Part shown: in pieces, positions 1 through 64,000 of the stretch
Position numbering within the stretch: the first letter of the stretch is position 1
How the letters are laid out: the number at the start of each line of letters is the position of its first letter
DNA from: Mya arenaria
Taxonomy: Eukaryota; Mollusca; Bivalvia; Myida; Myidae
Length of the DNA: 64,000 bases
Assembly: GCF_026914265.1 (NCBI RefSeq)
Contig: NC_069135.1
Location: forward strand, 39,017,946 to 39,081,945
Reading direction: 5' to 3'
Position numbers and translations under genes: made by a program
Notes under the pieces: generated by a model
The model's input: the letters and a program-made list of their open reading frames with translations, nothing else
Told to the model about the DNA's origin: nothing
The model's database searches: none

Positions 1-1071
1 AAAAGTAATATCAAGCAAATAATTATGAGTTTGATGGTTTTTTCTTCATTTCATTCTGTCAAAACATAACAATCTATACATGAAGGGCACCTGCAAGGCT
101 GCAGTTCACAATTTTACAACAATCGGAACATTTCGGCCATCAATTGTAACAACTCGCCATCTTCGGTAAGCTTTGAGAAAGTCAATCCCTGTTGGATACT
201 GGCTGAGATGTTCAGATTGTTCGGCCAAGGCCGAGTTGTTACGATTGTATTATCTCGAAGCTTGTCGGAGGTGGCCGAATTATTACGATTGGGTCAAGTT
301 GTTCCACTTGGCATAATTGTTGTCTGTGTCAGTCAACTTTCCTTTTAATGAAAAGGTGAATAATGTGTTTTAATGCATTAAATGCTTGTTTTTTTGCAAA
401 ATAGCTTTGCACTTCCATGGTAAAATATGAATATAAATCTTTACTTTATTATCCATTTCAACCATAAAATACTTCACATAATACAATTTCAATATTTTTC
501 AAACACCCCCGCTTTTTGCACAAAACCGTTTAGACGTTAGGGATTGGAAGAATCCCGTATAACAAGTCTATTATTTCAGACTAATGTACATGTACCTTCG
601 TGTCCGAAATCGATCACTTCCTGGCAGCTCATTTCTGGATTGTCTCCATCTAAATTTAACATTTTTAGACGCATACATTGATGCCATTTTTGCTTCGATT
701 GATGTTAAAGCAATAGCACTAAATACAGGTCGGTTATTTTGTAGAAGAACATGTTCGAAGTAACATTCAATTTCATTTCCGCATAATCGCCACCATTATT
801 GTTTATGACTTTAAAAACTACACCCTATAGTCCAAAATAACAATAGGCATAACGTTGACACACTGTGATAGGTATAATCCAAATAATTTACTCAAACAAA
901 TACAATAGTTCGATTGCTGCTGAAAAAATCATTTGAAACATAAAAGCTATTTCACAAAATATTACATGACATGAACTCTTTAACCGCGTATGATTTATTT
1001 CTTAATAGCTTTCATTCATAAAATAAGTTCTTTGCCGGGGTTTGCCAGGTCAGTCTTGAATGCCGGGATAT

Positions 1072-1085
1072 GTGTGACGTCACAC
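1072..1085. promoter_or_regulatory. Perfect CRE palindrome
   Basis: GTGTGACGTCACAC is a perfect 14-bp palindrome containing the full CREB/ATF site TGACGTCA. It is about 2.2 kb upstream of the first B-box gene copy. Whether it is used is unknown; an 8-bp core can occur by chance in 64 kb, although the extended palindrome makes that less likely. Confidence 0.35.
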
Positions 1086-1403
1086 GGGGTGCAAACATGT
1101 GGTGTAGCTTACTATTGGATGTAGGGTAAAATGACTTTGTATTTAAATGCTATACTTTCATTATTTTTCATTATTTTGTTCAATAAAACTCACCAAATTG
1201 CAACGGTACAACTATACTAAGAGTAACACGCAATGTTTGTCATAAAAAAGGCAATAACGCGTTAAATACACATAAGCAGGTACTTGACGCCCCACATTCA
1301 CGTAAGTAGTTCTGTTGCTACGCAGGTGGTGTGTATTAATATATTCAAGTTCAATATGTCGTGTCAGGCGACTAGTCGCGTTTCTGAAATACCGCTCTCT
1401 AAA

Positions 1404-1428
1404 GACTGTCGGCTTGCAGCCGACAGTC
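1404..1428. repeat. Short perfect hairpin
   Basis: Arms GACTGTCGGCT and AGCCGACAGTC pair perfectly across a 3-nt loop. This looks like the terminus of a foldback MITE rather than a bacterial-type terminator. Confidence 0.5.
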
Positions 1429-3285
1429 TAAAAACCAAATACATGTGAACATTTCCAAGCAGATGAGATTTAACATGCTAACTAATACTCGAATACATTT
1501 TATAAAGTTCGAGAACATTTAATTCAGTACATAAGTTGTAAAATAGTTCCATCATTTTAAAATGGTTAGAAATCAAGTCGATTGAATGAGCCCAGAAAAA
1601 TCAAGGAAATAACAAATAGTGATCTCTAGCGACATAATTCAAAATCGGCACCTTACGGCCTTTAGTTCAATCCCTACATATGCGTCGCAAAAGTAATGTG
1701 ATGAGCTTTGTCTTGTATGGCGCAGTAATAACAATATATCATTAAACAAGGACTATATCAACATCGTAGACTTATTTTCCATTGTCAAAAGTCTATATAA
1801 TGAAACTGTCTTTGGAACAAAGCTATATTGTTTCCAATAAATTTTCCTATGAACTTATTAGCTAATAAGAAGCGTTCAAAAGGCTTTGTGATTATTTATT
1901 TTCTGTTCGTGAAGATAATCAGGCTTACCAACCAAAGCCAAATCAATGGTTCAACTGACCGACTGCTATGTTCTGAGGCACTTCGAAATCAGTTTCACCT
2001 TTTCGGGTCCTGCCCTGAGTTCAGTTAGCGCTCGATGTCACTCCCGATAGCGAACGTGTGCGAGTTGGTTTTCTGCGTGTAATATTTCTGCTATGGTTAA
2101 AAGGGATACAAAACAAAACAGATGGATCTCGTGACCGACTTTAAGCCACAACTACCGTCTGTCATTGGAGTTAAAGAGCAGGAATATGGCCCGCTAGTAC
2201 TGACTTTTCAACAATTAAGATAAAAAGTATCTAATGTGTAGAGGTTTCGTGAGGTTCTTGATTTGTACTTTAAATGATGGTCCATTAATAAATGATCCGC
2301 GGATCGTAATATTATTGAGTTTTCCCAGAGTCTGTACTTAATAGATAACACTAGCTCACTGAGCTATAAGAGAAATAGTCCTTTAAAGTGACTCGCTCAT
2401 GTTTTTGGACCAAAATATAGTTTTCCCTACACTTTCTTGATCATTATTTTACTCTATGATATCGAAATTGCAGAAAAATACTGTTATAGCATACAAGTAT
2501 TTGGTTTAAGTGGGGTTAGAACCAACACCGGTATAGTCAAGAAAAAAAGAAAAAAGGCGGCTAGTCCACACGGCCATCGGGACTTCAACACAAATGGTGG
2601 ATATGCTGGCCTCTTAAGGATACATTGATAACATCACGTGATAATGTCAATGAACCAATCACGCAACACCGTAGCAGTAATTAATTCTCAATCGCGTTAT
2701 TACCGTTTACGAAAATTGTGGTCTTCAAAGACAATATAAGAGCAAATATCAACATTTGATGACGGGTAGTATCTTTAGGTATTTTTGTTTTAACACTCCT
2801 GATTTACCACACTTTATTTCGTAATTTTAAAAAAAGTGCATTTTACTTACCATGATCGAGTTACTTGAACATTGTTTTCCAATATTCTTTGCATCGCGAC
2901 TTTACCTTTACAAGGACGTAATCCAGGCAAGTAATGAAACGGTACCAATATAACGTCTTTGTTAAGACTATGTCGGTGACCAAATCAGCGACATTCGCTC
3001 CCAAAGATGAAACTACAACCAGGCTACCAGACCAGTGTATGTAAATACATTTAATCTCAATTAAAGTCATAACAGGTTGAAAATAGAATGTTATCGTTCA
3101 TATACTAGTATCTAATATCTTTATGATACCATCGACAAATGAGCTATAATATGATAATTTTCGCAAGCGACGTGCACTGTAGATCGTAATACAACCATAT
3201 TATCAGTAGTTGAAGCTAGGTTAAATAATCATGGGACAAAATGGACAAAGGGGCGTTGTGTTAAACATTCGGTAAAATATTAAAT

Positions 3286-3620
3286 ATGACTTTAAATTTG
3301 AAGTCATCACTTCAGAGGGGCTGTGACTTTATTCACGACTTTGCCTGCTCTCCGTGTGAAGAGAATGGATTTAACACCGAAGCTCACCTTTATTGTAGTC
3401 AATGCACAAAATATTACTGTCAAAATTGTGTTTCAAAACATAACGGATTATATCAGAAGCACGCGGTGCTCGGCCGGAAGGACGTGAAGAAATGGGAGGC
3501 AGCACCAGGGGTGGTGAACGCCCTTGAGAGATGCGGGATGCACCCCGGGGAGGCGCTGAAGCTGGTATGTGGTGACCATGACCAGCTGTGCTGTCATGTG
3601 TGCGTCGCCGTGGACCACAG
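3286..3620 (+). CDS. B-box/NHL-like TRIM-family gene, copy 1, exon 1
   Basis: This exon encodes 111 residues plus two bases. It opens MTLNLKSSLQRGCDF, collinear with the start of copy 3. A B-box1-type finger follows (C-x2-C, then YC-x2-C, C-x2-C, and two His near residue 52-59). The first part of a B-box2 comes next (C-x2-H near residue 83, then C, H, C-x2-C and H). There is no RING domain before the B-boxes. The exon ends in CACAG|GTATGT, a good donor in phase 2; the last B-box2 ligand is supplied by exon 2. Related bivalve proteins are usually called TRIM56/TRIM71-like; role (ubiquitin pathway or innate immunity) is inferred from family only. Spliced to exon 2 at 4371, the frame runs off after about 48 codons, so the full-length protein is lost. 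Confidence 0.75.
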
Positions 3621-3640
3621 GTATGTTAGATATATGACAA

Positions 3641-4236
3641 TATTAAGGTGCACAACAATGGTTCATTCAATTTCTTTTTATTATTATTTATGCATTATAA
3701 GGTTAAACTCATTTGACTTTTAAACAAAACAAAGCTTACGATTTGTAAATATTAAGGAAATATCAGCCTAAATATATCATATTTTTAATTTAAAAGCTAC
3801 TAGGCCACAAATTCCCCAGATAAAACAAGTACAAAATATGATTTATATTTTTTATTCGTATTCGTATTTGCTGTTATGTGTGTGTCGCCGTGGAACACAG
3901 GTTTGAATGAAGGAAATGTCAATTTAAAGGCGCACAACATAGGTTGATGGCAAAATATTTTTTTGTTTTTTATAAATTTTTAATTTCAAATTACTTGACC
4001 GGCTATAATCAAAACAAAAAGGCCTATCATTGTGTACATTTTACAGAAATATTGGTCTTTGAACATGCAAATGGGGATTTCAATTAATTGCTACGTGGCC
4101 AAAATTTAAAAAAAAAATCATTGAATCGGTACACATATTTTTTTTTTTGATCAATCAAGTCAAATAAATAAACCATAATAATACATTAAAAATTAATAGA
4201 AAATATTTTTGCATCAACCTTTATTGTGCGCCTTTA
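3641..4236 (+). repeat. Intronic MITE copies with duplicated exon-1 tail
   Basis: A MITE of about 315 bp lies at 3921-4236. Its left end is AAAGGCGCACAACATAGG and its right end is the reverse complement, ending ATTGTGCGCCTTT, flanked by TTAA-like sequence. A second, more decayed left end (AAGGTGCACAACAATGG) begins near 3645. Between them, 3869-3899 repeats the last 30 bases of exon 1 including the CACAG|GT donor. A block made of exon tail plus MITE was therefore duplicated inside this intron. Copy 4 carries the same arrangement at 53398-54087. Confidence 0.65.
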
Positions 4237-4370
4237 AGACAAAAAAAGGAAACTAATCTATACGTAATTGCAATTTTTAATCATATACTTTAACATTGTC
4301 TCACATAAGCAAGGCCACATTCAATTTGATCATATCTGATTACAAATGTTTCACAACTTCTTTGTTTCAG

Positions 4371-4515
4371 ACAATGTTCCAAAATCCATCCCATTACAGA
4401 TGTAGCAAAGGGAATTCAGAGAAAAATTGAGTTTCAACAAGTTCCAAAAAAGATAGCTGAACCAGGATATTATTTCACAAGCAAACGATCATCTTCGCGG
4501 AATGTCAGCTATTGA
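4371..4515 (+). CDS. B-box gene copy 1, exon 2 in the spliced frame (truncated)
   Basis: The acceptor TTTGTTTCAG lies just before 4371. Joined to exon 1 it reads RQCSKIHPITDVAKGI and continues to KKIAEP, then meets a deletion of about 305 bp relative to copy 3. The deletion removes the whole coiled coil and is not a multiple of three, so translation ends at TGA 4513-4515. The predicted product is about 159 residues: two B-boxes and a short tail, with no coiled coil and no propeller. The deletion joins the coiled-coil start to the sequence CAGGATAT that follows it in the other copies, and leaves no filler bases. Confidence 0.6.
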
Positions 4516-5449
4516 GTGTTACAATGTAACATTTCAAGCCAATAACCTTGTCGAAGAACTTATATCTTCAGTAAAGACGTTTGGAGCAATTGAAGAACAA
4601 ACTGTTGTGACCAAACAGCGAGAAGGTCCCCTTTCCGATCCAAACCATGTATTCAGTGCTGCAGAGTACAAGGAGTACAACGTGAAGATGAGTAATGACA
4701 AACGTCAATGTAAGATCTATGGCGTATGTGAAATGCCTAGTGGAGAGTTTGTTATAGCAGACCGGGATAATTGTAAAGTGAAGCTCCTGGACAAAGGGTA
4801 CAGAGTGCTTGACCATTTTGATGTCCGAGGGAATCCATATGACGTGTGCCACATTGACGGAAATGAAGTAGCCGTTTGTGTTTACATTCGTAATGTATCA
4901 ATACGAGGACTTTATTTCATTAATGCTACGGAAGGGAAACTTGTATTTACGAGGAAGTTAAGCTTCACCCATGACTGTTTTGCCGCAGCTCATCACGGTG
5001 GCCAGCTTTACATCTCCTCTGGTAACGCCATGTACGTCTACACTATGACGGGACAGAAGGTGAAGATGCTGTACGAGGACAAGTCTGGGGATTGGACGGT
5101 GAGGAATTGTGCCATCAGTAACGACGGGAAAGCACTATTTATCACAAACTCCAGTAAACATCAACTTATAACCCTAGACAACAACGGCAACAAGCTGGCC
5201 TTACTCGCTGACCCTGACATGCTAAATCCTACCGGAGTACATGTGACACCTGCTGGACACGTGTTCGTCTGCTGCGTTTACTCCAACACAGTGCTTCAGG
5301 TTGACAAAGACGGGAAGAAAATGTTGGCCACCCTTGCAAGGAAAGAAGACGGAATGAACAGACCACGTGATTTATTTTTTAGCAGCCGCACTTCTTCTCT
5401 GATTGTTTGTGGAGAAAAAGACACACTTCTTGTTATCAAGTTAATTTAA
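4502..5449 (+). CDS. B-box gene copy 1, orphan NHL-like beta-propeller ORF
   Basis: An uninterrupted 315-codon frame opening MSAIECYNVTFQANN and ending DTLLVIKLI, collinear with residues about 259-570 of copy 3. The repeated blade signatures can be seen: GVCEMPSGEFVIADRDN, DVCHIDGNEVAVCV, GQLYISSG, CAISNDGKALFITN and TPAGHVFVC. It is one frame away from the spliced exon 1-2 frame because of the upstream deletion. It would be made only from an internal promoter or internal ATG. That 315 codons remain open argues for a recent lesion or retained use. Overlapping minus-strand frames are shadows. Confidence 0.65.
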   Translation: MSAIECYNVTFQANNLVEELISSVKTFGAIEEQTVVTKQREGPLSDPNHVFSAAEYKEYNVKMSNDKRQCKIYGVCEMPSGEFVIADRDNCKVKLLDKGYRVLDHFDVRGNPYDVCHIDGNEVAVCVYIRNVSIRGLYFINATEGKLVFTRKLSFTHDCFAAAHHGGQLYISSGNAMYVYTMTGQKVKMLYEDKSGDWTVRNCAISNDGKALFITNSSKHQLITLDNNGNKLALLADPDMLNPTGVHVTPAGHVFVCCVYSNTVLQVDKDGKKMLATLARKEDGMNRPRDLFFSSRTSSLIVCGEKDTLLVIKLI

Positions 5450-5683
5450 TACTAGAAACTATGAATGTTCATATGGAACTATCGAACTGGGATCTTCCTG
5501 ATTGTTGCAAAGTATATTGAGGTATTGTCACATATAATTGTTATGTTTTATCCCCTGGTTAGAAGTAATATGATATGCATCCAAAAACATCAATACTGTT
5601 ACTTTACCATATTTTACGTGTATGTTCTATTTGATGAATGTATAATGTTCAATTTTCATGTGCGTGTGTGTGTGTGTGTGCGC

Positions 5684-5745
<62 letters not shown>

Positions 5746-6116
5746 CTATTAACAAGCATATAAACATATTCTATTTTGTTATACAGTCTCCGTTTTGTAA
5801 ACTCATTAAAAAAGAGGCGAATTAACGCTTGATCAAATTCGTTCTGGTGTCAATAAATACGTTGGCACTTTCAAAACACCATCATTCTGATTTATTCAAT
5901 TTAAATATAATGAAGACTTACTTGCATAACTCACACACAATCAGGTGAATTGCAATAGAAAAAATAATAAAACAATCTTTTAACTCAATGTCGGTGATAG
6001 GTTTCACGTGAACCATAAGAAAATCATCTTTGGAAGAATGCATACTCGACTTTGAACAAAATTAATATTGAAGGATAGGTTCTCAAGAAAACAAACCAAA
6101 AACACAACATACTGAT
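5450..6116 (+). other. 3' flank of copy 1 with (TG)n and polyadenylation signal
   Basis: This sequence is collinear with the flanks after copies 2-4. A (TG)n tract at 5660-5745 sits exactly where copy 2 has only GTGTATATATTGCC, so the microsatellite grew after the duplication. AATAAA at 5852-5857 is conserved in copy 2 (34148-34153) and is the best candidate polyadenylation signal, about 400 bp after the stop. Confidence 0.55.
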
Positions 6117-6408
6117 CACGTATAACATCGACAGTCTCTGTTAGATGGAGACTTACATCTCACGTATTACATCGGAAGTTTTGGTTAGATTCAGTCTTAC
6201 ACCTCACGTATTACATCGGAAGTTTTGGTTAGATTCAGTCTTACACCTCACGTATTACATCGGAAGTTTTGGTTAGATTCAGTCTTACACCTCACGTATT
6301 ACATCGGAAGTTTTGGTTAGATTCAGTCTTACACCTCACGTATTACATCGGAAGTTTTGGTTAGATTCAGTCTTACAGCTAACGTATTTCATCGGAAGTT
6401 CGAGCCAA
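6117..6408 (+). repeat. 44-bp minisatellite downstream of copy 1
   Basis: About 6.5 units of 44 bp, with core words ATTACATCGGAAG, TTTTGGTTAGATTCAG and TTACACCTCACG. The middle units are nearly identical, so the array was homogenised recently. Diverged arrays of the same unit follow copies 2, 3 and 4. Confidence 0.9.
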
Positions 6409-6673
6409 CAGGGTTCAACTGTTCAAGTATATACAACTTATAACAATCGCTTAGATAAATTATCGATTTGAAAAATATTGATGTTAACTATTTTTTTTGT
6501 TTTACATGAATTTTACACGTTTCAGTCAAAGACAGTCTGAAATATTTTTGGAAGAGTTGTGACAACTGTTGTACTTCCATTATTATTTGTCAGAAATGTC
6601 AGCATTGAAGGTATTGACGTTTAAACGTGTGTTATGTATTCTCGACATCTGTAGTGAATTTATTCAACATCAC
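6409..6673. other. Intergenic, no gene recognised
   Basis: AT-rich spacer between the minisatellite and a MITE. It holds only short chance frames. Confidence 0.5.
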
Positions 6674-6998
6674 TTTAAAAGGACTAGACACCAGATGGTC
6701 CCAAAATCAGCAAATACATTTTTTTTCTCAAAACAAGCCAAAATTCAATACGACCTAGTATGAAACAGAGAAAAAATCACTTTACATGATTAAAATGATA
6801 TGTCGTGACTGTCTCAGCTGAGTTACATTTTGAATTTGAAAAATACGCTTAAACTGCAAAAGATACACGTGTCTTAAGCTATGTGATAAATCAGCAAGTA
6901 AAATTCAATGCGTTGTACACAACAGTATTAATTTAATGTAACCTTTTGACAATACGTTTTTCTTGCAATTGTATCATCCGGTGTCTAGTCCGTTTAAG
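6674..6998. mobile_element. MITE of about 325 bp with GGACTAGACACC ends
   Basis: The left end AAAAGGACTAGACACCAGAT is matched by an inverted right end ATCCGGTGTCTAGTCC. The interior is AT-rich and has no coding sequence. The length and terminal inverted repeats indicate a non-autonomous DNA transposon; the superfamily is not clear. Confidence 0.65.
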
Positions 6999-7490
6999 TG
7001 GACATTTCTACGGCCAACATAACTAGTTGCTCTAACACGGTTAAGTTTTGAATGTTCAACTACTGGGCTTGTCCCTGTAGTTTTCATTCTATTATAATTA
7101 ACGATTTAACCTTGCATTAGATTTCTCAATATAAGCTTAAAATGGGCTTTATGATTTTAAGTTATGAAGTTAAATCAACCTGTCATGATTAAATACTCCC
7201 TTATGTATAGTAAGCGTAAGCCATTTACAGGTAAGGTAATATTGATGACAGTGTCTTGAAACGGTGATATTCCCCGGGCGTTTCGCTTGTTAATTTATGG
7301 ATGTAGTCGGTGTTATGTATTTTTCACTGCACTTCATGTAAGGTCAAAAAACTATTGCGTGGTTAGGGTTACATATTGTCCAATATAAACAGATAGAGTG
7401 AGTAGATACTGTTTTATTATACGGCTTTATGTACGAACGGTATTGTCACTATTGGGGAATGGCGTAAAAGCAAACTTTAATATAAAGCTT
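6999..7490. repeat. Dispersed repeat fragments
   Basis: The word GGGCTTGTCCCTGTAG at about 7069 recurs at about 43818 and, inverted, near 28240. The stretch 7160-7290 (AACCTGTCATGATTAAAT ... ACAGTGTCTT) recurs in the same orientation at 14340-14430. These are pieces of dispersed elements; no gene is seen. Confidence 0.5.
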
Positions 7491-7493
7491 TAA

Positions 7494-7698
7494 CACAGAC
7501 ACACATACACACACACACGCGCACGCACACACGTCAAGCACGCCCGCACGCACGCACGCACACACACACGCACGCACGCACGCACGCACACACGGCAAGT
7601 ACGTACTCACGTACGCACACACACACGCACATACACACGCACACACGACAAGCACGCACGCACGCACTCACACGCACGCATGCATGCATGCACGCACG

Positions 7699-7730
<32 letters not shown>

Positions 7731-7745
7731 CACACACACACAATG
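7494..7745. repeat. (AC)n/(GCAC)n microsatellite
   Basis: A compound array of ACAC, GCAC and GCATGC words. The long Cys/Val/Arg reading frames on the minus strand are translation artefacts of the simple repeat. Confidence 0.95.
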
Positions 7746-7859
7746 ATATTATTTTAAGCGATGGACAATAAAAAAGGTAGTGTCGGTATTTCGTAGGTAG
7801 GGTCGGCACCTGTTTCGTATTCGTGAAATACATTATAGAATATCAATTAGACATAACAT

Positions 7860-8390
7860 AACGTCTTTTTAATATGATAATACGGAAATTGACAATTGGT
7901 TGGACATGATTCAATGTCGGCTTGACTAACTAACATGTTATTCAGACATAATTTTATGTAAGTTAGACATCAAATCATATCAGTTAGACATAATTACACG
8001 TCAGTTAGACATAATAACATATCTGTCGGACATAATAACGTAACAGTTAGACATAAAACATATCTGTCGGACATAATAACCTGTCAGTAAGACATGCGGA
8101 TCTGTCAGTTAGACATGATAACATGCTAGTTAGACATAATAACATTTCAGTTACAAATAATCATATGTCGGTTAGACAAAATAACATGCTAATTATACAT
8201 GATAACAACATGTCAGTCTGTCATAATAACATGTCACTTAAATACGTATCATTACATGTCGCTTAGACATTATAACATGACAACATGTCTTTAACACATA
8301 CTAACATGTCGGTTTGGCACAAAAACATGCCAGTTAAACACAATAGAGTGTCAATTGCACATAAAGCATAATATATTAGAACATAGACAG
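7860..8390. repeat. 21-bp minisatellite (GTTAGACATAATAACAT)
   Basis: About 25 degenerate units of roughly 21 bp built on GTTAGACATAATAACATG, with variants GTCGGACATAATAAC. Divergence increases towards both ends, so this is an old array. Confidence 0.8.
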
Positions 8391-9485
8391 TTGTGGCGTT
8401 CCATTATACATAATGTACGTGACAGATGTGAATGATAAAAACAAATTCACCGCAACCACCGAAATGCATCTATATGTATGACATTTTATGATCATATTTC
8501 AATGTCTTACTTCCTCCTGTTCACCCTGTTTTACTTTATTATTCATCCATATGATCATTTCATTCCTATATTCTCTTCATTGCTCTCTGCATTTCATCAA
8601 TGAAATAAGCCTCGTTTATATATCAATGTCAGTTTGAGGCGACTATAAACTATTTGCTAGATTTTCAGCCCCTCCCGCCCCCTCTTCTTTCCGCCGACCC
8701 TTAAATTTTATTGACTCAAAAACAAATGTTGAACTGGAGTCTGTGCTTACGTATCGGTCCTGTACTGTCCGGGAAACGACGTTAATTCACACCAGCCGGG
8801 GTCGATGGAAACATTCACATGTACATAAGGAGAATTGTTAGTGGTTCCTCTTGAAACACATGTTTATGGTATCTTATACAATAAGGAAGAGCTTGTACAA
8901 ACATTCAACGATGAAACAGTCATTTTAGAAAAATAAAAGTAATGTAAATAAAAAGTTACCATCCGCCCCCCCCCACCCCGCCCAACAAAAGACGAAAATC
9001 TAGAAATTGATTAATATTCGCCTTCTTACGCAATACGCAATTCTTCTTAAACAGGTTATATTTCACTAATGCATGTGCATGAAATGAATTGTCTCTATTT
9101 TTGGATTCGTATTGATGTAGAAAAGGGGATACACCAAACTACAGCTAATCAGTTTTGGATTGTTTTATCTCTCTTTGTTTTATTTTTTTTTTGCAATTTT
9201 CTTTCTTACCTTCACGCGTGTATGAGTATTTCAATCACTCTCGATTTTTATGTTTCACTTTTATAATTACGTAGAGTATAAGATTTTAAAGGTACATTCT
9301 TTCAATTGGTTTATCACCCAATGTACTCATTGTTATGTTTATATGACATAATTTGTTCAGCCGTAGCGAATGTTTGCATGTTATCCCCTTTTTTGGAGAT
9401 GTTTTAAGAGGCGATAGCATCAATAAAATATAACTGTTCTGCATCCATTTGATATATGCGAGGTATAATATCATAATAATGTATG
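8391..9485. other. Intergenic, no gene recognised
   Basis: No supported coding or RNA gene. A C-rich run lies at about 8963-8985. The remainder is AT-rich DNA with chance frames. Confidence 0.5.
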
Positions 9486-9760
9486 ACTTTCAAGCTGCAC
9501 TCTCAAAGATTTAACTTGTTGACATTTTTGTCTTGGAATGAGCCGATTGTTGCGTAAATGTCTGGAAACCAGTGATGTCAGACTGCTGATTAAAGCTCAG
9601 CTCGCAGTCTTTCATATTTACGTTTTATGGATAATAGCGCTCCTATGCTTTAAGAAAAATGAATTAAATTTATATTTTTCTGCAGTTTCGGTATCAACGA
9701 ATTTAACTATTATAAATTTAGTATTTTCAGTTGAATTGTCGTGAAAAACAGATAATTTGG
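9486..9760 (+). repeat. Dispersed repeat fragment (AAGCTGCACTCTCA family)
   Basis: Starts near AAGCTGCACTCTCAAAGA and includes TCTTGGAATGAGCC and AAACCAGTGATGTCAGAC. Related sequences lie at about 10970-11180 and 13910-14060 (shared words CGCAAT, TTTGGTAAACTGC, TAGCNATAAAATAT). The 68-codon frame at 9538 is inside the repeat and is not taken as a gene. Confidence 0.5.
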
Positions 9761-9904
9761 GATTAAAACAAAAGCAAGTCTATTGCCGGATTTTACTGAA
9801 TTATTTCTTTTGTATCCGAAGTTATTTCCTTCTTGTATTAAACATTTCCAAGTCCGATGCATTGTCAACATTTCGGAATACTACTAGAAACTCGCGAGCA
9901 CGCG

Positions 9905-10160
9905 CTAACCTATTTTAGTCCATGTAAAGCTATTTTAAGAAATGCATGTATAGCTTTTTCAAAAATTCAGCTATTTTAAAAAGCTCCTGTAAATCTATTT
10001 TATGAAATCCATATTTCAAGAAGTCAGTTATTTTAAGAAGTCCATGTAAGGCTATTTTAAGAAAGCCATGTTATGCTATTTTAAGAAATCCATGTAAAGC
10101 TATTTCAAGAAGTCAGCTAATTTAAGAAGCCCATGTAAAGCTATTTTAAGAATCGATACT
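9905..10160. repeat. Degenerate 24-bp minisatellite
   Basis: About ten units built on CCATGTAAAGCTATTTTAAG with substitutions and small length changes. Confidence 0.85.
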
Positions 10161-10302
10161 AGAACTCGTAAACCACTTTGACTTAAAACTTACTATACTG
10201 TTGAAAGGTTCTGATATACATCATAACACGGTATTAACTTGCATGCAAAATATATATCATGATATCTATCACAGATTATGTTGCTTTAAAAAAAGGAGAA
10301 AA

Positions 10303-10784
10303 GTGTGTGTATACCACGTGATAAATTGCGTCATAAATGCTACGTCGGAAGGCAATATTTTGATTTGAAAAAAGACTTTAAACAAAGATAACTTCACTAC
10401 TTCTTAACCATTTTAAATGAAACATAGCGCAGTCTACGCAGCTTACGGAGCCTCACCTTCGGTCTTTTACCAGAATTTGATTGCGAGTTTAGTTTCTTAA
10501 AACACTTCGATAAACTTTTTCACAATGCGGCCGTCTGACGGAGCACTGTCAAAACATTAATTTGAAAACAGGTTTGACGAAGTGTTTGATGAAACTAATG
10601 ACCTCATCAAATTTCAGAAGAATACAAATGCGGGACTCTTTAAGCGGCATAGACTGCACTTTGTTTCATTTAAAATAGTGTTGTAAATGAAAAGTTATCT
10701 TTGATTTAAGTCTTCATTTTAAGCAAATGTTTGCCTTCCGACGTAGCATATATGACGTAATTTATCACGTGGTATACACACACT
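10303..10784. mobile_element. Foldback MITE, arms about 130 bp
   Basis: The left arm begins GTGTGTATACCACGTGATAA and the right arm ends in its reverse complement. The arms continue through GCTACGTCGGAAGGCAA and the words for TTTCATTTAAAAT/ATTTTAAATGAAAC. The centre is non-coding. The whole copy is about 480 bp. Confidence 0.8.
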
Positions 10785-10959
10785 GGGTTATGCAATAGGT
10801 AATTTACCACATCACAGTGATGACTTCAAATTGTACTACAATAAAACAACTCAAAGAGACATTTCAATATTTCATGTCCACTTTACGAAAACATTAAAGG
10901 CACATTAGCAGCATTCTTTAGGAGTCGAATATAAATATTTCAAAACTTAAAAACCTTAA

Positions 10960-11185
10960 ACTTTAAGTTAAAGTTGTACTCTTACAGATTGTCAGTTTTG
11001 ACACTTTCCAAACATTTGTCCCAGAATCAGCTGATTTTGTCATTAATGCCTTTAATTCAGTCACATTGGATTACTCATAATAGAACAGATCGCAATTGTT
11101 TGGTAAACTGCAGAAAGTTTCATTTTCTTAAGGCGTTTAGCAATAAAATATCATTTTTCTAACGTAAATACGATAAACTGAGATT
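10960..11185 (+). repeat. Second copy of the 9486-9760 repeat family
   Basis: It shares the pattern GTTGTACTCTTACAGATTG ... TTTGGTAAACTGCAGAAAGT ... GCAATAAAATATCATTTTTC with the other members. It is non-coding. Confidence 0.45.
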
Positions 11186-11291
11186 TGATATTTTGTTATC
11201 AGTCTAATATAACTAGTTCCCAGACATTTACGAAAAAAATGGCTCATTCAAAGACACCGCAGCTTTAAAGGTCCGACGTTAGAAGAACATA

Positions 11292-11422
11292 GGGGATATT
11301 ATGATAGGACGCTTTTCTGGTGACCTGTATCACGTCGAGTTTGGTGTGTAAACACGTATCCGTCGAGACCGAACGAGACGTGATGCAGGTCACCAGAAAA
11401 GCGTTTTATAGTAATATTCCAT
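11292..11422. mobile_element. Small palindromic MITE
   Basis: Arms of about 45 bp with few mismatches. The inner part CGCTTTTCTGGTGACCTG recurs as its reverse complement on the right (CAGGTCACCAGAAAAGCG), around a loop of about 40 bp that contains ACACGTATCCGTCGAG. Confidence 0.8.
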
Positions 11423-12050
11423 TTATTATATAACTGCCTATTTACTTATTCCTTTTCATTTTCGGTTTCAATCTGATTTAATTTTATCGCCATCTGTCAA
11501 ATGCGCGTACAATTCGAATGTGTTACGTAGTTTTGTGTAATGAAGTCAAGGGAGGCTACTACAGCGAAACAAAGTCAGAAGTTACAGAATTCACTTTATT
11601 TAGCAAAAAATCATTTATGTGTTAGCAAAATTAACAAATTTGTATGAGTATACACGTATCGTCATTTCCTGTAGACGTAACGCGAAAAACGTAAATATTC
11701 GTGGGATTTCTTGACGATCATAATATGCAGAATTGAGGGAAGAAAAGAGTTAATCGCTATTTCTATCGACGACGCGAATTCGCCTTCATTTGTGTATTGG
11801 CGAGCGACTCATATTTATGATAATAAACATAAAAAATGCAAAAATATATGAAAGTTTGAAATGGTTTTATTAATATTTTGTTTTAGAGGACACATTTCCC
11901 GCCCAGTGTATACAAAAACAGGGAACACATAAGGTTTATGGACATTGTGTACAAGAAACGTTGGTCTTTGAATTTAACTTTAGTAGTCAAAATTATTCAT
12001 AGAGGCTGAAGCATCATGCACAGCTAAATTACTCAGGAGTCAAAACGTTT
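11423..12050. other. Intergenic, no gene recognised
   Basis: No coding signal. I see nothing specific beyond AT-rich spacer. Confidence 0.5.
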
Positions 12051-12059
12051 GATGGTCGA

Positions 12060-12690
12060 AACTCTCTTGATTCTTCTAAGCAGCATCTGATCGACAGCAT
12101 CTTGTCTCAAGCCACAGCTAACGTACATATATCATGTCCAAATGCTTCTCCCCGACAACAGGTCCCGATCGTTAGGGCGATGCCAATCCCTAGCGTTTTC
12201 ATGCCCCTATAGCTAAGCCTTCAAGCAGAGGATGTCTCGTGTCTATTTGTCTATTTGTAGCATCTTTGAATTTCTATGGCGGCTGCTAGTTCATGCATGT
12301 TATCTTTGCTAACGAATGCGTCAATAAAGCACTATTCCATTTGTCCCTTTAAATCATCTACCTTGTCTGTAGCAACCTGTCTCTGTCTCTTTTCTGCAGC
12401 ACCCCGTCACTATTGAAATTTGGCCAATCCCCTAGTACCATAATCATGAAGACACATATTTCTGTATTTTATAACATCTTGAAGCCCATAGGTATTTGAA
12501 CCTTAACTTCCCTGTTTCTTTTATTCAATGTTTCAAGATATTGTTCGAGCACGAATGATAACCACTTAGGGTTAACTTGTTGCTGCAGCGAGGTGACTTC
12601 AACTCCAATGCTCAAAAAATCGGTCTGCATCAAGAATGTATTCTAGAAATGAGCTTGTATTTACGAACTCTTAAACCTTGATGAAACTCG
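12060..12690 (-). other. Degenerate coding-like stretch, unclassified
   Basis: Base composition is less AT-rich than the surroundings, and minus-strand frames give protein-like pieces, for example TDFLSIGVEVTSLQQQVNP on the right and a Met-rich helical-looking piece in the middle. It is badly decayed. A retroelement gag-like origin is possible but I could not establish a family. Confidence 0.25.
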
Positions 12691-12699
12691 TGCTTGTTT

Positions 12700-13290
12700 T
12701 ATGTAAGTTAAAACAAATGATAACGTCAAGCAGGCAGAATTGAAAAAAAAACCCCGGAATTATTGTGTTTTTGCATTACTACTGTCAATACACACACATG
12801 TTTGCATGCTTAGGCAAATGGTTTCAGCAGCAAGTTTGGTTGCAATTTTAAAACGATAGACATCACATTAAGAAGTACGTTGACATTAATTTGATATGTA
12901 GTAAATTTGGTAATAATTTAAATACTCTTAACATCCGTGAAAGCTTATGAATACATTTGACTCGCCGTTTGACAGTTTGGTGTCGTGGAGTTTTAATCGA
13001 CTGGTTAGTGTTCAACACACATTTGGAGGAATTTGCTTAAGTTGTGTGTTTTTTTTCGGATATCCTTTTCATGGGTATATATCATTGTTAACGTTTAGTT
13101 ACTTTCAACCAAGATCCTGTTTAAAGGCACACATACATGAAGGATGCCTGTAGAATCTTTCAGGTTCTGTTTACTTCACCTTAGTCATTTCAAAACACCT
13201 CTTTCCGTAGTAAAGTTATGGCAGATGTTTTTCTCTTGCAGTTGTGTTATGTTTTATAACTAATATTGGTCAGTCATGTAACACTGTCTT
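12700..13290. other. Intergenic, no gene recognised
   Basis: Short chance frames only. Confidence 0.5.
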
Positions 13291-13297
13291 AACAAAG

Positions 13298-13700
13298 CTA
13301 AGCAGTATAATAAATCATATTGTCTTTCCGTGCATGTCGATCTAACACGATCTTTAAATTGTCTACATCTATGGCCTCAATAAAACCTTGTGGCAGCTGA
13401 TACCACAAACTGATGTAGGATGAATCTGGCTCTACAACTTGGCTTCTCAAGCCTGAAGGCATGACATCTATGTGACAAACTGACAAATGTTTGGGACTAA
13501 ACATCTCAAATGTTCTCAGTATTTTGAAAGTTGTGAAGCATCAGGCCGTCTTCTTATATAAATAAGGAAAGGTTATTTCAGTTCAGTCAATCTGTAAATC
13601 TGTGTACGGAAGATCCTTGATATACGTTGTAATAGTTTAGTTGCTCGCCTCTGTAGGTTTACAATAATTCCAGAATAGTGTCAGAACACTGTTTACTGTG
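13298..13700 (-). mobile_element. LINE 3' fragment (reverse-transcriptase C-terminus)
   Basis: The minus strand reads LQRRATKLLQRISRIF followed by YRLTELK and later SSYISLWYQLPQGF. These correspond to the LINE ORF2 thumb/C-terminal pattern (QRRATK...L..L..L.YRR...) and the closing pattern in which a Trp is followed by N/Q-x-L-P. At least two frame changes and several stops separate the pieces, so this is a dead 5'-truncated copy. The clade (CR1/Jockey-like or other) cannot be fixed. Confidence 0.6.
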
Positions 13701-13909
13701 TTATTGTTCATACATATATGTTTGTTGAATGTCATGTCCGTCTCAAAAACAACCCATGGATCATATTCTGGGACAACATCTAAATTATAGATTTCAGTCA
13801 AAGACATCACAGTAACTTTCTTGAAGCTAAAAATCAACAGTTGTGGCAACTATAAAATATTATTTAGCCTTTAGTAATGCATTCATAAAATATATGGTTG
13901 TTAAAAAAA

Positions 13910-14470
13910 CGTTGTCTAAGAATCGGCTTATTTGGGCATCGATACCTTCTATTGAGTCATATTAGATAATTCGCAATAGACTTAATCTCAAATGTTTTGT
14001 AAAACTGCCGAAAAGTAACGCTTTTAGCCATAAAATATGATTTATCGAAAACAAACATATATAGAATGCAATGTTGTTTATTTGTTAGCATTCTTATATC
14101 ACTTGTGTAGAGACATTTACGTAACAATTGGAACATTTAATGACAAAAGATAAAAAACAACAACGTCAAAACGATCCATCGGTGAGAGAGCAGTTTCAAA
14201 TTGAAAACTGAAGTATTCAAATGAAGAAAATGTCAATGGTTAAAGTAAAAATGACATTTGATCATGTTTTCTACGCTTCTCGACTTCATTTTATTGCTTA
14301 TAATACGTGAATAATGGGATTACTTCTTAGGCAGTAGTAAGTTCAAATAACCTGTCATGATTAAATCATAGATCCGATGTATGATAAGCATTAGTCATCC
14401 AGAGGTTATGGTAATAACAGTGTCTTTATTCCACGGGCACTTGGATTGTTCTTTTATGGTGCCGTGAAAC
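13910..14470 (+). repeat. Dispersed repeat fragments
   Basis: 13910-14060 belongs to the family at 9486 and 10960. 14340-14430 repeats 7160-7290. No gene is seen. Confidence 0.45.
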
Positions 14471-15170
14471 GTGCAATTTCTTATTACAACAGAGGTAGGT
14501 GCTCGAATAATATATGTATACGTATATGAAAGTCAAATTATATGTTTGTGCTAAGTTTGATGAAATGGAATATAACTATTTGCAGATCGTCCTTACTACG
14601 TTAAAAATATATATCGCTCATTGCAAAGGTATAGTTGTAATGTTGATATATTTATATGTAAATATAACACAAAGAACGTTTTTTACTTGTAATAAAATGT
14701 GTTCTGTTCTGTTCTGTCCCGTTCTTTAATATTTGACATTGTCACTTTAAGAGATTCTAGAAACTTACAGTACACTGGCACAAATACATAACGCCTACCT
14801 ACGACATTTTTATATTGATATTATCTGGCTGTCTTACCAGCGTTATCTATTATAGATATTGATGTGAGCTCAAAACCCATTGTAAAAGTGCATGTATGCA
14901 TGGATAGATATTTAAAGTTTATGTTATTTAGAATTTATTTTAAACTATGTTAAAATGTAAAAGAGAAACCATCGACGGAAGTTTTTTCAAGAACCTGACA
15001 TGTCTTTAAAAACGTGCATGACGAATATAACATTAATTCACAATTCAGTGTGTATAAGGCAACGCAGTGTCAAAATTACTGATCGCTTAGTTTACCACTG
15101 CTTTATTTCAGCTTATACATATATTTAAGAAAGCATTAAAATTAGTCAAATTTCAAATACCTGTGGTGAC
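14471..15170. other. Intergenic, no gene recognised
   Basis: A short (GTTCT)n tract lies at 14698-14721. Otherwise AT-rich spacer. Confidence 0.5.
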
Positions 15171-15179
15171 AAATTCAAT

Positions 15180-15345
15180 ATTTTGTGATTTCCTTGTCAC
15201 AATTTTAACTTCACGAATTAAAGATTTCACGATTTCAACTTCACAATTTCACGTATTCACGATTATAACATCACGAGTTCATGAAATCTAGAAAATCGTG
15301 AAATCGTTAAGTTGAATTCATTATTTTCGTGAAATTGAAAAAGTA
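15180..15345. repeat. TTCACGA-rich inverted repeat
   Basis: Words TTCACGATTTCAACTTCAC on the left are answered on the right by inverted forms (CGTGAAATCGTTAAGTTGAA). The arms are imperfect. Probably a decayed foldback element. Confidence 0.5.
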
Positions 15346-15585
15346 TGAAGGGGTTAATTATGAAATGTTAAAGTCGAAATGGCTTAAAATGTTAAAACAA
15401 ACTAATTGTGAATAGAAATTCAGTACAAAAAGACACTTGTTAAAGGGAAAGCATACTAAATATTTTAAACAGTAAATTGCATTTACCCGTCGGGTAAAGC
15501 AAAATAAAACAAACAAAAATTCGCGTTAGTAGAAAAATGGTAATCAATGGTAATCAATATCGTTGTATGCTCTTTATTATTACAT

Positions 15586-16652
15586 AGGAGGAATAGAGGA
15601 ATGGAGGTATAAAGGAATAGAGGAATAGAGGAATAGAGGAATAGAGGAATGGTGGAATTGAGGAATGGTGGAATAGAGGAATGGAGGTATAAAGGAATAG
15701 AAGAATAGAGGAATGAAGGTATAAAGGAATAGAGGAATAGAGGAATGGTGGAAACGAGGAATAGAGGAATAGAGGAATGGAGGTATAAAGGAATAGAGGA
15801 ATAGAGGAATTGAGGAATGGTGGAATAAAGGAATAGAGGAATAGAGGAATAGAGGAATAGATGAATGGAGGAATAGAGGAGTGTTGGAATAGAGGAATAG
15901 AGGAATAGAGGAATGGTGGAATTGAGGAATGGTGGAATAGAGGAATGGAGGTATAAAGGAATAGAAGAATAGAGGAATGAAGGTATAAAGGAATAGAGGA
16001 ATAGAGGAATGGAGGTATAAAGGAATAGAGGAATAGAGGAATAGAGGAATTGAGGAATGGAGGTATAAAGGAATAGAGGAATAGAGGAATAGAGGAATTG
16101 AGGAATGGAGGTATAAAGGAATAGAGGAATAGAGGAATAGAGGAATAGATGAATGGAGGAATAGAGGAGTGTTGGAATAGAGGAATAGAGGAATAGAGGA
16201 ATGGTGGAATAGAGGAATGGAGGTATAAAGGAATAGAAGAATAGAGGAATGAAGGTATAAAGGAATAGAGGAATAGAGGAATGGTGGAATAGAGGAATAG
16301 AGGAATAGAGGAATGGAGGTATAAAGGAATAGAGGAATAGAGGAATAGAGGAATTGAGGAATGGTGGAATAAAGGAATAGAGGAATAGAGGAATAGAGGA
16401 ATGAAGGTATAAAGGAATAGAGGAATAGAGGAATATAGGAATGGTGGAATAGAGGAATAGAGGAATGAAGGTATAAAGGAATAGAGGAATAGAGGAATAG
16501 AGGAATTGAGGAATGGTGGAATAAAGGAATAGAGGAATAGAGGAATAGAGGAATAGATGAATGGAGGAATAGAGGAATAGAGGAATAGAGGAATGGTGGA
16601 ATAGAGGAATAAAGGAATGGAAGAACAGATGAAAAGAGGAATAAAGGAATAA
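15586..16652. repeat. 8-bp satellite (AGGAATAG)n with higher-order variants
   Basis: About 1.07 kb of the 8-bp unit AGGAATAG with interspersed variants AGGAATGG, TGGAATTG and AGGTATAA that recur in longer blocks. Because 8 and 3 share no factor, every minus-strand frame reads the same 8-residue cycle SSIPLFLY; two overlapping frames stay open for over 360 codons without being genes. Confidence 0.95.
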
Positions 16653-16659
16653 AACCATC

Positions 16660-18080
16660 TACTATTATATCAATCAAATTAAAAAGTCACATCCGGAGCA
16701 TAATTGTGTTAATACATTCAACCACTGTTGAAGAGAAAAGTGGACAAAAACCAACATTAATGTGTTAGTACAAAACGTTTCAGCAAGGTCTGGCTTCTAT
16801 GAAAGAACGTTCTCGCCAGCAGCGCCTAAAATACACTTGGTTCGACTTAACCGACCCTACGGACGTAACAGGCGCCAACCCTACCGGTGTGACAGTCAGT
16901 TGGAAAAAAATTAGGCGTGTTTTAAAATGCAGTTAAAACCTTTAAAGCTTTATACAAAAGATTACTTTAACACCTTTCTCCAATGATGATTATATTTTTA
17001 TTGTTTTTAAATAAAGCCTTATTAACAAAAATAAACAAAATCAAAAACCTGCCCTACCTTACCTTTTTTAGAAAGATGTAACCCTTACTAAACCATTGTT
17101 TCGCCCTGGCTTAGCCAGGTTTTAAACTGAAAATTGTAATACACTCAGAACGCATTTTGGAAACGGGCACAGAATTCGGAGCACTAAAGTGTATGTGAGG
17201 AATGAAAGATGTATGGATTTATCATATGAGATTCTTTAACATTATATTAACATTTTTGATAATCATGAGCACTCAATTCTGTGAATGTGAAAGGATACAT
17301 GCATGAACAAAATGGTGCTTCCAACAATTGTGGAAGGTGCGGTTCCCTTCTTATCCTGTCTAGCTGTTTAGATTAAAAGGGTAAATGACAAAAACAACAC
17401 ACAAAACACAGTCTATCTTTCTCCACAGAGAAAGTTCACATTGTTTTCATGCACAAATCCAGATGTGCATACCAGCTGTTGCAAACATTTGTACATGCAT
17501 TTTTGTACATAGTGTTCTTTCACATATAGATCAAATTCTGTATTTGTGTAGTACAAAGTGGACTATACTGATATTATTAAAACGTATATTCAATTTGAGT
17601 GGACATGTTTGTTCAAATACAGTTTGTGATATTTGGCGATTAAATAAACTATAAAGCTTTAGTTTTTCACTTAGCTATGGTAAGTTTTATATTCAGATAA
17701 TCCAATGATTCAAACACTTAGAAAGTCATTATATGTTTTTTGTTCTCAAACAGAGTTGAATAGAAGAAAACAAATAAAAAAGAAGAAAATCACTAAACTT
17801 ATTAATGGGTGTGTTCTACAGATTCTCAGATGAAGTACGACTGACATTTCAAACAAAATACATGTGCCTTTGTTATATTAACAACAATGATTTAAATGCT
17901 GAAACGGGATATATGACAGCTACTCGACTTATCATATTAATAAAGTGTTTTATAATGAAGAAATTTACAAACGAATATAATAAATTAATTTCAATATAAG
18001 CATAATAAAAATGATTATGTTTTCTTTTGTTTTGACTAGCTAAGTAACAACAATGCAGACTAGTGTTAAAGTCAGCTTCT
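16660..18080. other. Intergenic, no gene recognised
   Basis: A 45-codon frame at 16799-16936 opens MKERSRQQRLKYTWFDLTD after an acceptor-like TTTCAG. It might be an exon but has no recognisable domain. The remaining frames look random. Confidence 0.4.
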
Positions 18081-18085
18081 CACGA

Positions 18086-18087
18086 TC

Positions 18088-18123
<36 letters not shown>

Positions 18124-18180
18124 ATAGCAGTAGCAGTAGCAGTAGCAGTAGCAACAGCAGCAGCAGCAGCAGCAGCATCT
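18086..18180. repeat. Trinucleotide microsatellite (GTA)n-(GCA)n
   Basis: About 13 AGT/GTA units pass into GCAGTA and then GCA units, a step-by-step change of motif along one tract. Confidence 0.95.
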
Positions 18181-19280
18181 AAACAATAAACCATTCAGTG
18201 ATATTGAACTTCATTCATTGAAATCAAAATACGTCGCAAATTAATGTTGAAAACGTTCGTATTGTTATCCATCCGTAGTATGATCATTGTTTTAAGTACT
18301 GCTGTATGTTTCCATGCCATATTCCATTTAAATAGTTATTACGTAATAGTAAGATGACATGAAGTTAATCCTTAATGATTAAGAATGGGCAACGTGAGCG
18401 TAGCGACAGAACCCTTCTTAATCAATAGGATATAACTTGAGGTCATCTACCTGAATATGAATACAATCTCATTAGCTGAAAACTTGTCAACACAAAATCT
18501 GACGCAGGAATTGTGTATTGGATATGTGGCTGGGGGCGAACCTTTAAACACCCGCGAAAGTTAAAATTCATAATTATTGAGTTTAGTATTTAATGATTGC
18601 CTTTCTAAGGTTTTAATCTAATTCAGATATGACAACCAGGTTATATCAATATTAATATAAATGGGTAAGGCTAACTTGCATTCTAAAATCGCCGAGTCTA
18701 CATTACATTCTAATGTTTCCGAGTCTACTTTGGTTAACATACCCAAACTACCCCACATAATAGGTATTGTGACACCAACGATATATTTCTTTAATGATAA
18801 AATTGTGATATCTCCTTGTCATCATGATCGTTATGCTTGTATATCATAAACTCAAATGTCATTGTCTGAAATGTTATAAAATTAATGATCATATATTGTA
18901 AATATTTTGAACAAGTATTCAATATTGTACGTTCCTAGTTTTCATGTGACATTTAGTGCGCTTAGCTAGTGAGCAAGTGACGTTTATATAGCGAGTTTGT
19001 TCTGGGTTACATTTTAATAGGAGAACTTGCGTATAATAACTTATCATTATATCTGAAACAAAAGGGGAAATAAAAATCATTTGAAATAGAAATATTGAAT
19101 AAGGAGCGTTTGCAAAACACGGTTGAAATCGGAAAGTGTTAACTCTTGAAGATCAAATTGTTACTTGTACATATATTATGGAACTGTGTTATGTAGGCAC
19201 TCTTAGAAAAAAATGGTCGATACTGGCATGTATATATGCGGCTTTACATATAAATCTAAGTGTTAATACATATTTTCCAG
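18181..19280. other. Presumed intron or 5' flank of the membrane-protein gene
   Basis: No supported gene. If the membrane-protein gene has a signal-peptide exon it should lie to the left of 19281 and end in phase 2; I could not find a convincing one. Confidence 0.4.
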
Positions 19281-19387
19281 ACGTGAGATGGACAATTTCG
19301 GACCAGATGTTCGGGAATGTTTTCGCCTTTATGGCCAGTACAAGGTCTGCCCGGATAGCACGTGTTTACACGAAAATGACACCTGTC
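19281..19387 (+). CDS. Single-pass membrane protein, extracellular Cys-bearing exon
   Basis: The acceptor TATTTTCCAG precedes 19281 and the donor GTAAGT follows 19387. Between them the frame reads REMDNFGPDVRECFRLYG, then QYKVCPDSTCLHENDTC: four cysteines in about 20 residues, as in small disulphide modules, with an NDT glycosylation sequon. The exon enters with one base of a split codon and leaves in phase 1, which fits the next exon at 22619: C joined to AT gives His. I do not recognise the domain; it is not a canonical EGF repeat. The frame starting at 19136 in a different phase is a shadow. Confidence 0.55.
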
Positions 19388-19927
19388 GTAAGTAGAAGTT
19401 TTAAGTTAAAAAAATTAATTAGAATATAACAATCATACAAATGTTAACCATTCATCTGAAAGTTGGTCAAGGTGGCAAGAGGATGGCAACAGTGAGGTTG
19501 ACAAGTAATGCCGACAAACGACGCTCGATGTTACAAAGACGACTTTCGTCTTATACATCGGTCACTCCTGCTTTCTCATTTATTGACAATGTCAATCATA
19601 TTGGCCAGTGATACATTTTCTTCAACAATTTCAGTGTTCTTACATGACAAGAATTTCCAAAAAGTTGTGTAGAACCTTCTGACACTTGTGACACTTCCAC
19701 CTGTGTTTCTTACCACGTGCCGTCCACGTATGTGCGTGTACATTACATTCTTTTTCATTCTGATGTTCTGACGTGTGAGCAGAGTACATTTTTATCTCGG
19801 AATTGTTCAGCAAAAAACTAGCCTAACTTTTTTCTGGTTAAAGTAATGCATTCTTAGGGACGGGTTTGTTATGTTTTAAAGGCATGCTCAAATTGTTGAA
19901 GTGCTGTTTCTACTTGTTCTTTCATCC

Positions 19928-20070
19928 TACCATAAGTATTTGGAATGTCGCAGGGTTCTTACTAGGGCCGAACGGCATCTTCACATATTCTTTAAACCAA
20001 AACAGCTCACCGTAAACCACGTCCACACTTTGTGGTCGTCATCGATTTTGACTTGATTCCATACGGCTTG
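19928..20070 (-). mobile_element. Ty3/Gypsy-like reverse-transcriptase fossil
   Basis: A short minus-strand piece carries the reverse-transcriptase block with MPFG followed by NPATFQ, typical of Ty3/Gypsy LTR retrotransposons. It is a small, broken fragment with no recognisable LTRs around it, lying in the large intron of the membrane-protein gene. It appears old. Confidence 0.55.
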
Positions 20071-20329
20071 GATGGAGTTTTTAAATAATTCATCGTTGAG
20101 CCTAAAGCCATTGCAATATATGTTGTTTAACTGACAGTAGTTAAATCACATTCTTTACTCTACATTATTTTTCTCGACATTAACATATTTCGATGATCAT
20201 GATAATGATGTTCACTTCTTCATAACTCCAGTTATTGAGAATATCTCATATAATGTCACTATTTCAGATTATCTTGCAGCACCGGTCAGAACGAAACGTA
20301 TAGCACCACTCAATTAGAAATAGACCTTA

Positions 20330-21933
20330 GGCCACAACAAATTGATCATTTGTTCTACGGATTTTGCCAAAAAAAGTAGGAGCGAGCGAGCGAAAAAAAA
20401 AAAATACTTTTTTTTTTAAATTTAAGGCAATTCAGAGGCGAGCGCAAGGCGAAAAATAAAATAAAAATTAAAAAGTTTATTTCATACTCTATTTATCATG
20501 CAATATGTCAAGAAATGCTTTTTAATTGCAAACATAGTTTCTTAGTTTAAATATAACTGAAAAGGTTTTGATTGTATCACATGATAATCTGTCTCAATAT
20601 ATAACAAATGGCAATAAGATCCAGTGCTTTACTATTACTTAAGACACTGCCGATTAAATTGCGGGACAACACAATTGAAGCAGTATTAAACAAATCTGCA
20701 AATGTGGCACCGGTCATTATATTAGAGCAGGTGGTGGAATAAAGATGTTTCCCTTTCAAGACCTCTCCTTTATCACGAACCAATGGTTTATAGGTCCGTG
20801 CCTTGAAAAACAAAATCATGACACCCTCCATAGCTTCAATGCCCGTAAGAAACAGGCCACTTTAATAACAGGCCACTTTACTACAAATCGATCAAAAAAA
20901 ACAAGTGGATAAGAACAAAGAATTGAGAAAATTAAAACAGTCATTTTACTTATAAAAGGTTTTATTTTCTGATTTTACTGATGTTATTTTTATCCTGTAC
21001 ATGTACATGTATGTGTAATGCACTAGTCAATTGTAACCACGACCCCCAAGGTCCGGGGAATAGCGGGGACTTTGACTTTCGGTCCAGCCAACCCCGGGTA
21101 AAACCAACGGCACTGCAGGGCCACCTGGAAGGTGAAAACACGGCCCATTTCACCGGCTATCTCCGGTATACCCCCGGTCCTGGGGGGTGGGGCATGGTTA
21201 CAATTGAATGGTGCATAAATACAGACTGTTTCTGAAACATTTGCAAGTCCTTCTATTTTTATCAATTATATAAAACTGAGAAATGCATTTTAGAATTTAA
21301 AAAATAACTCACGAAACATATTCATTTGTTGTAAGTCGAGTGTCCGTGTATTTTGATATAAGTTTTGCACTCAAAATCTGATTTAGTTATTATTTAACAC
21401 TAAATTTTGAGTACAAAACAATGAATTACTTAAATAACACATAAATAATTATTGCCTTCGACGCTGTGAAACTGTTGTTGTTTACTGAAGACTATAATCC
21501 ATTGACTATGACACTGATTTTCAATTAAAAATGTGTATTTTACATTAACGAAAACTGAAAGTATCCTGCAAATTAATACCGGAAATAGATTACAACGGTG
21601 CGTCCTGCAAAATATTCCCGACAAAAAAGACTGTCAACAAATATCGGCTGTTTTGCGGTTACCCGGACCTGATTTTGTCCTGACACGAGGAAAGTTTGCT
21701 CGCGGAGAATGTAAAGCATGGAAATACCTTCAAAAAAAGGCGAAGTCGACGTTGCAGGTTCAAATTTTAAGTAAAAAAACTTCAGAAAATAGAGGAAATT
21801 CAGAATAAAAAAAATAAATAATATGCGCGGCCAAATAGTAAGTGCGGGCGCAAAAAAAAAGTTTTTTTTTTTTTCGTTTTTCGAATTTTAGGTGCGGCAA
21901 ATCCGACGAACAAATGATCAATTTGTTGTGGCC
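20330..21933. mobile_element. 1.6-kb TIR DNA element, non-autonomous
   Basis: The left end GGCCACAACAAATTGATCAT is repeated inverted at the right end (ATGATCAATTTGTTGTGGCC), continuing for about 40 bp, then through G/C-poor tracts (GCGAGCGAAAAA at left, GTGCGGGCGCAAAAAA at right). TTA flanks both ends (20327-20329 and 21934-21936), a likely target-site duplication. No transposase is seen; the frame at 21533-21808 matches nothing I know. It lies in the large intron of the membrane-protein gene and holds a nested MITE. Confidence 0.75.
21018..21216. mobile_element. GC-rich foldback MITE nested in the 1.6-kb element
   Basis: The left arm ATGCACTAGTCAATTGTAAC is matched by the right arm ending GTTACAATTGAATGGTGCAT. 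Inside are CCCCC/GGGGG and GGTCCGGGG/CCCCGGTCC words. About 200 bp and GC-rich against an AT-rich background. The three overlapping frames here are artefacts of the palindrome. Confidence 0.8.
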
Positions 21934-22618
21934 TTATGTACTTGTAATAAAGTACAAGTGTAGACACGCTCTTAATATGTTTTATGTATTTTACCCTTTT
22001 TTCTGAATAGTAAAAAAAATATACAAGCTTTTGCATTGTAGCATACAACTGCCGTAAGATAACTTGTTAACGTTCGTGAATTGTTTCGTGTTATCCACTT
22101 AATTTTCGCGATACATATCTAGCTATCCAGTAAAAATTCGCAAAATCTTTTTGGTGAGATAAATATCATCAGACTAAAAACTCGTTTAAAAGTGCGCATA
22201 ACTGCCACCTGTTTCTGTGTTTAGATATACAACATTAACAGGTTAACTAATTTTGGTTTGCGAATTCCACATAATAAGTAACATGATAACTGATAACTAG
22301 ATAAGATTCGTGTAACCGATTATCTATAAATGCACGTTTGACTTTAAGCAGTAACTGGTTATCTAGTTATGAAGTTCAAAATATCTTAGTGTTTTTGTAA
22401 CGCAAGTTGGTAAATGCTTCAACGTAAGGCTACAAAGACATTTTTGAAGTAATGACAATATTTGAGTAATAAAGATACTTGAGCATTTTTTGAAAAGGGG
22501 AGCAAATGATTCTCTGAATATCCACAATAATTGCACAAAGGACATACCGAGTAGAATACTACTTAGATATAATAATATCAAATTTTTAGAGTTATGAATT
22601 AATTTATATACACAACAG

Positions 22619-22786
22619 ATCTCTCCACTGAGGCTGTACAGACTGGAAGCGAAGCGGGATACTCAATGGCGGTCGTGGTAACGATTTCATCCTTATGCAT
22701 GTTATTCTGCATCGCCGTGGCCGCCATATTTGTAGTCCTCTTCGCCAGAAGAACAGGACGTCACAAATCCGAGGAGTCAAACTCAG
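22619..22786 (+). CDS. Single-pass membrane protein, transmembrane exon
   Basis: The acceptor ACACAACAG precedes 22619; the donor CTCAG|GTTAGC follows. The frame reads LSTEAVQTGSEAGYS, then a hydrophobic run beginning MAVVVTISSLCMLFCIAVAA and continuing through IFVVLF, then the basic stop-transfer ARRTGRHK. This is a classic type I transmembrane segment with a positive-inside flank. Phase 1 at both ends lets it splice from 19387 and into 22969. A minus-strand frame over the same bases is a shadow. Confidence 0.75.
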
Positions 22787-22968
22787 GTTAGCAAAGCAAT
22801 ACACTTTCATTCTTAGCTTTTCCAGTACAGAGCTTAATCATTACAACTGAATATTATACTTTAAGAACTGGTATTATGTTATTTCATTTTTGTAGGTCTG
22901 ATTAAAGATAAAGATAAAACGAGTTGTCAATAAGCCATGCAACTTAACATAATTTATTTAATCCACAG

Positions 22969-23576
22969 CGACTGAACCATTACGGAAGTGTTACATTTCG
23001 GAATCCTCGGACAGCCGAGATGACAGCGACCGATTTCCGGTACGGGCAAAAACTTACTACAGGAAGTGCGAATCTTCAGAAGAAATTACCAATGGCTATT
23101 TTTTCTACAATCCAGTACCAGAGAGAAATGATTTCTTTGCAACTGAGAATGAAAATCACCAGGCTTCCAATGTGTTCAAACGCAACAGCGATGACAATGA
23201 TATTCAAAAAGAAAATCTCATTGGTGAATATGCGGAAATAAATGACCCTGACCGCAATGAACTATCACATGAACTTATCGGTTTGGGGAAGTATACTTTC
23301 AAACCTAGATTAAAGTATACCAACTGCAATGAAATACTATTCACTGACAAGCATGAGAAAGACAAATTATATGTGATTAACAGTTACAAGCATTGCTCTG
23401 GGAAAAGTATTAATCCTGGAAATTTGACTTTTGACACTGATCCTGAAAAGTTCTCCTGCAAATTTGCAAACGATGTTCTGTGTTCTTCTACTCCAAGACA
23501 GGGTTCTAAGCGCATATCTTTACCGACCATGAACACTCCCTCCATAGACAGCTTAATTACAGATGTTAATGTATAG
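22969..23576 (+). CDS. Single-pass membrane protein, cytoplasmic-tail terminal exon
   Basis: The acceptor TTTAATCCACAG precedes 22969. G from the TM exon plus CG gives Ala, then TEPLRKCYISESSDSRDDSD and about 200 residues of hydrophilic tail to TAG at 23574-23576. The tail is rich in Ser, Asp, Asn and Tyr, with candidate SH2-type sites GEYAEIN and KYTNC and also YFFYNPVPE and LYVINSY; phosphorylation is inference. It is probably a surface receptor with a signalling tail. I recognise no named family. The frame beginning at 23020 is a shadow; the one from 23172 is the in-frame 3' part of this exon. Confidence 0.75.
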
Positions 23577-24240
23577 TCCAAGGTGCTAGGCTTATGTCAT
23601 TGTCGGGCATGAACACTCTTTCTATGAAAAGTGCAATCGCAGATGCTTGCAATAAGTCATTGCCAACCACGAACACTTATCTAATGGACGGCTTGACTAC
23701 AGATGTTCAATTCTATACCAAGGTGCCGGGCATATGTCATTGCCAACACAATCAATCATTTAATGGACAACATAATTACAGTAATATATAATGCAAATGC
23801 TAGACACATGTTATTTTCAGCCATGAACAAATTTAATGGACAGCTTGATTACAGATGTTCAAGTCCAGACCAAGTTGCCAGGCATATTTCATTGCCAAAT
23901 ATAGGCACTCATTTATAATGGACAGCTTAATTACAGATGTTAATGTAAAGTGCAAGATGCTAGACACATGTCATTGTTAACCATAAACACTTATTTAATG
24001 GACAGCTTGATTACATATGTTTATGAATAGTGCAAGATGCTAGAAACATGTCATTGTTAACCATGAACATTTAATGGACAGCTTGATTACAGATGTTCAA
24101 GTCCTGACCAAGGTGCTAGGCATAAGTCATTGCCAACGATGAACACTCATGCCATGGACAGTTTTATTACATGCGGAGGTCTAGTCCAAGGCGCAAGCCA
24201 TGTGCCATTGCCAAACATGAACACTGACGTATGGTCGTAG
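23511..24240 (+). repeat. 80-bp minisatellite beginning inside the coding exon
   Basis: About nine units of roughly 80 bp, marked by CATGAACACT..., GACAGCTTGATTACAGATG and TGTCATTGCC. The first unit encodes the last residues of the membrane protein (NTPSIDSLITDV) and contains its stop codon; the rest would be 3' UTR. Unit starts lie near 23525, 23608, 23668, 23748, 23819, 23897, 23979, 24060, 24136 and 24216. Confidence 0.85.
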
Positions 24241-25363
24241 TCGTTTTCAACATTTGCTTGAAATTTCTTCTGCTGCAATGCCTGAACCGCAACCAATACA
24301 CTGTTTAATATGTTAAATAGTTAAAACATTTGGGTATACCTGTCTATTGATTTCATCTTTGTTAAACCTATAAAACATTTTCAGACATGTTTCCTTCATG
24401 TTTATATATTTATAAACTGCTTATTTCTAATTCGTATTTTATTATCTTATTTTAAATCTGATTTTTAAAATACTTAAACGTTGTAGCGTCTGTTTATATT
24501 GTGAGATGCAATGCAAAATGTCTCGTCACATCCGGTTTAATTCAGATGTAACATGATTTTAAATAGTGGGTTATAAACAAAAGCTATAGAATCTAAGAAT
24601 ATAGATAATCCAGTTAACGATGAGTGTGTGGCATTTAGAATATGATGTATGATGGAAATAATTTTTCATATATAAGCAGAAACTGAGCAAAAACATCGTC
24701 TGCTTTGACGGATCTGTGAATTAAACAGATAAACTCGTTTAAACGATGAGGGTTATGTAAAGCATAAACATATTGACTCTGGCTGTTTAAAGTCATCTGA
24801 CCGCCCCCGACCGGTTGGACCCGGAAGCGTTACGTTGGAACGGTTCCGAAAATCCCCGTTACGCCGAAACGCACCCGAAAAGCGACTCATTCAATCATTG
24901 TCTACTCTTTCCAAGATGGCGGATTTATATAGCATAAGAAGGGGTCACAGAGTGCATTGCAGTCTCGATAGGCACACCTGACTACGTATGCCTATATGTT
25001 TTAGATAGCCGTATGTAATCCAATACTTATCCCAGTCATTTTTGCGCCGTAAAATTGAAAATATGCAAAAGTTATTAAAGGGATATACTGGTTGGTAGCT
25101 GCTTTTCACGTTTTCATCGTAACCCGAGTCCATTACAGGCCCGGCAAACAGCGTTTATTTAGAGCGTGTTTTTATTGTCATTTCCTAAAATATTGTTAAA
25201 TCTAATAATCTGAAATATTATTGCAATTGACATGGGACTAAAACATGTTTAGATTTGGAAACAGTACTTGTTAATGAAGCACGGTAGTAATAACGCTCAT
25301 TTTTTGGATATCGTGTTAATGTGCCAGTGTGAAACTTATTGTAATATTATTATTTCTTCATAT
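24241..25363. other. Intergenic, possible CpG-bearing promoter-like patch
   Basis: At 24800-24935 there is a GC/CpG-richer patch (GACCGGTTGGACCCGGAAGC) ending in CAAGATGGCGG at about 24913, a YY1-type start-site motif. A following ATG opens only 21 codons (MADLYSIRRGHR). 25260-25360 is collinear with the 5' flank of gene copy 3 (about 41850-41945), so the upstream DNA of copy 2 begins here. No gene is supported. Confidence 0.4.
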
Positions 25364-28300
25364 CCTTTCGAATACCGCTACCGTACATCGACGCTCTACC
25401 GTAGCCGCCTAGTGCAGACCAATTTTTCAAGGGTGCTGGTTACCGCTACTGTTTACTGTAGGAATACTGTAGACGACTGAAACGTACCAAAAAAGTAGGT
25501 ACGTCCAGTTCCACAGCCGCAAAATGCACATTTTCCACAAATTTGTGGTACGTTTTTCATTAAAATAAGAAGGATTGTGAATTTTAAAAACAGCATTAAT
25601 ACGCTATGGTACTTTGTCTTAGAAACAGTAACTACACTACGGAATTTCTTTCAAATATAATAACCATGCAAAAATAAGCAACGGTATTTCTTTAAAAATC
25701 GTCATTCAACATAATTCGGCTCTGGCTTTTGTAAATTTGCTTAAATAAAACAGCATGCTTATGTTTTTCCTCTTGTATCAGGAGTACGCTGTGGTATCAC
25801 TGTTAAATTTAAGAAATGAGCAAAACTGCGCAGTGGTATTACTGTGATATTTGTTTTACGGACTGGGTGTTAACTTCGATAAGGTAGACATTTCATGTTT
25901 GAATTAAACTAAATCAGTCACTTAAGTGCACTTTGGTAGCGTGCTTGAATCTAGTTGTATGCAAAACTACGCAGCGGTATTTCCTGTATAAACATAATAC
26001 GTAATCAACATTACACAACCTATTTCAAAGGTGACGTGGCCTTTGAAGGTCATTTAACGCTAGTTACGATTCCCTTTAAAACTGTTGAAATATATGCTAT
26101 AACTTTCTTATAAATCCAACTGGACATCTATTACGTGATCGCTATAAAGTTATCACGGAAACCATAGTGACTGCAAATATCAACAGAACATCCATTACAA
26201 AATAGCTGTCACAGTTGCCATGAAAACCACTGCAATAGACAACAAACCAACCGGACAAATATCACAAGGTCGCATCAAGGTTACATTGGAACCACAGTGA
26301 CCCCTGTTATGAAAGTTGTATGGGAAAGGAGCATGACTTAATACAACATGCATCAATACATATCTGTCGATGAAGCAATGATCAAATGTCACGGTTACCA
26401 TTCATGAATCGTTGGTGCTCCGTGTGTCAGGAATTAACAGGCGTACTTAAGTCGAAAGATAGAAGTAGGGTTGACTAAAACAGCTGTAGAGAACTGAAGA
26501 GAAAACATCAAAGGATGATCATGTTGTATTTGCCGACAAGTTTAAAACATCAGTTTCTCTGGCGTTTGGAAAAAATCTATACATTCGTGTCACGCATTAA
26601 ACACCGGAAGGACATATTGGTGTATCGCAAAATCAGTCCACGAAAAGAGATGGCAAAGTTAGGATGCTCAGCAGAGGGGAACACATGGCATGAAATATTT
26701 CGGACCGGAAGCCTATGTCCACTGCATGGGAATAATCAAAACCCCATGACATGTTTCAATCCTATAATAAATAGCCGACAGAACAAGGTTTTGACGGAAG
26801 AAGTAAATACAAAAATACAAAAGGAAAGTGGGAAAAACATGCATCAAAGTTATTTTTTAATTAAAAAAGAACATGGGTGTTGTAGACAGTCATCAATTAC
26901 AGTGTACCAACACAAAGCGCTTATTTGTGGACCTAATTTGTGTGGTTTGCCGTGGACATCTCGCTTGTGATTTATCATGTATAAAGCGTCAACCCTCCGG
27001 CTACCTATAAGCTGTTTGAGAGGATGGTAATACTTTTTTACAGTATATTATAAACATGCTGTAGAATGTTAAATAGTAACCATAATCAGGTTTAATAATA
27101 TATTGATCGTTGCATGTACCACCAAAATGAAACATGAAAAACATCTTTTAAATTCAATCAGCTGTTTAATGTTTTATGTTTCTGTTTTTAGGTTGCAGAA
27201 CAACTTATCTACGGGAATAGCACACGTATAAGGAAATCCAAACAAACAAGCGACATTTTTTAACTTGACCTCAAAACAACAACTCATGTATTTAAAACAT
27301 TTCCAAAAATATATGTTTTTTTATATAATTGCATCTTTAAATGACCCTTAAATCGAAACAATGAACGGCCTCTGAAGTTCATGAAAATGCATACATTAAA
27401 TTATTTCTACTGTTTAATGGCACATCTTGAATTTCAGAGTCTAGTACAATAAAGCGCCGTTTAGATCAATCATGTATCAAAATAAAGTTTCAATATAGTA
27501 TTGGTGAAATAATCATAACAAAATGTTGTTCAGGTGTCAACGTTTTGTTCCTGAAGGGACGAATAATGTTTGTTTTAATGTTTTTTTTATAGAATTAAAC
27601 ATTTCATGCTTAAATTGAGGACATATTTTCGAAATTACACGTATGCAATGCAATTGTCGCTAACAACGTGTCTTTTTCACAAATATTCATCAATATGTGA
27701 TTTCATTTTACATTCCGATGATATTGCATTGCACCAGAAACTCCACTAGACTCTGTTGCCGTTATGTTAATCGTATGCTGTGATTATACTGGTGTTGTTT
27801 CCAGTGACAAATCTTGCGATATTTTTAGCAATATAACAGTGACAGTCAAATACTTTGATTTATGCTTTGGTCTATGTTTATCTATTATATAATTATGTAC
27901 ATGTGTTCTTTGTTGATAGGAGAAAAATTATTATTATTATTGATTTTCGTCATGTTTGATTTTATCCCTATGTATTCCTCAAGTTCCTATGATGTAAATA
28001 AATGATGTATACAGTTTATAACCTTGATGTATGAATGAATTGTGAATCCGTATTTGGATTTTTGTCCTATAAGTATACATTTATATAGGAAATGAATGAA
28101 CATGTGTGTAAAATATCATGATAGAGAATTGTTATTTTAATTCCTTTCTGATTTATTTGATAAAAAAACATATTGTTTTGTAATCACTCTATGCATGTGT
28201 AAATACTAAAATAAACAAAAATATGTATAAAGAATGAAAACTACAGGGACAAGCCCATTAGTCGAACAGTAAAAAATAGGCCCTGTTAATGGGTACACGT

Positions 28301-29537
28301 CAAGGACCCAAACAACAATGAACTAGAGACACAAACATTGTTACGCCACTTCTTAAATCATAATTTTCACTTTTTGTTTTATTACTGAATTTTACATGGA
28401 ATTGACATGTGCCTGGAAAACTGTACAACAATGTACAATAATGTGATGACTGCATTAAAATTAAGCACGGCTAAAATAGCGTATTTATACATACATAGTT
28501 TAGTCACACATGGCATTCCAGAGAGTGTTTATGTGGATTTTTTTTCAATTTAATCCACACACATGCAAAATATAATTGAAATAATAAAAACTTTTCGCAA
28601 CGTTGCCTTACAAACATCTTTTTAAGCATTGTACTTTTCTTTTGAAATATTTTGGAAAACCTCTTTCTACTACTGTAGTACAAAATTGCTGTTTTAGAAA
28701 TATCAAATACTAGCCGTAGCGTATTAATGAGGAAAACAACAGACATAAATATCGAGTTACTACAAAAGTTAAAACTGCCATAGGGTATCTATGCATGCAC
28801 ATGTGGTATAATTCCAAGATTAATCATATATAGCATTAAACGTCTCCGGCAATTTTGAAATACATATACCTGAAGTGTTTGTACTAGAACTACCAGAGTG
28901 TATTAATGCATAATAGTATCCTTTATGTACCTAACAAATTGTTAAAAGAAGTAATTCCTATCTGCAAAACTCGCCTATAGTAGTTTCATCAACATTAAAA
29001 AGTAGCCAATACCGAAGATGAAAATTACCATAACCTACATATCACAGGATTACCATTGCGCTGTTTTGCATGTGCGTATACCTACTGATGATGGTCTTCA
29101 ATTAAATTACTACAATACACGTCTACGGTTATTCCTACATTTGTTCAAAATTCATCATATCCGTAGTGTATTAATGAGAGTTTTGTATTTTTCCGAAGTC
29201 AACCAGAGCGTAGTTATGCCGATATGTCATATTTATTAATACGTGAATATTGAAATTGCCGTTACAAAAAAAAAACAAAAAAAAACAAAAAAAAAAAAAA
29301 CATGCATTTTATTGTATTAATGTGCATTTTAATCGTTAGATTTTAGTCTCTGCTTTTAGCAAACCATGTACAAGATTATAAAAATAAGCGGTATTCCCAC
29401 GCTGTACGATAGCGCTAATCAGAAGCCGAAAATTTGAGTACGGTTTACACTGCTGTGGTAGTTCGCCGGGGAATGATAGAGGTAATGGGGACACCCGAAT
29501 TTAGGGTCTGCATTAGGCGGCTATGGTAGCGGAAAGG
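25364..29537. mobile_element. 4.2-kb TIR DNA element (element A) inserted upstream of gene copy 2
   Basis: The ends CCTTTC...CCGCTACCGTA and TATGGTAGCGGAAAGG are inverted, with the inner word GCCGCCTA.TGCAGACC shared. ATAT flanks both sides (25360-25363 and 29538-29541), and the flanks rejoin into the uninterrupted 5' sequence seen at copy 3 (41930-41960). Subterminal regions of 600-900 bp hold many dispersed short motifs: GCGCAGTGGTATT, CGCTATGGTA, GTATTAATG. The 151-codon frame at 26515-26970 matches no transposase I know, so this copy is probably non-autonomous. Confidence 0.75.
26515..26970 (+). CDS. Hypothetical 151-residue ORF inside element A
   Basis: The longest open frame in the element, opening MIMLYLPTSLKHQFLWRLEK, basic and with several Cys and His near the C-terminus (HGCCRQ, CGPNLCG). 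No known domain is recognised, and codon use looks unspecialised. The relative in the intron of copy 3 lacks a matching region. It may be chance in AT-rich DNA. Confidence 0.2.
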   Translation: MIMLYLPTSLKHQFLWRLEKIYTFVSRIKHRKDILVYRKISPRKEMAKLGCSAEGNTWHEIFRTGSLCPLHGNNQNPMTCFNPIINSRQNKVLTEEVNTKIQKESGKNMHQSYFLIKKEHGCCRQSSITVYQHKALICGPNLCGLPWTSRL

Positions 29538-29659
29538 ATATCACCTCAGTACAAAACAATTTACTTCCTTGTTACAATATTAACAGTACGGACTGAATGA
29601 TCATCTATTTGATTTAGTTTGTAAGTCAGTTTTACACTCAAGAGAGAAAAAGCCCCACT

Positions 29660-29967
29660 CAGAGGGGCTGTGATTTCATTCACGAATTTTCTTGCTCTCC
29701 GTGTAAAGAGAACGGATTTAACACAGAAGCTCACCATCATTGTACGCAGTGTACAAAATATTACTGCCAAAACTGTTTTTCAAAACATGAAGGATTATAT
29801 CAGAAGCATGCTGTGCTCGGCCGGAAGGAAGTGGAGAAATGGGAGGCAGCCCCTGGGGTGACGGACGCCCTGGAGAGATGCGGGATGCACCCCGGGGAGG
29901 CGTTGAAGCTGATATGTGGTGACCATGACCAGCTGTGTTGTTATTTATGCGTTGCCATTGATCATAG
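29660..29967 (+). pseudogene. B-box gene copy 2, exon 1 (start codon lost)
   Basis: The frame reads QRGCDFIHEFSCSPCKENG, then both B-boxes through GDHDQLCCYLCVAIDH, ending in a phase-2 donor AG|GTTTGT. The bases that encode the initial Met and about nine residues in copy 3 are missing or changed (AAAAAGCCCCACTCAG instead), and an in-frame TAG lies upstream with no ATG between. Zn ligands are all retained. Frames starting inside at 29670 and 29813 are a shadow and the 3' part of this exon. Confidence 0.75.
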
Positions 29968-30040
29968 GTTTGTAAAAGAAAATGTCAATTTAAAGGCACT
30001 CAACATAGGCTGACTTTTTGCTCTTTTTCTATAAATTATT

Positions 30041-31680
30041 AGTTCACCTGAGCACCAAGTGCTTAAGGTGGGCTATTGTGATCGCCCTGTGTCCGTCGTC
30101 CGTCGTAGTCGTCCGTCGTCGTCCGTCGTCAACAATTTGACTGTTAACACTCTAGAGGTCACAATTTGGGCACAATCTTATTGAAACTTGGTCAGAATGT
30201 TACCCTCAATAAAATCTTGAACGAGTTTGATATTAGGTCATCTGGGGTTAAAAAAACCTGGTCACCAGGTCAAATTAAAGGAAAAGCTTGTTAACACTAT
30301 GGAGGACACATTTATGACTGTATCTACAGGAAGCTTAGTCAGAATGTTAATATTTAAAATCTCTAGGTCAAGTTCGAATGTGGGTCATGTGCTGTCAAAA
30401 ACTAGGTCACATGGTCAAATTGAAGGAAAAGCTTGTTTACACTCTAGAGGTCACATTTATGACTGTATCTTATTGAAAGTTGGATAGAATGTTCATATTA
30501 ATAATCTTTAGGTCAAGTTTAAATCTGGGTCATGTGTGATAAAAACTACGTCATTAGGTCAAATCATAGGAAAAGCTTGTTAGCACTCTAGAGGTCACAT
30601 TTATGAATGTATGTTAATGAAATTTAGTCAGAATGTATATATTGATTAGCTCTAGAAAAAGCTCGAATCTGGATCATGTGCAGTCAAAAACTAGGTCTAC
30701 AGGTCAAATTGAAGGAAAATCTTGTTAACACTCTATAGGTCACATTTATAAATGATTCATCATGAAATTTGGTCAGAATATTATATTAATAATCTCTAAG
30801 TCAAGTATAAATCTGGTTCATGTGCGGTCAAAAACTAGGTCATTAGGTCAAATCATAGGAAAGGCTTATTAGCACTCTAGAGGTCACACTAATGACTATA
30901 TGTTCATGAAACTTAGTCAGAATGTTTATATTGATTAGCACTAGGAAAAGTTCGAATTTGGGTCATGTGCGGTCAAAAACTAGGTCAAATTAAAGAAAAA
31001 GCTTGTTAACACACTAGAGGTCACATTTATTACTGTATCTTCATGAAAGTTGGTCAGAATGTTAATATTAATAATCTCTAAGTCAAGTTTGAATCCGGGT
31101 CATGTGTGATAAAAAATTACGTCATTAGGTCAAATCATAGGAAAAGCTTGTTAGCACTCTAGAGGTCACATTTATGACTGTATGTTCATGAAACGTAGTC
31201 AGAATGTTTATCTTGATTAGCTCTAGGTCAAGTTCGAATCTGGGTCATGTGTGGTTAAAAACTATGTCACCAGGACAAATAATAGGAGGTCAAAAACCAG
31301 GCCACTAGGTCAAATCATAAAAAAAACTTTGTATACACTCTAAAGGTTATATTATCTCTTTGATCAACATGAAACTATGTTTGTGTTTATGAAGTCTATG
31401 TCAAGTTTGAAACTGGGTAACCCGAGTTCAAAAACTAGGTCACGAAGTCAAATCATAGAAAACATTGTTAAAACACTGTTGAGGCCATATTTTCTACTTT
31501 ATCTATATGAAACCTGGTCAAAATGTACTTATTACAGCAAGGAAAGGTTTGCACTTTCCATCGCCCTGAAAAACACTTATTCCCTTCCCCTGTCACAATT
31601 GCCCTCGCCCTGAAAACACTAATTTCACACTTGAATTGGATCAGGTGAGCGAAACAGGGCCTTCAGGTTCCTCTTGTTTT
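30041..31680. mobile_element. 1.6-kb repeat element with internal 150-bp tandem units, in the intron of copy 2
   Basis: The left end TTCACCTGAGCACCAAGTGC leads into a (CGTCGTC)n-like tract; the right end is ATCAGGTGAGCGAAACAGGG ... CTCTTGTTTT. Short inverted ends (CACCTGAGC / GGTGAGC). Inside are about nine units of roughly 145-150 bp repeating CACTCTAGAGGTCACATTTA, GTCAGAATGTT, AGGTCAAGTT and CAAAAACTAGGTCA. Non-coding. It interrupts a MITE whose ends remain at about 29992 and 31961. Confidence 0.7.
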
Positions 31681-32007
31681 ATTTAACTCATTCGACTTTA
31701 GTGATTAAAGAAAAGAAAGCTAATGATTTGTGTAAATTTAAAAAAGCCTTAATACATGCATACAGTGTTTTTCACAAATAGCTACGTGGCCATACATTCA
31801 CCAGTTAAAATGTGCCAACATATCATCTATATTGCAATATCTTTTTAATCTGAAAACAAATCATACGGTTTTTCTGGCTTTGATTATTTTAAGTAGAATT
31901 AATAAAACATTAAAATGAAATTAAATTTAAAAGAAAAATCTTGTTTATGCATCAACCTAAATTTTGCGCCTTTAGGACACTAATATGTAAATAAGCTTTA
32001 CTGACCA

Positions 32008-32295
32008 GGGACGGATCTAGAATACGATTCCAAAATATGTCTCAGGGGCGTAGCCGTATGACTTGCGCCATTCCCTCAGAACCGAAATTAAATTGGTTTT
32101 AAGTGTTGTCATGGGGTTTTGGTTTCCCCAAAGAAACAAAATATCAATTTCAATCCCGGAAACGTGAATTTTTTGTCGTATTACATTATATCTTTTTCTC
32201 CTTTATAATATAAAAAGTAAAAATGGGCGATTTAAGAGGGGTGTGTGGTGGGGGGCGCCACCCCCCCCTCCCTCCCCTGGAACCGCTATTGGTTA
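32008..32295. mobile_element. GGACGGATC-type repeat in the intron of copy 2
   Basis: Starts CCAGGGACGGATCTAG, ends GGGGGCGCCACCCCCCC...CCCCTGGAACCGC. Absent from the introns of the other copies, so an insertion. A relative with GGGGCGGATCAAGG and CCCCTGGATCC ends lies at 50255-50510. Confidence 0.5.
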
Positions 32296-32402
32296 CTTCG
32301 GTCATATTTAAATCATTTTCTTTAACGTAGTCCGACATAAGCAAGGTCATATACAGTTTATGCAGATCTGATTACAACTGTTTCACAACTTCTTGGTTTC
32401 AG

Positions 32403-33783
32403 ACAATGCTCCAAAATCCAACACATTCCAGATGTAGCAAAAGGTGTTCAGAGAAATATTGAGTTTCAACAAATTCCAAAGAAGATAGCTGAACTTCAAA
32501 AGCAGTTCGAGCTGATGAAAGAAGCACGATTGAAGAATACAATGTCTCTGAAAAAGACTCAGGCAGCCATATCTGATGAAATTAAAACCATACGTAAAAA
32601 GATCAACGAAATTCTTGATAAGATTGAGAAGGCAACTTTACAGGACTTGGACGGAATTATGGTTCAACTTGAAAAAAACTAAAGAAAGATATCGAAACTT
32701 GTGATAAAAAGTCTATCCAACTGCAAAACATGATTGCCGCTTTTCAAACCAAAGCAAACTCAAGCGAGTCAAAATCATATATTGCGTACAGAAAGAGCCA
32801 GGATATGATTTCACAAGCAAACGATCATCTTCGTGGCATATCAGTCATTGAGTGTTACAATGTAACATTTCAAGCCAATAATCTGATCGAAGAACTTTTA
32901 TCTTCAATAAAGACGTTTGGAGCAAATGAAGAACAAACTGTTATGACCAAACAGCGAAAAGATCCCCTTGCCGATCCAAACCACGTCTTCAGTGTTGAAG
33001 AGTATAAGGAATACAACGTGAAGATGTGGTGACAGATATCAATCTCACATGTGTGGCGTATGTGAATTGCGTAATGGAGAGTTTGTCATAGCAGACATGT
33101 ATAATTGTAAAGTGAAGCTCCTAGACAAGGAGTACAGGTTGATCGACCATTGTGATGTCCCGGTGATCCCTTGTGACGTGTGTCACATTGACGGAAATGA
33201 AGTGGCAGTTTGTGTTTACAGTGAAAATGCTGACAGATGAGGACTTTATTTTATTAATGCTACGAAAGGGAAACTCGTCACTACGAGGAAGTTAAGTTTC
33301 AACTATCAATGTTTTGCCGCAGCTCAACATGATGGCCAGCTTTACATCTCCTCCGGTACCGTACTATACGTCTACACGATGTCGGGAAAGAAGGTGAAGA
33401 AGCTGTACGAAGACAAGTCTGGTAGTCAGACGGTGGACAAATCTGCCATCAGTTACGACGGGAAGACAATCTACATTACAAACTACGATGAACATCAATT
33501 GATCACCCTGGACAACAACGGCAACAAGTTGGCTTTACTCACTGACCCTGACATGAAAAAACCTACCGGCGTACACGTGACACCTGCTGGACACGTGTTC
33601 GTCTGCTGCTATGACTCCGGGACAGTGCTGCAGGTTGACAAAGACGGGGAGAAGAAGTTGGCCACCCTGGCAAGGAAAGAAGACGGACTGTACGGACCGG
33701 GTGATTTATTTTTCAGCAGCAGCACTTCCTCTCTGATTGTTGGTGGAGAGAAAGACACACTTCTTGTTATCAAAATTAATTAA
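32403..33783 (+). pseudogene. B-box gene copy 2, exon 2 (coiled coil and propeller, broken)
   Basis: The acceptor CTTGGTTTCAG precedes 32403. The product would follow RQCSKIQHIPDVAKGVQ, then a coiled coil and the NHL-like propeller to VIKIN. Breaks relative to copy 3: a one-base loss in an A-run near 32672-32680 giving TAA at 32680-32682; a frame change near 33025-33045 where TGTGGTGACAGAT replaces the usual sequence; and an Arg-to-stop change, TGA at 33238-33240. With the missing start in exon 1 this is a pseudogene. The last 134 codons (33379-33783) remain intact. Confidence 0.85.
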
Positions 33784-34414
33784 AACTTAAAATAATGTTT
33801 GTTTTGGTACTATTTAACTGGGATCTTCCTTATTGCTGCAAAGTTCATTGTCATGTACAATTGTCTTCTTTAGACCGCTGGCTATAAGTAATATGATATG
33901 AATCCAAAAGCATCTTGTGAATACTTTACTTTTATCATATTTTGGAAAAAAATTAACCCATTTACTATGTGAAATATTATTTATATATATATGTGTTCTA
34001 TTTGATGAATGTAGAATGTTCAATTTTCGTGTATATATTGCCTATTAAGAAGCATGTAAACATATTCTTTTTTAGTATGCTATTTTCGTTTTGTAAAGTC
34101 ATTAAAAGAGTGGCCAATGAACGCTTTATCAAACTCGTTCTGGTGTCAATAAATATGTTGGCAATAATCACTTTGAGAACACCATCATATTGATTTAGTT
34201 AATTTAAACACAGTGAAGATTTTCATGCACAATTCACACACAATCAGATGAATCACAAATAAAAAAATCAAAAAAAATCTTAATTCAATGTCGGTGATAG
34301 GGTTCACGTGAACCAAAATAAAATCATCTTTTGAAGAATGCATACTAGATTTTAAACGTAAACTAAATAAAATACTGAAGGAAAGATTCTCACGAACACA
34401 TATACAAGTACAAC
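33784..34414 (+). other. 3' flank of copy 2
   Basis: Collinear with the flanks of copies 1, 3 and 4. AATAAA at 34148-34153 is at the same position as in copy 1. No gene. Confidence 0.55.
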
Positions 34415-34930
34415 ATACATCTCAAGTATACCATCGACAGTCTCAGTTAGATTTGCATCATACATCTCTCGTAATACATTGACAGTCTCGGTTAGATTTG
34501 CATCTTACACCTCACGTAATACATCGAAAGGCTCAGTTTGATTGAGACGTACATATTACGTATTACATCGACATACTTTGTTTGACTGAGTCTTACGATT
34601 CAGGTTTAACATCAACAGTCTCAAATTGAATAAGACTTACATATCACATACTAGTAAATAATTGACAGACCGGTTTAATTGAGACTTACATCTAACGTGT
34701 TACATCGACAGCCTCCGTTAGATTGAGACTTACATTCCGCGTAAACCATCGATAGTCCCGGTTAGATTGCGACTAACATCACACATGTAGCATCGTCAAT
34801 TTCGGTTAGTTTGAGACTTACACCCCAGGTGTTACATTGACAGTCTCCGGTGGACTGGGACTTACATCTCACGTGTTACATCGACAGTCTCGGTAAGATT
34901 GAAACTTTCATCCCACACATTAAATCGTCA
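34415..34930 (+). repeat. 44-bp minisatellite downstream of copy 2
   Basis: About 11-12 diverged units with core CATCGACAGTCTC, GTTAGATTGAGACTTAC and ATCTCACGT. Same family as the arrays after copies 1, 3 and 4. Confidence 0.9.
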
Positions 34931-35211
34931 GTTTTAACTGGAATGCGACTGCTCATTTAGTAAAATGGTAGATGCATTTCAGTCCAGTATGAACCATAAC
35001 GTAAGTGTTTTTGAAAAAGGTGAGAACTGAAACATTCAGATCAAACATTCTCAGACATAATAAGTTTAGAGCAATATTGTCGTTAGAAATGAAACTTATC
35101 ATTTACTGGGTATATATTATTCTTTTTTTAAAGAAAGGTGGTGTTATTAATTTTAGCTGAACCCGTACACAAGCTTAATTTAATTTTAAGTTATAACAAC
35201 ATTATATTTCT

Positions 35212-35397
35212 CATTCTCGTTGGCACGATGTTACGCGAGAGTGTGGTCTTGTGTTGTGGGGGAAACCGGCTTACCAGGGGGAAACCTACTTGTCCGGCTT
35301 GGTAACCTCACGCCAAACTCATATGGGTCTAAGCTGGGAATAAAACCCGGGTCGCCTGGGTAAGAAAAGAGTTAACTAACCAATGCGCTTACCGGAA
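35212..35397 (-). mobile_element. tRNA-derived SINE
   Basis: On the minus strand the head reads CCGGTAAGCGCATTGGTTAG (A-box-like), followed by a CCCAGGCGACCCGGGTT B-box-like block. This is the tRNA-related head of a SINE. A second copy in the same orientation lies at 51076-51226, at the equivalent place in the flank of copy 3. Not a functional tRNA: no complete cloverleaf. Confidence 0.6.
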
Positions 35398-35559
35398 AAT
35401 TTTAAACAGAAGCTGGCAATTGTTGCTATAATCTATATTCATTTTTAACATCTAAAAAAACTTAGTTGTAATATTATGTTTGATACGTCTTAGGCCTATA
35501 TTTTATTCTTTCTGTACACTTACTTGCCTTACAATGATACCTTAATAATATGCGGTCAG

Positions 35560-38168
35560 CTGGTCGTGGTTTCATGAAGAAAAACCAGATTTCAGGAAGG
35601 GACACATGATTTCAAGGAGGGACACCTGATTTCAGGAAAGGACATACGATTTCAGGGAGGGACACCTGATTTCAGGAAAGGACATACGATTTCAGGAATG
35701 GACATATGATTTTAGGAAGGGACATATGATTTCAGAAAGAGACACCTACTTTCCGAAAGGGACACCTGCTTTCAGGAAGGGACACCTGCTTTCAGGAAGG
35801 GACACCTGATTCGAGAAAGGGACATATGATTTCAGGAAGAGGCACCTGCTTTCCGGAAGGGTCACCTGATTTCAGGAAGAGACACATGATTTCAGGAAGA
35901 GACACATTAATTCAGGAGGGGACACATAGTTTATGGAAGGACACCTGATTTTAGGAAGAAAAATTTGATTTCAGGAAGGGACACATGATTTAAGAAAGCG
36001 ACAGCTGCTTTCAGGAACGGACACCTGATTTCAGGAAGGGACATCTGCTTTCAGGAAGGGACACCTGATTTTAGAAAGGGACACCTGATTTCAGGAAGGG
36101 ACACCTGCTTTCCGGAAGGGTCACCTGATTTCAGGAAGGGACACATGATTTCAGGAAGGGACACATGGATTCAGAAAGAGACACATTAATTCAGGAGGGG
36201 ACACATAGTTTCTGGAAGGACACCTGATTTTAAGAAGAAACATTTGGTTTCAGGGAGGGACACATGATTAAAGAAAGAGACAGCTGCTTTCAGGAAGGGA
36301 CACCTGATTTCAGGAAGGGACAACTGATTTCAGGAAGGGTCACATGATTTAAGAAAGCGACAGATGCTTTCAGGAAGGGACACCTGATTTCAGGAAGGGA
36401 CACCTGCTTTCCGGAAGGGACATCTGATTTTAGAAAGGGACACCTGATTTCAGGAAGAGACAACTGCTTTCCGGAAGGGTCACCTGATTTCAGGAAGGGA
36501 CACATGATTTCAGGAAGGGACACATGAATTCAGAAAGAGACACATTAATTCAGGAGGGGACACATAGTTTCTTGAAGGACACCTGATTTTAGGAAGAAAC
36601 ATTTGGTTTCAGGGAGGGACACATGATTTAAGAAAGAGACAACTGCTTTCAGGAAGGGACACCTGATTTCAGGAAGGGACAACTGATTTCAGGAAGGGTC
36701 ACATGATTTCAGGAAGGGCCACATGATGATACGAGTGTAGTCATTTTTTCTGGAAGTCACAAATGCTTCTAGAAAGAAAAAATGATTTCAGAAGGGGACA
36801 CATGATTTCCGGAAGGGACATATGATTTCAGGCAGAATCACTTGATTTCTGGACAGGAAAATTGATTTGAGGAAAAGATAGATGATTTCAGTAAGGGACA
36901 CGTTATTTAAGGAGGGGATTCAGGAAGAGAAACAATATTTCAGGAGTGAACCAAGATTTCATGAGCAGACACATGATTTCAGGAGGGGACACATAATTTC
37001 AGGAGGGGACACATAGTTCCAGGAGGGGGATATAATTTCAGGAGGGGACACATAATTTCAGGAGGGGACACATAATTTCAGGAGGGGACACATAATTTCA
37101 GGAGGAGACACATAATTCCAGGAGGGCAGATATGATTTCAGGAGAGGACATATGATTCCAGGAGGGGACACATGATTTCAGTAGAGGACACATGATTCCA
37201 GGGAGAGACATACGACTACAGGAGAGTACACATGATTTCAGGAGGAGACACATTATTGCAGGAGGGGACACATGATTACAGTAGGTGACACATGATGTCA
37301 GGAGGGGCACATGATTCCAGAAGAGACACTTGATTACAGGAGTGGACACATAATTTCAGGAGGGCACTCATTATTGCCGGAGGGGACACATAATAGCAGG
37401 AGGGCACACATGATTTCAGGATAAGACACATGATTCCAGGAGGGGACACATGATTTCAGGAGAGGACATATGATTTCAGGATGGGAAACATGGTTTTTGA
37501 AGATGAAGTCTTTATTTCAGGACACCCTCTTATTGGTAGAAGCGACTTATAACTGGAAGGGACACATGATTTTAGGAAGGAACACATGAGTTCAGGAGGG
37601 GACACATGATTTCAGAAGCGGACACATGATTTCAGGAGGGGACATATTATTTCAGGAGGGGACACATGATTTTAGGAAGGGACACATGATTCCTGGAGGG
37701 CATAAATGATTTCAGGAGAGGACACATGATTCCAAGAGGGGACACATGATTTAAGGAGAAGACACATTATTCCAGGAAGAGACATATCATAACAGGAGAG
37801 GACACATGATTCCAAGAAGGGATACATGATTTTAGGAGAGGACACATGATTCCAGGAAGAGAAATATGATTACAGGAGAGTACACATGATTCCAAGAGGA
37901 CACACATGATTTCAGGAAGAGAGACATGATTTAAGGAGGGTACACATGTTCGCAGGAGGGGACACATGTTTCTGGTGGGGACATATGATTGCAGGAGGGG
38001 ATACATTATTGCAGGAGGGAACACATGATTCAAGGAGGGGACACATGACTCCAGGAGGGGACACAGTATTCTAGGATTTGACACCTGGTTTTAGAAGGGG
38101 ACACATGATTTCAGAAAGAGACACATGATTGCAGGAGGGGACACATAACTCCAGGAGGGGGCACATGA
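35560..38168. repeat. 20-bp satellite (GATTTCAGGAAGGGACACAT)n
   Basis: About 2.6 kb, near 130 units of 20 bp. The left half is mainly GGAAGGGACACCTG, the right half mainly GGAGGGGACACATG, so two subfamilies are spatially sorted. A composite block (TTAATTCAGGAGGGGACACA ... TTTGGTTTCAGGGAGG) recurs near 35900, 36185 and 36540. Minus-strand frames of 70-105 codons are artefacts. Confidence 0.95.
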
Positions 38169-38786
38169 TGTGTACATATAACCAGAGTTTGTGGTTGGTA
38201 TCTGTCAATTGTGTGAATCACACAAACTACTTAAGGTAAAGTTGTTGTGTTCCGCTGCCATGGCAAAAGGAGGTATTATATATTGACATCTCATATTAAA
38301 ATAAAGGTTGAGTTAAGATGCTGGTTTTGGAATATTACTTATTGACTTATAAATGTTGTTTCTAAATGCATTTTGAATGAAAACTTAAACCTTATCTTTT
38401 TCATGTCAACATTTGATAGAAGAGAAATTACTTGAAGAGATGTTTACTTTTGAACCTTAAAAAGACATTGTCTATCTTTTCAATACATTTTAAACTACAA
38501 AGCATACTGTGTCTTAATGCTGGAATACCGGCAAACAGACAATAAGAAAATATTTGCCATTATATTTTACGACTACCTTGGTTTAGAAACTAGTCCTTCT
38601 TTTGAACGTAATAATATATTGTAGACAAATGTCTTGTTGACGATTTACAATGTCTTTCTGTCTAAATGGCTTTAGATTGACTTTTAATATTATTAAAATT
38701 ATAAAATTATTTCTATTATATTATCTAAGAATAGTTTTTGAGTCGTTTATATGAAATGGTCAGGCACGGCCTTTGATAAGTGGTCA
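38169..38786. other. Intergenic, no gene recognised
   Basis: AT-rich spacer. No features beyond chance frames. Confidence 0.5.
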
Positions 38787-39010
38787 CCTAAGGTTGTTGA
38801 AATCATATAACTCGTGAATGTGAACCACAACCAAGTCATCAGGAAATCAGGTGAAAATTGTTTGAGCAAAAACATTGTCTATGGGTCACATAAGTTTGTT
38901 AAAATTATAAAACTCGTGAAAGTACCCCACGACCATGTCCTCAGGAAATCAGTCATCTAAGTTTGTTGAAATCATGTTACTCGCGAATGTGCCCCACAAC
39001 CATGTTGTCT
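38787..39010. repeat. Short tandem repeat, about 2-3 units
   Basis: Units carry GTTGTTGAAATCAT, ACTCGTGAATGTG, CCCCACAACCATGT and TCAGGAAATCA. Degenerate. Confidence 0.6.
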
Positions 39011-39142
39011 TGACCATGTAGTTGTGTTTTGTTATTTGAATTGATTGAGGGATACCTGAATAAAAAAGACTTGTTTAGCGGATTAAAATTCAAAATTTTA
39101 AAGTTAAATTTGATTTAAAATGCTTCTTAAAATGGTAAGGCC

Positions 39143-39305
39143 CCTCTAAAATCAAAACACTGAAAGTAAGGAGCGAAGCTTTCCTCGAACTATCAAACAT
39201 TGAATGTTATTGTTTACAACAATAATACTTCACGTACTCAAATCAAAACACTGGAAGTAAGGATCAGAGCGGAGTTTCATCACGCTATCAAACATTGAAA
39301 TTAAT
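39143..39305. repeat. Tandem pair of about 90-bp units
   Basis: Two units with AATCAAAACACTG, AAGTAAGGA, GAGC and ACTATCAAACATTGAA. Confidence 0.6.
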
Positions 39306-39514
39306 TGTATTCATATTTTTGTCTTTAACCCATTTTAAAAAAATACAAACAAAACAAAACGAGTACAATGTAAGTATTTATGGGAATATTAATTTTAAAA
39401 AAAATATTGTAGAATAAATGTATCACAACGTAACAATATAGAAAGAATACCAAGTCATGATGATATGTTGAACAGCTAAATAATGAAATTAAATGTATGT
39501 TTGTGAATGTATTG

Positions 39515-40405
39515 ATTATGCCCCCCTTCGAAAAAGAGAGGGTATATTGCTTTGCACAAGTCGGTCGGTCAATCGGTCCGTCGGTAGACCAAAGCTTATC
39601 CGAGTGATAACTTGACAATTCCTTTGTCATCAAACTTGACTGAAGGTAGGGCCTGACCAATAGAAGACCTTTTTTGATTTTAGGGGTAATCGGGTCAAAG
39701 GTTAAAGGCACAGTGACCTTTAATGTGAAAAGATTGCCAAGCTTATCCAAGTGATAATTCATTAATGCCTGGACATATGGTCATCAAACTTGACATTGAT
39801 GCAGGACATGACCAGTAGATGACGCCCCTATTGATTTAAGGGGTCATCGGATTAAAGGTCAAGGTCACAGTGACCTTTTAATGTTTAAAAGTTGTCCGAG
39901 TGATAGACAATGCTTCCCATGGCCTTTAAACTTCACTTGGATGTTGGGCCTGACCAGTAGAATACCCTTATTGATTTTAGGGGTAATAGGGTCAAAGATC
40001 AAGGTCACAATGGCCCTTAACAACAAACTCGACAATAACTGGACCTGTGGTCAACAAATTGACATAAAGGATTGGACCTGACCAGTAGATCACTATTGAT
40101 CTTAGGGTTCATCGGGTCAAATGTCAATGTCACAGGGACCTTTAATGTAAAGATGTTGTCAAAGCTTGTCCAAGTGATAACTCAAAAATGCTTGTTCATA
40201 TTGTCATCAAACATCACATGGAGGTTGGGCATGGTCAGTAGATGCCTCCTATTGATTTAAGAGGTCTTGCCTAAAAGGCATCCAAGGTCAATGACAAATC
40301 AGTTGTCGATCGGTCCATGCATATTTATTTCAATATTCCAAATATTCTTGACAACATGGCGCTCAAGGCGGGGGGGGGCATTATGTTTGGAAATCATCTC
40401 TTGTT
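39515..40405. mobile_element. ATGCCCCCC-ended repeat element with GGTCA/TGACC units
   Basis: Starts ATTATGCCCCCCTTCGAA with a (GTCGGTC)n-like tract, ends CAAGGCGGGGGGGGGCATTA. Inside are about five units of roughly 120 bp (TCAAACTTGAC, CCTGACCAGTAGA, TATTGATTTAAGGGGTCATC, TCAAGGTCACAGTGACC). Non-coding and probably a non-autonomous DNA element. An inverted relative starts at 63555. The minus-strand frame at its left edge is chance. Confidence 0.7.
39862..39876. promoter_or_regulatory. Perfect palindromic nuclear-receptor site inside the element
   Basis: AGGTCACAGTGACCT fits the consensus inverted repeat with 3-bp spacer (AGGTCANNNTGACCT), and overlaps TCAAGGTCA, an ERR/SF-1-type extended half-site. 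Other units carry one-mismatch versions. Binding is inference. Confidence 0.4.
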
Positions 40406-40409
40406 GCAA

Positions 40410-42044
40410 TTTGATTCAAAACAATACCCTGTAGCCTACCGAGGCAAGTTGATTTAGTTTTACAGGGCATTTGATCAGTGAATTGAAAACCATATATGAA
40501 TTCAGAAGCCGTTTCATGAAGAACCACAGGAGCATAATTTTACGTCAAAAAGGATTTAAAACAACGCAGAACTGCTGTTGAAATATCGTTTCAAGTCACA
40601 TCTGTTCCTATGATTTTTGGTGAAATGACCCCACGAACTCAGGGAATATTGTATGACAAACCAAGCATAAAAATACACTGTTAATAGACGTTTTGGGTCT
40701 TTAAATAGTTTCAGGGCAATAATCAAAATAAAACATTTACTAAAATAACAGCTCAAAAATAGTCATTTTTTAAATTAAATTTATACGAATGACACTTATT
40801 TTAGATGGTAAAAGATAGTGATTTATCATATTTAGAAATTAACAAGATTTATCCCCGCCTATCAAGAGCAATATTTATTTAGACTCCAAAGATAACAGCT
40901 GTATAGCTTACCTTTTAAAGAAAAGATTAAATATGATTTTAAGTGTTTTATTTAATGTTTGATGTAAATGTATTTTGTGTTTTTCGTATTTTGGCTTCTT
41001 CATTTGAGAAAAAGGTAAATAAAAAGTATACTCACAAACGACTTTCTGAGCAAATCTTTATCACATTCAAGCGATAGAACATACATGTACCTTTATTAAA
41101 ATCTAAAAAGTATGCTTATTATATACCCATGTTGTTTAACATTCATGTGTCCATTGTAGATATGAACTTCAGAAAAGCGTTTTCGGTCTGAGTTCGTATC
41201 AGACGGTAGATTAGTGAGCATGGAGGAACTACATCGCAAATGTTAGTCGAAAATTTCTTGGTTATATTTCATGTTCTAAGTAATGATATTTTATTAGGAT
41301 AATATTGATTTAAAATAGGATAGACATAAAATAAAACGTTATCGTATCATTTAAACTACAGGGAATGGCTAACTTGTATGTTGAAACTAAAACATGTTTG
41401 GAGAATAGTTGGACCCATTAGTGCCGCATGCTGATGTTTGTGTGCTTCATGCCTTCGTGACGAAAAAATAGTTGTTTCCATTGTAGTATGTTCTGGGGTT
41501 GAGGCGATACGGGTTACACGCTATAAAATACGTATCGGTATAACTAACTACACGCCGATATGATAATTACCCCTGTTGGGGTCACGAAACACTGGAAATA
41601 GTGTTGTTTTTTGTAAATCGGTCGATTCACTATCGAATACACAGGAAGATTATTTAGATGTCTCTGACCTCATAACTCTGCTATCTCCGGCAAGGTCGGG
41701 ATAGGCAATCGTGGCTATTCGGCAGTTTGCGGCAAGCTTTGGATATTGTTTGTTCCGAGTGTAGGAACCCCAAACAAAACGGGACTTCATCGCTGCATGT
41801 TTGAAAATATACTCTATAGTTTATAGTTATAGATTCGGGAAAAATATTGTTAACTAAGCACAGTTGTAACAACGCTTATCATTTGGATATCGAGTTAAAT
41901 GTCAGTGTTCAAAATAATCAAACTATTGGATTTCTTCATGTCAGCTCCGCTCAAAAATACGTCCTAGTTACAAAATAAACAGAAGGGACTGAATGGAAAC
42001 TATTGACACTAGTTTGCGAGTCTTTTTCAAACTCAAGAGAGAAA
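40410..42044. other. 5' flank of gene copy 3
   Basis: No other gene recognised. 41850-41960 matches the DNA on both sides of element A upstream of copy 2 (TTGGATATCGAGTTAAATG, GGACTGAATGG), so the promoter of the pair should lie between about 41850 and 42044. No clear TATA box is seen. Confidence 0.4.
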
Positions 42045-42379
42045 ATGGCATCTAATTTTGAATCATCAATTCATAGGGGCTGTGACTTCATACATGATTA
42101 TTCCTGCTCTCCGTGTGAAGAGAACGGATATAACACAGAAGCTCAACATTATTGTACTCAATGCACAAAACATTACTGCCAAGACTGTGTTTCAAAACAT
42201 AACGGATTATATCAGAAGCACGCGCTGCTCAGCCGGAAGGACGTGGAGAAATGGGAGGCAGCCCCAGGGGTGGTGGACGCCCTGGAGAGATGCGAGATGC
42301 ATCCCGGGGAGGCGCTGAAGCTGGTATGTTGTGACCATGACCAGCTGTGTTGTTCTGTGTGCGTCGCCGTGGAACACAG
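42045..42379 (+). CDS. B-box/coiled-coil/NHL-like TRIM-family gene, copy 3 (intact), exon 1
   Basis: Opens MASNFESSIHRGCDFIHDYS after AGAGAGAAA and ends GAACACAG|GTATAT, phase 2. B-box1: C21-x2-C24, C37-x2-C40, C45-x2-C48, H52, H59. B-box2: C83-x2-H86, C95-x2-H98, C103-x2-C106, H111, with C114 supplied by exon 2. There is no RING, so direct E3 ligase activity is not predicted from sequence. I chose the ATG at 42045 because its N-terminus aligns with copy 1; an upstream non-ATG extension is not needed. The only copy that is open across both exons: 111 residues plus a split Arg codon here, 570 residues in total. Confidence 0.85.
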
Positions 42380-42615
42380 GTATATACGATTTTTAAGCCT
42401 CTGTACATTGTAATTCTCTCCTCTTCCATATACGCATATTGTAAGCCATAAATTGGGGCGTCTCCATAACCACTATCAGCAGTGTAAACCGTACTCGAGT
42501 TTTCGGTTTCTGATTAACGCTATCGTACAGCGTAGGAATACTGCCAATTTTTTTAATCTTATTCATGTTTTGCTGACAGCAGAGTTAAAACTGAAGATCA
42601 AGATGCGTTATCAGT

Positions 42616-43182
42616 AAGATTATAAGTATCTTCCATGGCCGAGAGTGTAAGATAGGTTCATTCCGACCCGAGCGTAGGGTGTTTTGCAGAAACGAGGGTC
42701 GGGATGAACCTATCTTACACGAGCGGCTATGGTAGATGCTTTTTTCCCACCTCAGTTAAACAAAATTAAGAAAAAATGTATTTTTTGCTGGAACGTTTTT
42801 TTTGCTTAGTGAAAATAATTGCGTATGGATATGCGATAGCACGTGGTTGTCATGGATATGCGCGCAGTGATTCAGTTAATGTTAATAGTCAAATCGGTCT
42901 TTTTAAATAGTTTTAAGGAGAATGAAGCATTATTTCTTGAATGGTGCGTGAAAACTGTTTTATGGTGACATTTGAAGCGAGAAATAATTAATTAGCGTTC
43001 TAAATATTACCATAAGACAAGATTTCCTTGATGCTACTGACGACAGTCTTCAACAAGGGAGGTAATTACAATGTGGTGACCATTAAAAAGGAGTTCCATA
43101 CGGGCATTTTATCTTTGCCCGTGGGCAAGATAAGAATATATAGCATGGTTAAATTATTGGATCTACATATCTGAGGTGGGAG
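42616..43182. repeat. Long inverted repeat, left arm (about 567 bp)
   Basis: Begins AAGATTATAAGTATCTTCCA and runs to GATCTACATATCTGAGGTGG. Its reverse complement lies at 44603-45173 with high similarity across words such as AAGGAGTTCCATACGGGCAT and TCTTCAACAAGGGAGGTA. Within the arm is a smaller hairpin: GTGTAAGATAGGTTCATTCC against GGATGAACCTATCTTACAC. Confidence 0.9.
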
Positions 43183-44602
43183 AAAAAAACGTTTATCAAT
43201 TTCAAAACAGTACAAATTCCTAATACAATTACAGAAATTAATTATATCATTATAGTATATAAATCACATAATATATCACCCTTATTACATCAATTTTGCA
43301 TTTCACGAAATAGTGGCATATTCAATATCCTTAAAAAAGGATAATAGTATTCATTAATACACTATGGTAGTTCTAGTACAGATATTTCATCTTTTTGAAT
43401 TTCAAAATTGCCGGAGCCGTATGTTTTTTAGTATCAATCTTGAAAATGTACCACGTGTGCGTGCATAGATTCACTATGGCAGTTTAAACTTTTGTAGTAA
43501 CTCGATAATAGTGTTTGCTGTGGTCCTCATAAATACGCAACAGCAAGTATTTGAGATATTGAACAGCAATTTTGTAGTTTTGTGTGACTGAAATATGTGT
43601 GTATTGTACGCTTTGTTGGTCGTCCTAAATTTAAATGAAGACTTTACATAATTACAGTTTTGCAGAACAGGACATTTTGTGAAAGTCAATAATAAAATAA
43701 AAACTCAAACTTATGACTTTATAAGTGATGTAAATATGTTTGTGTTTCTAGTTCATTGTTGTTTGGGTTCTTGCCTTGTGCCCCTAAACAGGGGTTATTT
43801 TTGAATGTTCAACAAATGGGCTTGTCCCTGTAGTTTTCATTTTTTTATTAGTAGTATTTCTGTTATCTTTTATTTTTTGCACATGCATATAACAGTGTCA
43901 AACCAATATGTTCCATATCAAATAAATCAGAAAGTAATTAGGATAACAATCCAATATCATGATATTTTACACACGCTCATTCATTTCCCATATAAATGTA
44001 TTCTTTTATGAATAAAATACAAATACGGATTCACAATTTATTCATATATCAAGGTTATTCAATGTATATTCATTTATCATAAATTGAATTGGATTTATTT
44101 ATTTACATTATTGGGACTTAGGGGACATATAGGGGTATAATCAAACAATACGATCACCAATAACGATATGATTCAATGTTATGTCGTACAGATCCTCTAT
44201 ATAAACACAACACATGTATATACTTATAAAAAGAAAAGGCATATAACAAAACATATATCAAAGTATTTTAATGTTACTTTTCTCTTGCAAAAAATATTCC
44301 AAGATATGTCACGGGAAATAACATCAGTATATTCACAGCATTCGATTAACGAGACGACAATAAACGCTATTTGAGTTTCTGATGCAATCCAAAAACATCG
44401 GTCTGTAAAAAGAAAACACATGTTGATAAATATTGGTTATAAAGACACGTTGTTAGCGACAGCTACATTGTAAACATTGTAAATGCGTACTTTCTTAAAA
44501 AATGTCCGCATTTTAAGCGCAAAATGTTTGATGATATTACACAATTTAAAACAAACATTATTTATCCCTTGTTAAATATTATTTGTAAAAGGAGCACCTT
44601 TT

Positions 44603-45173
44603 CTCCCACCTCAGATTAGTAGATCCAATAATTTAACCATGCTGGAAATTTTTATATTGCGCACGGGCGAAGATAAAATGCCCGTATGGAACTCCTTTTT
44701 AATGATTACCACATTGTAAATACCTCCCTTGTTGAAGACTCGTCTGTAGCATCATGGAAACCTTGTCTTGTGGCAATATTTAGAACGCTTATTAATTATT
44801 TCTCGCTTCAAATGTCACCATAAAACAGTTTTTCACGCACCATTCAAGAAATAATGCTTCATTCTTCTTAGAACTATTTAAAGACCGATTTGACTATCAA
44901 CATAATCTGAATCACTGCGCGCATATCCATGACAACCACGAATTATCGCATATCCATACGCAATTATTTTCACTAAGCACAAAAGAGTTCCAGGAAAAAT
45001 ATAATTTTTACTTTATTTTGTTTAACTGAGGTGGGGGAAAAATAAGTTCATCCCAACCCTCGCGCAGGGTGTTTTGCGGAAACTCGGTTAACCTCGTTTT
45101 TGCAAAACACCCTATGCTCGAGTCGGAATTAACCTATCTTACACTCTCGGCCATGGAAGATACTTATAATCTT
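44603..45173. repeat. Long inverted repeat, right arm (about 571 bp)
   Basis: Reverse complement of 42616-43182, separated by about 1.4 kb of element-A-like DNA. Ends CTCGGCCATGGAAGATACTT ATAATCTT. Both arms are intronic to gene copy 3, so a transcript would carry a hairpin of about 570 bp. Confidence 0.9.
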
Positions 45174-46759
45174 CTTGACGCTATTTTTGCGTAGACCTTC
45201 TTCATCAGGAACTTAAGTTGATACGTGAACAATAGTTTGTTATTTTTATTTCATAACTACTTTATTGTAATACCATATTGATTTATACGGTGCATTCTTG
45301 TACCAACTCTGAAATGAAAGCCATTTGAAAGTAAAAATAAAATAATGTATGATATTTTATTAACTTAAGGTACAGACATACTATATTGTTCATTGTTTTG
45401 ATGTAAGGGACGTTTGAAAATGCAATATCAGAGTTTATATACATTTTTGATTTCGTTTTCACACTAAATGCAATGGCATGTGCTTATCGAAATGATAAGT
45501 TCAAGGGTATATTTAGAGTAGTTTTATGGTCAGTGATATGTTTTTTTTATAATTCCCGATTATGCTGTAAAAGAAAACAGAAATTAAAGACTTAAACATT
45601 GGCTTACCTATTGTTGGTCTATCTGGACCAGTGTTAATATGCTATTTGCGAAAAGATATTTCTTCGAAACTGTTGTTTTGTCAGAATTTGATCAAGCAAG
45701 GCTTAAAAACATCGATTTGGACCAAATAATGAACCATGTTCCTCTTAAGTGAAGGCGTCTTCTTCAGCATGGACGTTTTAATGTAAAATTCTGGTCACTT
45801 GTATTATGGCTTGTGACTGAGTCATTTTTCATCATTCCGATTTCCATCTATAAAAAGAATCACTAAATTAAATAACGCAATATTATAGCAACCAGCATCA
45901 GATACACATTTTTCATTGCATAATTATTGATTCAATGAATGATCTTTTGGAGCATGAGAAGATAAAAATGACTTTCAGTATGGTCAAAATACATTTATTG
46001 TCAACAATTAAATTAAATTTCCATAAGCTCGAGCCACAATGTTTATAGGTATGACGTCACCATTGTGTTAGATGTACTTCCGTTGTGTGGAAAATGCTCA
46101 ATAAAAAATGTTCTTATGATTGATAGACATGTTTAAACATGCTCAATACACTGAAAATCAAAAATATCATTATTCCTGAAACTTTTATATCTTAAGTATC
46201 TATTCTTGCTTGATTTATCATTTAGATTAGAGATTAAAGCATAAATTGCTCCCCTATAGTTGAATGGTCATTCTGGAAGAACTGTCATGTCGGACTGTGC
46301 AATTTTTAGAGTTTGTTTTTCAAGTGGAGAGATTTTTCTTAGGAATAACTTGACCTCCCATTTTTATTGGCTTAAAAGTTAATTTAAAGCTTGTACTTTA
46401 AGAATATATATGGTTATCATAGTCTGCATTTGCTCAAAATGCCGTAAAATGTTGTCTAAAAACAATTTCACATTGAATTATAGAGGAAATGAAAATGTTG
46501 ATGTGTAACCTTATACCGGAGGCCGCCATTTTGATTGAATTTATTGAAACCAATGCTAGACCAACCGATATACAGTAGAAATCACAACGCATCGGCTTCT
46601 TACTTGTACAAACATACTTAAAGTAGCAAAGAAAAAGTATAATTGATCGTTTTCCGCCTTTAAAAAGGTATTATCACAAAAAATATGGTTGGCGATTAAA
46701 ATATAGGAGCGGGCGAACAAAAGATTTTTTTACATTTTCATAATGATAGGAGCGATAAA
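45174..46759. other. Intronic DNA of copy 3 without recognised content
   Basis: No coding sequence. The right edge 46680-46790 (GGAGCGGGCGAACAAAAGA ... GGCGTGGCCTTATAG) resembles one end of the TIR element at 20330-21933. No matching left end was found. Confidence 0.4.
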
Positions 46760-47817
46760 TCCTCGGAACGAAACCTCATTTTGGCGTGGCCTTATAGCGA
46801 CCGTGTTATATTTGCCCGCTTTTGTTATTTTCTATTGCCGTGGTACCATTACAACTGTCCATTTCTTGGTAATGGATGTTCTGTTCATATATTTACAGCC
46901 ACTATATGGTATAAATAATAATTATGGTATAAATAATAATTAAAAAGCGATCAGGTATTAGATGTCCGGTTTGGTTTATTGCTTACATTTCTATAGTTTA
47001 AGGAAATGTTTCCAGAGGTGTGTTATGCTGGTAACATTACGTTTTTTTACCGAAAATACCGCTGTGTAGTTTTGCATACTTAAGGATTCAAGAGAGCCCC
47101 CATAGTGCACTGAAGTTAATGATTATAATTTAATTCAACGATAATAAGTCTACCTTATCGACAAATCTCACAGCAATACCACTGCGCAGTTTTGCTCATA
47201 TCTTAAACTTGACAGAGATACCATAGCGTACCCTTAATACCAGAAAAAAACATAAGCGTGATGTTTTATCTTAGCAAGTAAGCCACACACGAACAATGTT
47301 TAATGAAGATTAAATTTTGTAAAGAAACACCGTTGCTTAGTTTTGCATGAGTATTACATTGGAAAGAAATTCCTCAGCAGTGTAGTAACTGTTTCTAAGA
47401 CAAAATACCATAGCGTATTAATGCTTGTTTTCAAATTCACAATCCAATTTTAATGACAAACGCAGCTCACACTTGCTGCTGAGGAACCGGATAAACTTTG
47501 TTGGTACGTTACAGTCGTCTACAGTAAAACTGTTGCGGCAAACAGCCCCTTTAAAAAAACACAATAACATCGGTGTGCCTGCGGAGACGGTAGCGAGACA
47601 ATGTATGGTAGCGGTCTTCGAAAGGATATATAGTGTTAATTAGCTACGTGGCCACATATTATTTAGTTAAAAAGCGCTAAAATATCATTTATAGATTCAC
47701 CTTCACACAAATCATATGCCTTTTGGGTTTTGATCATTAAAGTCAAATTGTTAAAAAAAAATCATATACAGTTTATGCAGATCTGATTACAAATGTTTCA
47801 TAACCTCTTTGCTTCAG

Positions 47818-49195
47818 ACAATGCCCCAAAATCTACCCCATTCCAGATGGAAAAGGAATTCAGAGAAGTATTGAGTTTCAACAAGTACCAAAGAAGATGG
47901 CTGAACTGCAAAAGCAGCTTGAGAAGATGAAAGAAGCACGAATGAAGAATACGATGTCTCTGAAAAAGACGAGGGCAGCCATTTCTGATGAAATTAAAAC
48001 CATAGGTAAAAAGATCAACGAAATCCTTGACAAGATTGAGAAGACAGTTTTTAAAGATTTGGACGGAATGATAGCTAAACTTGAAAACAATATAATGAGA
48101 GATATTGAAACTTGTGATACAATGACTATCAAACTGCAAAACATGATTGCCGCTTTTCAAACCAAAGCAAAATCAAGCGAGTCAAAATCGTATATTGCGT
48201 ACAGAAAGAGCCATAATATGATTTTACAGGCAGACGAACATGTTCGCGGCATATCAACCATTGAGTGTTACAATGTAACATTTCAAGCCAATAACCTTAT
48301 CGAAGAACTTTTATCTTCAATGAAGACTTTTGGAGCGATTGAAGAACAAACTGTTATGACCAAACAGCGTAAAGATCCCAATTCCGATCCAAATCATGTC
48401 ATCAGTGTTTCAGAGTACAAGAAGTACAATGTGAAGATGAGTGATGACGAATATCAATGTGAGATCTTTGGCATATGTGAAATGCCTACTGGAGATTTTG
48501 TCCTAGCAGACGGGAAAAATTGTGAATTGAAGCTCCTGGACAAGGACTACAGGGAGCTCGACCACTATGATGTCCCTGAAATACCATGGGACGTGTGCCA
48601 CATTGAAGGAAATGAAGTGGCCGTTTGTGTTTGCAACAATGCTTATAGAAAAGGACTTTATTTCATTAATGCTGCGAAAGGGGATTTCGTAACTACGAGG
48701 AAGTTAAGCTTCGACCATGATTGTATTGCCGCAGCTCATCATGGAGGCCAGCTTTACATCTCCTCTGGTACCGCCCTGTACGTCTACACGATGACGGGAC
48801 AGAAGGTGAAGATGCTGTACGAGGACAAATCTGATAGTAGGACGGTTAGAAAATGTGCCATTAGCAACGACGGAAAGAAAATCTACATCACAAACAACAT
48901 TGGAGATCAACTGATCACCGTGGACAGCATTGGCACCAAGCTAGCGCAACTCACCGATCCTGACATGAAAAAACCTACCGGAGTTCAAGTGACACCTGCT
49001 GGACACGTGTTTGTATGCTGCCTTGGCTCCGACATAGTGATGCAGGTTGACAAAGACGGGAAGAAGAAGTTGGCTACCCTGGCAAGGGAAAGGGACGGAG
49101 TGTATGGACCGCATGGTTTATTTTTCAGCAGCCGCACGTCCTCTTTGATTGTTGGTGGAGTGAAATGCACACTTCTTGTTATCAGGTTAATTTAA
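47818..49195 (+). CDS. B-box/coiled-coil/NHL-like TRIM-family gene, copy 3 (intact), exon 2
   Basis: The acceptor CTTTGCTTCAG precedes 47818. A completes the split Arg codon, then QCPKIYPIPDGKGIQRSIEF, and the frame stays open to TAA at 49193-49195. Residues about 139-250 form a charged coiled coil (MAELQKQLEKMKEARMKN and on); 259-312 a linker (TIECYNVTFQANNLIEELL); about 313-570 an NHL-like propeller with repeated blade motifs (GICEMPTGDFVLADGKN, DVCHIEGNEVAVCV, GQLYISSGTALYVYT, CAISNDGKKIYITN, TPAGHVFVCC, SSLIVGG). Relative to copies 1 and 2 it has lost one codon (GATGGAAAAGG), keeping frame. Such proteins act as oligomeric scaffolds, often in innate immunity or RNA binding; that role is family inference. 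Minus-strand frames are shadows. Confidence 0.85.
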
Positions 49196-49664
49196 TACCA
49201 TCAACTATCAATGTGTGATTTGGTACTATCGAACTTAGATCTTGGACCTTACTGTTGCAAAGTTCATTGTAATATTGGCATACATAAGTGTTGTGTTTAG
49301 ACCACTGGCTATCAGTTATATGATTTGAATCCAAAAGCTGCTTGTAAATACTTAAATTGTATCACATTTGGGCCTATTTTATATGACACATACCACTTTT
49401 GACATTATGTTCTTTTTGACGAATGACAAAGGTTCAATATTCGTGTACAGTGTATATACATTTTGCCTATAAACGAGCATATTTATATATTCTTTTTTAT
49501 CATGCGGTCTCTTTTTTGTAAAATCATTAAATACGAAGGGAATAAACGCTTTATCAAACTAGTTATGGCATCAAATATTACGTGTGCACTTATTTCTTTT
49601 CGAAAACCATCAGATTGATATATTCGGTTGAAATATAACAATGATCTGCACGCATAAATCATAC
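49196..49664 (+). other. 3' flank of copy 3
   Basis: Collinear with the other copies. The AATAAA of copies 1 and 2 is changed here to CAAATATTACG; ATTAAA at about 49525 could serve instead. Confidence 0.45.
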
Positions 49665-49868
49665 GCAGTCATCGACAGTCTCGGCTAGATTGAGACTTAC
49701 TTTCACGTTTAACCTCGACAGCTTCCGTTAGACTGAAACTTACATCTAACGTATACTATCGACATTATCGGTTGGATTGGGACTTACATCGCATGTTTAA
49801 CATTGACACACTGTTGGTAAGATTGAGAGTTTCAACCCACGTATTTAATCGTTAGTTTCGGCTCTATT
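49665..49868 (+). repeat. 44-bp minisatellite downstream of copy 3
   Basis: About 4-5 strongly diverged units (TCATCGACAGTCTCGGCTAG and relatives). The shortest of the four arrays. Confidence 0.85.
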
Positions 49869-51075
49869 GTGGCATCTGATTCACTGAAGTGATGGGTGCA
49901 ACCTTAACCACGTATGAACCATAAACCACGTGCTTGTGTTTAATAAACGTACGGAACGTTGTAAGCACGTCAATATTTAACAAACAGTATTGGTTTAGTT
50001 TAAGAAATAAAATACGGGATGGATGTCCTTATTGCAGTATGAATGCAGTTGACCTTGTTTAAGTTTGTGTAAATTGAACGACCAGAGTAACCATGTATTA
50101 TTACGTCACAACAACACGCTGATATTTTTACTTCAAATAATTTTAAACGTTAAATTTCTATGCAAATGACAAAAATTCATGTAACAAATCATAAACAAAC
50201 ACTTAAAATACTGATTTCAGTTTTTCGTGACCTGTTGGCACAATAAACAATAGCCGGGGCGGATCAAGGATTCGACGTTAGATAGGGCGTATTTTAGGGT
50301 CGTAACTTTTAGACGTGCGCACTCTTTTTTCGTTGGTGCTGGCAGGGGGGAGGGTTGGTATTACCTCAATAATTTCTTTATAAATTCTAGCCCGCAATAG
50401 TGCATTTTGGGCATGGTTTTCTTCAAATCTCCTTTTTGAAATTAAACTTGGACGATTTTAGGTGGGTCAGTTCGCAGCGTGTGCCCCCTGGATCCATTAG
50501 AAATGATAAGATAAACTCTTTTCAATTTACATGTATATAAAATTTATATCTATATATATTATGAATATTTATATTATAAATATGCGATTCTTCTCGATCC
50601 AAACATATACAAAGGTGTTTCGTTCATTGGAAATTAGTTTCAATTTCCGAAAGGCAGTTCAATTAAGGAATGGAAGTTGAGGTGTAAAATATGTCAGATT
50701 AAACTTCACATAGCAATATTCCTTAATTGAAGATATATCATTCATTTTTAAACAGTGTGGTGTTTATGTAAAGCTACAATAACATATAATTCAACGACTG
50801 TAAGAGGACACATCCAATCAATCTACCGATAGTCGGTTTTCCTCGAGTGACTCAAAAAAGATTGCGCATTGATAGTGGTAATATTGTACTTTTTGATACC
50901 TTGAATGTTTAAATATAGTACATAATAAGTAACTTCAATTTGTCTTTTCTTTACTTCATTTGAAACCTTAAAGAAGCTGTCCAATGCTGCAATCTTTTAT
51001 CATCCAAAAGGGTATCATAAAAACGCTAAGTTAAAACATAAGTCTTAAAACAATGCTTATATATTTTATCCTTCC
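49869..51075. other. Duplicated downstream flank, no gene
   Basis: 49970-50110 matches 59890-60060 (GATGGATGTC, TATTATGTCACAA), and 50940-51060 matches 62300-62400 (GAAGCTGNCCAATG.TGCAATC), so the paralogous unit extends well past the minisatellite. A GGGGCGGATCAAGG/CCCCCTGGATCC repeat sits at 50255-50510. Confidence 0.5.
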
Positions 51076-51226
51076 CCGAGCATAACTTTCTGGGGGAAAT
51101 CGGAGTACTGGAAGAAACCAACTTTCCGGCTGGGTGACCACAAACTAAACTGAGATGCGCCTAGGCCGAGACATGTATCCCCTTGGTGGATAACCAGTGT
51201 GCTAATTACTGCGCTAACCGGACAAC
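51076..51226 (-). mobile_element. tRNA-derived SINE, second copy
   Basis: The minus-strand head GTCCGGTTAGCGCAGTAATT is an A-box-like tRNA start. The body ends near CCCCCAGAAAGTTATGCTCG. Same orientation and position relative to the gene as the SINE at 35212-35397. Confidence 0.6.
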
Positions 51227-51291
51227 CTAAAACAGAAGCTGGCCAATGTTGCTTTTATTTTTAATTAATTTTATATTTTTTAACAACGTGG

Positions 51292-53376
51292 CCAAGCTCC
51301 ACTTGTACATCAGACCTGACGCTCATGTCTACTTCTAAGGCGACACCCGCCACAACAGATGTACCTACATCCACTTGCTTACCAGACCTGACGCTCATGT
51401 CTACTCCTCGGGCGTCGCCGTCAATACAGCAGGACCCACGGCCACTTTGACACCAGACCTAACGCACATGTCTACTCCGAGGACGTCGCCCGTCACTTCA
51501 GCAGGACCCACGGCCACTTGCACACCAGACCTGACGCCCATGTCTACTTCTCGGGCGTCGCCCGTCACTTCAGCAGGACCCACGTTCACATGCACACCCG
51601 ACCTGACGCCCATGTCTACTCCTCGGGCGTCGCCCGCCACTACAGCAGGACCCACTGCCACCTGCACAAAAGACTTGACGCCCATGTCTACTCCTCGGAC
51701 GTCGCCAGTCACTTCAGCAGAAACCATGGCCACATGCACACCAGACCCGACGCTAATGTCAACTCCTCAGGCGTCACCCGCCACTACAGCAGGACCCACG
51801 GCCACTTTGATACCAGATCTAACGCACATGTCTACTCCGAGGACGTCGCCCGTCACTTCAGCAGGACCCACACCCACTTGCACACCAGACCCGATGCCGA
51901 TATCTACTACTCGGGCGTCGCCCGCCTTTACAGCACGACCCACGGCCACATGCACACCAGCCCTGACGCTCATGTCAACTCCTCAGGCGTCTCACGCCTT
52001 TACAGCAGGACCCACGGCCACTTGCACACCAGACATGACGCTCGGGTCTACTCCTCAGGCGTCGCCTGCCACTACTGCAGGACCAACGAAAACTAGCACA
52101 CTTCAGCAGGACCCACGGCCACTTGCACACCAGACCCGCCGCCAATGTCTACTCCTCAGGCGTCAGCCCACTACAGCAAGACCCACGACTTGCACACCAG
52201 ACCTTTCTTTAATGTCCATTCCTCAGGCGTCGCCCACCACTACAGCAGGACCTAGTGCCATTTGCACACTGGACCTGACGCCCATGTCTACTCCTCAGGC
52301 GTCGCCCGTCACTACAGCATGACCCATGGCCACTTACATACCAGACCCGCCGCCCATGTCTACTCCTCAGGCGTAGCCCGAAACTACAGCAGGACCCACG
52401 GCCTCTTGCACACCAGACCTGACGCTCATGTTTACTTCACAGGCGTTGCCCACAACTACAGCAGGACCCACGGCCATTTGCACACCAGACCTGACACTCG
52501 TTTCTATTCCTCAGGCGTCGCCCGTCACTACAGCAGGACCTACAGCCACATGCACACCGAACCTGACGCTCATGTGTACTCCTCAGGCATCGTCTGCCAC
52601 TACATCAGGACCCACGGCCACTTGCACACCAGACCTGACGCTCTCGTCTTCACATCAGGCGTCACCAGCCACTACAGCAGGACCCACGGCCATTTGCACA
52701 TCAGACCCGACGCTCATGTCTACTCCTCAGGCGTCGCCCGCCACTACAGCAGGATCCACATCCTCTTGCACACGCGACCTGTCGCTCATGTCTACTCCTC
52801 AGTCGTCGCCCGCCACTACAGCAGGACCCACAGCCACTTGCAAACCAGACCCGACGCTCATGTCTACTCCTCAGGCACGCCCGCCACTACAGCTGGCCAC
52901 TTGCACACCAGACCTGACGCTCGTAGTTACTTTTCAGGCGTCGCTCGCCACTAGAAGGACCCACGGCCACTTTCACATCAGACCCGACTCCCATTTCTAC
53001 TCTTCAGGCGTCGCCCGCCACTACCAGGACCCACGGCTCCTTGCACATCAGACCCGACGCTCATATCTACACCTCAGGCGTCGTCCGCCACAACAAATGG
53101 ACCCACAACCTTTTGCACACCTGACCCGGCGCTCATGTCTACTCCTCGGGCCTCGCCCGCCACTACAGCAGGACCCACGGCCACTTGCATACCAGACTTG
53201 ACGTTCATGTCTACCCTAAGGAGTCGCCTGCCACAACAGCGGGACCCATGGCCACTTGTGCACCAGACCTGACACTCATGTCTACTCCTCAGGCGTCGCC
53301 CGCCAAAACAACATGACCCACGGCCTCTTGCACTCCAGACCTGACGCTCATGTCTAGTCCGAGGGCGTCGCCAAAG
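51292..53376 (+). repeat. 72-bp GC-rich satellite, 24-residue mucin-like frame
   Basis: About 29 units of 72 bp with core ACCCACGGCCACTTGCACAC and CATGTCTACTCCTCAGGCG. The unit is a multiple of three, so frames stay open for long stretches: one reads TAGPTATCTPDLTLMSTPQ (Thr/Pro/Ser-rich, mucin-like), another SRTHGHLHTRPDAHVYSSGV. Scattered indels swap the two, so no single frame spans the array and no start or splice signal supports a gene. It ends at a GTATGT that matches the intron start of gene copy 1 and occupies the place of copy 4's exon 1. Confidence 0.9.
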
Positions 53377-54087
53377 GTATGTTAGAAATATGACAATTGT
53401 ACGGTGAACAACATAGGTTCATGCAATGTTTTTCATTATTATCATGTGTGCATTGTAAGTTTAAAACTCATTTGACTTGAAAACAAAAATAAACAAACAA
53501 AATAAAGCTTACGCTGCGGTATATTAAACAAATATCAGCCTTTGTAATTAATATTTTTCATTTAATAGCAACGTGGTTCCCCAGATGAAAAAGTACAAAC
53601 TATTATTTTTTTTCTATCGTATAAACATCATATGCCTTTTTTGTTTTGATTGTTTGAATATGAAATGAGTTAAACATTATCATTCATTTTTCGCATCAAC
53701 CTATATAATGCGCCTTTGCTGTTATTCGTGTGTCGCCGTGGATCACAGGTTCGAAGGAAGAAAACGTCAATTTAAAGGCGCACAACATAGGTTGAAGCAA
53801 AAATATTTTTTTCGTTTTTTATAAATAAATATTTTTAACTTATTTGACTATTCATGATCAAAACAAAAAAGGCTTATGATTGTGCACATTTAACAAAATA
53901 TTAGTCTTGAAATATGCAAATGGTGATTTCAGTTAATAGCTACGTGGTCACAAATTCCCCACACATAATATATACACAAATTATTTCTTTTCGGTTTTAT
54001 TCAATCAAGTCAAATTAATAAACCATAATAATTCATTAAAAATTAAAATAAGATCATTTTTGCATCAACCTATATTGTGCGCCTTTA
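53377..54087 (+). pseudogene. Intron remnant of gene copy 4 with MITEs and duplicated exon-1 tail
   Basis: GTATGTTAGAAATATGACAA at 53377 matches the first bases of the copy 1 intron. A MITE copy runs from about 53398 to 53717; a duplicated exon-1 tail with donor lies at 53718-53748 (GTGTGTCGCCGTGGATCACAG is the tail, of which only the last bases are shown by context); a second MITE runs from 53774 to 54087. The order is the same as in copy 1, so copies 1 and 4 share this intron history. The B-box-encoding exon itself is absent. Confidence 0.65.
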
Positions 54088-56776
54088 GTCAACCTATATT
54101 GTGCGCCTTTAAGACACAGAACGGTGACTAATCTATACGTTATTGCGTCAACCTATATTGCGCGCCTTTAAGACACAGAACGGTGACTAATCTATACGTT
54201 ATTGCGTCAACCTATATTGCGCGCCTTTAAGACACAGAACGGTGACTAATCTATACGTAATTGCGTCAACCTATATTGCGCGCCTTTAAGACACAGAACG
54301 GTGACTAATCTATACGTTATTGCGTCAACCTATATTGCGCGCCTTTAAGACACAGAACGGTGACTAATCTATACGTAATTGCGTCAACCTATAGTGTGCG
54401 CCTTTAAGACACAAAACGGTAACTAAGCTATACGTTATTGCGTCAACCTATATTGCGCGCCTTTAAGACACAAAACGGTAACTAAGCTATACGTTATTGC
54501 GTCAACCTATATTGTGCGCCTTTAAGACACAAAACGGTAACTAAGTTATACGTTATTGCGTCAACCTATATTGCGCGCCTTTAAGAAACAAAACAGTAAC
54601 TAATCTATACGTAATTGCGTCAACCTATACTGTGCGCCTTTAAGACACAAAACGGTAACTAATCTATACGTTATTGCGTCAACCGGTAACTAATCTATAC
54701 GTTATTGCGTCAACCTATATTGCGCGCCTTTAAGACACAAAACGGTAACTAATCTATACGTAATTGCGTCAACCTATATTGCGCGCCTTTAAGACATAGA
54801 ACGGTGACTAATCTATACGTAATTGCGTCAACCTATAGTGCGCGCCTTTAAGACACAAAACGGTAACTAATCTATACGTAATTGCGTCAACCTATATTGT
54901 GCGCCTTTAAGACACAGAACGGTAACTAATCTATACGTAATTGCGTCAACCTATATTGTGCGCCTTTAAGACACAAAACGGTAACTAATCTATACGTAAT
55001 TGCGTCAACCTATATTGCGCGCCTTTAAGACACAGAACGGTGACTAATCTATACGTAATTGCGTCAACCTATATTGCGCGCATTTAAGACACAAAACGGT
55101 TACTAATCTATACGTTATTGCGTCAACCTATATTGTGCGCCTTTAAGACACAAAACGGTAACTAATCTATACGTAATTGCGTCAACGCATAGTGTGCGCC
55201 TTTAAGACACAAAACGGTAACTAATATATACGTTATTGCGTCAACCTATATTGTGCGCCTTTAAGACACAAAACGGTAACTAATATATACGTTATTGCGT
55301 CAACCTATATTGTGCGCCTTTAAGACACAAAACGGTAACAAATCTATACGTAATTGCGTCAACCTATATTGTGCGTCTTTAAGACACAGAACGGTAACTA
55401 ATCTATACGTTATTGCGCCAACCTATATTGTGCGCCTTTAAGACACAAAACGGTAACTAATCTATTCGCAATTGCGTCAACCTATATTGTGCGCCTTTAA
55501 GACACAAAACGGTAACTAATATATACGTTATTGCGTCAACCTATATTGTGCGCCTTTAAGACACAAAACGGTAACTAATCTAAACGTAATTGAGTCAACC
55601 TATATTGTGCGTCTTTAAGACACAAAACGGTAACTAATCTATACGTTATTGCGTCAACCTATATTGTGCGCCTTTAAGACACAGAACGGTGACTAATCTA
55701 TACGTTATTGCGTCAACCTATATTGTGCGCCTTTAAGACACAGAACGGTGACTAATCTATACGTTATTGCGTCAACCTATATTGTGCGCCTTTAAGACAC
55801 AGAACGGTAACTAATCTATACGTTATTGCGTCAACCTATAGTGTGCGCCTTTAAGACACAGAACGGTGACTAATCTATACGTTATTGCGTCAACCTATAG
55901 TGTGCGCCTTTAAAACACAAAACGGTAACTAATCTATACGTTATTGCGTCAACCTATATTGTGCGCCTTTAAGACACAGAACGGTGACTAATCTATACGT
56001 TATTGCGTCAACCTATATTGTGCGCCTTTAAGACACAGAACGGTGACTAATCTATACGTTATTGCGTCAACCTATATTGTGCGCCTTTAAGACACAGAAC
56101 GGTGACTAATCTATACGTTATTGCGTCAACCTATATTGTGCGCCTTTAAGACACAGAACGGTAACTAATCTATACGTTATTGCGTCAACCTATAGTGTGC
56201 GCCTTTAAGACACAGAACGGTGACTAATCTATACGTTATTGCGTCAACCTATAGTGTGCGCCTTTAAAACACAAAACGGTAACTAATCTATACGTTATTG
56301 CGTCAACCTATATTGTGCGCCTTTAAGACACAGAACGGTGACTAATCTATACGTTATTGCGTCAACCTATAGTGTGCGCCTTTAAGACACAGAACGGTAA
56401 CTAATCTATACGTAATTGCGTCAACCTATATTGTGCGCCTTTAAGACACAAAACGGTAACTTATCTATACGTAATTGCGTCAACCTATAGTGTGCGCCTT
56501 TAAGACACAGAACGGTGACTAATCTATACGTTATTGCGTCAACCTATAGTGTGCGCCTTTAAAACACAAAACGGTAACCTATCTATACGTAATTGCGTCA
56601 ACCTATATTGTGCGCCTTTAAGACACAAAACGGTAACTAATCTATACGTAATTGCGTCAACCTATATTGTGCGCCTTTAAGACACAAAACGGTAACTAAT
56701 ATATACGTTATTGCGTCAACCTATATTGTGCGCCTTTAAAACACAAAACGGTAACTAATCTATACGTAATTGCGTC
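54062..56776 (+). repeat. 59-bp satellite derived from a MITE edge
   Basis: About 46 units of 59 bp. Each unit holds GCGTCAACCTATATTGTGCG and CCTTTAAGACACAAAACGGT, then AACTAATCTATACGTAATT. The first half is the right terminal repeat of the intronic MITE, the second half is the adjoining intron. Copy 1 has the same junction once, at about 4208-4272. Diagnostic variants (TAGTGTGCGCCTTTAAAAC) recur at 55898, 56252 and 56547, i.e. 354 and 295 bp apart (6 and 5 units), showing higher-order duplication. Confidence 0.95.
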
Positions 56777-56826
56777 ATGTGTTTTTTTACCCTTTTCTAT
56801 AACGTTGTCCCACATTAGCAAAGTCC

Positions 56827-58183
56827 AATTCCAGATGTAGCAAAAGGGAATCAGAGAAATATTGAGTTTCAACAAATTCCAAAGAAGAAAGCTGAACTTG
56901 AAAAGCAATTTGAGCTGATGAAAGAAGCAAGAATGAAGAATACGACAACTCTAAAAAAGACGCGGATAGCCATTTCTGATGAAATTAAAACCATACGTAA
57001 AACGATCAACGAAATCCTTGACAAGATTAAGAAGACAACAGGATTTGGACGGAATGATAGCTAAAGTTGAAAATAATATAAAGAAAGATATTGTAACTTG
57101 TGATGGAATGACTATCGAACTGCAAAACATGATTGTCGCTTTTCAAACCAAAGCAAATCAAGCGAGTCAAAATCATATATTGAGTACAGAAAGAGCCAGG
57201 ATATGATTTCACAGGCAAACGATCGTCTTCGTGGCATATCAGTCAAAGAGTGTAACAAAGTAACATTTCAAGCCAATAATCTTATCGAAGAACTTTAATC
57301 TTCAATAAAGACCTTTGGAGCGATTGACGAACAAACTGTAATGACCAAACAGCGAGAAGATCCCATTTGCGATCCAAACCACGTCTTCAGTGTTGCAGAG
57401 TACAAGGAGTACAACGTGAAGATGAGTGATGACAAAGGTGAATGTGATATCCGTGGCGTATGTGAGATGCATAATGGAGAGTTTGTAATAGCAGACAGGA
57501 ATAATTGTAAAGTGAAGCTCCTGGACAAGGAGTACAGGGTGCTCGACCACTTTGATGTCCCGGAGAAACCATATGACGTGTGCCACATTGACGGAAATGA
57601 AGTTGCAGTTTTTGTTAACAGTACTAATGCTGATAATCGAGGACTATATTTCATTAATGCTACGAAAGGGAAATTCGTAACTACGAGAATGTTAAGCTTC
57701 AACCATAAATGTTTAGCCGCATCTCATCATGGTGGCCAGCTTAACATAACCTCTGGTACCGCCCTGTACGTCTACACGATGTCGGGAAAGAAGATGAAGA
57801 TGTTGTACGAGGACGAGTCAAGGGTAATCACGGTGTGGAAATGTGCCATCAGTAACGACGGGGAATATTAATACATTACAAACAACAGTACACATCAACT
57901 GATCACCCTAGACAACAACGGCAACAAGCTGGCCTTACTCACTGACCCTGACATGAGGTACCCTACTCGAGTACACGTGACACCTGCTGGACACGTGTTC
58001 GTCTGTTGCCGTGACTCCGGCACAGTGCTGCAGGTTGACACAGACGGGATGAAAAAGTTGGCCACCCTGGCAAGGATAGAACACGGAGTGCGCAGACCGT
58101 ATGGTTCATTTTTCTGCAGCCGCACTTCTTCCATTATTGTTGATGGAATGAAAGACACACTTCTTATTATCAAGTTAATTTAA
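56827..58183 (+). pseudogene. B-box gene copy 4, exon 2 remnant
   Basis: Homology to exon 2 resumes at ATTCCAGATGTAGC with the splice acceptor and first codons deleted. Breaks relative to copy 3: a frame change near 57040-57050 in the coiled coil and another near 57155; a TTA-to-TAA stop at about 57296-57298; and a stop in the propeller at about 57869-57871 (GAATATTAA). Pieces 57341-57871 (HVFSVAEYKEYNVKMSDDKG and on) and 57953-58183 (THVTPAGHVFVCC-like) are otherwise propeller sequence. With exon 1 gone, this is a clear pseudogene. Several minus-strand frames are shadows. Confidence 0.9.
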
Positions 58184-58790
58184 AACTAAAAACTATTAAT
58201 GTTTGATTCAGTACTATCGAACTGGGATCTTCCTTATTGTTGCAGTGTATATTGCAATATTGTCTTAAATAATTGTTTTGTTTAGGCCGCTGATTATAAG
58301 TAATATTATATGAAATCAAAACCTTCGCGTGAATACGTATATTTTATCAAATTTAAGACAATTTATATATGACACAAACCATTTGTGACATTATATTCTT
58401 TTTGACGAATGAAGAATGTTCAATATTTGTGTATATACATTTTGCCTATTTAAGCGAGCATATTAATGTATTTTTATTGTAATGTCTCTTTTTTGTAAAG
58501 TCATGAAAAAAGAAGCGAAAAAAACGCTTAATTAAACTCGATCTGGCGTCAATTAACACCTTGGCACTTATTACTTTCAGAACAACATCAGTTTGATTAA
58601 TTCATCACTTGTATGCTTTACACACAGTCAAGTGAATTGCAATCGAGAAATAATAAAATAATCTCTTAATTTAATGTTGGTGATTGAGTGCAAATAAACA
58701 ATACGTAACTTGTCTCTAAGGAATGCATACTAGATTGTGAACGTATACTAAATTTTTGAAGGATAGAATCTCCATAGCACAAAATACATT
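58184..58790 (+). other. 3' flank of copy 4
   Basis: Collinear with the other three flanks. The AATAAA of copies 1 and 2 reads AATTAA here. No gene. Confidence 0.5.
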
Positions 58791-59858
58791 AAACGTAGAA
58801 TATCGACAGTCTAAGTAAGAATGAGACTTTCACCTTACGTATAAAATCGACAGTCTCGGTAAGATTGAGACATACATCTCACGTATAACATAGAAAGTCT
58901 CGGTAGGATTGAGACTAACATTTCACGTACAACATCGACAGCTCGGTTAGATTGCGTCTTACATCTCACGTATAACATCGACAGTCTCGGTAGGATTGAG
59001 ACATACATCTCACGTATAACATCGAAAGTCTCGGTAGGATAGAGACATACATTTCACGTACAACATCGACAGCTCGGTTAGATTGAGTCTTACATCTCAC
59101 GTATAACATCGACAGTCTCGGTTAAATTGATACTTACATCTAACATATAACATTGACAGCTCGGTTAGTTTAGACTTACATCTCACGTATACAACGACAG
59201 TCTCCGTTAAATTCAGACTTACAGGTAACGTTTAACCTCAAGAACTCGGTTAGATTAAGACTAACATCTTACGTATTACATCGAAAGTCTCCGTTTGACT
59301 TGAGACATACATATCACGTTTAACATCAACAAGTCGGTAAGATAGATACTAACATCTCACGTATAACATCGACATTCTCGGTTAGATTGCGACTTAATCT
59401 CACTTATAACATCGACAGTATCGGTTATATTGAGACTTACATATCACATAAAACATCGACAGCTCGGTTAGATCAGACCGACATCTTAGGTATAACATCG
59501 ACAGCTCGGTTAGATTGACACTTCCATCTCATGCACGACATCGACAGTCTCGGAAGGATTGGGACTAACATTTCACGTATAAACTCGACAGTCTCGGTAA
59601 GATTGAGACTTACATCCCACGAAAAACATCGACAGTCTATGTTAGATATAGACCTACATCTTACGTACAGCATCGACAGCTCGGTTAGATTTTGACGTAC
59701 ATCTCAAGTATAACATCGACAGTCTCTGTTAGATTGAGACTAACATATCTTGCAAAACATCTCGGTAAGATTGAGCCGTACATCTCAGGATTAACATCGA
59801 GCCTCCATTAGACTTAAGACTTACATCTCACGTACAACATCGACAGTCACGGAACTAA
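58791..59858 (+). repeat. 44-bp minisatellite downstream of copy 4
   Basis: About 24 units, the longest of the four arrays, with CATCGACAGTCTCGGTTAG, ATTGAGACTTACATCTCACG and TATAA. Some units lack CT (GACAGCTCGG), a subfamily not obvious in the other arrays. Confidence 0.9.
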
Positions 59859-62800
59859 ACGCATGCGGTCTTGTTAAATAAACATGTGAAACGTGGTTAG
59901 GACGTCAACATTTTACAAACATATTTGGTTTAATTTAAAGAATGAAATACGTGATGGATGTCTTTATCGGGGCCTGTGGCAGTTGAGCTGGTGAAAGTAT
60001 GTGGAGTCCGAACGATCCGACCGTTACCGGAAACAGAGTATCATATTATGTCACAATAACGCTGGAAAAATGATCATTTTAACGCTAATGACAACAATTC
60101 TTTATTAGTGTGTATCTGATGCTGTCAAACATACAGCTCCGACTAAGGGACTGTGCTCATGATTGCAGAAGAATGCATTCGATAGTTTCCATGTTGCACG
60201 ATTAAATGTCAAGTACTGTGTGTGTTTTATAAAAAAAAAGATATACTTTAATTGATAACGAAGTCTTCAATTAGAACGGACTTTTTTTCTTCTTTTGAGA
60301 GTATTGATTTTAAATTTCCAACTTTTCCCCTAAAACTGAGGGACACGGTACTTTAACACTTTTTATGTTTATAAACGTCCTACGTAGTAATCTCGCTTGG
60401 CAAGCATCGACGACTTAATGCATGTTGATTTAGGTTTTCATGGCCTGTTGGCACAAACAAATATATAGAAGATATTTGTTTATTTCAGTGTAAGATCGTA
60501 TTTTATTTCACGAGTGTAATAGAAAAACATATTTTCACGAGTGGCGAAGCCACTATGATCATGGGTTTCTTTTATGCTTAATTCGGAGTTTTATTAGTTT
60601 TTTAATATATTTCTTAATTACCCCCTTTTTTGAAAAAAAGGTGTTATTTGCGCCGCTACCCGTGGGGCACCCCTCACGCAAAATTATAGCTGTTAACTTT
60701 TATATTTCCGGTTTGTTGAGAAATAGATCTTTGCTATTCATTCTTATAGTTTATTATTCGCTCGTTTTTAGTGCAAAGCTTTTATGAACAGTAATCAATG
60801 ATGTTTTGTAAGTGCACATATGTTCCAAAAAATAACCAAAACACTTTGATTTTAAGTGGGGCATGAATACATAACCAAATTACTACGCTGACATTAAATG
60901 AATGAAAATTTGGAAGGTCAACTGTGTTAGCAAAACAAATGCGGATTCTCATTGTATTTTAAACATATTTCTTTGTTTACGACTGCTATTCAGTCATCTT
61001 TCTGTCAGAGACCAGTCTGTTTCGCTTGAAAACAGGTTTATGTAAAGAGTGAATGCCACGCTAGTTTGTTGACAAATTTTGAGGCATAGGTGGAGTAAAA
61101 AATACCGGATTATCTGTAAATCGTTGTGCGGATTTTCTGGGAAGCACATTTTACGTATTACAACGACAAACAGTTCAAAATACATAAGAAAGAGGATATA
61201 AAATTATATTTATGTTCGGACAGTTGTTTTCGTCTGTAATTTGTTTGGTATGAAAGCAAATGTTCGAACATTCAGCGACAAGATCAAGAAAATGTTTGAA
61301 AAACGGGATAACTGGTAATAAACGGTAAGTTGTTAATTTCCAAATATACATTTATTTAAATTTATAAAAACATTTCTTTAAATTTTAAACATATTATTGC
61401 CAACATTTACTGGTTCAAAGTGAAGTGTTCCGTTTTGATCAAGGAAAGTAACTACAAAGGAATTTAAAAGTAGTTCTGAACGTTGATATTATCACTCCTT
61501 ATTTTTTAATGAAAATATCAAATTGATGTTTTCACTGTTGTTATTCCACTGTTAAAACCCTATATTTCATCGAAAAGCATGAAAGAAAACAATATAAACA
61601 CTTTTCAATTTACATGTTTATTAATACGAGATGATTCGTGATCAGATTGTCCTTAACATAACAATATTTCTTCATAGAAGATAGATCATTCATTTTAAAA
61701 CAATGTATTATTTATGTTAAGCTACATGTAAAAGTACAACCTTAAGAGAGCACATCCAATGAATCCACCAAAGGTCGTTTTTCATCACGAGACTGAAAAA
61801 GAATAACTCAACCACAAACTTATATAACTAAGTTTATATTGTATGCTACAATTTGTACAACGTTGTGAAACCACACAGAGAATTGAAGTTGCACATACCA
61901 TGTCACTTGTAAATCGCAACAGTTACAACAGTTATAATTATTGCCATGTTTTCTATTACTCCACATTTTATCAGCCTTAACTAGCAATATACAAATGTAC
62001 AACATGGAACAGACAACATATGACCAAATAGATAAATATAAATTGTGGAGAGTTCAATATGAACACATTGTTTGAATAAAATGCACAATAATACTCTGTT
62101 AAAACAGAATGTTTAAGGTACCAGATTCATAATAAGCTATTGATTATATCGTGTCAATAGCGGTAATGTTGTACTTTGATGACAATTACATGTGTTCATA
62201 TATATTTTAGGTACCAGAGTAGAGCGTCTACTACTTGCTGATTACTAAAATAATAACCAACTAAAAACACATTGTACATGAAGTTACTTCAGTTGATATT
62301 TTTGTTCTTTATTTCAACTGAAATCCTACAGAAGCTGGCCAATGTTGCAATCTTTTATCATTAAAAAATTATAATCAAAAAAGCTTAATAGTAATACTAC
62401 TTTTGATACACTGCTTTTATATAATTCTTTCTCTAGACCTAACTTCCCTTCAAATGATACTTAAATAATATGCGGTCACCTGGCGTCTTAAAATGACAAT
62501 TGCAGATTGGCTACCTTAATTTCATGTCTGCTTATCTGGATTCAATGTTTAAAATGTACAATCACAAATGAACAATTATTGGAATTAAATATCTCAACAC
62601 AGGTTTTTTGTACACCAAAATTATCATAAAGGTCATAAAATATTTCCTCATATAAATAAATGCCAAATAAAAAGAAAAGTAAACTTGCAAGTTTTCATTA
62701 GCACAACTACAGAATGATCCAGTAATGTCCATAAATGTTTCTAAATATTTCTTTACCCTGCTTTAACTTTGAACAAGTATTTGCTCGCGAAAACAATCAG

Positions 62801-62870
62801 TTGAAGCCTATATATGTATTGATTGGCATATCTGACTTAACACAATTAAGAGATGAACCCTCATCGCAAC
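59859..62870. other. Downstream flank of copy 4, no gene recognised
   Basis: 59890-60060 and 62300-62400 match the flank of copy 3. A fragment with TTTCACGAGTGGCGAAGCCAC at about 60532 looks like a dispersed repeat. No supported coding or RNA gene. Confidence 0.45.
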
Positions 62871-62877
62871 AGTTGAC

Positions 62878-63120
62878 TCAATAAGTTGATTTTCCAAGCC
62901 CTTCAAATCTACTCAAATAAGAGTAAAACATGGTCCCTTTTTTCAAAAGCTGATTAGAAACTTCCAGTGACACTTCAATTCCACTCAAATACGAGCGAAA
63001 TGTGGTCCCCCGCTTCAGCAGTTCAATTCCACTCGAATGAGACCAAAATGTGGTTTCCCGTTTCAAAAGTTCACTAGATACTTTGATTGACACTTTCATT
63101 CCACTCAAATGAGAGCAAAA
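62878..63120 (-). repeat. Degenerate tandem repeat 3' of the minus-strand exon
   Basis: About three units read on the minus strand as SSGIELLKRGTTF, SGIEVSLEVSNQLLKKGT and relatives; the DNA words are CATTCCACTCAAATGAGAG and GTGGTCCCCCG. It lies directly after the stop of the exon at 63160, so it may be 3' UTR. A 76-codon frame spans it, but no start or splice site supports it as coding. Confidence 0.5.
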
Positions 63121-63159
63121 AGTGGTCCATCATTTCAAAATAATTTGCAAAGAATCAGA

Positions 63160-63303
63160 TCAGGTCAAATGCATTGCTGTCGAAGTATTTTCTTCCTTGT
63201 CCTCAAGTCTAGAACTAACATTTGGAATGGCCTTGAGTATTTCACTTTTTACATCAGCAAACGATGTTCTAACGTCCGTTTTGCCTTTGTTTCCATCAAT
63301 GAT
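63160..63303 (-). CDS. Terminal exon of an unidentified minus-strand gene
   Basis: On the minus strand the acceptor TATGCATATTTTCAG is followed by 47 codons, IIDGNKGKTDVRTSFADVKS then EILKAIPNVSSRLEDKEENT and STAMHLT, ending TGA at 63162-63160, phase 0. Composition is typical of soluble protein, and the opposite-strand frames are hydrophobic junk. Upstream exons should lie beyond 63303, and probably beyond 64000, as an ATGCCCCCC-type element fills 63555 onwards. The family is not recognised. Confidence 0.5.
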   Translation of the reverse strand: MIDGNKGKTDVRTSFADVKSEILKAIPNVSSRLEDKEENTSTAMHLT

Positions 63304-63554
63304 CTGAAAATATGCATACATATAATAAGTGATGTGATAAAAAGACCCTTGAGTCTGTTCACTGACGAGTTATAATCAGCGTTGTTGTTTGATTATGCCA
63401 GAATGTTTGCAAGGCAATGAGTGTCAATGTAAACATTGTACACCATAATACATTTGCAGTTTAAAGTTTTAACTGGCAAACCTAGAGTTAAAACTTTTTA
63501 CACCAATAGACGCAGCAGAGAAACAGAAACCAGCAATTAACTTAAATCAACTAC

Positions 63555-64000
63555 AACAAGAGATGTTATTCAAACATTATGCCCCCCCCCCCCGAGCGCC
63601 ATGTTGTCAGGATTATATGGACAATTGAATGAAATATGCATGCACCGAAATGACAGCTGATTTGTCGCTAACATTGTATGCCGTTGAGGCAGTTTTAAGA
63701 TTATGACCATTCAAAGTTGGAGGATAGAGTGTGTTATGACCATGACCTTTGACTCTATGACCTCAAAATCCATAGTAGTCATCAGCTGGTCACCAAAAAT
63801 CTAAATGTTAAGTTTGAGGGCCATGGGTGCAGGCATTGACAAGTTATCACACAGACAAGCATTTTTCGTTCAAGGTCACTGTAACCTTGACCTTTGATAC
63901 AATGACCCCTTAAATCAATAGGGGTCATCTACTGGTCAGGCCCAACCTCCAAGTCAAGTTTGAGGGCCATGGGTGCAGCCATTGTCAAGTTATCACACAG
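63555..64000. mobile_element. ATGCCCCCC-ended repeat element, cut by the window edge
   Basis: Inverted relative of 39515-40405: CAAGAGATGTTATTCAAAC, ATTATGCCCCCCCCC, GAGCGCCATGTTGTCA, then about 120-bp units with TTGACCTTTGA, AATCAATAGGGGTCATC and CTGGTCAGGCCCAACCTCC. It continues beyond 64000. Confidence 0.7.

What the first reader, a model, noticed from the sequence alone, without database searches (positions are those of the whole stretch)
54062..56776. A 59-bp satellite born from the junction of a MITE end and host intron
Each of about 46 units consists of the right terminal repeat of the intronic MITE (CAACCTATATTGTGCGCC) followed by roughly 32 bp of adjoining intron (ACGGTAACTAATCTATACG). 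Gene copy 1 keeps the same junction once at 4208-4272, and copy 2 has a decayed version near 31948. The pre-amplification state and the array are thus both present in one window. Shared variants spaced 354 and 295 bp apart show that blocks of six and five units were copied later. The array sits just before the exon 2 remnant of copy 4.
Basis: partly seen in the sequence, partly recalled or inferred. Interest (0 to 1): 0.75.

Follow-up and report, generated by a model that had tools for sequence, protein, structure and literature searches.

The report
Minisatellite born at a transposon edge
A 59-letter stretch made of the end of a small transposon and the neighbouring intron was copied dozens of times in a row, and sister genes still show it as a single copy, so start and result can be read side by side; the process itself is a known one.

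Summary
The array is real: 45 unit starts over 54065-56777, 43 of exactly 59 bp. Each unit holds the last 20 bp of a ~306-bp MITE, TTAA, and 35 bp of host intron. (i) The array is not private to this locus: six more (3-35 unit starts) lie in the same intron of B-box/NHL paralogues on the same contig; 19 copies there keep the junction once. None was listed elsewhere (capped list). (ii) Unit length equals the spacing of TTGCATCAA (MITE end) and TTGCGTCAA (intron), both complete in 5 of those 19, which fits the short-direct-repeat (Haber-Louis) model. Copy 1 lacks the full second word: a proxy, not the parent. (iii) A second clade made a 104-bp array from the same MITE end. (iv) Two loci with 99.6%/98.9% identical flanks have different array interiors. 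(v) Array loci are not one clade, yet share linked unit variants. MITE ends are not shown to be special: 1 of 48 sampled ends is duplicated. A good example of a known kind.

The parts
53776..54084 (+). Intronic MITE of copy 4, ~309 bp, ends AGGCGCACAACATAGGTTGA / TCAACCTATATTGTGCGCCT
   Evidence: the left end stands upstream of the junction in 18 of the 19 other paralogue introns parsed (not found in L077)
54065..56777 (+). 59-bp minisatellite: 45 unit starts (43 of 59 bp, one 24+59, one 59+31)
54065..54088 (+). First, truncated 24-bp unit (TIR + TTTAG) directly joined to the MITE body
55654..56361 (+). Exact tandem duplication of a six-unit, 354-bp block (units 27-32 = 33-38)
57236..58180 (+). 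Exon 2 (NHL-like) of copy 4, 74% identical to copy 1 over 315 aa, 2 in-frame stops: pseudogene
3928..4233 (+). The same MITE in copy 1, 306 bp, TTAA on both sides
4209..4272 (+). Single-copy junction in copy 1: TTGCA words at 4209 and 4268, 59 bp apart
31952..31987 (+). Decayed junction of copy 2, which groups with L066, the locus of the 104-bp array

Best explanation
A short non-autonomous transposon (MITE, TTAA targets) inserted once into the intron between the B-box exon and the NHL exon of an ancestral gene, before the family spread on this contig. By chance the word TTGCATCAA inside the MITE end came to lie 59 bp from TTGCGTCAA in the host intron. Slippage or unequal exchange between the two words duplicated the 59 bp; unequal exchange and block duplication then grew arrays of 3-45 units, which are remodelled faster than their flanks mutate. 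Shown: composition of the unit, single-copy state in paralogues, match of unit length to the spacing of the two words, block duplication, fast turnover at one pair of loci. Inferred: the slippage/exchange step, its timing, and the number of births among the C14 arrays, which this statement leaves open.
For: Same MITE at the same place in 19 of 20 introns parsed, both clades. The word TTGCATCAA or a near form stands at other copies of the MITE, so it is the transposon's. At the host position copies outside the cluster (L099, L100) read TTGCGACAA, and 10 of 19 single-copy loci of clade 1 read TTGCGTCAA (counted by eye); both words are complete in 5 of the 19 (L069, L074, L077, L082, L085). Unit = 59 = spacing of the two words. 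Internal junctions read mostly TTGCGTCAACC (window 43 of 44), host word then MITE. Copies read on C8, at C14 20 Mb and in the second clade have no 59-bp array. Exact six-unit block duplication. L059/L060: flanks differ at 10 of 2267 and 16 of 1493 aligned bases, while the longest stretch shared by their arrays is 111 bp without a variant. Units cluster by array: own-array nearest neighbour 0.55 against 0.16 shuffled, maximum 0.24 of 200.
Against: The 9-bp near repeat is not exceptional: over 76 offsets, offset 59 ranks 2nd-3rd in 4 of 9 single-copy junctions tested, 6th in one and 8th-37th in four; a repeat of equal length at offset 82 made no array. 14 of 19 single-copy loci lack one or both complete words, so the ancestral state is inferred. 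Ten of 26 junctions in L059 read TTGCC, which neither word explains. Array loci are not one clade by flanks (AU p 0.0009-0.027). No empty site was found (0 hits), and the left flank reads TTAA in only 6 of 19 copies.
Confidence: 0.8

Rival explanations
1. A variant of the best explanation: several independent births of the 59-bp array in different paralogues, all using the same two words, followed by exchange of units between paralogues.
For: Array loci are not a clade: p 0.019 upstream, 0.0009 downstream, 0.027 joined, 0.007 joined for the six without the window copy. Junction letters differ by array: GA in 18 of 30 in L064, AT in 9 of 25 strictly matched in L063 (18 of 35 units), GT in 43 of 44 in the window. 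Common array variants such as 31A>G and 38A>G occur in none of 12 distinct single-copy units, so the singles do not look like collapsed arrays of that kind. The 104-bp array shows that births can recur at this MITE end.
Against: Linked unit variants are shared between arrays: 31G+38G+53T in window, L059, L065; 6G+7C+11G in window and L060; 1A+36A in L059 and L064; L059 and the window share an exact 137-bp stretch with 5 variants. This needs common descent or exchange. The flank trees are star-like, and well-supported branches alone force only one change of the array label.
Confidence: 0.35
2. The 59-bp satellite existed before and was inserted next to the MITE.
For: Six further arrays exist; one exact junction word was listed on another contig, C15 (not followed up).
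Against: All seven arrays lie at the same intron site behind the same MITE; the host half is continuous with intron in 19 single-copy loci of the cluster; no array outside C14 was listed (lists cut at about 100-151 rows).
Confidence: 0.03
3. This MITE end is an intrinsic nucleus of tandem repeats, e.g. through its termini or transposase nicks.
For: Other tandem arrays hold the TIR word: 104 bp in the second clade, 34 bp on C4, 23 bp at one place on C2 and at least 12 on C9 (lists cut), and a two-copy ~137-bp duplication on C5 (L133).
Against: Only 1 of 48 sampled TIR sites (the first 50 exact places listed, less two in the C4 array) has a second same-strand TIR within ~150 bp, and none has a TRF array over the TIR; 20.2% of the window is TRF array of period 15 or more. 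By eye no MITE body stands upstream of the C4 and C2 arrays in the stretch read.
Confidence: 0.15

Closest known systems
Haber-Louis model of minisatellite origin (direct repeats of 5-10 bp flank the future unit); original paper not seen, known through passages of PMC3389668
   Same: Unit bounded by a 9-bp near repeat whose spacing equals the period; growth by slippage or unequal exchange
   Different: One of the two words was brought by a transposon insertion, and the single-copy state survives in paralogues of one genome
TE-derived minisatellites in human (PMC3389668; passages read)
   Same: Unit overlaps a transposon; of their 7,276, 300 are flanked by direct repeats of 5-20 bp
   Different: Here the unit straddles the transposon end and host intron
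MITE-associated satellites: Xenopus Xstir and miDNA4, bivalve pearl/DTC84 elements (passages of PMC12628747 and PMC5139131)
   Same: MITE linked to tandem arrays; short direct repeats invoked for miDNA4
   Different: In the passages seen the repeats are internal to the MITE; here they include its end and host flank
Tetris foldback element and its satellite in Drosophila virilis (PMC4079207; listing and start of abstract only)
   Same: A satellite built from a DNA transposon
   Different: No host flank in the unit is stated in what I saw

Membership tests
TE-derived minisatellite | tandem units of 10-100 bp containing transposon sequence | tested here: met
   59-bp units with 20 bp of TIR; TIR dispersed, 3532 hits vs 13 control
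Haber-Louis type minisatellite | short direct repeats bound the unit in the single-copy state, spacing equal to period | tested here: met
   TTGCATCAA/TTGCGTCAA 59 bp apart, both complete in 5 of 19 single-copy loci of clade 1; not the only repeat of that length there
MITE | short element with terminal inverted repeats and many dispersed copies | tested here: met
   268-347 bp in 18 of 19 measured (one stretched to 1978), TIR of ~20 bp, dispersed on many contigs; lack of coding capacity judged from length only
piggyBac-like MITE | TTAA target site duplication | tested here: inconclusive
   TTAA on both sides in 4 of 19 (c1, L064, L066, L071), left side TTAA in 6 of 19, drifted in others; TTTAA after the TIR at 27 of 48 sampled sites, counted by eye; no empty site found
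piggyBac-like MITE | autonomous partner with the same ends | not tested
   No transposase search was made
classical satellite DNA | long arrays at many chromosomal sites or in heterochromatin | tested here: not met
   The seven 59-bp arrays listed have at most 45 unit starts and lie in introns of one gene cluster; 'minisatellite' fits better. Heterochromatin not testable

The most novel reading that the evidence does not exclude
Transposon ends act as recurrent seeds of minisatellites in this genome: each insertion can place a TIR word beside a chance partner in the host, and within an expanded gene cluster the arrays then become exchange platforms whose interiors move between paralogues while the flanking genes do not.
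Probability: 0.2. Interest if true: 0.6.

Novelty: new member of a known kind. Interest (0 to 1): 0.4.

Why it matters
The origin of a tandem repeat is usually lost. Here one insertion was multiplied by gene duplication, so before-and-after states, a second array of different length and twin loci with freshly diverged arrays sit in one genome. This makes the short-direct-repeat model and the pace of array turnover testable.

Tried and rejected
Pre-existing inserted satellite: disfavoured. Copy 1 as exact ancestor: rejected, since its 3' word reads TTGCAATTTT and not TTGCGTCAA. Empty MITE site: not found; copy 3 of the window shows no junction, and its intron gave no clear empty site. L146, at the place expected for a duplicate of L062, has lost most of the unit; whether from an array or a single junction cannot be told. 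Flank trees used 20 loci (19 in the upstream test and the joined tree, L077 left out); L061, L067/L068, L146 and the short stretches L079-L092 and L095-L100 were left out of the trees, so the place of the C8 and C14-20-Mb copies was not tested by a tree. Papers: 8 searches; passages of four papers were seen (PMC12628747, PMC5139131, PMC9659126, PMC3389668). No satellite from a MITE-host junction showed up in those listings and passages, which is weak evidence of absence.

Full report
Setting. The window is C14:39017946-39081945 of a 1.216-Gb genome in 18 contigs. It holds copies of a gene with a B-box exon and an NHL-like exon (Pfam zf-B_box E 5e-9, NHL E 5e-5). Of 150 matches to the B-box exon 143 lie on C14; only 150 of 1402 candidates were scored, so this is a lower bound.

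The array. Units start 45 times between 54065 and 56716, 43 of them 59 bp long. A unit is TCAACCTATATTGTGCGCCT (MITE end), TTAA (target site), and GACACAAAACGGTAACTAATCTATACGTAATTGCG (host intron). Units 27-32 are repeated exactly as 33-38.

The transposon. The left end AGGCGCACAACATAGGTTGA or a near form was found upstream of the junction in 19 of 20 paralogue introns parsed; 18 elements measure 268-347 bp. The one of copy 2 is stretched to 1978 bp, and a 145-bp minisatellite (30142-31287) lies in that stretch. The TIR word occurs 3532 times in the genome at up to two mismatches, array units included, against 13 for the reversed control. The host half at up to two mismatches has 237 hits against 130 control hits; its exact hits were all on C14.

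Same array elsewhere. and the fetched loci show six more 59-bp arrays: L059 (27 unit starts), L060 (32), L062 (3), L063 (35), L064 (31, other strand), L065 (29). In these six both exons are found: no stops in five, one stop in exon 2 of L063, gaps in exon 2 of L062 and L065, a short start in L060. Among the seven array copies only the window's has two stops and no exon 1. Single-copy junctions in the cluster: copy 1, L067/L068 (one locus), L069-L078, L079-L085, 19 in all; further singles are L086-L087 on C8 and L099-L100 at C14 20 Mb. L061 has lost the MITE end. One exact junction word was listed on C15 and not followed up.

Why 59. In 5 of the 19 single-copy loci TTGCATCAA in the MITE end and TTGCGTCAA in the intron are both complete and 59 bp apart; others have changed one or both. 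The first word belongs to the MITE, since other copies show it or near forms. The second is host sequence: copies outside the cluster, L099 and L100, have TTGCGACAA there. Six of seven arrays begin with the first word or a near form of it (L065 reads CAGGCATCAA), and most end in TTGCGTCA or close to it. The test is suggestive, not decisive: a repeat of equal length at offset 82 stands in the same stretch, and offset 59 ranks low in 4 of 9 junctions tested.

A second birth. In a second clade at C14 41 Mb, L066 has six units of 103-106 bp that start with the same MITE end and run through host intron into another repeat (CAGGGGCGGG...; I take it for a hAT-like end from memory, untested). Its junction word was found only there: 5 hits, control 1. 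At its edges only GC is shared, so the short-repeat rule is weak for this one.

More tandem TIRs. A 34-bp array on C4 (12 junction hits, control 0) and 23-bp arrays on C2 and C9 (453 hits at up to 3 mismatches, control 0) hold the TIR word, and L133 on C5 is a diverged two-copy duplication of TIR plus flank. By eye no MITE body stands upstream of the C4 or the C2 array in the stretch read, so their descent from an insertion rests on the TIR alone. As a base rate, 1 of 48 sampled TIR sites has a second same-strand TIR nearby, and 20.2% of the window is tandem repeat of period 15 or more. The window is rich in minisatellites, and this end is not shown to be special.

Turnover. L059 and L060 agree at 2257 of 2267 upstream and 1477 of 1493 downstream aligned bases (9 gap columns aside). 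Their arrays share the consensus unit and two linked variants of the first unit, and no stretch over 111 bp. L059's units lie nearer to the window array (mean nearest distance 1.04 of 59) than to L060's (1.72). Units cluster by array (own-array nearest neighbour 0.55, shuffled 0.16, maximum 0.24), but linked variants cross between arrays.

One birth or several. Trees of flanks are star-like; array presence needs 3-5 changes, and one clade of array loci is rejected (p 0.019 upstream, 0.0009 downstream, 0.027 joined, 0.007 joined without the window copy). An array can in principle fall back to one unit by the same exchange, so one birth with losses stays possible; against it, common array variants are absent from the 12 distinct single-copy units. 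Births in several copies with exchange are about as good. I lean weakly to an early birth followed by loss and exchange.

Literature. TE-derived minisatellites and the short-direct-repeat model are established (PMC3389668, passages); MITE-linked satellites are known in frogs and bivalves (PMC12628747 and PMC5139131, passages). A unit that straddles a MITE end and host intron, with single-copy states retained, is a neat new case of a known kind.

Noticed in passing
window 51299-53372: GC-rich 72-bp tandem array (24 codons per unit, could read as a Thr/Pro-rich repeat) a little upstream of the MITE of copy 4, whose exon 1 is missing
   Followed up: no
window 6116-6400, 34414-34916, 58793-59852: Similar 44-45-bp minisatellites downstream of three gene copies, perhaps another array family travelling with the genes
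   Followed up: no
window 35584-38169: 20-bp array of about 130 units, with a 359-bp longer period in its first part
   Followed up: no
window 30142-31287: 145-bp tandem array inside the stretched MITE of copy 2
   Followed up: partly
window 3589-3625 and 3869-3905: The end of exon 1 with its splice donor is repeated (89%) inside the intron of copy 1, just upstream of the MITE
   Followed up: no
L093, L141-L144 (C9 37-46 Mb, C2 49.74 Mb): 23-bp arrays of the MITE TIR at at least 12 places on C9 and one on C2, possibly another gene cluster carrying its own array
   Followed up: partly
L133 (C5:30645304-30645621): Two-copy, diverged ~137-bp duplication of MITE end plus flank: perhaps an array at its first step
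   Followed up: partly
C15:44433257-44433281: One exact copy of the array's junction word outside C14, listed
   Followed up: no
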